From a virus, in IMG/VR virus record IMGVR_UViG_3300035670_000855, positions 1 to 32,305 of that record: a stretch of DNA of 32,305 bases; one strand, written 5' to 3'. The position numbers were made by a program, and so were the translations under genes. Under the pieces are notes generated by a model, which was not told the origin of the DNA, did not search any database, and saw nothing but the letters and a program-made list of their open reading frames with translations. Below are positions 1-32,305 of this stretch, piece by piece (position 1 is the first letter of the stretch; the number at the start of each line of letters is the position of its first letter).

Positions 1-746
1 GGCGTGCCTTCGACACTGCGATCTTGCCGCTTCATATCAAACGAGCGAGGTCCGATATGGTCGGCGACTTCGGAAGATTCCACAAGCCGATTCACGACTT
101 CGAGTTCCTCCTTCGTGATCGGGCGAACTGCTTGGAACAGCAGTTTCGGCACCGGGCTCTTCACGTCGAATTTGAACTCGGTGATGACCCGCTCGATGGC
201 GATCTTGAAGCCCGCCAGTTTCCGGGCGTACTCCTGCAGGCTGCTGTACCGCCCTGCGCCTTCGCCAAAGATCGAGGTCGCTGGGATGTTGATTCCGTAC
301 ACGCCACCTTCGATGTCGCCATCGAGCACGACTGCGAGCCGTGCGCTGTACCGGCAGGCGCGGCTGTTGTTCTTGCCGGAACCCTTGATGTTCTGCGGGC
401 AAGTCGCGCACGACTTGGCTTGCGGCTCCGGGGCCTTGCCTGCTGGCGAGACGCCGTCGTCAGACCAGCATACGGGCGAGGAGTCCACGCCGTCGACATA
501 CTCACCGTCGTAAAACGTGCGCGCGAACGTGGGCGCAGCGCCGACAACGATGAAGTTCATGGAGCGGTCTTCGTTTACCGCCAGTTCCTGCCCGCCGACG
601 ATCATGCGGAACACGGAGCCCTTGATGCTGATCCGGCGGGAATCGCTTCCACCAGCCAGCGCAGCGGTCGTGGCACTGGCACCATTGTCAATCAGGTACG
701 CAGGAATCCGCGCATCCGAGGCGAACAGACTCAGTTCTTTGCTCAT
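1..746 (-). CDS. Conserved phage protein, 3' end outside the window
   Basis: Reading from an ATG at 746 the frame is open to the window edge (about 248 codons), so the C-terminus is missing. The N-terminus MSKELSLFASDARIPAYL and the stretches RISIKGSVFRMIVGG and AVNEDRSMNFIVVGAAP resemble a family common in phage replication modules, usually annotated only as hypothetical. Cysteines in CATCP, followed by NIKGSGKNNSRACRY, could bind a metal. The start overlaps the stop of the upstream HTH gene by four bases (ATGA), so translation is probably coupled. Its place beside helicase and polymerase genes suggests a role on DNA, perhaps single-strand binding. That function is inference only. Confidence 0.75.
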   Translation of the reverse strand, partial: MSKELSLFASDARIPAYLIDNGASATTAALAGGSDSRRISIKGSVFRMIVGGQELAVNEDRSMNFIVVGAAPTFARTFYDGEYVDGVDSSPVCWSDDGVSPAGKAPEPQAKSCATCPQNIKGSGKNNSRACRYSARLAVVLDGDIEGGVYGINIPATSIFGEGAGRYSSLQEYARKLAGFKIAIERVITEFKFDVKSPVPKLLFQAVRPITKEELEVVNRLVESSEVADHIGPRSFDMKRQDRSVEGT

Positions 747-940
747 TCTTCTACTCCGGGGTTATTGACCTGCTCGCTTTCAGATACGAAATTCTGAAGC
801 GTGCTTTTCTTGAAGAACACCTTCCGACCGAGACGGACGAAAGGCAGTTTGCCCTCGCGCTTCAACTTGTGAATCGCTGCGGGCGACAGTCGCAGCATGT
901 CTGCGGCTTCTTTCGTGGTGAGGATATCGATCTCGTTCAT
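743..940 (-). CDS. Excisionase-like helix-turn-helix protein
   Basis: A 65 aa protein whose N-terminus DILTTKEAADMLRLSPAAIHKL and following KREGKLPFVRLGRKVFFKKSTL match the MerR/excisionase-type HTH_17 pattern: helix, turn, recognition helix, then a basic beta wing carrying the 'GRKVFF' signature. Such proteins bind short operators and act as excisionases or small regulators. No integrase is visible here, so regulation or a structural role on DNA is likelier than excision. It overlaps the next gene by four bases and the upstream gene by four bases, so it belongs to the same transcript. Confidence 0.8.
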   Translation of the reverse strand: MNEIDILTTKEAADMLRLSPAAIHKLKREGKLPFVRLGRKVFFKKSTLQNFVSESEQVNNPGVEE

Positions 941-1329
941 TTGTTGCTCCGTCTCACAGTTATCGTGTATTCGCTATTGACATTTACGGGCGGTTTAGTG
1001 TCTGGGTTCTCCTCCAGAAACTGCTTCATGTTACCCTGATGGACACGCCGCTCCACCAGATCATAACCGTCAGGCCCGAGATCCACCAAGAAGTTTTTGA
1101 ACTCATCCCAGTTGGCAGCCCAGTACCGCGTTTTGATAGAGCGGATGACGGTTCCGCTTTTGGTTTTCAGGCTTTCCGTGCCTGTTTCGTTGGCGATCTT
1201 CAGCAACGCGCCGCGAATGACATCGAGCTTAGCATCAAGCTCGCCGACCTGCTTCTCGTGCTCACGCACCAGAGCGTCCTTGGTATCGCGGATCTTGATG
1301 AACACTTTAACCAGTTTCTCAGTATCCAT
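937..1329 (-). CDS. Coiled-coil phage protein of unknown function
   Basis: A 130 aa product. I chose ATG 1329 (MDTEKLVKVFIKIRD) over the TTG five codons upstream because a GGAG sits 6 bases before it. Residues ~5-50 are charged, heptad-like helix (DALVREHEKQVGELDAKLD). The C-terminal half has the conserved-looking pieces SGTVIRSIKTRYWAANWDEF, ERRVHQGNMKQFLEENPD and NSEYTITVRR. I recognise this architecture from other phage replication modules, where it has no assigned function. It lies directly after the helicase gene and overlaps the HTH gene by four bases. A host-nuclease inhibitor role (Gam-like coiled coil) is conceivable but unsupported. Confidence 0.75.
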   Translation of the reverse strand: MDTEKLVKVFIKIRDTKDALVREHEKQVGELDAKLDVIRGALLKIANETGTESLKTKSGTVIRSIKTRYWAANWDEFKNFLVDLGPDGYDLVERRVHQGNMKQFLEENPDTKPPVNVNSEYTITVRRSNK

Positions 1330-1345
1330 GTCGTGCTCCAGCAAT

Positions 1346-2899
1346 CTAGGTATGTATGGCTTCTTCGTACAGTGACGTTAGTAGTTTCTGTGTCACTTCG
1401 CGTGATTCTAGCGCATCATATAGTTTCTTTTCAACTGGTGATCCATATATTTTTATTATCGTCATTTTGTTCTTCTGCGACGGGCGGTTGATGCGCTCGT
1501 TCGCCTGCAACCACGTCTCGACAGACGCCACAGGCCCGAACCACACGATCGTATCCGCAGCCGTCAGCGTGACCCCGTGCGAGGCCGACTGGGGCTGGAT
1601 GACCAGCACCCGAGGATCTTCTGTCTGCTGGAAGTCATCGAATATTCGGCGTCGCGCATTCAGCGACACGGCACCACTGATCACTTCAGTGCTTATCCCA
1701 GCTTTGCGAAGCGCGTCCGTCACGATGTCGATCGCGTGCCTGAACGGAACAAACACAAGCGTCTTCGCCGTGGCGTTCTCGACGATGTCGATGACCTCCT
1801 GAATCCTAGCGCTCGCGTCGAACTGCACGACCTCGCCAGTATCGGAATACACCGCACCTGCTGACAGTTGCAGCAACTTGTTCATTCCCGCCGCTGCGTG
1901 GACCGCAGTGATCTGCTCGCCTGCTGCTTCAATCAACGCCCGCTTTTTCATCGCCGCGTAGAACTTCGCCTGCTGCGCGCTCAAAGGCACCAGTCGCGTC
2001 TGGTACGTCACTGGCGGCAGGTCGAGGCAGTCTTCTTTGGTGAACCGGATCGCCGGTTGCAACGCGAGGTTCACCAGCTTCGTGGATCGGGGATGCGGTT
2101 CCCACCGAAACGCGGAGAGCTTGACCATGACCGCGTCGCGCCACGCGCCAAAAAACTTGGGAACATTCTGAGGTACGGTCATCTTCGCGAGGCCATAGGC
2201 ATCCAGCGGCGACTGCGCGGCGGGCGTACCTGTCAGCATCCAGACTTTCGTGCTGGGCGTGATGAGGCTGTTGGTTGTTTTCCATCGCCGAGTCGTAGCA
2301 GTCTTAACGTAGTTCGCCTCATCGATGACGATCAGGTCGAACCCATACGCCGCGAGTTCCTTGCGAACAACTGGGACGCCGTCGTAGTTGATGATGACGA
2401 ACTCGTAGTCACCCGCGAGCACCTTCTGCCGTTGTTCGCGAGATCCATGACAGATCGCCGCCGTGCGGTGCATGGCCGTGCGGAAGATCTCATCGAGCCA
2501 CGTCGGCATGACTGACACGGGGCAGAGCACCAAGACGCGGGTTACGTCCTTCTTGCGCAGCAGATAGTCTGCCGCCCAGATGACTGACTTGGTTTTGCCA
2601 GTCCCTTGCGAGTTGAAGCAGAACGCCCTTGGGTGCGCGGCCAGAAACGCAGCAGTCGTTTTCTGGTGCTCGTAGGGTTTCTCAAATCCGGGCCAGTCGT
2701 ACTCGCGTTCGATGGGCGCGAGCATTTTACGCACGCCAAGCGACGAGAGCTTGCGTGCGTTCTCCAGCGTCCAGTGAATCAGTACTTTGTGCAGGCCGTT
2801 GGTAGTCTGCCCAACGACTGCACTTTTTCCGATGTTGTTCGTAATCAGGTCAGGGGATTTTACCGTTAGCAGCACTGCCCGGTTGTCGATTATTTGCAT
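1346..2899 (-). CDS. SNF2-type superfamily 2 helicase
   Basis: A 517 aa DNA-dependent ATPase of helicase superfamily 2. Residues 97-104 (NSQGTGKT) form Walker A. A variant DEAH box reads DEAN (193-196), motif III is LTGTP (222-226), and motif VI is QANERINRPSQ near residue 470. The region LVLCPVSVMPTWLDEI (motif Ia) and VLVIQPQSASHGVTLTAAD (motif V) complete the two RecA-like lobes expected of SNF2/DEAD-like phage helicases. It probably remodels or unwinds DNA during replication or recombination together with the polymerase and nucleases encoded just upstream. Length is normal for phage members. The ribosome binding site is weak, so the exact start is less certain than the identity. Confidence 0.93.
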   Translation of the reverse strand: MQIIDNRAVLLTVKSPDLITNNIGKSAVVGQTTNGLHKVLIHWTLENARKLSSLGVRKMLAPIEREYDWPGFEKPYEHQKTTAAFLAAHPRAFCFNSQGTGKTKSVIWAADYLLRKKDVTRVLVLCPVSVMPTWLDEIFRTAMHRTAAICHGSREQRQKVLAGDYEFVIINYDGVPVVRKELAAYGFDLIVIDEANYVKTATTRRWKTTNSLITPSTKVWMLTGTPAAQSPLDAYGLAKMTVPQNVPKFFGAWRDAVMVKLSAFRWEPHPRSTKLVNLALQPAIRFTKEDCLDLPPVTYQTRLVPLSAQQAKFYAAMKKRALIEAAGEQITAVHAAAGMNKLLQLSAGAVYSDTGEVVQFDASARIQEVIDIVENATAKTLVFVPFRHAIDIVTDALRKAGISTEVISGAVSLNARRRIFDDFQQTEDPRVLVIQPQSASHGVTLTAADTIVWFGPVASVETWLQANERINRPSQKNKMTIIKIYGSPVEKKLYDALESREVTQKLLTSLYEEAIHT

Positions 2900-2927
2900 G
2901 ACATACTCTAGGTTTCATCAAGGCGCA

Positions 2928-3185
2928 CTACTTTATTTTAGCGTTTTTTGTGCGCTTGTACGATCTATTTTTGTTGGCATCCACTGCGCGCAGATTGCCG
3001 CGCCCGTTGCCGCCGCCCTTCGATAGCGGGCGCTTGTGGTCGACATCCTTGCCGTCGCCCTTCTGGACGAGGCCTTCTTTTTTCAGTTGATACCGCGCAC
3101 GGTTGCGGGCCGCGCGCCGCGCCTTCACTTCAGGCTGGCCGTCATACTTGCGTTCGAGGTCGTATCTGCGTGGGTTGCGGGGCAT
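2928..3185 (-). CDS. HNH endonuclease
   Basis: An 85 aa protein with a compact HNH motif: KDVDHKRPLSKGGGNGRGNL followed by RAVDANKNRSY, giving the DH pair, the central Asn and the terminal N/K-N residues. The N-terminus is basic (RKYDGQPEVKARRAARNRAR) and probably contacts DNA. I use ATG 3185, which has GAGGT four bases upstream, rather than the GTG two codons earlier. It sits between the helicase and a small hypothetical gene inside the replication operon. It could be a free-standing homing-type nuclease or a phage nuclease for recombination or host DNA breakdown. The zinc-binding cysteines seen in some HNH proteins are absent. Confidence 0.85.
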   Translation of the reverse strand: MPRNPRRYDLERKYDGQPEVKARRAARNRARYQLKKEGLVQKGDGKDVDHKRPLSKGGGNGRGNLRAVDANKNRSYKRTKNAKIK

Positions 3186-3192
3186 ATGCACC

Positions 3193-3456
3193 TCAGTGAA
3201 CAGTTGAAGATCCGTCTTCAGCTAGCGTATCAAAATATTGGTTGATCGAATCGACGATCCGCTGCGTTAGCGCTTCAATTTGTTTTAACGACAGCAGTGT
3301 GGATCGCTGCCCACCCTGCACCCACAAGCCGCCATCAGGCAGTAGCATGACTTTGATGATGGCAATCGCGTTTATGTGGTCGAGCAGGGCGTCTTCAGGT
3401 GCTGTCACTTTGTCGAGCAGCGCCTTTACTGTTTCGTCGTCAATGTCGTTGAACAC
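3193..3456 (-). CDS. Small hypothetical protein, GTG start
   Basis: An 87 aa acidic protein beginning FNDIDDETVKALLDKV after the start residue, with IKVMLLPDGGLWVQGGQRS in the middle and a helical C-terminus. The start is set by a strong GGAGG (3463-3467) six bases before GTG 3456. Longer versions starting at 3510 or 3534 have no such site. The 5' end overlaps the last 31 bases of the nuclease gene. I do not recognise the family. It is co-transcribed with the replication genes. Confidence 0.6.
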   Translation of the reverse strand: MFNDIDDETVKALLDKVTAPEDALLDHINAIAIIKVMLLPDGGLWVQGGQRSTLLSLKQIEALTQRIVDSINQYFDTLAEDGSSTVH

Positions 3457-4121
3457 TTCGCGCCTCCACCGTTGTACTCGCACGTCGTGACTGGGCACCA
3501 CTGCTTGCATAGTCCATTCTGTTTCGCCGGCCAACTGTCGTGCTCATCCGCCGCCGCCAGTAGGTCTGCATCGGCGCACCACTTTGCCCAGATAGCCGGT
3601 GCGTCCTCCACGTTGTACACGCTCTTCACCAGCACCTTGGCCGCAGTGAACAACAACGCACCGCGCACGACCTTCACGCTCGGAAAGTGCGCGAACGTCA
3701 TTATCGCCATCAGTTCTAGCTGGCGTTTGTCCGGGTACTTGGCGCTGCCAGTCTTGTAGTCCACGCACCAAGCGAGTTTATCGTTAACGACCAGCAGGTC
3801 TGCAACGCCACGGTACAGTGCGCTCTTGTCGAAGAACTTGACGGGCTGCATGTCGCGCGTGACGCCCATCTTGTACTCGCAGAGCTTGGCACCGGGCAGC
3901 GCTTTGAGTCGATCCAGCGCCGGTTGTAGCTTGCTGAGATCCTCCGGCAACGGCTCGTCGTACCCGACGTACCGCTCTGCTTTCTCGTGGACATAGTTCC
4001 CGTACAGGATCTGCTCTGACTGGGTGAACGGGATCAGGTTGAGCACCTTCTCGACGTGGTGCTTCCGGGGGCAGGTGTGGAACGACTTGATCGAACTGAA
4101 CGACGTGGGCAGAACAGCCAT
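3426..4121 (-). CDS. PD-(D/E)XK exonuclease, Cas4/RecB-like with probable Fe-S cluster
   Basis: A 231 aa protein of the PDDEXK superfamily. Active-site residues can be placed at H45 (GNYVHEKAE), D108 (GVADLL), D121 and K123 (CVDYKTG), and Q134 (KRQLELM), matching RecB-family motifs. One cysteine near the N-terminus (C17, HTCPRKHH) and a cluster near the C-terminus (LCKQWCPVTTCEYN) resemble the four-cysteine iron-sulphur layout of Cas4 and AddB nucleases. The expected role is 5'-end or single-strand trimming during phage recombination and replication. It starts within the polymerase stop codon (TAATG), so the two are translationally coupled. No cas1, cas2 or array is nearby, so a CRISPR role is not implied. 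Confidence 0.88.
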   Translation of the reverse strand: MAVLPTSFSSIKSFHTCPRKHHVEKVLNLIPFTQSEQILYGNYVHEKAERYVGYDEPLPEDLSKLQPALDRLKALPGAKLCEYKMGVTRDMQPVKFFDKSALYRGVADLLVVNDKLAWCVDYKTGSAKYPDKRQLELMAIMTFAHFPSVKVVRGALLFTAAKVLVKSVYNVEDAPAIWAKWCADADLLAAADEHDSWPAKQNGLCKQWCPVTTCEYNGGGAKCSTTLTTKQ

Positions 4122-6037
4122 TATTTCGCATCCCCGTAAGTGTCCGCGATGTCGCCTTTGCCCCAGGTTATCAACTCAGGGAACCACGAGACGCCTGCGC
4201 GCATCACGTCCAACATGTAGTCCAACGCCTCCTGCGCATGCTCCTCTGGCTCGACCAGAACGATCTCGTCGTGGACTGTATGCACGACCGCGTAGCGCTT
4301 CTGCACAGTGAGGATCATATCTGCCATGACTTCGCGCGCGAGGTGCTGGACGCAGTTCTCCACCACCTTCGGCCCGGAGATGAACGTCTTCTTCGACCCG
4401 GTGCCGTACACCCAGCGCTTGCCGCCGCGTATCTCATCCGGCTCAGTGCGAAGGTCCGGGTAGTGTATGAACCCCTGCGGCGTCTTGATGCCACCCTTCG
4501 CCGTGACGCACAACCCCCACGGGTCGAGTTTAACACCCCCCTTGCCTTGCGCGATCAACTTCAGGCACTCACCTGCTCGCGACCAACCGCGCACAATGGA
4601 AGCATAGCGAGCGCGCCAAACCGTCACGGTGTCCTTGCTCTCAGTTTCCGAAAGCTCGACGCCACCCATGATCCTAGCAATGTTACGAAATGTTACATGC
4701 CCAGCACCGAACTGAAGACCCAACTGGGCGACCTTGCCCAACTGGCGCTCCTTCGACGTAATGTCACCCGGTGTTTTCTTGAAAAGCTTCGCCGCGAAGT
4801 CACGGTACAGGTCCGCTTCGCCGGGATCTTCGTCGTACAGCGCCATGCTGGCCTTCACCTTCCACAGGTAATGGCTCATGCGCAACTCGATGCCAGACAA
4901 GTCCGCAACGACGACCTTGCTACCAGTCGGCGCACGCAGGCAGCGACGCAGCGCATCCGACAACTTGGGCCTCGATGGATCGACGCGCGCGAGGTTCTGC
5001 TGGTTGAGACCCATCGCCCCGCTCCAACGCCCGGTGTTGTCGGCCCCGTAGTAGTTCAGCGCGATCGGCATCGTGCCGCCCGTCGCAGCGGCCACCTCGA
5101 GGAAGTTCTGTATCCGGGTGCCAAGCATGGTGCTCTTGACGCCCAGTCTCGCGGCTGCCAGCGCCGCAACGTCCGGGTTCTCGTGCTCGACCAGCGACTG
5201 CATGCCCTCATCGGTCTTGGACAGGGCGGGGATCATCTTCTCTGGGTTGGCAGGGGAGGGCTTCATCGGCACCTCGACACCTTTCATCTTCAACAGGTTG
5301 CTGAAGTTCGCCGAACTCGCCAGCATCTTGCGCGCCTGCTCAATCGCCGCCTCGTCATCCTGCTCCGCGAACGGATAGATGTCGGTGCCGATCTCCAGCA
5401 ACACCTTACGCTGCGCGGCAGCCAGCGCGTCCGCCGTGTTACGCAGCAGGTCCACATCCACTTCAAACGCCGGGCGCACCAGCATCTGGACGGTGGCATG
5501 GATCAGGCGCAGCGAGCGAGGGTCTACCAGCGGCAGCAGTTTCTTGAACAGTGCAAAGCAGATGTCGGTGTCGCGCTGGTTGTACGCTGTCATCGCCTCG
5601 CGCTCTGACTCAGTGAAGTCGGCGAGCCGCTTGCCCTTGGTGTTGGTCGCCTCAAGGTCGAGCTTGGAGCCCAACGAGAAGTGTTCAGCCAGTGCTTTGA
5701 GACTGCCACCTGCAGTCTTCGCAAGCCCAGCCTGCCGGGCCATCGCCAGCGTGCAGCCCCAGAGTTTAGGCGCAACACCCAGCCGCCACGCCAGCAGCAT
5801 CGAGTCGAACCCACTCATGTTGTGCCCGACGACGATACTCGTATCGACCGGCAGTGCTTCCAACGCCCAGCGCACGTTGCGCTCGCCGAAAAAGACTTCT
5901 GTGGGGCCGTCGTTGAACTTGATCGCAGCCGACTGGATCTCGGTGTCCGGGTGCAGGCAGTACACGATAGGATTCATAACCGACAGACTATGCGTCTGCG
6001 ACCAGTACGTCTCCAGATCAACCGTGATGATGTTCAA
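4121..6037 (-). CDS. Family A DNA polymerase with 3'-5' exonuclease domain
   Basis: A 638 aa replicative polymerase. The N-terminal proofreading exonuclease shows ExoI D7-L-E9, ExoII with D78 (GHNMSGFDS) and ExoIII Y152/D156 (AYNQRDTD). The polymerase domain shows motif A VVVADLSGIELR (D379), motif B R431-x3-K435-x3-L439-x3-F443-G, and motif C H589-D590-E591. There is no 5'-3' exonuclease domain, as usual for phage PolA. The residue equivalent to E. coli Pol I Phe762 is Leu439 (codon 4721-4723), a variant known in environmental phages. It overlaps the VRR-NUC gene by four bases and the Cas4-like gene by one, forming a compact replication operon. Confidence 0.96.
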   Translation of the reverse strand: MNIITVDLETYWSQTHSLSVMNPIVYCLHPDTEIQSAAIKFNDGPTEVFFGERNVRWALEALPVDTSIVVGHNMSGFDSMLLAWRLGVAPKLWGCTLAMARQAGLAKTAGGSLKALAEHFSLGSKLDLEATNTKGKRLADFTESEREAMTAYNQRDTDICFALFKKLLPLVDPRSLRLIHATVQMLVRPAFEVDVDLLRNTADALAAAQRKVLLEIGTDIYPFAEQDDEAAIEQARKMLASSANFSNLLKMKGVEVPMKPSPANPEKMIPALSKTDEGMQSLVEHENPDVAALAAARLGVKSTMLGTRIQNFLEVAAATGGTMPIALNYYGADNTGRWSGAMGLNQQNLARVDPSRPKLSDALRRCLRAPTGSKVVVADLSGIELRMSHYLWKVKASMALYDEDPGEADLYRDFAAKLFKKTPGDITSKERQLGKVAQLGLQFGAGHVTFRNIARIMGGVELSETESKDTVTVWRARYASIVRGWSRAGECLKLIAQGKGGVKLDPWGLCVTAKGGIKTPQGFIHYPDLRTEPDEIRGGKRWVYGTGSKKTFISGPKVVENCVQHLAREVMADMILTVQKRYAVVHTVHDEIVLVEPEEHAQEALDYMLDVMRAGVSWFPELITWGKGDIADTYGDAK

Positions 6038-6333
6038 AGCAGTTCCTCTAGGATGCTGAGTAGTTCGTCGACGTTGTGCCGATCAATCACCAGTGCGATG
6101 CCGTCAGCGTCGTCGATCTGTGCCAAGTTGTATTTTTGCAGTTCTGTTGGCGGGTTCTTGCTGGCGTCGTACTTCACCTCTATGCCGATGAACCGCCCAT
6201 TGTAGCATGCGACGATATCTGGCACCCCTGATCGACCGAATCCGTTGGCGACCGGGTAGAAGTAGTATGCACCCAGTGACTTCAGCTTTTTGACTACTTT
6301 CTCTTTTACTTTCTTCTCTGGCGTAGTCGCCAT
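6034..6333 (-). CDS. VRR-NUC domain nuclease
   Basis: A 99 aa protein matching the stand-alone VRR-NUC fold. The sequence KKLKSLGAYYFYPVANGFGR is followed by SGVPDIVACYNGRFIGIEVK, giving the PD...(D/E)XK catalytic set (D in VPDIV, E and K in IEVK). C-terminal QKYNLAQIDDADGIALVI fits the conserved 'Q...I...GG/DG' end. Family members cut branched DNA or Holliday-type junctions. ATG 6333 was chosen: it lies one base after the stop of the upstream gene and has GGGGA in front. The reading frame extends further upstream but only over the previous gene. Confidence 0.9.
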   Translation of the reverse strand: MATTPEKKVKEKVVKKLKSLGAYYFYPVANGFGRSGVPDIVACYNGRFIGIEVKYDASKNPPTELQKYNLAQIDDADGIALVIDRHNVDELLSILEELL

Positions 6334-6334
6334 G

Positions 6335-6580
6335 TTATCCCCGATACTCGCGGGGATCATCACCTACTGCCATGCGCAACCACCAAATGGCTTTGCGGAG
6401 ATCCTCATCCCCACCCTTGTTACGTTCGCGCCAGATGTACTGTAGCGCCTGTTGCTTGCATCCCCCACGAAACTCTTCTTCTGTCAGTGACGCCCGCATC
6501 GCATCGACGCACTCGATGTCGCCTTGGTTATAGTGCAGTGGTCTGTCCACTACGTCAAAGTCATCACTTGTCACCAGCAT
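6335..6580 (-). CDS. DUF3310 family protein
   Basis: An 81 aa protein with the full DUF3310 signature: RPLHYNQGDIECVDAM, then F-x-GG-x-K, then YIWRERNKGGDEDLRKAIWW. Phage members are sometimes called 'nucleotide kinase' by similarity to a T7-group protein, but the function is not established. ATG 6580 is preceded by GAGG at a workable distance. A GTG directly before it is the alternative. Its 5' end overlaps the preceding small gene by 17 bases and its stop is one base from the VRR-NUC start, so it is embedded in the replication operon. Confidence 0.88.
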   Translation of the reverse strand: MLVTSDDFDVVDRPLHYNQGDIECVDAMRASLTEEEFRGGCKQQALQYIWRERNKGGDEDLRKAIWWLRMAVGDDPREYRG

Positions 6581-6710
6581 CACGCCTGACCTCTGCTTCC
6601 AGTTTAGCCAACTTATTCATCAGCATATTGATCTCTATGCGGCGTTTAACGGCTGGGGCGAGTTGTTCCATAGCTGCGCGTATTCGTTTCAGCAGTTCTT
6701 CGTCTGTCAT
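6564..6710 (-). CDS. Small helical protein (48 aa)
   Basis: A short gene beginning MTDEELLKRIRAAMEQLAP and continuing as a charged amphipathic helix (EINMLMNKLAKLEAEVRRD). An AGGGA lies about six bases before ATG 6710. It overlaps the 3' end of the upstream zinc-ribbon gene by 65 bases in another frame and the DUF3310 start by 17 bases. Both partners look real, which is the main reason for caution. No family is recognised. Confidence 0.5.
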   Translation of the reverse strand: MTDEELLKRIRAAMEQLAPAVKRRIEINMLMNKLAKLEAEVRRDAGDK

Positions 6711-6888
6711 GTTGTCCCTTTAGCTGCATAGTCAACTCGGCAACCTGTAGTTTAAGCCGAAACACTTCATCCCGCAGCTTGTCTATCTGCTCATCTGGCG
6801 TGAGGCCGTGATCAACGCATACCGCGCAATACTGATCGCCTCTGGCACCGGGGATCTTGTGGTAGCAGCGCAGGCAATAGGCTGTCAT
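6646..6888 (-). CDS. Zinc-ribbon plus coiled-coil small protein
   Basis: An 80 aa protein. The N-terminus has two CxxC pairs (YCLRCYHKI and QYCAVCVDHG), a zinc ribbon. Residues ~30-60 are a heptad-rich helix (EQIDKLRDEVFRLKLQVAEL). The C-terminal ~20 residues are low-complexity and overlap the following small gene in another frame, so they may be poorly constrained. The start overlaps the upstream stop (ATGA). Probably a small DNA- or protein-binding factor; the function is unknown. Confidence 0.65.
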   Translation of the reverse strand: MTAYCLRCYHKIPGARGDQYCAVCVDHGLTPDEQIDKLRDEVFRLKLQVAELTMQLKGQHDRRRTAETNTRSYGTTRPSR

Positions 6889-7169
6889 CGCTGCTTAAAC
6901 ATCGCGTTGGTTTCGGCCAGCTCGGCCCGGAGTTTGTTGCGCTCGTCCATGAGACGGTCATGCATTTTGGTTGCGACATCCAGCAGGGCATTCAGGCGCT
7001 CGACCTCGGCGCGGAGGGTATCGCGCTCTGCTATGAGTGAGTCATAATGCGCAATCAGCGCCCGAAGCTGACTCGCATCAACTTTCACGCGAGGCAATCC
7101 AACAGTCATGCCGGCGCTTTGAGTGTTGTAAGCGTCGCTTACAAGCCGGCGGAGCGTGTCATGGCTCAT
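6885..7169 (-). CDS. Coiled-coil protein (94 aa)
   Basis: Predicted long coiled coil from about residue 35 to the end, with leucine/hydrophobic heptads in AERDTLRAEVERLNALLDVA and MDERNKLRAELAETN. The N-terminal third (MSHDTLRRLVSDAYNTQSAG) is polar. It overlaps its upstream neighbour by 11 bases and its downstream one by four. The neighbour 7159-7665 has similar ERLTAEVERL heptads, so the two may interact or derive from one another. No enzymatic motif is visible. Confidence 0.65.
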   Translation of the reverse strand: MSHDTLRRLVSDAYNTQSAGMTVGLPRVKVDASQLRALIAHYDSLIAERDTLRAEVERLNALLDVATKMHDRLMDERNKLRAELAETNAMFKQR

Positions 7170-7665
7170 CTTTCAAATACCCCATGTCCATAATTGTTCC
7201 GCGTAGCGCCAGTGCGTAGCCATGCAAATCCCAGTCGGTTTTTCTGTTTTTTGATAGCCGCAACATGGCGGCGGCTATCTCAGCAACTATGTTTAACGCC
7301 TCATCCATGTCCCGTACTGCGGAAACCATTCCGTTAAGCGCCACCTGATCTTTTGTGCGCCAGTTGCCAGGCGCGAGGGTAATTTCTCCAATTCGGAAGA
7401 GCGTCTCGGCCATACGCTCAGCATCGTTATAGATTTGTGCATAGCCTGCGCACGGGTCGCCGCCGTCCGGCATCATGCAATCTGGAAGAGTGGAAATGCT
7501 CTTGTTGCGCTCCGCCGTCAGCCGCTCGACCTCGGCGGTCAGGCGCTCGACCTCATCCTCTGCTTCGACAATCCGGTAGGCGCACTCGTCCAGATCGTCT
7601 TTTATCTTGTCCACAAGCGCAGCGGCGCGTTGTCGTTGTTCCAAATTTAATTTTACGTCGCTCAT
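7159..7665 (-). CDS. Coiled-coil phage protein (168 aa)
   Basis: I take ATG 7665 (MSDVKLNLEQRQRAAALV) because it overlaps the upstream stop as ATGA. The first half is coiled coil (DEVERLTAEVERLTAERNK). The second half, from LPDCMMPDGGDPCAGYAQI onwards, is helical (ALNIVAEIAAAMLRLSKNRK). No known family is recognised. It belongs to the run of small genes upstream of the replication module. Confidence 0.65.
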   Translation of the reverse strand: MSDVKLNLEQRQRAAALVDKIKDDLDECAYRIVEAEDEVERLTAEVERLTAERNKSISTLPDCMMPDGGDPCAGYAQIYNDAERMAETLFRIGEITLAPGNWRTKDQVALNGMVSAVRDMDEALNIVAEIAAAMLRLSKNRKTDWDLHGYALALRGTIMDMGYLKDEP

Positions 7666-7910
7666 CGCTTGCTCCTCTCGTGCCATGCGACAAGCGCATC
7701 CTGCGCGGCTGCGATCTGGTCTATTATTTCTTTATCCGTTGGTCGCGGATAGTCGAGTTGCCCGAGCATGTAGGCACACGCAGTATCTAGCGCAAGCTCT
7801 ACCTGATCGAATAGCTCCTCCGGAAGTCCGGCGTTCGACGTCAGGCGCTCGATGTCCAACGACATCTCGCCACCGCAGCAGTTTTGTAGGCCGCATTCAG
7901 GGCATCTCAT
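7662..7910 (-). CDS. Small Cys-rich N-terminus protein (82 aa)
   Basis: ATG 7910 has GAGGAG seven bases upstream, which decides the start over the longer frame. The product opens MRCPECGLQNCCGGE, a CxxC...CC metal-binding cluster. A helical acidic body follows (PEELFDQVELALDTACAYML, then KEIIDQIAAAQDALVAWHER). The 5' end overlaps the previous gene by 14 bases. The function is unknown. Confidence 0.65.
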   Translation of the reverse strand: MRCPECGLQNCCGGEMSLDIERLTSNAGLPEELFDQVELALDTACAYMLGQLDYPRPTDKEIIDQIAAAQDALVAWHERSKR

Positions 7911-8070
7911 CGTTCTGCTCCTCCTCTGCCATCTCAGCGACGGTCGCACCGCCGCATCCGCACCCGTAGCCGTCGCAGCACCAATACTGCTGGGCTCGGC
8001 GGGCGATGCGGTCCTCTGTGCGCAATTGGTCGTCGTCGGCGTCGTAGTCGTCTGCGTAGTCGTAGCGCAT
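7897..8070 (-). CDS. Acidic small protein with Cys/Gly cluster (57 aa)
   Basis: ATG 8070 overlaps the upstream stop (TGATG) and is preceded by GAGGAGGAG. The N-terminus is very acidic and tyrosine-rich (MRYDYADDYDADDDQLR). The middle has WCCDGYGCGCGG and the C-terminus is acidic (EMAEEEQNDEMP). The composition resembles DNA-mimic or metal-binding micro-proteins, but there is no direct evidence for either. Confidence 0.55.
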   Translation of the reverse strand: MRYDYADDYDADDDQLRTEDRIARRAQQYWCCDGYGCGCGGATVAEMAEEEQNDEMP

Positions 8071-8237
8071 CACTCCTCCTCCTCGATCTCTTGCACATCG
8101 ACTCCGACGGTCAGCATGGCTCGCGCACAAAGCTCTGCCATCTGGTCGTTTGCGGCATCTAGGCTCACCGTTATAACAATGTCAGCGCCGCTAAATGACG
8201 GATCAGTGGGAACACAATGGACGTGATATCTGGGCAT
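8070..8237 (-). CDS. Small hypothetical protein (55 aa)
   Basis: The start at ATG 8237 is set by GGAGGAG about five bases upstream, inside the end of the preceding gene. The product begins MPRYHVHCVPTDPSFSGADI and ends in a run of glutamates (VDVQEIEEEE). The pattern of alternating hydrophobic beta residues (DIVITVSLDAAND) and one helix suggests a small alpha-beta fold. No family is recognised. Confidence 0.6.
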   Translation of the reverse strand: MPRYHVHCVPTDPSFSGADIVITVSLDAANDQMAELCARAMLTVGVDVQEIEEEE

Positions 8238-8239
8238 GA

Positions 8240-8500
8240 TCACTCCTCCATCGTCGACATGCGACGGATGCAAGCCCAGTCGCAGCGGCTCAGGTTAGGG
8301 TTATTTTGGCGATGCTCGCTCACGAGCCGGGCAATCTCGGCCCGCTCGGCAGCGTGCTGTTCATTGAGCGCGGCTTGCCGTTGGTTGTACTCAATGCGCT
8401 CGTCGATCCTGCCGGGATCGAGCCATTCGAGGATCGCGCCGCCGAATATCGCGATGGTCAAAAGAGTAACGGCCAAAATCAGATCAGATAGGTTGCTCAT
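8240..8500 (-). CDS. Small single-pass membrane protein (86 aa)
   Basis: The N-terminus SDLILAVTLLTIAIFGGAIL is one hydrophobic transmembrane segment. A charged helical domain follows, likely cytoplasmic or periplasmic (RIEYNQRQAALNEQHAAERA). This layout resembles i-spanins, but the gene lies in the early region far from the endolysin, so an early membrane-targeted host-takeover role is as likely. It starts within the stop of the HTH gene (ATGA overlap). Confidence 0.6.
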   Translation of the reverse strand: MSNLSDLILAVTLLTIAIFGGAILEWLDPGRIDERIEYNQRQAALNEQHAAERAEIARLVSEHRQNNPNLSRCDWACIRRMSTMEE

Positions 8501-9186
8501 GACTCACTCCGTTCCGCGTACATATTGTAGTAGCCCGTTTGATCGGACATTTTCCAACGCAGTGCCATCACTGCGATGTCTGCATTATTATAGGCTTCTT
8601 GTAGTTCTTTGCACTTCTTTTTTTCTGCGTCAGCCTGTTTGCTCCTATTCTTTCGCATCCTCGCTCTGTCTCGCAGGACTTTTTCGTCCTCGCACTGCTG
8701 ACAGATGCTGCTGGCAAACCCATCAACCCGGCGGGCCATCTCGACGGCCAATCGACGGCCTCGGCACCGCCCGCAGATCTTCGACGCCTGAACGCCCAGC
8801 TTAAAAACCCAGCCAGATACCGTGCCTGCCGACACCGCGTAGCGTTCAGATAGCTCGCGCACCGTGCTGCGCTCGACCTCTGCCCGGATCGCATCGAGGT
8901 CGCCATTGTGCTGCCGGCCCATAACGGATCGCGTGACATGGAACACGCCACCAGCGTCATCGTCCCCGGCTGGGGCCTCGCCGGGTTTGCTGATCACGCC
9001 CGCCCGAATCAGCCATCGCCTTGCGGTCTCCTTCGCAATCACGAAGTGCCTCGCCAATGCGTGCAGGTCGTTCTTCACTTCCCTTGCCTTAGCTCGCACA
9101 ACGTCATCCCCCGGATAGCGCAGGTTCGGTGCAGGCCGTTTGGCCTGCACGTATTGGTTGTGGGGTTTGGTGATGCGCCCGATCAT
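8497..9186 (-). CDS. HTH and zinc-finger DNA-binding protein
   Basis: A 229 aa protein. Two helix-turn-helix-like segments are visible: ALARHFVIAKETARRWLIRA (about residues 43-62) and RELSERYAVSAGTVSGWVFK (about residues 110-130). A four-cysteine zinc finger follows (KICGRCRGR ... SICQQCEDEK). The C-terminus is highly basic and helical (RDRARMRKNRSKQADAEKKK). The start is ATG 9186, which overlaps the previous stop as ATGA. It probably acts as a transcription factor or nucleoid-binding protein within this early operon. It is the strongest regulator candidate in the cluster. Confidence 0.75.
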   Translation of the reverse strand: MIGRITKPHNQYVQAKRPAPNLRYPGDDVVRAKAREVKNDLHALARHFVIAKETARRWLIRAGVISKPGEAPAGDDDAGGVFHVTRSVMGRQHNGDLDAIRAEVERSTVRELSERYAVSAGTVSGWVFKLGVQASKICGRCRGRRLAVEMARRVDGFASSICQQCEDEKVLRDRARMRKNRSKQADAEKKKCKELQEAYNNADIAVMALRWKMSDQTGYYNMYAERSES

Positions 9187-9782
9187 GAGCAGATCGACCA
9201 TACACGGCCCGTCATTGGCTTGCCGTCCAGTGTCATGCCAGAGCCAGCAGGTAGGATGTTGAGCGTGGTCCCGCCCGCCTTAACCGTCCGGGCCTCGCAC
9301 AGTGAGCCCAGTGCGACGGTCCCAGCGATCGTGATCTGGCCGGCCTTGACGCGAAACACGACGTTAACCGTGGTCGAAAGGATCGGCGGTTCGGGCTTCA
9401 CGGGCGGCTTAGGCGGCTGAACGGGCGGCGTCACGGGCTCTGCTGGGATCTGCCGCGAAACTGTGTTCGACCAACTGGAGCTTTCCCCGCCGTTGTTGGT
9501 CACGAGCGCCTGTATGCAGTAGGTTTTTCCAGTATCAAGGCCGGTGATCGTGCCGGACGTTGCAGGCATCGGAAATTCCTTCTCGCCCAGCTTCGTGCCG
9601 AACGCCCCACCCGTTTTGCAGATGCTCCACTTAACCCGCGTGCTTTTCAGCGCGTCGGGTCCAGAGGCGGGGATCGCCGATCCATCCACCTGCTTGGTCG
9701 GCAACTGCCAGTTGATAGCGGCATCAGCCGCAAACACGCCCGCCGACACCGCACACAAACCAATTCCAATCAACTTTTTCAT
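9183..9782 (-). CDS. Secreted fibronectin type III-like protein
   Basis: A 199 aa protein with a clear Sec signal peptide (MKKLIGIGLCAVSAGVFA, cleavage probably before ADA). Residues ~24-112 look like one FN3 domain: beta strands with RVKWSIC, then GTITGLDTGKTYCIQALVTN and SSSWSNTVS. Four cysteines could form disulphides. A proline-rich linker (VTPPVQPPKPPVKPEPP) joins a C-terminal beta-rich part. A GAGG five bases before ATG 9782 supports the start. An exported adhesion-type domain from an early phage operon is unusual. It could act in the periplasm or on the cell surface, for example in superinfection exclusion. Confidence 0.75.
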   Translation of the reverse strand: MKKLIGIGLCAVSAGVFAADAAINWQLPTKQVDGSAIPASGPDALKSTRVKWSICKTGGAFGTKLGEKEFPMPATSGTITGLDTGKTYCIQALVTNNGGESSSWSNTVSRQIPAEPVTPPVQPPKPPVKPEPPILSTTVNVVFRVKAGQITIAGTVALGSLCEARTVKAGGTTLNILPAGSGMTLDGKPMTGRVWSICS

Positions 9783-9784
9783 AA

Positions 9785-10132
9785 TTACCTCGCGTGGACA
9801 ACGTAGTAAATCTGGGACTTAGAAACCTCGAACTTCTCGGACAGCCGATCAACAGTCAGCATGTTCATATCTGCAACATGGTACGACCGCTGCTCTGCCA
9901 GCCGCTGGATCTCCCGGCGCACCGCAGCCAACACCACCCTCTGCTCCGCAGTCGGTTTGGCAACGCTAGCTGCCTCGGCGTTCAACTCCTCCTCTCGATC
10001 TCGCAGGTCAAGCAACTGCCAGTCGATGTCGAGAATTTTTTGTGCGAGCGTCAACTTGTCGCGCCACAATTGGCGGATCAACCGCCGGTCATCGTCAGTC
10101 AGCACCCTCATCGCTTTGCGGACGTAGCTCAT
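9785..10132 (-). CDS. Coiled-coil/HTH small protein (115 aa)
   Basis: Residues ~10-85 are helical and charged (DDDRRLIRQLWRDKL, LLDLRDREEELNAEA). The C-terminus NMLTVDRLSEKFEVSKSQIY looks like a helix-turn-helix: 'LSEKFEVSKSQIY' fits the second and recognition helices. It could be a DNA-binding regulator with a coiled-coil dimerisation arm. The start overlaps the stop of the next gene upstream (ATGA). Confidence 0.65.
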   Translation of the reverse strand: MSYVRKAMRVLTDDDRRLIRQLWRDKLTLAQKILDIDWQLLDLRDREEELNAEAASVAKPTAEQRVVLAAVRREIQRLAEQRSYHVADMNMLTVDRLSEKFEVSKSQIYYVVHAR

Positions 10133-10719
10133 GTCAGTGCCTCGTCATCGGTCGGGCCAGGTACGGTCAGAACGTACTGGCCGGGGGTCTGCCCCAGCCG
10201 GTACAGGTCCGGGTCCGACTGGTCTACCGTAGCGCGGAAACCAAAGTCGTACAACACCCGCGTATTGGTTAGATACATACGCAGCGGGAACGCCAGATCG
10301 AGGCGCGCATGCAGCCTGACGATCCTCGCCAACTCAGCGTAATACGCAGCCTTGCGTGTATGTCGATCATGCGCAGCGCGCAGTTTCGGTCGATCCTCAC
10401 CAGCCAGCAGCCGGGCTTCAAATTTTTGCGCACGTCGAGTAGCCTCGGCATGCAGCGCCTGTAGGGTGCGCAGCGTTTCGCGCGACGGGTCATCGGTGAC
10501 GGCGCGTTTGTACATCTCGCGCGCTGCGCGGAGCCGCTCTGCATGAATCCTACGCTCCATCTCGGCAGTTCGAGCGACGCGCAGTCTGCGCCGCTGTCGT
10601 TTCTCACGACAGGCTCGGCAGTCGCGGTCGATGCGGCGCGACACCTTGCGGCGATAGTGCCGCAGCGGGTGGACAGCACCGCACGTTGCGCAGGGCTTGG
10701 TTGTCGCCAACCCAGTCAT
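10129..10719 (-). CDS. Basic zinc-finger and helical protein (196 aa)
   Basis: The N-terminus carries CATCGAVHPLRHYRR and DRDCRACREKRQRRR, two CxxC pairs that form a zinc finger of the kind found in phage endonuclease-like proteins. The middle is a long Arg-rich helix. The C-terminal domain (LAFPLRMYLTNTRVLYDFGF, ending near PGQYVLTVPG) is probably a small separate fold. No HNH or other nuclease active site can be seen. Start and stop overlap neighbours (TGATG and ATGA). Confidence 0.65.
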   Translation of the reverse strand: MTGLATTKPCATCGAVHPLRHYRRKVSRRIDRDCRACREKRQRRRLRVARTAEMERRIHAERLRAAREMYKRAVTDDPSRETLRTLQALHAEATRRAQKFEARLLAGEDRPKLRAAHDRHTRKAAYYAELARIVRLHARLDLAFPLRMYLTNTRVLYDFGFRATVDQSDPDLYRLGQTPGQYVLTVPGPTDDEALT

Positions 10720-11156
10720 CAGGGCTCCTGATAGCAGCCCAAGACGAACCCCGCGTGCCGGAACACGCTCGACTTGCGGACGCTGCCATCCGCCAGCGCC
10801 TCCTCGACACTCTCGCGCCGAGAGAACGCATACACGGGCGTGATCCCGTTGGCGATCAACTCGTATTCGAGGTGTGCCATGAGGAACGGAGCACCGCCGA
10901 TCATGGCGCGCACGTCCTCACCGGCGGCCCGAAGGGCGACGAAAACCGCCGGGTGCGTAGGCTCCCCGTTGCCCATGTACCGGGCGAACAGATCGCCGAT
11001 CTGCTCTGCACGGTGTTCGACCTGCTCACAGGTCGGGCACTCCTCGAACGTGAGGAGCGCACCCAGTTCCTCCCGATACTCGGGCGGTAGGTCAACCACC
11101 CCCGCCTCGATCTGCTCGGCGGTGGCAGGGTGCTGGGTGAGGTTGTAAATGGTCAT
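10719..11156 (-). CDS. NLTQH-family protein of unknown function
   Basis: A 145 aa protein with a pattern I recognise from uncharacterised bacterial and phage proteins: N-terminal MTIYNLTQHPATAEQIEAGV, central AMIGGAPFLMAHLEYELI and C-terminal TPVYAFSRRESVEE with SVRKSSVFRHAGFV. The order of a short strand, helices and a Gly-Gly-Ala-Pro loop suggests a Rossmann-like alpha/beta fold. No function is known to me. It starts two bases after the previous stop within the same operon. Similarity to nucleotide-sensing folds is only a guess. Confidence 0.7.
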   Translation of the reverse strand: MTIYNLTQHPATAEQIEAGVVDLPPEYREELGALLTFEECPTCEQVEHRAEQIGDLFARYMGNGEPTHPAVFVALRAAGEDVRAMIGGAPFLMAHLEYELIANGITPVYAFSRRESVEEALADGSVRKSSVFRHAGFVLGCYQEP

Positions 11157-11157
11157 G

Positions 11158-11424
11158 TCAGTCCCCCTTTTGGTTCAGTTCATCAACCATCGCCAGCAGT
11201 TCCTCGCGGCGACGGTAACCTTCGCTGCGCGCCGTCTTACCGACGTACCACGTCTCGCACCGGACGATCCGGCGGACGCCCCGCGCCCGCTCCGAGATCA
11301 TCTTCGGTCGGCCTTCGAATCCGGGCTCAAGCTCGACCACGGCCATCTTGATGTAGTCGCGCGGGAACTCGCGCGCACGGCCTTTGAGTTGAGGGCAGGC
11401 GGTCATATAGATGTAGTTGCTCAT
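11158..11424 (-). CDS. Small hypothetical protein (88 aa)
   Basis: ATG 11424 (MSNYIYMTACPQLKG) follows an AGAGAGAACAAC leader that resembles the GGAGAACGAC leader of genes further upstream. The product is basic with KMAVVELEPGFEGRPKMISE and RRIVRCETWYVGK. No family is recognised. A promoter candidate with its own dyad (11477-11506) lies just in front, so this gene may start a new transcript running down through the NLTQH and FN3 genes. Confidence 0.65.
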   Translation of the reverse strand: MSNYIYMTACPQLKGRAREFPRDYIKMAVVELEPGFEGRPKMISERARGVRRIVRCETWYVGKTARSEGYRRREELLAMVDELNQKGD

Positions 11425-11474
11425 GTTGTTCTCTCTAGGTGCTCTAGTTGTTCCCGGTGTCACCAGGTATGTTT

Positions 11475-11804
11475 TTACTCTACTACCGTGTATATGGTAG
11501 CGTCAAGTAGTTTAGCGTGCGGCACCCGCTCCAGTATCGGCGCACGCTTCGCCCGGTCGTACACCCACTGGAAATACGCCTCGTAGGGCACGTTGCCCCG
11601 CAGGCCCTCCGGCGTGACCAGCAACGTGCCCTCGGGCGCAGGCGCGGAGTCCCGCACCAGCATCAGCCGACCAGAGCGACCCGGCTCCGAGGGGCGACAG
11701 TACAGATACAGAGGCTCGATGATCCCCTCGTTGGCGAGCATGCGGGCGAGGGCACGCCCCTGCTCTGCGCAGTCGGACACTTTGTCTGCGTATTCTGTGC
11801 TCAT
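11475..11804 (-). CDS. Small hypothetical protein (109 aa)
   Basis: Begins MSTEYADKVSDCAEQGRALA at an ATG overlapping the clamp-like gene's stop (ATGA). The sequence IIEPLYLYCRPSEPGRSGRL and LLVTPEGLRGNVPYEAYFQW suggests an alpha/beta fold with a C-terminal helix. No motif is recognised. The last codons carry the promoter candidate for the next gene. Confidence 0.65.
   Translation of the reverse strand: MSTEYADKVSDCAEQGRALARMLANEGIIEPLYLYCRPSEPGRSGRLMLVRDSAPAPEGTLLVTPEGLRGNVPYEAYFQWVYDRAKRAPILERVPHAKLLDATIYTVVE
11477..11506 (-). promoter_or_regulatory. Sigma70-like promoter with spacer dyad
   Basis: -35 TTGACG (11501-11506) and -10 TAGAGT (11477-11482) are separated by 18 bases. The spacer starts CTACC and ends GGTAG, an inverted repeat of 5-bp arms around an 8-base core. 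The same 8-base-core geometry occurs in the three promoters at 13.6, 14.2 and 15.1 kb. Confidence 0.5.
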
Positions 11805-12406
11805 GCTCGATCTCCCTGCGTCTCGGTCGCGACAACCCGGCGGATCGCCTGCCAGTACACATCGGGGGCCTCGACATCCGACCGTAGCGGCATCAGGACA
11901 CCCAGCACGTCCTCACGCCCGGCGAACAGAATCGCCCCAAACACGCCGGACGCTTTATCCCACTTGGCGGCCTTGAGACTCATCTTCTCGGCTGCGCCCG
12001 TGAGGATCTTCGCAACCTTGCCGAAGTCCCCAACGTAGGATGCATTGAACTGCACGTCGGCGAGGTCATCAGGCGGCGACAGTTCTGCCGGCACAACCGA
12101 CCGCCAGTTGGCATACGTCCCGTCGATGGGCGCGAACTCGACGTTGCCCAGCTTATTGCCTTCCAACGTGACGTGCGGTTGCTTAGCCGAGATCGCCTGC
12201 TTAACGGCCTCGACCGGGATGATCACGTCGCGGGCGTCAGGGTCCGAGTCGGCCTCGCACCGGGCTGCCAGCAGCCGGTGGCCGTCGCTGGCGACGATAG
12301 CGCCGCTGGCCTCGACCAGCACACCGTTGAGGTAATACCGGATGTCCTTGGTCGGTGCGATGACCAGCATCGCCTTAAGAATGTCGGTCTTGATCTGCAT
12401 GCTCAT
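11801..12406 (-). CDS. Short sliding-clamp-like (DnaN-like) protein
   Basis: A 201 aa protein. GVLVEASGAIVASDGHRLLA matches the beta-clamp hallmark (bacterial clamps have 'LVATDGHRLA'), followed by RDVIIPVEAVKQAI where clamps have an 'IIP...' strand. Bacterial DnaN has three ~120 aa domains; this protein has room for fewer than two. It would need to multimerise to encircle DNA, or it may decoy the host clamp. ATG 12406 was chosen because GAGG from the preceding gene's stop region lies upstream. It could serve the phage PolA as a processivity factor. The similarity is confined to the N-terminal half. Confidence 0.65.
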   Translation of the reverse strand: MSMQIKTDILKAMLVIAPTKDIRYYLNGVLVEASGAIVASDGHRLLAARCEADSDPDARDVIIPVEAVKQAISAKQPHVTLEGNKLGNVEFAPIDGTYANWRSVVPAELSPPDDLADVQFNASYVGDFGKVAKILTGAAEKMSLKAAKWDKASGVFGAILFAGREDVLGVLMPLRSDVEAPDVYWQAIRRVVATETQGDRA

Positions 12407-12410
12407 GGTC

Positions 12411-12578
12411 TTAATCCTCAATAAACGTGGTCGGTTTGTTCTTCGCCCGCCTGATCCGCTGGCGGCATCGATCCGAGCAGGCCATCTGGTAGGCCAGCAT
12501 CGGTACAGTCATACCGCATCCCTCACAGCGGCGCAGGACGCGCCGTCGGAGGGCTTGCAACTCTGCCCCGGCGCTCAT
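12411..12578 (-). CDS. Zinc-ribbon micro-protein (55 aa)
   Basis: A small gene starting at ATG 12578 (ATGA overlap with the upstream stop) and ending TAA at 12411, just before the clamp-like gene. The product is MSAGAELQALRRRVLRRCEG continued by CGMTVPMLAYQMACSDRCRQ, giving C-x2-C ... C-x3-C zinc ligands and a basic C-terminus. Phage proteins of this shape are common, and their function is unknown. Confidence 0.65.
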   Translation of the reverse strand: MSAGAELQALRRRVLRRCEGCGMTVPMLAYQMACSDRCRQRIRRAKNKPTTFIED

Positions 12579-12880
12579 GCTGCGCGGCACTCGATCATGT
12601 GCAGCACCTGCGCTACACGGGTGGCGGCGTTGCCGCTCGAAACGACTAGGTCGTCGTACTCATACGGGGCCCGCATCAGCTGCAAAGCCAGCATCGCGAT
12701 CCACGCCGCGCGCACCTCTCGGCCCTTTGCAAACGTCACCGTCTGCAGTTCCATGCGGGGGCCGTAGATGTCGTCGTTGTGCAGCGGGCCGCGCACAACA
12801 TAGGAACACCCGAGGCGCTCGACCGGGCCGACCGCCTTGCGAGCAGCAGCGAGAGCGTAGGTTTTGGGTAGGGTGGTCAT
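12575..12880 (-). CDS. Early small protein A, paralogue of 14230-14532
   Basis: A 101 aa protein starting at ATG 12880, behind the leader GAGGAGAACGAC. The N-terminal segment YALAAARKAVGPVERLG, then YVVRGPLHNDDIYGPR, matches KALAAARLAVSSVERMG and YVVYGPYRDNDIDGPR of the 100 aa protein at 14230-14532. Both share an 'ARAAWIAMLAL / ARWVATIALVL' helix and end in 'AATRVAQVLHMI / AAQRVAYVLRRL'. The two genes are therefore duplicates. The fold is probably alpha/beta. The function is unknown; position and size fit a host-interaction factor. Confidence 0.75.
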   Translation of the reverse strand: MTTLPKTYALAAARKAVGPVERLGCSYVVRGPLHNDDIYGPRMELQTVTFAKGREVRAAWIAMLALQLMRAPYEYDDLVVSSGNAATRVAQVLHMIECRAA

Positions 12881-12890
12881 GTCGTTCTCC

Positions 12891-13136
12891 TCAGTAGACG
12901 TAGTCGGGCGGGGGGAATGCCCCGTGCAGGTCCGCGTACTCTTTCGCCGCAGCCATCGCAGCTTCAAGCGTCGCATGGTGGGATACTCCCCACGTCGTCA
13001 GGCTCGTTTTGCGCCTGTAGCACACCGCATACGGGCGCTTGCGCGGTTGCGCCCCCCACCGGCCCACACTTCGGACCGGGTCGTACATCACGAAATAGGT
13101 GTTTCGCGGGATGTCAACTGTGAGCTTCTTGGTCAT
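12891..13136 (-). CDS. Early small hypothetical protein (81 aa)
   Basis: Starts at ATG 13136 behind GAGGAGAACGAC, the leader shared by several genes in this cluster. The product has KLTVDIPRNTYFVMYDPVRS, a basic middle (RKRPYAVCYRRKTS) and an Ala-rich helix (HHATLEAAMAAAKEYADLHG). No family is recognised. Confidence 0.65.
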   Translation of the reverse strand: MTKKLTVDIPRNTYFVMYDPVRSVGRWGAQPRKRPYAVCYRRKTSLTTWGVSHHATLEAAMAAAKEYADLHGAFPPPDYVY

Positions 13137-13157
13137 GTCGTTCTCCTCGTGGGGTGC

Positions 13158-13382
13158 TTACGCTGCGCCATGATCGCGGCACTCCGCGCAGTGGCAGGGC
13201 TGGACTAACTCCATGTTGCTCCGCAGTTCCGCCAGCGTATCTGCGCCGAAAACATGGCAGCCGGAACGTTCCGCAGGGTCGATGGCCCAGCCGTAGTGGA
13301 GCGTCACTATCCAGCCGTTGCCAATGGCACGCTCGTCACTCAAGTGCTCGATCTTTGCGAGCATGGCTTTCGATAGTTTCAT
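13158..13382 (-). CDS. Early small hypothetical protein (74 aa)
   Basis: ATG 13382 is used; GAGG lies nine bases upstream and the longer frame has no support. The product MKLSKAMLAKIEHLSDERAI, then WIVTLHYGWAID, ends with a possible metal-binding HC-x2-C-x2-H run (CHCAECRDHG). No family is recognised. Confidence 0.6.
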   Translation of the reverse strand: MKLSKAMLAKIEHLSDERAIGNGWIVTLHYGWAIDPAERSGCHVFGADTLAELRSNMELVQPCHCAECRDHGAA

Positions 13383-13408
13383 GGTTTTAGTCCTCGATGA
13401 TGGGGCGC

Positions 13409-13594
13409 TTACGCGCCCATCTCCGCAAGCCACTCTCTGGCGTACTTGGCAGCCTCGCCGATTGAGTCAGCCGTTATCCCGATGAAATTTTCTCCCTCGA
13501 CGTCGATGGTTACTTCGTAGCATCCGGCGTCTTCAACCCAATGAGCGAAGAAGTCGTAACCGTTGCGGCGGAAGAGGTGGGTCTGCTGGGTCAT
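13409..13594 (-). CDS. Early small hypothetical protein (61 aa)
   Basis: ATG 13594 follows the GGAGAACGACC leader. The product MTQQTHLFRRNGYDFFAHWV, then YEVTIDVEGENFIGITADSI and a C-terminal helix (EAAKYAREWLAEMG), looks like a beta-sheet plus helix domain. It is the first gene behind the dyad promoter at 13620-13648. Confidence 0.6.
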   Translation of the reverse strand: MTQQTHLFRRNGYDFFAHWVEDAGCYEVTIDVEGENFIGITADSIGEAAKYAREWLAEMGA

Positions 13595-13619
13595 GGTCGT
13601 TCTCCGTTGTGATGGGGCC

Positions 13620-13663
13620 ATTATGTACTGACTGCGTAATCAGTACAAGCATTAAATTGTATC
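13620..13663 (-). promoter_or_regulatory. Dyad promoter P1
   Basis: -35 TTGTAC (13643-13648), 17-base spacer, -10 CATAAT (13620-13625). The stretch from -35 to -10 is an 8-bp inverted repeat (TGTACTGA / TCAGTACA) around the 8-base core TTACGCAG. An AT-rich block GATACAATTTAATG (13650-13663) sits at UP-element distance and is shared with P2 and P3. GGCCCCA follows the -10 in all three. Confidence 0.7.
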
Positions 13664-13673
13664 AAACCCATGG

Positions 13674-14153
13674 TTAGATCCCCTTTGCGCCGGTCAGGTC
13701 GGCACGGCGCAGGTCGGCACCGTACAAGTCAGCACCGCGCAGGTCGGCACCGTACAAGTCAACACCGCGCAGGTCGGCCCCGCGAAGGTCGGCCCCGCGA
13801 AGGTTCGCACCGCGAAGGTTGGCACAACTCAGCCGCGAGTCGCGCAGGTTGACACCGGACAGGTTGGCGTAGCGCAGTTCGCGTCCGCGCATATCAGCAC
13901 GGCGCAGGTCGGCACCGGACAGACTGGCACCGGTCAGGTCGGCACCGCGAAGGTCGGTCCACCTCAGCTTGCACCGGGTCAGATCTGCGCCATACAGGTC
14001 GCACCCAGCCAAGTCAGCACCGCGCAGGTCGGCCCCGCGCAGGTCGGCCCCGCGAAGGTTCGAACCGCGAAGGTTGGCACCGCGCAGGTCGGCCCCGCGA
14101 AGGTCGTGTCCGCTCAAGTTGCGTTCGCTCAGGTCGATCAAAGTCTTGGTCAT
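13674..14153 (-). CDS. Pentapeptide-repeat protein, long form (159 aa)
   Basis: After MTKTLIDLSERNLSGHDLRG nearly every five residues fit A(D/N)LxG, giving roughly 25 tandem repeats and a predicted right-handed quadrilateral beta-helix shaped like B-form DNA. Qnr and MfpA proteins of this fold bind DNA gyrase. Here the role is inferred: modulation of host topoisomerase or DNA mimicry. It shares its start (MT-LIDLS) and end (LTGAKGI) with the shorter paralogues at 14805 and 15605. It has its own promoter P2 and the GGAGAACGACA leader. The DNA is internally repetitive (GCGCAGGTCGGC-like units), so repeat number could change by recombination. Confidence 0.9.
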   Translation of the reverse strand: MTKTLIDLSERNLSGHDLRGADLRGANLRGSNLRGADLRGADLRGADLAGCDLYGADLTRCKLRWTDLRGADLTGASLSGADLRRADMRGRELRYANLSGVNLRDSRLSCANLRGANLRGADLRGADLRGVDLYGADLRGADLYGADLRRADLTGAKGI

Positions 14154-14187
14154 TGTCGTTCTCCGGTTGCTCTCTGACTGTGGGGCC

Positions 14188-14231
14188 AGTATGTCACGCC
14201 TACGCTAGCGTGACAAGCATTAAATTGTATC
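14188..14231 (-). promoter_or_regulatory. Dyad promoter P2
   Basis: -35 TTGTCA (14211-14216), 17-base spacer, -10 CATACT (14188-14193). The arms TGTCACGC / GCGTGACA enclose the 8-base core TAGCGTAG on the minus strand. The AT-rich block GATACAATTTAATG is at 14218-14231, overlapping the stop of the upstream gene. It drives the 159 aa pentapeptide gene. Confidence 0.75.
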
Positions 14232-14532
14232 AGGCGCGCTTTAGGCGTCTCAGGACGTAGGCAACGCGCTGCGCTGCGGTCCCGTGCGCCTCGATCAGAT
14301 AGCAGTAGGCGTCGTCATCGTCGACGCCCATCAGCACGAGGGCAATCGTGGCGACCCACCGCGCGCGAGCCTGCTGGGCCTGCGGGAACGTGCCGTAGTA
14401 GTTCGCCGTCCGGGGCCCGTCGATGTCGTTGTCCCTGTAGGGGCCGTAGACGACATAGTTGTGCCCCATCCTCTCGACCGATGAAACGGCGAGACGGGCA
14501 GCGGCGAGTGCTTTGGTCATGGTCATCGACAT
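14230..14532 (-). CDS. Early small protein B, paralogue of 12575-12880
   Basis: A 100 aa protein. GGAGG six bases before ATG 14532 sets the start; in-frame ATGs two and four codons later are alternatives. KALAAARLAVSSVERMG and YVVYGPYRDNDIDGPR align with the copy at 12575-12880, as does the C-terminal TAAQRVAYVLRRLKRA. An acidic loop (GVDDDDAYC) distinguishes it. The duplication, together with repeated promoters and pentapeptide genes, shows this region grows by cassette copying. The function is unknown. Confidence 0.75.
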   Translation of the reverse strand: MSMTMTKALAAARLAVSSVERMGHNYVVYGPYRDNDIDGPRTANYYGTFPQAQQARARWVATIALVLMGVDDDDAYCYLIEAHGTAAQRVAYVLRRLKRA

Positions 14533-14533
14533 G

Positions 14534-14803
14534 TCAGACCTCCTCCACAGTGGCTGTCAGTGCGTTGCGGAGCGCCTCGACGGCGTCCGCGTAATCCATC
14601 AGGCGGATCGCGTCGCGGTCGTACGACATCGAGGGCGCACCCGTGGTCTTGGCTTCCAGACGGGACACCATCCGGTCGAGGATGGCTTCGGCCTGCTCCA
14701 GCACCGCCGGACCCGTGGATGAAACTTGGGTCTCGATGCCCATGCGGCGAGCAGTCGCCACGGACAGGGACAGTGCGCGGATTTGTTTTGCTGTGATGGT
14801 CAT
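14534..14803 (-). CDS. Early small helical protein (89 aa)
   Basis: ATG 14803 lies one base after the stop of the pentapeptide gene (stop-C-ATG), the same junction seen at 15603/15605. The product MTITAKQIRALSLSVATARR, then PAVLEQAEAILDRMVSRLEA and a C-terminal DYADAVEALRNALTATVEEV, is mostly amphipathic helix. No family is recognised. Confidence 0.6.
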   Translation of the reverse strand: MTITAKQIRALSLSVATARRMGIETQVSSTGPAVLEQAEAILDRMVSRLEAKTTGAPSMSYDRDAIRLMDYADAVEALRNALTATVEEV

Positions 14804-14804
14804 G

Positions 14805-15029
14805 TTAGATCCCCTTCGCATCGGTCAGGTCGGCCAAGGACACCTTCACCCATCGCATATCGACCCCAGTCAGGTCGGCCCCGCGCAGGTCGGCCTTGGT
14901 CAGGTCAGCACCGTACAGATCGGCACCGCGAAGGTCGGCCCCGCGAAGGTCGGCACCGCGAAGGTCGGCCCCGCGCAGGTTGGCGTGGCGCAGGTCGCGT
15001 CCGCTCAGGTCGATCAACTTATGGGTCAT
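14805..15029 (-). CDS. Pentapeptide-repeat protein, medium form (74 aa)
   Basis: MTHKLIDLSGRDLRHANLRG is followed by nine or so ADLRG-type repeats and the end WVKVSLADLTDAKGI. Start and end match the 159 aa paralogue, and the middle is shorter, so it looks like a copy that lost or never gained repeats. With about 11-12 coils it is close to the minimum for a stable beta-helix. The leader is GAGGAGAACGAC behind promoter P3. As for its relatives, a gyrase- or DNA-mimic role is inference. Confidence 0.88.
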   Translation of the reverse strand: MTHKLIDLSGRDLRHANLRGADLRGADLRGADLRGADLYGADLTKADLRGADLTGVDMRWVKVSLADLTDAKGI

Positions 15030-15053
15030 GTCGTTCTCCTCAGTGGTGGGGCC

Positions 15054-15097
15054 AGTATGTCACGCCAGCGTAGGCGTGACAATCATTAAATTGTATC
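15054..15097 (-). promoter_or_regulatory. Dyad promoter P3
   Basis: -35 TTGTCA (15077-15082), 17-base spacer, -10 CATACT (15054-15059). The arms TGTCACGC / GCGTGACA are identical to P2, but the core is CTACGCTG, almost the reverse complement of the P2 core. The AT-rich block is at 15084-15097, with a partial second copy just beyond it. It drives the 74 aa pentapeptide gene. Confidence 0.75.
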
Positions 15098-15105
15098 AAT
15101 TTGTA

Positions 15106-15603
15106 TCAGGCGCGCACCGCGCGGGGCTTGCCTGCCTTGGTCAGTGTGGCTTGGTAGTCCAGCGCCTGCTGAAGCTGGGCCTGCTTTTCTTCGGCAGTGA
15201 AGCCCTTGCGCACCTTAGCGCTGGCCGCGACTATGTAGTGGGTCTGCTCGCCGCTCTTCGATTGCACGACGAATTTTACGCCGTGAATGTCGCGCCACTC
15301 GGCATCGGTGCCGCTGCGCGACCGCCACGCATTCGGCTGGGGCGTGACTTCCGTCACGCGGGCGAAGTACCGGCGGTGAATGGTATCGACCTCGATCAGG
15401 TCGCCAACTTTGATCTCGGACGCCGGCACCTTGCGCAGGGCATCGAGAAACCGCGCGGCTGCCGCGCCGCGTTTCGTGTACCGGACGCCCTTGCCGCCGC
15501 ACCCATAGCAGCGATCACCGTCGATGCTGTTGTAGGAATACCTGCCAGATCCATAGCAGCGGCTGCATGTTTCAACCTCAATTCGGGTTGCTTGCTGGGT
15601 CAT
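15106..15603 (-). CDS. DnaJ-type zinc-finger protein (165 aa)
   Basis: ATG 15603 lies one base after the stop of the small pentapeptide gene. Residues ~12-40 hold two CxxCxGxG-like elements, CSRCYGSG and CYGCGGKG, as in the DnaJ cysteine-rich region. The rest (VPASEIKVGDLIEVDTIHRR and a C-terminal Lys/Gln-rich helix) has no J domain. Small phage proteins with this zinc finger often bind nucleic acid or protein partners. The middle part, with DLIEV-type strands, may be a small beta barrel. The function is unknown. Confidence 0.7.
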   Translation of the reverse strand: MTQQATRIEVETCSRCYGSGRYSYNSIDGDRCYGCGGKGVRYTKRGAAAARFLDALRKVPASEIKVGDLIEVDTIHRRYFARVTEVTPQPNAWRSRSGTDAEWRDIHGVKFVVQSKSGEQTHYIVAASAKVRKGFTAEEKQAQLQQALDYQATLTKAGKPRAVRA

Positions 15604-15604
15604 G

Positions 15605-15709
15605 TCAGATCCCCTTCGCATCGGTCAGATCGGCACCAATCAGGTCGGCACCAATCAGGTCGGCACCCGTCAGGTTGCAATGGGATAGATTGATCAGCTT
15701 CTGGGTCAT
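15605..15709 (-). CDS. Pentapeptide-repeat micro-protein (34 aa)
   Basis: MTQKLINLSHCNLTGADLIG is followed by two GADL repeats and the family end LTDAKGI. The DNA ends (start ATGACCCA, end GCGAAGGGGATC) match the two larger paralogues, so this is either a remnant left by repeat deletion or a minimal member. Four or five coils are too few for a stable beta-helix alone. It is the first gene after promoter P4 and has CGGAG about seven bases upstream of its start. Confidence 0.6.
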   Translation of the reverse strand: MTQKLINLSHCNLTGADLIGADLIGADLTDAKGI

Positions 15710-15737
15710 GTCAGTGCTCCGTGGTGGTGATGGGAGT

Positions 15738-15767
15738 ACTGTAATCGACCATCATGGGGGTTGTCAA
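15738..15767 (-). promoter_or_regulatory. Leftward early promoter P4
   Basis: Perfect -35 TTGACA (15762-15767), 18-base spacer and -10 TACAGT (15738-15743; TTACAG gives a 17-base spacer). It stands in front of the first leftward gene and is probably the main promoter of the left operon. The spacer contains only a small CCATGATGG symmetry, unlike P1-P3. Confidence 0.65.
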
Positions 15768-16018
15768 CATCCTCGCCGAAAAAAATTTGCACAATGTTCC
15801 TGCGGGGGCGTGTCGGCTGGAACGCGCGAAAGTGCTTGATGTAGCAGGGTTTTTTTGGTATGGGGGTTTGGCGTGTTCGCAGTGGAAAGTGTGTCAGAGT
15901 GTTTCAGAGGTATCTGTAGATCAAAGTCCGCATGCCGCCGCCCAGCCCGCTAGAAGAAGAAGAAAATATATATATACATTACTATACTAAACTACGAACA
16001 TTGGAACATCCCTTGCTT

Positions 16019-16117
16019 ATCAACGACTTACCCGCGTTCTGCCGACCACATGCGCCAGGAACGCGAAAATTTACGATTCTGATTTCATCATGTAAATCAA
16101 CGACTTACCCGCGTTCT
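16019..16117. repeat. Pair of 22-bp direct repeats
   Basis: ATCAACGACTTACCCGCGTT plus CT occurs identically at 16019-16040 and 16096-16117, 77 bp apart. The copies lie just downstream of the AT-rich segment. They could be protein-binding sites; nothing in the sequence says which. Confidence 0.85.
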
Positions 16118-16178
16118 ACCCGACAAAAACAGCCATCCCGAGTCCGGTGCGAAACACCTCGCCGCGCGCCAGTAAAAC

Positions 16179-16203
16179 CGTTACGCTGCATTGCAGCGTA
16201 ACG
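16179..16203. repeat. Perfect 25-base palindrome
   Basis: Arms CGTTACGCTGCA and TGCAGCGTAACG (12 bp each) around a single central T. There is no T-tract on either side, so it is more likely an operator or recombination dyad than a terminator. Confidence 0.85.
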
Positions 16204-16338
16204 CCTCGGTCACTCGGTCCCTCGGTCCCTGCCGGGATCGGTCACGCTGGGCTCGCCGGTCGAGTCGGTCGGCCCCCCGCCTCGGTCACTCGATCACTCG
16301 GTCCCCGTCAGGTACGGTCATGTCGTTGGGTACAATCC

Positions 16339-16375
<37 letters not shown>

Positions 16376-16414
16376 TGTGGCAATAACGGACCTGGGCGCA
16401 TTTTGTCAGCGCGG

Positions 16415-16440
16415 AAAAAAGCCCCGCACTAGCGGGGCTT
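16415..16440 (-). terminator. Rho-independent terminator of the lipoprotein/GP88 cassette
   Basis: Hairpin with 9-bp stem AAGCCCCGC / GCGGGGCTT and 4-base loop (16419-16440). On the minus strand it is followed by six T (16415-16420). It lies just past the lipoprotein stop at 16458. Confidence 0.9.
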
Positions 16441-16457
16441 GTCGTGGTCGCTGTCGC

Positions 16458-16616
16458 CTATGGCCAATCCTCCTCAGGCCATCCGGCGTTTATCGCAGCT
16501 ATCGTGCATTCGGTGTCGGTTCGACACGTGTCAATCTGGTAATAGTCGTGCTCGATTGTCGGCGCGCTAGCGCACGCCGAGAGCAGAGACAACGCGATAA
16601 TGACAAGTGCTTTCAT
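16458..16616 (-). CDS. Small lipoprotein (52 aa)
   Basis: MKALVIIALSLLSACASAPT is a lipoprotein signal peptide with lipobox LSAC, so Cys15 should be lipidated. The mature part is only ~38 residues (IEHDYYQIDTCRTDTECTIA) with two cysteines that could pair. GAGG about eight bases before ATG 16616 supports this start; the longer open frame upstream is a shadow of GP88. It is the last gene of the minus-strand cassette. Candidates are an Rz1-like outer-membrane spanin, although the proline-rich composition is missing, or a surface-exclusion lipoprotein. Confidence 0.75.
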   Translation of the reverse strand: MKALVIIALSLLSACASAPTIEHDYYQIDTCRTDTECTIAAINAGWPEEDWP

Positions 16617-16626
16617 GATGTGACCC

Positions 16627-17433
16627 TCAGTGGACAGCGATAATGATCGGGATTGCCCGAAACCGTTCTGACCCACAGGCATGCCCGTGTGGTGTGCACG
16701 TCCCACATTTGCCCGGACAGGTAAATGCTGTGCGCCCGTAGGTTGTCCGCAATCGTGCTTGATGCGCACGCTCACCATGCATCGATGACGTAACGGCATA
16801 CGGCATCGGCACGGTAACAAAATCTCCTCGTGCGATCGGCAATCGTGCTACACGGGCGCGGGTCGCGCCGTCGTGAACGGAATCGCTGGACAGGTTTAGT
16901 CTGTAATTGGACGGCCACGGTCCATTGTAGGCGAGCAATTCGGACCATGATTTTGAGTACCCGTAGGCGCGGACCCACGGTCGCACGGTTAGCGCGTCCA
17001 TCCAATAGGCGACGTCCGCGACAGACCCAAAGTCACCGTCAACGTAAAGGCGGAACGTCAGAGACTGCCCGTCGCGCGGGCGTACGGCATCGAGGGCGCG
17101 TAGTATTTGCTCGCGCCCATCTGCGGATTGCAATAGGTAGGCGTTTTGGGCTTGGCGGGCAAACGCGGCAGGATACCGCCATGCCCGGAATGAGTAGCAG
17201 TGCGCTAAACATGCGCCCGCTCCCGGGCAAAACCCGCGCCCGGGCAGCGACGAGAATGCTGCAAATGGTAGCTTCGAATTGCCTCGGCGCGCGATGATCG
17301 AGAATCGCGCTTGCCCGTCGGCCAGCACTGCGGACAGCCGGCGCAAATACTTAATCCAATTCGGTTTGGTCTCGCCGTGCAGCGCGCGCAATCGCAGCGC
17401 GCGCTTTGTTGACGTCGCCAATGGCGATCGCAT
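16627..17433 (-). CDS. GP88-family phage protein
   Basis: A 268 aa product resembling the 'gene product 88' family first named in mycobacteriophages. The first cysteine cluster is SLPGRGFCPGAGACLAHCYS, followed by FRAW. The core is FRLYVDGDFGSVADVAYWMD. The final cluster is FTCPGKCGTCTPHGHACG, a typical family end. The cysteines suggest an iron-sulphur or zinc centre; the biochemical role is not known to me. The ATG at 17433 is the only good in-frame ATG before the conserved part, but the first ~25 residues overlap the small ORF at 17351-17464 and may not be translated. It is co-transcribed with the lipoprotein. Confidence 0.8.
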   Translation of the reverse strand: MRSPLATSTKRALRLRALHGETKPNWIKYLRRLSAVLADGQARFSIIARRGNSKLPFAAFSSLPGRGFCPGAGACLAHCYSFRAWRYPAAFARQAQNAYLLQSADGREQILRALDAVRPRDGQSLTFRLYVDGDFGSVADVAYWMDALTVRPWVRAYGYSKSWSELLAYNGPWPSNYRLNLSSDSVHDGATRARVARLPIARGDFVTVPMPYAVTSSMHGERAHQARLRTTYGRTAFTCPGKCGTCTPHGHACGSERFRAIPIIIAVH

Positions 17434-17464
17434 CGGCGATATGCTGAAGCATTGTGTGGTTCAT
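17351..17464 (-). CDS. Possible leader micro-protein (37 aa)
   Basis: ATG 17464 has GGAG eight bases upstream. The product MNHTMLQHIADAIAIGDVNK is followed by ARAAIARAARR, one amphipathic basic helix. It overlaps the GP88 start by 83 bases in another frame. Its better ribosome binding site suggests it may be translated and couple expression of GP88. It could equally be the 5' UTR of GP88. Confidence 0.35.
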   Translation of the reverse strand: MNHTMLQHIADAIAIGDVNKARAAIARAARRDQTELD

Positions 17465-17508
17465 TCGGAAGACTCCATTGGTACCACCTAGATAGTGGCG
17501 ATAACGTG

Positions 17509-17538
17509 ACAATAATCGCCCAGGCTGTGTGTTGTCAA
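17509..17538 (-). promoter_or_regulatory. Promoter candidate for the GP88 cassette
   Basis: Perfect -35 TTGACA (17533-17538), 18-base spacer and -10 TATTGT (17509-17514). It lies 45 bases upstream of the first ATG of the cassette. Iterons lie directly upstream, so a protein binding them could control it. Confidence 0.55.
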
Positions 17539-17544
17539 TACCCA

Positions 17545-17644
17545 ATGTGATCGAGCACCACTACATGTGATCGAGCACCACTACATGTGATCGAGCACCA
17601 CTACATGTGATCGAGCAGCACCACATGTGATCGAGCGGTATGCC
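17545..17644. repeat. Five 20-bp iterons
   Basis: Tandem units of exactly 20 bp, each starting ATGTGATCGAGC: three identical copies ending ACCACTAC, a fourth ending AGCACCAC, and a fifth ending GGTATGCC. Further GTCGAGCACC fragments continue to about 17700. There are no unique spacers, so this is not CRISPR. Iterons like this bind initiators, terminase or regulators. Confidence 0.95.
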
Positions 17645-17876
17645 TGGGCGATTATTGCCACACGTTGTCGAGCACCGTCGAGCACCACCACATAACATGA
17701 TCGCAAACGCCGAAAACATGGCGACGAACGTTCCCCGTTAGCTCGCTTGTGAACCACGTTAGCCGGCCTGTTAACCCCCCCACCACCCCAGATCGCGCGC
17801 GGGAGTCCCAAACTTTCAGTTATCTATTCCACACCAACGACCCCCAATTTCCATGACGGTTAAATTCGTCAAGTAA

Positions 17877-17930
17877 GCGGCGCACATTTCAGTCAATGCA
17901 GCGCATATCTTCGCTAACGCGGCGCATACC
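17877..17930. repeat. Three boxes at 21-bp spacing
   Basis: GC(G/A)GCGCA(C/T)A begins at 17877, 17898 and 17919. The 21-bp step is two helical turns, so the boxes lie on the same DNA face, as expected for cooperative protein binding upstream of terS. Confidence 0.75.
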
Positions 17931-17977
17931 CCCCACCCCCTATGTCGCGAAAATTAGATCCACGCGCGCTGCAGACC

Positions 17978-18051
17978 CCCCACCCCCCTTTTTATATTTG
18001 GTACCATGCTATTTACATAACCCCACCCCCCTTTTTATATTTGGTACCATG
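17978..18051. repeat. Two perfect 31-bp direct repeats upstream of terS
   Basis: Identical copies at 17978-18008 and 18021-18051 (43 bp apart) run from CCCCACCCCCC through TTTTTATATTTGG to TACCATG. Each has a C-tract, an AT-rich element and the palindrome GGTACC. They could be phage-specific promoters or packaging sites. The second ends 23 bases before the terS start. Confidence 0.9.
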
Positions 18052-18074
18052 TTCTATGACTGCAGTGCATTTCG

Positions 18075-18674
18075 ATGCTTGAGTTTCTTGTTGATGATGC
18101 TGGTGCATTAGTTCCTACACTTGAGCGAGTGCCATACAGTGACTCAGCACCAATAGGTACACGGGAAGAAATATTCGCGTGTGCTAATACCGCCATGCTA
18201 TTAAAAGAACTTGGCGAAGAAATTGAAGTTACTGAAGAAGACTCAAATAGAGCTAGGCAGATATTTGAAAGCGGGCGTGAGCCCAATAAATACGAGAAAA
18301 GCCTGCCCGGTGTGATGCTCCATCTGGAGGCGTTGCTGACTCAGTACGACTACTCGTTGCTAGAAGACGCGACGGTTATCAGAAACTATGTAACGAACAA
18401 GCTTATTGAGGAAACGACGGACGCGGACCCGCGTATTCGACTGAAAGCGTACGAGTTGCTGGGTAAGATTACGGAAGTTGGGCTTTTCACGGAGCGAGTT
18501 GAGGCGTCTGTTACGGTTAAGCCGTCAACGGAACTTGAGGCGTTGATCCGGGAAAAGCTGGCGCGCCTGACTGAGCGGGTTATCGAACACGAGCCGATTG
18601 AGGAGCCCGAAGATCCGGTGCTTGAGCAGGCGATGGAAGCGATAAATTACGTTTCACCAGACGATATTCTATGA
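18075..18674 (+). CDS. terS: Terminase small subunit
   Basis: A 199 aa protein that recognises phage DNA and recruits TerL for packaging. The central helical part YSLLEDATVIRNYVTNKLIE, then DPRIRLKAYELLGKITEVGL and FTERVEASV, is the pattern I know from phage small terminases. The N-terminal half should be the DNA-binding part, and the C-terminus is acidic (EHEPIEEPEDPVLEQ). It ends with an ATGA overlap with terL. No strong ribosome binding site precedes ATG 18075, so the start is somewhat uncertain. The repeats immediately upstream are candidate binding sites for this protein. Confidence 0.82.
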   Translation: MLEFLVDDAGALVPTLERVPYSDSAPIGTREEIFACANTAMLLKELGEEIEVTEEDSNRARQIFESGREPNKYEKSLPGVMLHLEALLTQYDYSLLEDATVIRNYVTNKLIEETTDADPRIRLKAYELLGKITEVGLFTERVEASVTVKPSTELEALIREKLARLTERVIEHEPIEEPEDPVLEQAMEAINYVSPDDIL

Positions 18675-21214
18675 AATTCACGCCACAAGAAGTCGATTTT
18701 CTGCTACGGAACCTGCATAAGCTACCAATACGCGAGAAAAACGAACTTTTGCTTGCGTTAGAGGAGTTAGAGAAGCGTGATCACGCACAAAATTGCCGTG
18801 AAAACCTTCTAGAGTTCATTCAGCACGTCGATAAAAGCTACAAAATCGGTTCTCACCACCGTCGATTGGCGGAAAATCTGGAGGCGATGGCGCGTGGGGA
18901 GGAGACCCGGCTGATTGTTAACATCGCGCCGAGGTTTGGTAAGAGCATGCTGGTGTCGATTTACTTCCCGGCGTGGCTAATCGGCAACAATCCAGACAAA
19001 AAGATCATGATGGTCTCGCACACGGCGGATCTGGCGGTAGATTTTGGCCGGAAGGTGCGAAATTTGGTGGCGTCGGACGCTTACAAGAGCATTTTCCCGG
19101 ATGTGGCGCTGTCTGCGGACAGCAAATCGGCGGGTCGCTGGGATACCAACAAGGGTGGGACGTACTTTGCGGTGGGTGTCGGCGGTGCGATAGCCGGTCG
19201 GGGTGCGGATTTCCTGTGCATCGCTGGAGATGAGCGGGTGCTGACGCCGAAGGGGTGGCGGCGGGCCGACACGGTGCGTGTTGGGGACAAGATTTGGGGG
19301 TTTGCGGGGTTAGAGACGGTTGAGAAGGTCTTCATGTCGGCGCATACCCGGTATGTAACCGTAGATGGGGTGAAGATGACGCCCAACCACCCGGTTTGGA
19401 CGCATGATGCGGGGTGGGTGCGGGCAGAAAGTTTGACAACTCATAATTTAGTCGATACTGTGACGTTTTGGGCGCATGGGAGACTATGGTATGAGCGAGC
19501 AAAGCGTGCGACGCAAGCAGCGAAACAGTTCTTTTTCGCGGGCGTACAACACTTGGCAGACCCTTCGACGGCGGTGCAACAACCCGAACGCGCAGGACTA
19601 TCCGCAGTATGGCGGGCGTGGCATCAAGTGTTGCGAGCGGTGGGACACGTTCGAGAACTTCGTGCGGGACATGGGGCTGCCTCGCAATACGTCGCAGCGG
19701 CTGGTGCGGATGGATATGAAGGCCGACTACACGCCGGAGAACTGTTGCTGGGTGGACAAGGAATTGGTTCAAACGCCTCGCCGCAATGGCACCAGTCTGA
19801 CAGCGTTTGGGAAGACGCTTTCGGTAAGTCAGTGGGCGCGGGAGATGGGGATTACGCGGGACCAACTGCGGTACCGACTGGACGTGCAGGGTATGACGCC
19901 GGAGGAAGCGCTGCGCTCACCGAGAAAGAGTTGGGTGCAGCGCCGCGTTCGACGGACGAATTTGGATGGGTCCGACGTGCAGTTGTTCGAGTCATTGGCC
20001 GATGCCGCCAAGCGTATGGGGTTCGTCAAGGCTTCGTTGTGGGCTGCTTTGAAGCGCTCATCGCCAACCATGTTTTCGGGTTACTGCTGGGAGTACGTCG
20101 ACTCCGACGAGTAACTGAGCACTGGACAGGGGCGAAGACGTACTACAACTTTCAGGTGTCGGAGAGCAACACGTTTTACGTTGGTGGGTTGTTGACGCAC
20201 AACTGCATTGACGACCCGCACAATGAGCAGGACGTGCTGAACGGCAACTTGGAGACGTTCACCCGAGCGTACGAGTGGTATGCGTACGGTGCCCGGACGC
20301 GACTGATGCCCGGTGGGCGTGTGGCGGTCGTCATGACCCGTTGGGCGCAGTCGGATCTGTCGGGCAAGCTCCTGCAGGACATGGTGCGTAACCCGGAAGC
20401 GGACCAGTGGAACCTGATTGAGTTTCCGGCGTTGTTCGAGAAGAAGGGCGCGCCGAGTGATGCGCCCGAGAACAAGCGGTATCAGTCGCTGTGGCCGGAG
20501 CAGTGGTCGGTTGATGCGCTGCTGAAGACGAAGGCGTCGATGCCGCCGTTCCAGTGGAACGCGCAGTACATGCAGTCGCCGACATCGGCAGAGGCTGCGA
20601 TCATCAAACGGGAGTGGTGGCAGCCGTGGGACAAGGACCAGCCCCCTGCGTGTGAGTACATCATCATGGGTCTCGATGCGGCGGCTGAGAAGCACAACCG
20701 GTCGGACTTCACTTCGCTGACTACTTGGGGCGTGTTTATGCGGGACGGCCCTGACGGGTACCCACGGGCGAACCTGATACTGCTCAACGCGATCAAGGAG
20801 CGCTGGGAGTTTCCCACGTTGAAACAACGCGCGTACGAGGAGTACAAGGAGTGGGAGCCTGATTGGTTCGTTATTGAGAAAAAGTCGAGTGGTACGCCGC
20901 TGTTTCAGGAGCTTAGGTTCGCGGGAGTGCCAGTCAGTGAGTTCACGCCGCACCGGGGCACGGGGGATAAGACTGTTCGGTTGAACAGCGTGGCTGATAT
21001 ATTTTCGTCTGGGCTTGTATGGTACCCTGCCGGGCGACGATGGGCGGAAGATTTGATAGACGAGGTATGTGGCTTTCCAAATATGGAGCACGATGACCAA
21101 GTCGACTCGACGGTGATGTGTTTGATGCGCTTCCGTTCTGGTGGGTTCATTTCGTTGCCGACTGACAGACTGGATGACGATGACTTTATCCCGCGACGGG
21201 CGGCGTACTACTGA
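18671..21214 (+). CDS. terL: Terminase large subunit, intein-interrupted
   Basis: An 847 aa precursor of the DNA-packaging ATPase/nuclease. Walker A is PRFGKS (residues 87-92). Walker B is split by an intein: ...RGADFL | intein of 329 aa | CIDDPHNEQD. Removing residues 183-511 leaves a 518 aa TerL of normal length. The nuclease domain has its acidic residues in IMGLDAAAEKH, WFVIEKKSSG and EHDDQVDST. Because the intein interrupts the ATPase site itself, packaging should require splicing. The stop is followed nine bases later by the portal gene. Between the intein halves lies a separate out-of-frame nuclease gene (19491-20114). Confidence 0.95.
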   Translation: MKFTPQEVDFLLRNLHKLPIREKNELLLALEELEKRDHAQNCRENLLEFIQHVDKSYKIGSHHRRLAENLEAMARGEETRLIVNIAPRFGKSMLVSIYFPAWLIGNNPDKKIMMVSHTADLAVDFGRKVRNLVASDAYKSIFPDVALSADSKSAGRWDTNKGGTYFAVGVGGAIAGRGADFLCIAGDERVLTPKGWRRADTVRVGDKIWGFAGLETVEKVFMSAHTRYVTVDGVKMTPNHPVWTHDAGWVRAESLTTHNLVDTVTFWAHGRLWYERAKRATQAAKQFFFAGVQHLADPSTAVQQPERAGLSAVWRAWHQVLRAVGHVRELRAGHGAASQYVAAAGADGYEGRLHAGELLLGGQGIGSNASPQWHQSDSVWEDAFGKSVGAGDGDYAGPTAVPTGRAGYDAGGSAALTEKELGAAPRSTDEFGWVRRAVVRVIGRCRQAYGVRQGFVVGCFEALIANHVFGLLLGVRRLRRVTEHWTGAKTYYNFQVSESNTFYVGGLLTHNCIDDPHNEQDVLNGNLETFTRAYEWYAYGARTRLMPGGRVAVVMTRWAQSDLSGKLLQDMVRNPEADQWNLIEFPALFEKKGAPSDAPENKRYQSLWPEQWSVDALLKTKASMPPFQWNAQYMQSPTSAEAAIIKREWWQPWDKDQPPACEYIIMGLDAAAEKHNRSDFTSLTTWGVFMRDGPDGYPRANLILLNAIKERWEFPTLKQRAYEEYKEWEPDWFVIEKKSSGTPLFQELRFAGVPVSEFTPHRGTGDKTVRLNSVADIFSSGLVWYPAGRRWAEDLIDEVCGFPNMEHDDQVDSTVMCLMRFRSGGFISLPTDRLDDDDFIPRRAAYY
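19217..20203 (+). mobile_element. Intein in TerL (329 aa) with out-of-frame insert
   Basis: The N-terminal splicing region starts CIAGDERVLTPKGWRRADTV (Cys1 at 19217) and includes block B MTPNHPVWTHDAGW (T55, H58). The C-terminal region is YYNFQVSESNTFYVGGLLTH followed by Asn329 (20201-20203); the next extein residue is Cys. All catalytic residues for standard protein splicing are present. Only about 91 N-terminal and 30 C-terminal residues look like Hint sequence. The ~207 codons between them are an Ala/Gly-rich translation of another gene's DNA in the wrong frame. No endonuclease motif occurs in the intein's own frame. Confidence 0.93.
19491..20114 (+). CDS. Homing-endonuclease-like protein nested out of frame in the TerL intein
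   Basis: A 207 aa gene in the +1 frame relative to terL, entirely inside the intein. ATG 19491 has GGGAG (19478-19482) eight bases upstream; an ATG five codons earlier lacks such a site. Residues 17-60, with RAYNTWQTLRRRC, YGGRGIKCCERW and FENFVRDMG, then YTPENCCWV at 80-88, match a phage family of putative homing nucleases (usual form YGGRGI...C..W...F and NCRW). Residues 110-142 (LSVSQWAREMGITRDQLRYR) and 166-203 (FESLADAAKRMG ... FSGYCWEY) resemble NUMOD-type DNA-binding repeats. It would spread the intein by cutting intein-free terL. Catalytic residues are not certain, and R73-M-D75 deviates from the usual DRID. Confidence 0.85.
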   Translation: MSEQSVRRKQRNSSFSRAYNTWQTLRRRCNNPNAQDYPQYGGRGIKCCERWDTFENFVRDMGLPRNTSQRLVRMDMKADYTPENCCWVDKELVQTPRRNGTSLTAFGKTLSVSQWAREMGITRDQLRYRLDVQGMTPEEALRSPRKSWVQRRVRRTNLDGSDVQLFESLADAAKRMGFVKASLWAALKRSSPTMFSGYCWEYVDSDE

Positions 21215-21222
21215 GGTAGATC

Positions 21223-23700
21223 ATGATAGAAAAGGCCCTTAACCAGTTGCCGCTTGGGTTGGGGATGTTGTCTGGCGAAATGGATGCCGGGGAACCTCTT
21301 GTCATCGAGATAGAGAACCCTGATTCGGTGCGTATTGGGGACATTGAACTCGACTTTAACCCGGAGCCGCAGGTTTCTTTTGGGTCTAATCTTGCAGAGC
21401 ACATGGACCAGTCGGCGCTTAGCAGCGTCGCAGACATGCTGTCGGACTTCTACAACACGGACCTGAACTCTCGGTCGGAGTGGGAAGAGACCTACCGGGA
21501 AGGGTTGGATCTGCTGGGCCTGAAGATGGAGGAGCGCACGGAGCCGTGGGAAGGCGCGTGTGGCGTGACGCACCCGCTGCTGGCAGAAGCAGTGGTGCGG
21601 TTCCAGTCTGAGACGATCATGGAGACGTTCCCGGCGGCTGGCCCCGTCAAGACCAAGATCATCGGTGCGGTGACGAAAGAGCGGGAGGAGGCTGCGCAGC
21701 GGGTCAGTGAGGACATGAACCACTGGCTGACTGATCGCATGCCGGACTACCGTGCCGAGCACGAGCGTCTGCTCTGGAGCCTGCCGATCGCCGGATCTGC
21801 GTTCAAGAAGATCTACTACAACAGCTACGACGAGCGCCCCGCTACGCCGTTCATTCCGGCGGAAGACTTCATCGTAAGCTACGGTTCGACGGACCTGCAG
21901 AGTGCGCCGCGTTACGCGCACCGGATGAAGAAGACTCGCAATGAGATTCGCAAACTGCAGCTTCAGGGGTTCTATCGGGACATCGACATTGGCGATCCGT
22001 CCGTCGATACGATGGATGAGATCAAGCGAGCGAAGGACGACCAGCAGGGGTTCAGTGCGGTAAAGGACGACCGCTTCACCATTCTGGAGTACCACGTCGA
22101 CCTCGACCTGCCGGGCTTCGAGGACATGGAGGACGGCCAAGAAACGGGGCTGGAGCTACCGTACGTTGTTCACTATCTGCTGGACAGCGACGAGATCTTG
22201 GCGGTGTATAGGAACTGGGACGAAGACGACCCGCGTCGCGAGAAGCGGATTCACTTCTCCAAGTACGATTACATCCCCGGCTTTGGGTTCTACGGATTGG
22301 GCCTGATTCACTTGGTGGGGGGCTTCGCCAAGGGCGCTACAGCCATCATGCGGCAGTTAGTAGACGCAGGTACGCTGTCGAACCTGCCGGGTGGGTTGAA
22401 GACGCGGGGACTGCGAATTCGTGGTGGTGACACGCCGATCGCGCCGGGTGAGTTCCGTGACACGGACGTTGCCAGTGGCTCGATCAAAGAAAACATCATG
22501 CCGCTGCCGTATAAAGAGCCGTCCCAGGTGCTGTTCAACCTGTTGAATGGCATCGTGCAGGAGGGCCGGCGGTTCGCGGCTATCGCGGATGTTAACGTTG
22601 CTGACTTGCAGCCCAATGCGCCGGTTGGCAGTACGCTGGCGATTCTTGAGCGTACGCTGAAGACCATGAGCGCCATTCAGGCGCGGGTTCATGCGGCGAT
22701 GAAGCAGGAGTTCCGCCTGCTGAAAGCGATCATCCGAGACAACACGCCGTCGCAGTATTCGTACCGTCCAGACTACGCGGACAGTTACATCAAGCAGGCT
22801 GACTACGACACGGTTGAAGTCATCCCGGTCAGTGATCCGAATGCATCGACGATGGCGCAGCGGATAGCTCAGTATCAGGCAGCGCTGCAGTTGGCGCAGA
22901 GCGCTCCGCAATTGTATGACATGGCGGCTCTACATCGGCAGATGTTGGAGGTGCTAGGCATCCGTAACGCGGAACGCATCCTGCCGACGACGGACGACAT
23001 CAAGCCGACAGATCCGATAACCGAGAACATGGAGGTCATAACGGGGAAACCCGTCAAGGCGTTCATGTATCAGGACCATCAGGCGCACTTACTGGCTCAC
23101 ACGTCGTTCCTGAAAGACCCCAAAGTTCAGCAGAATTTGGCCGACAATCCTGCGGCCCCTATGCTGGCTGCTGCGCTCATGGCGCACATTGCCGAGCATA
23201 CGGCGTTCCAATATCGCCGTGATATCGAGAACAGCTTGGGTGTACCGCTTCCGCACCCCGACCAGAAACTGCCAGAGGACGTGGAGGTCGAGTTGTCGCG
23301 CCTCTCCGCTCAAGCAGCGGATCGCGTTCTCCAGCGCAATACAAACGAAGCAGCACAGGCGCAAGCGCAACAACAGGCGCAAGACCCGGTTGTGCAGATG
23401 CAGATGCAGGAAGTGCAGATCAAACAGGCAGAAGTGCAGCGTAAAGCGCAGAAGGACCAGATGGACTTCGCGATTGCACAGGAGCGCTTGAAGATCGACC
23501 AGATCCGCGCGCAACTGCCCCCCAATCCACCCCAGATGCCGGACCCAAACAAGGCGGCTGAGGTGCAACTGAAAGCAGCGGAAATCCAGCGGAAGGTACA
23601 AAAAGACCAGTTGGATCACGCTGTAGACGTGGAGAAACTGCGCGTTGAGCGCGAAAAAGCGGTGATTGCCGCGCAAAGTAAAACTAAGCAAGGAGCTTAG
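21223..23700 (+). CDS. Portal protein
   Basis: An 825 aa protein that should form the dodecameric DNA-entry ring at one capsid vertex. Recognisable phage-portal stretches include KEREEAAQRVSEDMNHWLTD, ERLLWSLPIAGSAFKKIYYN and PAEDFIVSYGSTDLQSAPRY, the stem and wing region of large portals from podovirus-like phages. The C-terminal ~180 residues are a long Gln/Ala-rich coiled coil (QAQAQQQAQDPVVQMQMQEV and similar), typical of the barrel extension. It follows terL by nine bases with GAGGTAGATC as leader, and is followed at once by a small gene. Confidence 0.93.
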   Translation: MIEKALNQLPLGLGMLSGEMDAGEPLVIEIENPDSVRIGDIELDFNPEPQVSFGSNLAEHMDQSALSSVADMLSDFYNTDLNSRSEWEETYREGLDLLGLKMEERTEPWEGACGVTHPLLAEAVVRFQSETIMETFPAAGPVKTKIIGAVTKEREEAAQRVSEDMNHWLTDRMPDYRAEHERLLWSLPIAGSAFKKIYYNSYDERPATPFIPAEDFIVSYGSTDLQSAPRYAHRMKKTRNEIRKLQLQGFYRDIDIGDPSVDTMDEIKRAKDDQQGFSAVKDDRFTILEYHVDLDLPGFEDMEDGQETGLELPYVVHYLLDSDEILAVYRNWDEDDPRREKRIHFSKYDYIPGFGFYGLGLIHLVGGFAKGATAIMRQLVDAGTLSNLPGGLKTRGLRIRGGDTPIAPGEFRDTDVASGSIKENIMPLPYKEPSQVLFNLLNGIVQEGRRFAAIADVNVADLQPNAPVGSTLAILERTLKTMSAIQARVHAAMKQEFRLLKAIIRDNTPSQYSYRPDYADSYIKQADYDTVEVIPVSDPNASTMAQRIAQYQAALQLAQSAPQLYDMAALHRQMLEVLGIRNAERILPTTDDIKPTDPITENMEVITGKPVKAFMYQDHQAHLLAHTSFLKDPKVQQNLADNPAAPMLAAALMAHIAEHTAFQYRRDIENSLGVPLPHPDQKLPEDVEVELSRLSAQAADRVLQRNTNEAAQAQAQQQAQDPVVQMQMQEVQIKQAEVQRKAQKDQMDFAIAQERLKIDQIRAQLPPNPPQMPDPNKAAEVQLKAAEIQRKVQKDQLDHAVDVEKLRVEREKAVIAAQSKTKQGA

Positions 23701-23701
23701 C

Positions 23702-23896
23702 ATGTTGCCCAACTTTGTTACGCAAGTTCGTCAGGAGGTACTTGATGAACGGGACGCGGTAGCGGCGGCGCTGGCCGGTAATGCGGCTAAAACGCTGGAC
23801 GACTACCGATATATGACCGGCATTATTCGCGGTCTGGACGTATCCGTGGATCTCCTTGAGCGCCGCATGCGGGCGTTTATGGAGGTCGATCGATGA
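23702..23896 (+). CDS. Small conserved head-region protein (64 aa)
   Basis: ATG 23702 has AAGGAG about seven bases upstream. The longer frame beginning at 23666 overlaps the portal gene and is not favoured. The product MLPNFVTQVRQEVLDERDAV, then LDDYRYMTGIIRGLDVSVDL, is helical. Its position between portal and GroES-like genes is conserved in many environmental phages as far as I recall. It overlaps the next gene by four bases. The role is unknown, possibly in assembly. Confidence 0.75.
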   Translation: MLPNFVTQVRQEVLDERDAVAAALAGNAAKTLDDYRYMTGIIRGLDVSVDLLERRMRAFMEVDR

Positions 23897-24264
23897 GTCA
23901 GGACATCGACCCGACTGATTCGCAGATTGAAGACGCACTGCCGCGACCCACTGGGTACAAGATTCTCATCGCGCTGCCCGAGGTGGCAGAGACTTTTGGC
24001 GATAGCGGCATTCTCAAACCCACGGCAGTAGTTCGACAGGACGAAGTCGCTAGTGTCGTTGCGTTGGTGCTGGATCTCGGCCCCGATGCGTACGCGGACA
24101 AGGACAAGTTTCCTTCTGGTGCGTGGTGTAAACCGGGCGACTATGTACTCGTGCGAGCGTATTCCGGCACGCGGTTCAAGGTTTACGGGAAAGAGTTTCG
24201 TTTGATTAACGATGACACCGTAGAAGGCGTCGTTGCTAACCCGGCTGCATACAGCCGCATTTGA
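23893..24264 (+). CDS. GroES-like co-chaperonin
   Basis: A 123 aa protein with the Cpn10 layout. GYKILIALPEVAETFGDSGI corresponds to the GroES N-terminal strand and the start of the mobile loop. VVALVLDLGPDAYADKDKFP followed by WCKPGDYVLVRAYSGTRFKV is the beta-barrel core with 'G-D-V'-type turn, and RLINDDTVEGVV matches the C-terminal 'ilaiv' region. Phages use such proteins, as T4 uses gp31, to adapt host GroEL for folding capsid protein. Its place between portal and scaffold fits that job. Confidence 0.85.
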   Translation: MSQDIDPTDSQIEDALPRPTGYKILIALPEVAETFGDSGILKPTAVVRQDEVASVVALVLDLGPDAYADKDKFPSGAWCKPGDYVLVRAYSGTRFKVYGKEFRLINDDTVEGVVANPAAYSRI

Positions 24265-24272
24265 GGTGATTT

Positions 24273-25220
24273 ATGCCGACTGAATCGTTCGAGACCGAAT
24301 TGGATTTGGACAATCCCGGTAAACCGGTCGTTACTGATCAGGATGATCAGCAGATCAGCGTCGAGATTGTTGACGATACGCCGCCGGAAGATCGGAACCG
24401 TGCGCCGCTGCCTGAAACGGTAAAGCAGGAACTCGACGAAGACGATCCGACCGAGGAGTATTCGGAGAAAGTCAAACAGCGCATTGCGCGTATGAAGAAA
24501 GCTTGGCACGACGAACGACGTGCCAAAGAGGCGGCTACGCGAGAGCGGGACGAAGCCATTCGGTTGGCGCAGCAGGCGTACTACGAACGCCAGCAGTCAC
24601 TCAAACACCTTGAATCAAACGAAGCTTGGGCATTGGAGCACGCTAAAAGCCGCGCTCAGGCCGATCTGGAAGCAGCGAAGCGCGCGTATCGGGATGCGTA
24701 TGAAGCTGGGGAAACTGACGCTGTTGTAGAAGCGCAGCAGAGACTTCAGCTTGCGACTATTGAGTACGACCGCGTCGTTAATTACCAACCACCCAAAAGG
24801 GTAGTTAACGAGGAAGCTTTACAACCTCAACCGAATCAAGTATACAGACAACCACAAACACCCCAGCTTGACCCTAAAGTGGTCGAGTGGAGCAACCGAA
24901 ATCGGTGGTTCGGCGTCGATCCTGAGATGACGAACTTTGCGATGGGGGTGCATCAACGACTTGTTCAGGACGGTGTTAGTCCTGAATCCGACGAGTATTA
25001 CGAGCGGTTGGACGCTCGCATCAGGCAAGTGTACCCCGATCAAGTGGGTGCGCAGCCTGCGCAAAAGCGGCAATCTCCTACTGTTGTCGCGCCTGTAGGA
25101 CGTGCTCCAAAAGGAAAGAAGGTAGTGCTAACCAAGTCTCAACTTGCGGTTGCCAAAAAACTCGGCATCACGCCCGAGGAATACGCCAAGGAAATGCTTA
25201 GACTGGAAGGTGGTGCGTAA
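24273..25220 (+). CDS. Capsid scaffold-like protein
   Basis: A 315 aa acidic, mostly helical protein. The N-terminus is Asp/Glu-rich, and residues ~70-165 are a continuous charged coiled coil (KQRIARMKKAWHDERRAKEA onward). A proline/glutamine linker follows. The C-terminal domain ends GKKVVLTKSQLAVAKKLGIT, then PEEYAKEMLRLEGG; 'LT..E...A...GI...EYA' is a common end of phage scaffolds that binds capsid protein. Gene order (portal, GroES-like, this, capsid) supports the call. The next gene starts in its stop codon (TAATG). Confidence 0.82.
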   Translation: MPTESFETELDLDNPGKPVVTDQDDQQISVEIVDDTPPEDRNRAPLPETVKQELDEDDPTEEYSEKVKQRIARMKKAWHDERRAKEAATRERDEAIRLAQQAYYERQQSLKHLESNEAWALEHAKSRAQADLEAAKRAYRDAYEAGETDAVVEAQQRLQLATIEYDRVVNYQPPKRVVNEEALQPQPNQVYRQPQTPQLDPKVVEWSNRNRWFGVDPEMTNFAMGVHQRLVQDGVSPESDEYYERLDARIRQVYPDQVGAQPAQKRQSPTVVAPVGRAPKGKKVVLTKSQLAVAKKLGITPEEYAKEMLRLEGGA

Positions 25221-25666
25221 TGAGTAACCGACAAGGCCGAGAACTTGAGACCCGCGATCAAACCGCGCGCAAAAAAATGTGGCAGCCGGCGGATTTGCTG
25301 CCGAATCCTACTCCGGTGGAAGGCTACGAATTTCGATATGTTCGTAAGTCGATGATGGGGCAGGATGATCCGACTAATACGTCGCGTAGTTTTCGTGAGG
25401 GCTGGGAACCATGCCGTCTTGAAGACCACCCAGAGCTTCGTTTGTCCATCGATCCGGGCACGGAGAATTCTGGAATGGTCGAAATTGGCGGGCTGATTCT
25501 GTGCAAGATGCCGGAAGAAATGGTGGCTCAACGTCGCGCCCATTACAGGCAGCGTTCAGAAGCCGCTGAAGAATCGGTAGATGCCGCCCTGATGCGTGAA
25601 AATGACTCTCGTATGCCGTTGTTCAAAGAGCGCAAGTCGAGCGTCAGTTTCGGCAGAGGCAATTAG
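25220..25666 (+). CDS. Conserved head-region protein (148 aa)
   Basis: Contains ARKKMWQPADLLPNPTPVEG, then YEFRYVRKSMMGQDD and a C-terminal FKERKSSVSFGRG. Phages with this type of scaffold and capsid often carry a similar protein here. It is probably a minor head or assembly factor. I do not know its function. It is coupled to the scaffold gene by a TAATG overlap. Confidence 0.7.
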   Translation: MSNRQGRELETRDQTARKKMWQPADLLPNPTPVEGYEFRYVRKSMMGQDDPTNTSRSFREGWEPCRLEDHPELRLSIDPGTENSGMVEIGGLILCKMPEEMVAQRRAHYRQRSEAAEESVDAALMRENDSRMPLFKERKSSVSFGRGN

Positions 25667-25695
25667 CCAATCGATAAAATTTTTGGAGAAACACA

Positions 25696-26313
25696 ATGTC
25701 TCAAGTTCGCACTCCTATCGGGCTTACGCCCTACAACATGCAGGGTGGTGCGTCATCCAATGGCGGCGCTATCCGTCAATTTGTCATGACGGCCAACTCG
25801 GCGAACGCCATTGGCTTCGGTGGCCTTGTTCAGCTTTCGGGCGGGAACATTGTCGCGGCTTCGGCTTCTCCGACTTCTTCGACGCGGGGCCTTATCGGCG
25901 TTTGCGTGGGGGTGAGCTTCGTAGATCCGACGCTGAAGCAGCAGTTGTACGCGCAGTCGCTGCCGGCTAACGCTGTGACCAACGGCTATACCAACATCCG
26001 CATTTTCGTCAACGACGACCCGAACCAACTGTTTCTGGCGCATGCTGATACGGCAGTTGGCACTCTGTCTGGCGGCGCACGCGCGGCTATCGGCCTCAAC
26101 TGTGCAGTTCAAGATTTCGGCATCACGGCGGCTACTGGTCGGGCGCAGACGGTGCTCAACAGTGGATCGAACTGGGGTAGCTTTGGTAACGGTGACCTCG
26201 CGGTTCGCGTGGTTGACGTTGTTGAAGACACTCTGGAAGACGATTACCCGGAACTGATCGTCATGATCAACCCCGGCGTCCACTCGTACACGCAGAACGC
26301 TGGCCGTAGCTGA
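25696..26313 (+). CDS. Probable capsid decoration or stabilising protein (205 aa)
   Basis: Begins MSQVRTPIGLTPYNMQGGAS and is rich in Gly, Ala, Ser and Asn with many short beta strands (YTNIRIFVNDDPNQLFLAHA, GNGDLAVRVVDVVED). Such sequences immediately before the capsid gene are usually decoration or head-stabilising proteins. TTGGAG lies upstream of ATG 25696. No family name can be given. It ends twelve bases before the major capsid gene, with GAGGAG serving the latter. Confidence 0.65.
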   Translation: MSQVRTPIGLTPYNMQGGASSNGGAIRQFVMTANSANAIGFGGLVQLSGGNIVAASASPTSSTRGLIGVCVGVSFVDPTLKQQLYAQSLPANAVTNGYTNIRIFVNDDPNQLFLAHADTAVGTLSGGARAAIGLNCAVQDFGITAATGRAQTVLNSGSNWGSFGNGDLAVRVVDVVEDTLEDDYPELIVMINPGVHSYTQNAGRS

Positions 26314-26325
26314 GGAGACTGAATA

Positions 26326-27231
26326 ATGGCAATTTCACGCGCGCAACTGCTCAAGGAACTGCTCCCCGGCCTTAACGCTCTGTTTGGCATGGAGTACAAG
26401 CGGTATCCTGACGAGCACAAAGAGATCTACGAAACGGAAACTTCGGATCGCTCGTTCGAGGAAGAAGTGAAGCTGTCGGGCTTTGGCATCGCCCCTGTCA
26501 AGCAGGAAGGCGCGGCTATCGCGTACGACACGGCGCAGGAAGCGTTCACTGCACGTTATGTGCATGAAACGATCGCGCTGGGCTTCGCGCTGACTGAAGA
26601 AGCGATTGAAGACAATCTGTACGACACGCTGTCGGCTCGCTACACGAAGGCCCTTGCGCGTTCGATGGCGTACACCAAGCAGGTCAAAGCAGCGTCACTG
26701 CTGAACAACGCCTTCTCTGGTGGCCCGACCTATGGCGACGGCCAAGTTCTTTGCTCGACCGCTCACCCGCTGGTATCTGGAGCGACCAACTCCAATACGT
26801 TCGCGGCTGCGGCTGACCTGAACGAAACCTCGCTGGAAGCCGCTGCAATCCAGATCGCTGCTTGGACCGACGAGCGCGGCCTGCTGATCGCAGCCAAGCC
26901 GAAGAAGCTGATTATCCCGACCTCGCTGATGTTCGTTGCTACGCGCATCCTTGAGACGGATTACCGGCCCGGTACGTCGGATAACGACGTGAACGCGATC
27001 AAGACTAACGGCACTGTGTCCGGCGGTTGGACTGTCAACCACTGGCTCACGGACCCGAATGCTTGGTTCCTGACCACGGACATTCCGAACGGCATGAAGC
27101 ACTTCGAGCGCGTCAAGATGAGCACCGGCTTTGAAGGCGACTTCGATACCGGCAATGTTCGCTACAAGGCTCGTGAGCGCTACAGCTTCGGCGTGAGCGA
27201 TCCGCTGGGCATCTTCGGCGTGAATGGCTAA
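26326..27231 (+). CDS. Major capsid protein
   Basis: A 301 aa protein of the Mu gpT-like/HK97-fold capsid type. MAISRAQLLKELLPGLNALF opens the N-arm. RYVHETIALGFALTEEAIED and YTKALARSMAYTKQVKAASL match the spine helix region. YGDGQVLCSTAHP followed by ERGLLIAAKPKKLIIPTSLM is the A-domain pattern of this family, and the end RYKARERYSFGVSDPLGIFG is typical. The gene has a GAGGAG leader and is followed by a strong terminator, consistent with high expression. Confidence 0.92.
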   Translation: MAISRAQLLKELLPGLNALFGMEYKRYPDEHKEIYETETSDRSFEEEVKLSGFGIAPVKQEGAAIAYDTAQEAFTARYVHETIALGFALTEEAIEDNLYDTLSARYTKALARSMAYTKQVKAASLLNNAFSGGPTYGDGQVLCSTAHPLVSGATNSNTFAAAADLNETSLEAAAIQIAAWTDERGLLIAAKPKKLIIPTSLMFVATRILETDYRPGTSDNDVNAIKTNGTVSGGWTVNHWLTDPNAWFLTTDIPNGMKHFERVKMSTGFEGDFDTGNVRYKARERYSFGVSDPLGIFGVNG

Positions 27232-27252
27232 CGAGTAGTCGTTAAACCATGC

Positions 27253-27278
27253 AAAAACCCCGCTTCGGCGGGGTTTTT
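27253..27278 (+). terminator. Terminator after the capsid gene
   Basis: Stem CCCCGC / GCGGGG with TTCG tetraloop (27258-27273), flanked by five A and five T. Because of the A-tract it may also work on the other strand. It separates the head operon from the downstream genes. Confidence 0.93.
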
Positions 27279-27307
27279 GTTGTACGCGGGCGAATAGCGG
27301 AAATCAC

Positions 27308-27335
27308 TTGCTATCGTGATGCGCTATGTTATAAA
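27308..27335 (+). promoter_or_regulatory. Promoter candidate for the post-capsid operon
   Basis: -35 TTGCTA (27308-27313), 16-base spacer, -10 TATAAA (27330-27335) in the 184-base gap after the capsid terminator. It would restart transcription towards 27416. Confidence 0.5.
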
Positions 27336-27415
27336 TATCGAACCGGATTTAGCTTGGCTGACCCGACCGGGGGGCTTGCACAGACAGTCAAGCGGTATGT
27401 GCTAGGAGAATACAA

Positions 27416-27889
27416 ATGGGTTTCTCGACGTTTTCTGGTCCTCTGCGTGCTGGCACCGTAAAAGAGAATGCGGGCATCAACACGGGTCTCGTGGTATTGG
27501 CGCAACAAGGCGTCCTTACGTTTTCAAACACCACCGCGAAAGATCTGTTCATACTGCCGGCTGGTGCTTTTATCGTCGACATCGGCATCACGACCACCGT
27601 CGCGTTCAACGCAGGCACGAACAACGTGCTTACGATCCGCACCAAGGCCGGTTCTCCGACCAACCTCGCAGTTCTGACTGCGACCAGTGCAAACATTGCA
27701 GTTGGTTTCACCGCGCCGACGCTTCAAACGGGCGGCATTTCCACGTTCGCAAACGTTGGTACCAGCGATCTGACCATTGAAGGTCTGTTTGCAGGTACGG
27801 GTACGGCGGCGACGACGGGATCGGCGATTATCACTTGCCTGTACATCCAACGGGCCAAAGACGGGTCATTTAACCCAGCCAGCGCGTAA
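27416..27889 (+). CDS. Beta-rich structural protein (157 aa)
   Basis: Leader AGGAGAATACAA before ATG 27416. The product MGFSTFSGPLRAGTVKENAG has repeated beta strands rich in Thr, Ala and Gly (FIVDIGITTTVAFNAGTNNV, SDLTIEGLFAGTGTAATTGS), as in decoration or fibre-head domains. Proteins of this kind follow the capsid gene in many environmental phages. The exact role (decoration or fibre) cannot be told. Confidence 0.65.
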   Translation: MGFSTFSGPLRAGTVKENAGINTGLVVLAQQGVLTFSNTTAKDLFILPAGAFIVDIGITTTVAFNAGTNNVLTIRTKAGSPTNLAVLTATSANIAVGFTAPTLQTGGISTFANVGTSDLTIEGLFAGTGTAATTGSAIITCLYIQRAKDGSFNPASA

Positions 27890-27905
27890 GCGGTAGGTAG
27901 CGCAG

Positions 27906-27930
27906 TGTGGGGGCATACAAGTGCCCCACA
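27906..27930 (+). terminator. Hairpin between structural and lysis genes
   Basis: TGTGGGGGCA and TGCCCCACA pair with one bulged G around a TACAAG loop, and are followed by only three T. It may be an attenuator or a weak terminator upstream of the lysis pair. Confidence 0.45.
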
Positions 27931-27947
27931 TTTGACGAAGGGGTTAT

Positions 27948-28181
27948 ATGGACTGGCAGCCGTACATTAACATCACTGCGGGCATTGTCTTTGCGTGTGT
28001 GGGTTGGTTTGCGCGGCAGATTTGGGGTGCCATGCAAGAACTAAAGGCGGATCTCAAAACGCTGGAAGTTAAGTTGCCAATCGAGTATGTGCGCAAGCAC
28101 GACTTGAGCGACACCATGAACCGTCTTTACCAAATTCTAGACCGCATAGAGCGAAAGCTGGACGATAAGGCCGACAAATGA
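27948..28181 (+). CDS. Small membrane protein, holin or spanin candidate (77 aa)
   Basis: One N-terminal transmembrane segment (INITAGIVFACVGWFARQI), then a charged helical tail (QELKADLKTLEVKLP; DTMNRLYQILDRIERKLDDK). GAAGGGG precedes ATG 27948. It overlaps the peptidase gene by four bases, the usual arrangement of a lysis pair. A single membrane helix plus coiled-coil tail fits an i-spanin or a class III-like holin; which one cannot be decided here. Confidence 0.65.
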   Translation: MDWQPYINITAGIVFACVGWFARQIWGAMQELKADLKTLEVKLPIEYVRKHDLSDTMNRLYQILDRIERKLDDKADK

Positions 28182-28612
28182 TCTGGACCACAGCGATACC
28201 GTATTTCTCTGAGCGCGAATTGGCGTGCAAAGGGTCCGGTGTCGTTAAGCTGGATCTTCGGTTTGCCGCGGCTCTACCTGCGCTTCGAGCTACATGGAAT
28301 GCACCGCTTACGCTGACCAGTGTTTGTCGGAGCCCCGCTTACAACGAATCCGTTCGCGGTCACCCCAATAGCCTTCATTTGTTCGAGAACCCGAAACATC
28401 CTACGCATGGTACGATGGCAGCGGATGTTTCTTGGCGTACTTGGGATAAGCAGGAGCGCATGAATTTCGCGCGTTTGGCTTACCGACAAGGCTGGTCTGT
28501 CGGCCTGCATAACGGCTTTTGTCATATAGACCGCCGCAAAGACATCGGACTTCAGCAAGCAGTGTTCGTGTACGCAGAGTGGAATGGTTTCACTCGCGAA
28601 GATGTGTTCTGA
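28178..28612 (+). CDS. Endolysin, M15-type peptidase
   Basis: A 144 aa peptidoglycan peptidase. Zinc ligands are H67 (NSLHLFE), D83 (GTMAADVSW) and H116 (FCHIDRR), with D118 nearby, matching the SxHxxxxxxD...HxD pattern of D-Ala-D-Ala carboxypeptidase-like M15 endolysins. The stretch LTSVCRSPAYNE is the conserved region before the first ligand. No signal peptide is present, so release depends on the holin. It overlaps the membrane protein gene (ATGA). Confidence 0.88.
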   Translation: MIWTTAIPYFSERELACKGSGVVKLDLRFAAALPALRATWNAPLTLTSVCRSPAYNESVRGHPNSLHLFENPKHPTHGTMAADVSWRTWDKQERMNFARLAYRQGWSVGLHNGFCHIDRRKDIGLQQAVFVYAEWNGFTREDVF

Positions 28613-28632
28613 GATTTGGAGTTGATACTGAG

Positions 28633-28875
28633 ATGATGAATTTCAAGCCGTGCGCAGAGTGCCCTTCTCCTCGCGAGTGCAGCGCAATGGGCCAATGCGC
28701 GATTGAAGCAGAACAGATGGCAGCTATGGCTGCACCGCCGGTAGATGCCGGTGGTCCGCCGATGGCTATGCGTAAGGGTGGTGTAGCCAAAAAGCGTAAG
28801 AAGTACGCTTCCGGCGGCGCTGTGCGAGGTACTGGCATCGCAAAGAAGGGCTTTAGAAAGCCAAGGATGTGCTAA
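28633..28875 (+). CDS. Cys-rich/basic small protein with RGTG tail (80 aa)
   Basis: ATG 28633 has GGAG 11 bases upstream. The longer frame overlaps the endolysin. The N-terminus has CAECPSPRECSAMGQC, a four-cysteine cluster. The C-terminus is basic: RKGGVAKKRKKYASGGAVRG, then TGIAKKGFRKPRMC. The 'GG-x2-RGxGxAxKG' element recurs in the neighbour at 29087. Small basic proteins of this kind cluster in environmental phage late operons; they may be virion DNA-associated, but no function is proven. Confidence 0.7.
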   Translation: MMNFKPCAECPSPRECSAMGQCAIEAEQMAAMAAPPVDAGGPPMAMRKGGVAKKRKKYASGGAVRGTGIAKKGFRKPRMC

Positions 28876-29090
28876 TGTTTTGGCGAAGGCGTTCTGAGCA
28901 GGCATCTGCGCCGTCCGCTTCAGTTAACGTAAATACCGCGACCAAAGCAGAACTGTTGGCGCTTCGCGGTGTTGGCGACTCGTTGGCGGATCAGATCATA
29001 TCTGGGCGACCTTGGGGCTCGCTGACGGATCTGCAGTCCATTCGTGGTATAAACGCCACTACGATTGAACAATGGGGGCTGACGCTATGA
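28875..29090 (+). CDS. Helix-hairpin-helix DNA-binding small protein (71 aa)
   Basis: ATG 28875 overlaps the previous stop (TAATG). After a basic start (MFWRRRSEQASAP), VNVNTATKAELLALRGVGDS and LADQIISGRPWGSLTDLQSI followed by RGINATTIEQW form the double HhH domain of ComEA type, which binds DNA without sequence preference. No signal peptide is present, unlike ComEA. In a phage late operon it may bind virion DNA or assist packaging. It overlaps the next gene by four bases. Confidence 0.8.
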   Translation: MFWRRRSEQASAPSASVNVNTATKAELLALRGVGDSLADQIISGRPWGSLTDLQSIRGINATTIEQWGLTL

Positions 29091-29233
29091 TGAACGGCGG
29101 CAATGGCAAGAGTAAGAGTTCTCGCGCAGCGAAGTCCAAGCGGGGCATGACGCGGGAAAAGATGGCGAAAGGCGGCGCGTGTCGCGGTGCTGGGGCCATG
29201 ACTAAAGGGACCAAATTCCGTGGAGTGAAGTGA
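29087..29233 (+). CDS. Basic micro-protein with RGAG tail (48 aa)
   Basis: Opens MMNGGNGKSKSSRAAKSKRG and ends GGACRGAGAMTKGTKFRGVK. It carries the same Gly-Gly-x-x-Arg-Gly-x-Gly motif as the protein at 28633-28875. Coupled to both neighbours by ATGA and TGATG overlaps. Strongly positive charge suggests nucleic acid binding. Confidence 0.65.
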   Translation: MMNGGNGKSKSSRAAKSKRGMTREKMAKGGACRGAGAMTKGTKFRGVK

Positions 29234-29493
29234 TGGCTAAGACGCCCGCTTGGACTCGCAAGGAAGGTAAAAACCCCAAGGGTGGGCTGAACGCCAAGGG
29301 CCGTGCGTCTTACAATAAGGCGAACCCCGGTAAACCTGGGTTGAAGGCCCCTGCGCCGAACCCGAAAACCGCAGTAGATAAGGCCCGCCGTAAATCGTTT
29401 TGCGCTAGAATGAGCGGCATGCCCGGTCCAATGAAAGACAAAAATGGCAAACCGACGCGAAAATCATTGGCGCTAAAAGCATGGAATTGTTAG
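29233..29493 (+). CDS. Basic small protein, DUF6321-like (86 aa)
   Basis: ATG 29233 overlaps the previous stop. TPAWTRKEGKNPKGGLNAKG, then RASYNKANPGKPGLKAP and RRKSFCARMSGMPGPMKDKN, is a strongly conserved phage pattern that I believe is catalogued as DUF6321. The function is unknown. The C-terminus (LALKAWNC) overlaps the start of the endonuclease VII gene by 13 bases. Confidence 0.8.
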   Translation: MAKTPAWTRKEGKNPKGGLNAKGRASYNKANPGKPGLKAPAPNPKTAVDKARRKSFCARMSGMPGPMKDKNGKPTRKSLALKAWNC

Positions 29494-29891
29494 GTTGCAC
29501 ACGTTGTAAAACCGAAAAACCAGCTACGGCAGAATTTTTTCCGCCACATAGCAAAAAACGAAACGGTTTTGATAGCTGGTGTCGTAAATGTAGGTCTACT
29601 TACCGCAACGCAATAAATCGAGGCAGATTTAGAAACACTATAGCGGACGAAGACCTAATACAAATAAAAACTACTACGCATGAGTGCGTAATATGTGGTT
29701 GCAACGGGCCTTTGGTGGTAGACCACGACCACAAAACAAATGAAATCCGAGGCATATTGTGCAATCACTGCAATAGAGGCCTTGGGCATTTTAGAGATGA
29801 TCCAGAATTGTTGGAGTTTGCAAGGATTTACTTGCTAAGTAGTAAGGGCGACAAAGAAGCTGACGTTTACTTGCTACAGGGGAATTGCTGA
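29481..29891 (+). CDS. Endonuclease VII-like nuclease (136 aa)
   Basis: The N-terminal zinc finger has CTRCKTEKPATAEFFP and WCRKCRSTYRN. The catalytic part ECVICGCNGPLVVDHDHKTN, then RGILCNHCNRGLGHFRDDPE, is the His-Me-finger motif of T4 endonuclease VII-type enzymes, with a second CxxC...CxxC zinc site. Family members resolve branched DNA or act as free-standing mobile nucleases. The DNA is visibly more AT-rich than its neighbours and the gene breaks a run of small structural genes, so recent insertion is likely. It ends QGNC, echoing the WNC end of the gene it overlaps. Confidence 0.88.
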   Translation: MELLGCTRCKTEKPATAEFFPPHSKKRNGFDSWCRKCRSTYRNAINRGRFRNTIADEDLIQIKTTTHECVICGCNGPLVVDHDHKTNEIRGILCNHCNRGLGHFRDDPELLEFARIYLLSSKGDKEADVYLLQGNC

Positions 29892-29892
29892 C

Positions 29893-30048
29893 ATGGAAGT
29901 TTGGGAAAAAGCACGGCCAAAGTCTTTGGGAAAGTCGAAGCCGTTGACTGCGAAGCAAAAAAGCAAAGCAAAAGCTTCGGCGAAAAAAGCAAAACGTCCT
30001 TACCCTAATCTAGTCGACAATATGCGGGCGGCAAAAGCCAAGTCATGA
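29893..30048 (+). CDS. Lys-rich micro-protein (51 aa)
   Basis: MEVWEKARPKSLGKSKPLTA, then a Lys/Ala run and RPYPNLVDNMRAAKAKS. I have seen this 'VWEKxRPKSLGK...RPYPNLVDNM' pattern in other phages directly before the adaptor gene. It starts one base after the endonuclease VII stop and overlaps the adaptor start (ATGA). The function is unknown, perhaps virion-associated. Confidence 0.7.
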   Translation: MEVWEKARPKSLGKSKPLTAKQKSKAKASAKKAKRPYPNLVDNMRAAKAKS

Positions 30049-30713
30049 CGACTTCTGGTACGACAGCGTTCAACCTAGAACTCGCGGAGATCATCGAGGA
30101 GGCGTACGAGCGCGCGAGCGGTGGCACGAGAGAACTTCGTTCGGGGTACGAGTTTCGTACCGCGCGAAGAAGTTTATCGCTGTTGTTGCTTGACTGGGCT
30201 AACCGTGGGCTGAATCTTTGGACGCTGGACCAAGAAGCGCTTCCGCTGGTTATTGGGCAGGCCACCTATGCGTTGCCTACGGACACTGTAGATCTCGTTG
30301 AACAGGTCATCCGTGCCAACAACTCGGACGTGACGATTTCGCGTATTGGGGTGGCTACCTACGCTTCGATCCCCGTCAAAACATCTACCGGCAGGCCGGT
30401 GCAACTCTACTTCAATCGCCAGATTGCGCCGGAAGTAACGGTTTGGCCTGTGCCAGACACCAACAACTACACGCTTGTGTACTGGCGGATGCGACGGATT
30501 CAAGACGCAGGCAACGGGATAAACACGCAGGACATACCGTTTCGCTTTTTGCCGTGCCTTATTTCTGGGCTGGCGTTCTACATTGCGCAAAAAATTCCAG
30601 AAGGCATACCGCTTCTTGGGCAGCTTAAGCAGCAATACGAAGAAGACTGGCTAGTTGCTTCCACCGAAGACCGAGAGAAGGTTCCGGTTCGATTTGTTCC
30701 TCGGGGGCGTTAA
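30045..30713 (+). CDS. Head-tail adaptor protein (222 aa)
   Basis: FNLELAEIIEEAYERASGG and SLSLLLLDWANRGLNLWTLD form the helical N-terminal part. LVIGQATYALPTDTVDLVEQ, YFNRQIAPEVTVWPVPDTNN and YTLVYWRMRRIQDAG are the beta-rich features of P22 gp4/T7 gp11-like adaptors that sit under the portal. Such adaptors are typical of short-tailed phages. Neighbours are coupled at both ends (ATGA and TAATG). Confidence 0.8.
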   Translation: MTTSGTTAFNLELAEIIEEAYERASGGTRELRSGYEFRTARRSLSLLLLDWANRGLNLWTLDQEALPLVIGQATYALPTDTVDLVEQVIRANNSDVTISRIGVATYASIPVKTSTGRPVQLYFNRQIAPEVTVWPVPDTNNYTLVYWRMRRIQDAGNGINTQDIPFRFLPCLISGLAFYIAQKIPEGIPLLGQLKQQYEEDWLVASTEDREKVPVRFVPRGR

Positions 30714-30997
30714 TGGCACGCCAATTCGCGACGGGCAAACACGCACTTGGCATCTGCGATATTTGTGGCTGGCAGTTCAAGCTCGACTCTTTACGCAAAC
30801 TTCGTATCAAAGACACCGATACCAACCTCTTGGTTTGCCGTGTTGATTGGAACGAGAGCCACCCTCAACTGCGTTTGGGTGACAAGGAAATCGATGATCC
30901 GCAGGCGCTTCGTAACCCGCGACCAGAGCAGGATTATGGGCGTAGCGATGCTGGCTGGGCGGCTGCGTTGGATCAACTGACGAGGCATCACGCATGA
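30713..30997 (+). CDS. Small zinc-binding structural-region protein (94 aa)
   Basis: MARQFATGKHALGICDICGW, then QFKLDSLRKLRIKDTDTNLL and VCRVDWNESHPQLRLGD, matches a protein often found between adaptor genes. Homologues usually show CxxC...CxxC; here the second pair is reduced to CRVD, so zinc binding may be weakened. Role unknown. It overlaps both neighbours. Confidence 0.72.
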   Translation: MARQFATGKHALGICDICGWQFKLDSLRKLRIKDTDTNLLVCRVDWNESHPQLRLGDKEIDDPQALRNPRPEQDYGRSDAGWAAALDQLTRHHA

Positions 30998-31641
30998 GCT
31001 TTACGGCAGCCCAGCTTACTTCTGCGATCAAAGACATGGTCGACGTGGATGAGCCGGCGTTCAACGCGAACATCCCGTTATTCATTCGCAACGCAGAAGA
31101 GCGAATTTTCAAAACAGTGCAACTCAATTTGTTCAGAAAGAACAACTTGGGTGTTACGACGATCGGCAACAAGTACTTGGCTACGCCTACAGATTACATG
31201 GCGGCCTTTGCGCTTTCGATTCGCGTGAATGGGGATGCCGAGTTTTTAAGCCAAAAAGATGTTTCGTTTGCCCAGAGCTTTTGGCCTGATGGGGCTGAAA
31301 CGGGGCGACCCCGGTACTACGCGCAGTACGACAATACGGCGCTGCTGCTCGTACCGACGCCAGATGCGGCGTACCCGGTAGAGATCCACTACTTCTATCG
31401 CCCGTTGAGTTTGAACGACGTCACGCCGGGAACTACGACTTGGCTTAGCGTGAACGCCGCCGATGCGCTGTTGTACGGCTCTCTGTCTGATGCTGCGATA
31501 TTTTTGAAGGCAGAAGATGCGTCGTTGCAGCGCTATGAGCAGCGGTTCATCGAAGCTGTGGCGCGGCTCAAGAACTTGGGCGAAGCTATGCAGACTACGG
31601 ATCAGTACCGTTACGGGCTTGTCCGTACGCGAAGAACGTAG
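30994..31641 (+). CDS. Second adaptor / tail-tube-A-like protein (215 aa)
   Basis: NANIPLFIRNAEERIFKTVQ, YLATPTDYMAAFALSIRVNG, PRYYAQYDNTALLLVPTPDA and YPVEIHYFYRPLSLND form the typical sequence of adaptor or tail-tube proteins of podovirus-like phages. The C-terminal helix (SLQRYEQRFIEAVARLKNLG) should pack in the ring. It is downstream of the first adaptor and before the fibre genes, as expected for the neck. Confidence 0.8.
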   Translation: MSFTAAQLTSAIKDMVDVDEPAFNANIPLFIRNAEERIFKTVQLNLFRKNNLGVTTIGNKYLATPTDYMAAFALSIRVNGDAEFLSQKDVSFAQSFWPDGAETGRPRYYAQYDNTALLLVPTPDAAYPVEIHYFYRPLSLNDVTPGTTTWLSVNAADALLYGSLSDAAIFLKAEDASLQRYEQRFIEAVARLKNLGEAMQTTDQYRYGLVRTRRT

Positions 31642-31643
31642 TC

Positions 31644-32305
<662 letters not shown>

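Follow-up and report, generated by a model that had tools for sequence, protein, structure and literature searches.

The terL gene and its intein

The DNA analysed here (the window) is a virus record of 32,305 bases (IMGVR_UViG_3300035670_000855); all features described below lie on its plus strand. An ORF of 847 codons (18671-21214), composed of an N-extein, an intein and a C-extein, was identified as the gene of the terminase large subunit (terL) by PHROGs (phrog_38, E=4.7e-95) and by the Pfam domains Terminase_6N and Terminase_6C. The ORF adjoining it upstream (18075-18674) is small terminase subunit-like by position alone.

The N-extein (18671-19216, 182 amino acids) ends inside the Walker B segment, which is interrupted by the insertion: intein-less relatives have LLVIDDPHNE, whereas in the window the segment is divided into FL and CIDDPHNE. 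The intein (19217-20203, 987 nt, 329 amino acids) is in the terL frame, which runs without a stop through all of its codons. The C-extein (20204-21214) starts with the nucleophile Cys+1, a position occupied by V, I or L in intein-less alleles. Such alleles are common, and dozens of TerL loci with clean junctions were found. Removal of the intein from the window terL gives a predicted spliced TerL of 518 amino acids.

The splicing residues C1, T55, H58, H328-N329 and Cys+1 are all encoded in the terL frame. Block B (TPNHPVW, 19379-19399) contains the T and H of TxxH; in an alignment of 12 inteins H58, P59, W61 and T62 were invariant, and the window intein also has T55. The N-terminal half of the splicing (Hint) domain (19217-19456, intein residues 1-80) was modelled by AlphaFold with a pLDDT of 85-92 over most of its length; the C-terminal half (20099-20203), which was also modelled confidently, contains blocks F and G and ends with YVGGLLTHN. 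Between them, linker residues 145-237 (19649-19927), whose DNA is shared with a nuclease gene, are predicted to be disordered (pLDDT about 25). The best PDB match of the intein model was the gp41-1 intein (6qaz, E=9e-6), with DnaB and other inteins among the further matches. Pfam Vint/Hint matches fell below the cut-off, and profile searches of the window intein gave no nuclease match in the terL-frame linker. A search of the element against Rfam for a group I intron or any other family gave no match up to E=1. Taking together the catalytic residues, the Hint fold and the intein-less alleles, the insert is an intein, which is predicted to splice.

A nuclease gene nested in the +1 frame

Within the intein lies a gene of 207 codons in the +1 frame relative to terL (19491-20114), which starts with ATG at 19491 and ends with TAA at 20112-20114. 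A Shine-Dalgarno (SD) sequence, GGGAG (19478-19482), is located 8 nt 5' of the ATG. The frame is closed just upstream of the gene by a TGA at 19461, so the nuclease requires a start of its own. There is an alternative in-frame ATG at 19476, earlier than 19491; in the related locus L002 a stop codon separates the position equivalent to 19476 from the ATG, which aligns with 19491. An earlier note on this DNA had placed the intein and the +1 nuclease gene at these same positions, had noted the GGGAG and had derived a 518-residue TerL, all of which was confirmed. A second contig (L001) matches the window identically over 9120 nt.

The nuclease was assigned by PHROGs to HNH endonucleases (phrog_3377, E=1.9e-39, residues 13-155 of the product counted from 19476), whereas neither Pfam nor NCBIfam placed it confidently in a family and a sequence search of solved structures gave no match. 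The AlphaFold model of the protein had a pLDDT of 81, and its best PDB match in Foldseek was I-HmuI with a probability of 1.00, the match being borderline on E-value (1.9e-3) and low in TM-score. The window protein retains YGGRGI, Y80, P82, N84, C85 and W87. Of 26 conserved columns it differs at 4, including N96P, which is the highest count among the nested members; further changes seen in alignment A3 are R86C and G78A. These departures at several conserved positions make the catalytic activity of this particular nuclease uncertain, and it may be weakened or dead.

Related terL loci

Searching with TerL yielded 80 loci, most of them without an intein, and later searches added others. The same +1 nesting was found in 18 further distinct TerL loci, which brings the number to 19 with the window. 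This count omits L280, a duplicate of L121, and it is not one of fully independent cases, as L083, L085 and L087 are mutually close and so are L121, L281 and L282. The insertions occupy two sites 14 codons apart. In the window, L002, L120, L121, L281 and L282 the intein follows TerL residue 182 (the site in L120, a partial contig, was assigned by similarity), and in L003, L004, L005, L082, L083, L084, L085, L087, L088, L122, L128, L129 and L283 it follows residue 168. L002-L005, for example, all have the intein, the +1 nuclease and an open terL frame.

Two loci depart from this pattern. L041 has kept the intein at site 168 and the open terL frame, and its nuclease frame is mostly lost. In L006 the terL frame is closed, and a related nuclease gene lies between an IntN ORF and an IntC-TerL ORF, the latter starting at its own SD-preceded GTG; this arrangement resembles that of a split intein inserted at the same site of TerL. 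The TerL of Escherichia phage BUCT618 has an insert starting with Cys in the same region, in which no nested nuclease was recognized. A blastn search of terL against the phage collection gave no match.

Selection on the two reading frames

Stop avoidance was assessed by permuting synonymous codons within each nested nuclease of 20 members of the window family, found in terL and in other hosts. For the window, 0 stops were observed in the terL frame against 8.3 expected, and none of 2000 shuffles was stop-free; in the third frame 6 stops were observed against 5.6 expected. The same was true of all 20 nested nucleases (0 host-frame stops, 3-9 expected for each), and the remaining frame agreed with expectation. 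At four-fold sites preceding AA, AG or GA, where a T would create a stop in the host frame, T was found in 0/265 cases, compared with 207/959 elsewhere (Fisher p=1e-24). The layout thus arises by more than chance.

Divergence by codon position gave a corresponding picture. In the exteins and the Hint halves terL position 3 was the most divergent (0.50-0.58), whereas within the nested gene terL position 1, which is nuclease position 3, was the most divergent (0.46) and terL position 3 the least (0.20); the switch coincides exactly with the nested gene. In the nuclease frame pN was 0.12-0.31 and pS 0.57-0.78, the window-L002 pair having the weakest ratio of those tested (0.31/0.57), whereas for the same DNA read in the terL frame pN was equal to or higher than pS. 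Judged by these substitution patterns, the nuclease is a conserved product under purifying selection. Four-fold divergence in the nuclease (0.64) was only slightly below that of the Hint halves and exteins (0.69), which indicates that the linker is constrained mainly to stay stop-free.

The earlier note had claimed that an intein in the terL frame and a separate out-of-frame nuclease share one DNA stretch, and this was borne out by the 18 further loci, the stop avoidance and the codon-phase data. The codon-position comparison that it had proposed for both frames gave the switch and the excess of pS over pN in the nuclease described above, and a nuclease frame riddled with stops in homologues, which it had named as counter-evidence, was not what the 18 loci displayed, the nuclease being conserved out of frame in them. 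Its idea of a double-frame constraint holds in that the terL frame is stop-free and the nuclease is under selection, but the constraint is asymmetric.

Translation of the nested gene

An SD core was found 4-8 nt 5' of the start in 15/18 nested terL nucleases, compared with 8.7% of the ATGs in the same DNA; the 3/18 lacking a recognizable SD belong to the L121 clade. GGAG is conserved although the terL codons spanning it vary, which favours initiation over frameshifting.

Mobility and nuclease phylogeny

The inteins and nucleases are often more similar to each other than the exteins are, as in the pair L084-L085 (identities of 0.47 for the extein, 0.66 for the intein and 0.68 for the nuclease). 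When L085 was compared with L083 and L087, most of the intein, together with about 300 nt of extein on its downstream side, differed by 0-3%, whereas most of the flanking DNA differed by about 10-40%. These identity tracts are as expected from homing with co-conversion. No such nuclease was found in the fetched DNA of 146 intein-less terL loci.

In the nuclease tree the clades track the insertion site (support 100/95 and 100/94), yet they are not sisters. We therefore do not claim a single origin, and nesting may have happened more than once.

Nested nucleases in other phage inteins

Two intein-alignment scans yielded, after deduplication, 34 distinct complete inteins. A Pfam-confirmed out-of-frame nuclease, in either of the two alternative frames, was present in 28 of these 34 related phage inteins, a proportion that describes a sample picked by similarity to the N-terminal motif of the window intein and should not be read as a general prevalence. 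Their hosts were chiefly TerL and helicases, and in-frame LAGLIDADG_3 was detected in 2/32 hosts scanned. The alternative-frame ORFs of these inteins, together with those of L289 and of five named phage records, made up 36 ORFs, among which Pfam recognized HNH_3 (26), DUF559 (6), LAGLIDADG_2 (1) and HNH (1). L289 is a further TerL intein of the Walker B region whose nested +1 gene encodes an unrelated HNH, and L249 is a DNA polymerase A gene with an intein-like insert bearing a YGGRGI nuclease at +1. Every member of the terL (YGGRGI) family was nested at +1, the HNH_3 and LAGLIDADG_2 groups at +2. In 26 further cases there were 0 host-frame stops in every one; the departure from expectation was strong in L115 and the +1 DUF559 cases, and individually weak in many HNH_3 cases. 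Among the candidates, L241, L265 and L276 were rejected as nested cases, their alternative frames being short or unconvincing. Nested members were also seen within large polyvalent proteins that are not inteins (L207, L247 and L259).

On this sequence evidence at least four nuclease families and several host genes show the layout. We lean towards a broader view, held with less assurance than the reading of the window itself, that frame-nested inteins are a widespread and repeatedly evolved class of phage mobile elements: nucleases of unrelated families (YGGRGI-type HNH, HNH_3, DUF559/Vsr-like and LAGLIDADG_2) would each have settled out of frame in the linkers of TerL, helicase and DNA polymerase inteins and be initiated independently, a layout that would be the commonest among related phage inteins, missed by annotation, and a route from mini-inteins to split inteins. 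Five named phages have the layout (Tetrasphaera phage TJE1, Acinetobacter phage Highwayman, Rhodobacteraceae phage LS06-2018-MD07 and Vibrio phages CP-T1 and 1.194.O), of which TJE1 and CP-T1 are cultured. In all five, annotation gives the host gene only; standard annotation thus overlooks the nucleases that intein-bearing genes contain, and does so even for named phages.

Interpretation of the locus

We consider it highly probable that the window carries one intein with its splicing domain in one reading frame and its homing nuclease in another that overlaps it, the two being made separately. The layout and its conservation, the stop avoidance in the terL frame, the purifying selection on the nuclease, the site-specific clades and the identity tracts are all established from the sequences. 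Splicing, independent translation, cleavage and homing we infer from them, as follows. Translation of the terL frame would produce a precursor whose Hint halves (residues about 1-80 and 295-329) fold together around a long and largely meaningless linker, and splicing would release the 518-residue TerL. Ribosomes initiating separately at the SD-ATG would make a free I-HmuI-like HNH nuclease of ~24 kDa from the +1 frame. The free nuclease would cut intein-less terL near the insertion site, and the intein and the nested gene would be copied as a unit, along with neighbouring DNA. The likely origin is the entry of a free-standing nuclease gene into a mini-intein, with selection for TerL keeping the host frame open.

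If ribosomes translating the terL frame instead reached the nuclease through programmed +1 frameshifting, the product would be a fusion of TerL-N, IntN and nuclease, and there would be no free protein. The invariable +1 frame of the terL (YGGRGI) family and the AGG AGG or similar codons located just 5' of the junction in several members are compatible with this, but the well-spaced SD and ATG in most members, the retention of GGAG over varying codons, the stop just upstream in the nuclease frame and the +2 nesting of the HNH_3 and LAGLIDADG_2 groups all argue against it; nor was a common slippery sequence noticed. We regard frameshifting as very unlikely. About equally improbable is that the protein is a domesticated DNA-packaging helper and not a homing enzyme. 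HNH genes are common beside terminase genes, the HNH protein of HK97 acts with terminase (PMC10448857), and HNH_3 relatives of the nested genes adjoin terminase in BP10, PAE1, CL2, EauM-23 and Shemara. A packaging role fits poorly, however, with the lack of a nearby nuclease at the 146 intein-less terL loci, with the loss of the nuclease in L041, with identity tracts that the nuclease and intein share, unlike the flanks, and with the nested nucleases in helicase and PolA inteins.

Decay is the most probable of these alternatives, though we still think it rather unlikely: the nuclease would be an inactive relic that persists through its overlap with the linker, the intein still being needed for TerL. 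The changed conserved columns of the window protein and the weak pN/pS of the window-L002 pair point in this direction, and L041 illustrates the route; against it, the frame, the start, the SD and most conserved residues are intact, and nuclease pN remains below pS. A relic would be compatible with the preferred explanation, since the latter concerns the layout. The chance that the arrangement is an artefact, either an assembly indel near each edge or a meaningless open frame in GC-rich DNA, is practically negligible. The evidence does consist of contigs alone, but the identical second contig and the same frame in the 18 further loci already refute assembly error, and stop avoidance of the strength found here (p=1e-24) speaks against chance.

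An intein encoded together with a separately initiated nuclease on the same bases would represent a third arrangement of the two, besides in-frame fusion and placement between split halves. Freedom from stops and flexibility are all that is required of the linker, so an intein tolerates overlapping genes unusually well, and this may account for their recurrence there. Such elements offer a natural system for the origin and persistence of overlapping genes. Split inteins, which have wide use as tools, could plausibly have arisen from them.

Comparison with known systems

A close precedent is the ShiLan domain, an HNH lying out of frame within a methylase, where there is no splicing domain (PMC11855218). 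In both systems the host gene stays open across an HNH ORF in a different frame, and the distribution is disjunct and homing-like. In ShiLan the inserted segment is believed to remain part of the protein, whereas the host frame of the window element encodes an intein; moreover, ShiLan starts with GTG and no SD was found for it, in contrast to the SD at most starts of the nested terL nucleases. Our searches of the open literature did not turn up any account of a nuclease encoded out of frame within an intein. The preprint of Gosselin et al. 2025 (bioRxiv 10.1101/2025.01.02.630785), on actinobacteriophage inteins and non-canonical architecture, is cited in PMC11855218 for frequent overlapping reading frames and, judged by its title and this citation, possibly overlaps with the frame-nested layout. 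The earlier note knew of no described system of this kind; this agrees with our literature search, but there are close precedents, and other phages share the layout.

Fractured genes, reportedly described by Dassa et al. in 2009, have the two halves of a split intein separated by a free-standing homing endonuclease gene. There too a separate nuclease gene lies between intein halves, and splicing and homing are performed by different proteins, but the host gene is broken and splicing occurs in trans, whereas in the window terL is unbroken and the same DNA encodes both. L006 resembles the split form of fractured genes; the window element, with its open terL frame, does not.

Group I introns with homing endonuclease ORFs, such as those of I-HmuI and I-PfoP3I, splice as RNA. 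The window nuclease is like their endonucleases in its probable separate translation and in a fold related to I-HmuI; unlike group I introns, the element has no Rfam match. In classical large inteins, e.g. those with LAGLIDADG, the nuclease belongs to the intein and shares its reading frame. The window element likewise combines a splicing domain and a nuclease at one site, but its nuclease is at +1. An in-frame HNH_3 intein in the dCTP deaminase of cyanophage CL131 was shown to self-excise (PMC6293099). Among the loci collected here L286, a related TerL with a LAGLIDADG-like intein inserted at Walker A, served as in-frame control.

Intein layouts in related TerL proteins

Among the relatives of the window, one TerL locus (L006:2492-5279) has a split-intein-like arrangement at the site-182 position. 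Its IntN ORF ends at 3364 and is overlapped by the start of the nuclease, while the IntC-TerL ORF, which begins with a GTG at 4101, overlaps the nuclease end. The classical layout is represented by a related TerL (L286:1175-3676), in which a LAGLIDADG-like intein, in frame, is located at the Walker A motif; this locus serves as a control. The TerL of Escherichia phage BUCT618 (L415, OM735461.1) carries a large insert upstream of CIIIDDPH, the ends of which are intein-like. Within this insert, a nested nuclease was not recognised.

Nested nucleases in other host genes

The nuclease family of the window was also found nested, in the +1 frame, in linkers of very large phage proteins (L207, L247 and L259). 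No intein was seen in these host proteins, and the host frames are likewise free of stops across the nested nuclease. These three loci are closer to the ShiLan case than to the window. A single virus record, IMGVR_UViG_3300031965_000432, contains two intein loci (L097 and L393), both with out-of-frame nucleases: a DUF559 nuclease within a helicase gene and an HNH_3-type nuclease within a different gene.

Other features of the window

On the minus strand, an intergenic cassette of ~60-70 nt occurs in three copies (13596-13665, 14164-14233 and 15030-15099), in which TGATACAATTTAATG is followed by an inverted repeat and then by TGGCCCCA. The arms of the repeat vary among the copies yet remain complementary (TGTCACGCC...GGCGTGACA, TGTACTGA...TCAGTACA), and the cassette has the appearance of a repeated promoter that is accompanied by an operator or a hairpin. 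The same strand carries DNA coding for pentapeptide repeats with A(D/N)LRG units (13673-14153, 14804-14995 and 15604-15675), comprising one full gene (13674-14153) and two additional tracts, as well as two ORFs alike in sequence (VERLGCSYVVRGPLHNDDIYGPR / VERMGHNYVVYGPYRDNDIDGPR; 12575-12976 and 14230-14532), which are apparent paralogues. A free-standing endonuclease VII (29481-29891; PF02945, E=4.9e-15) is located among the late genes.
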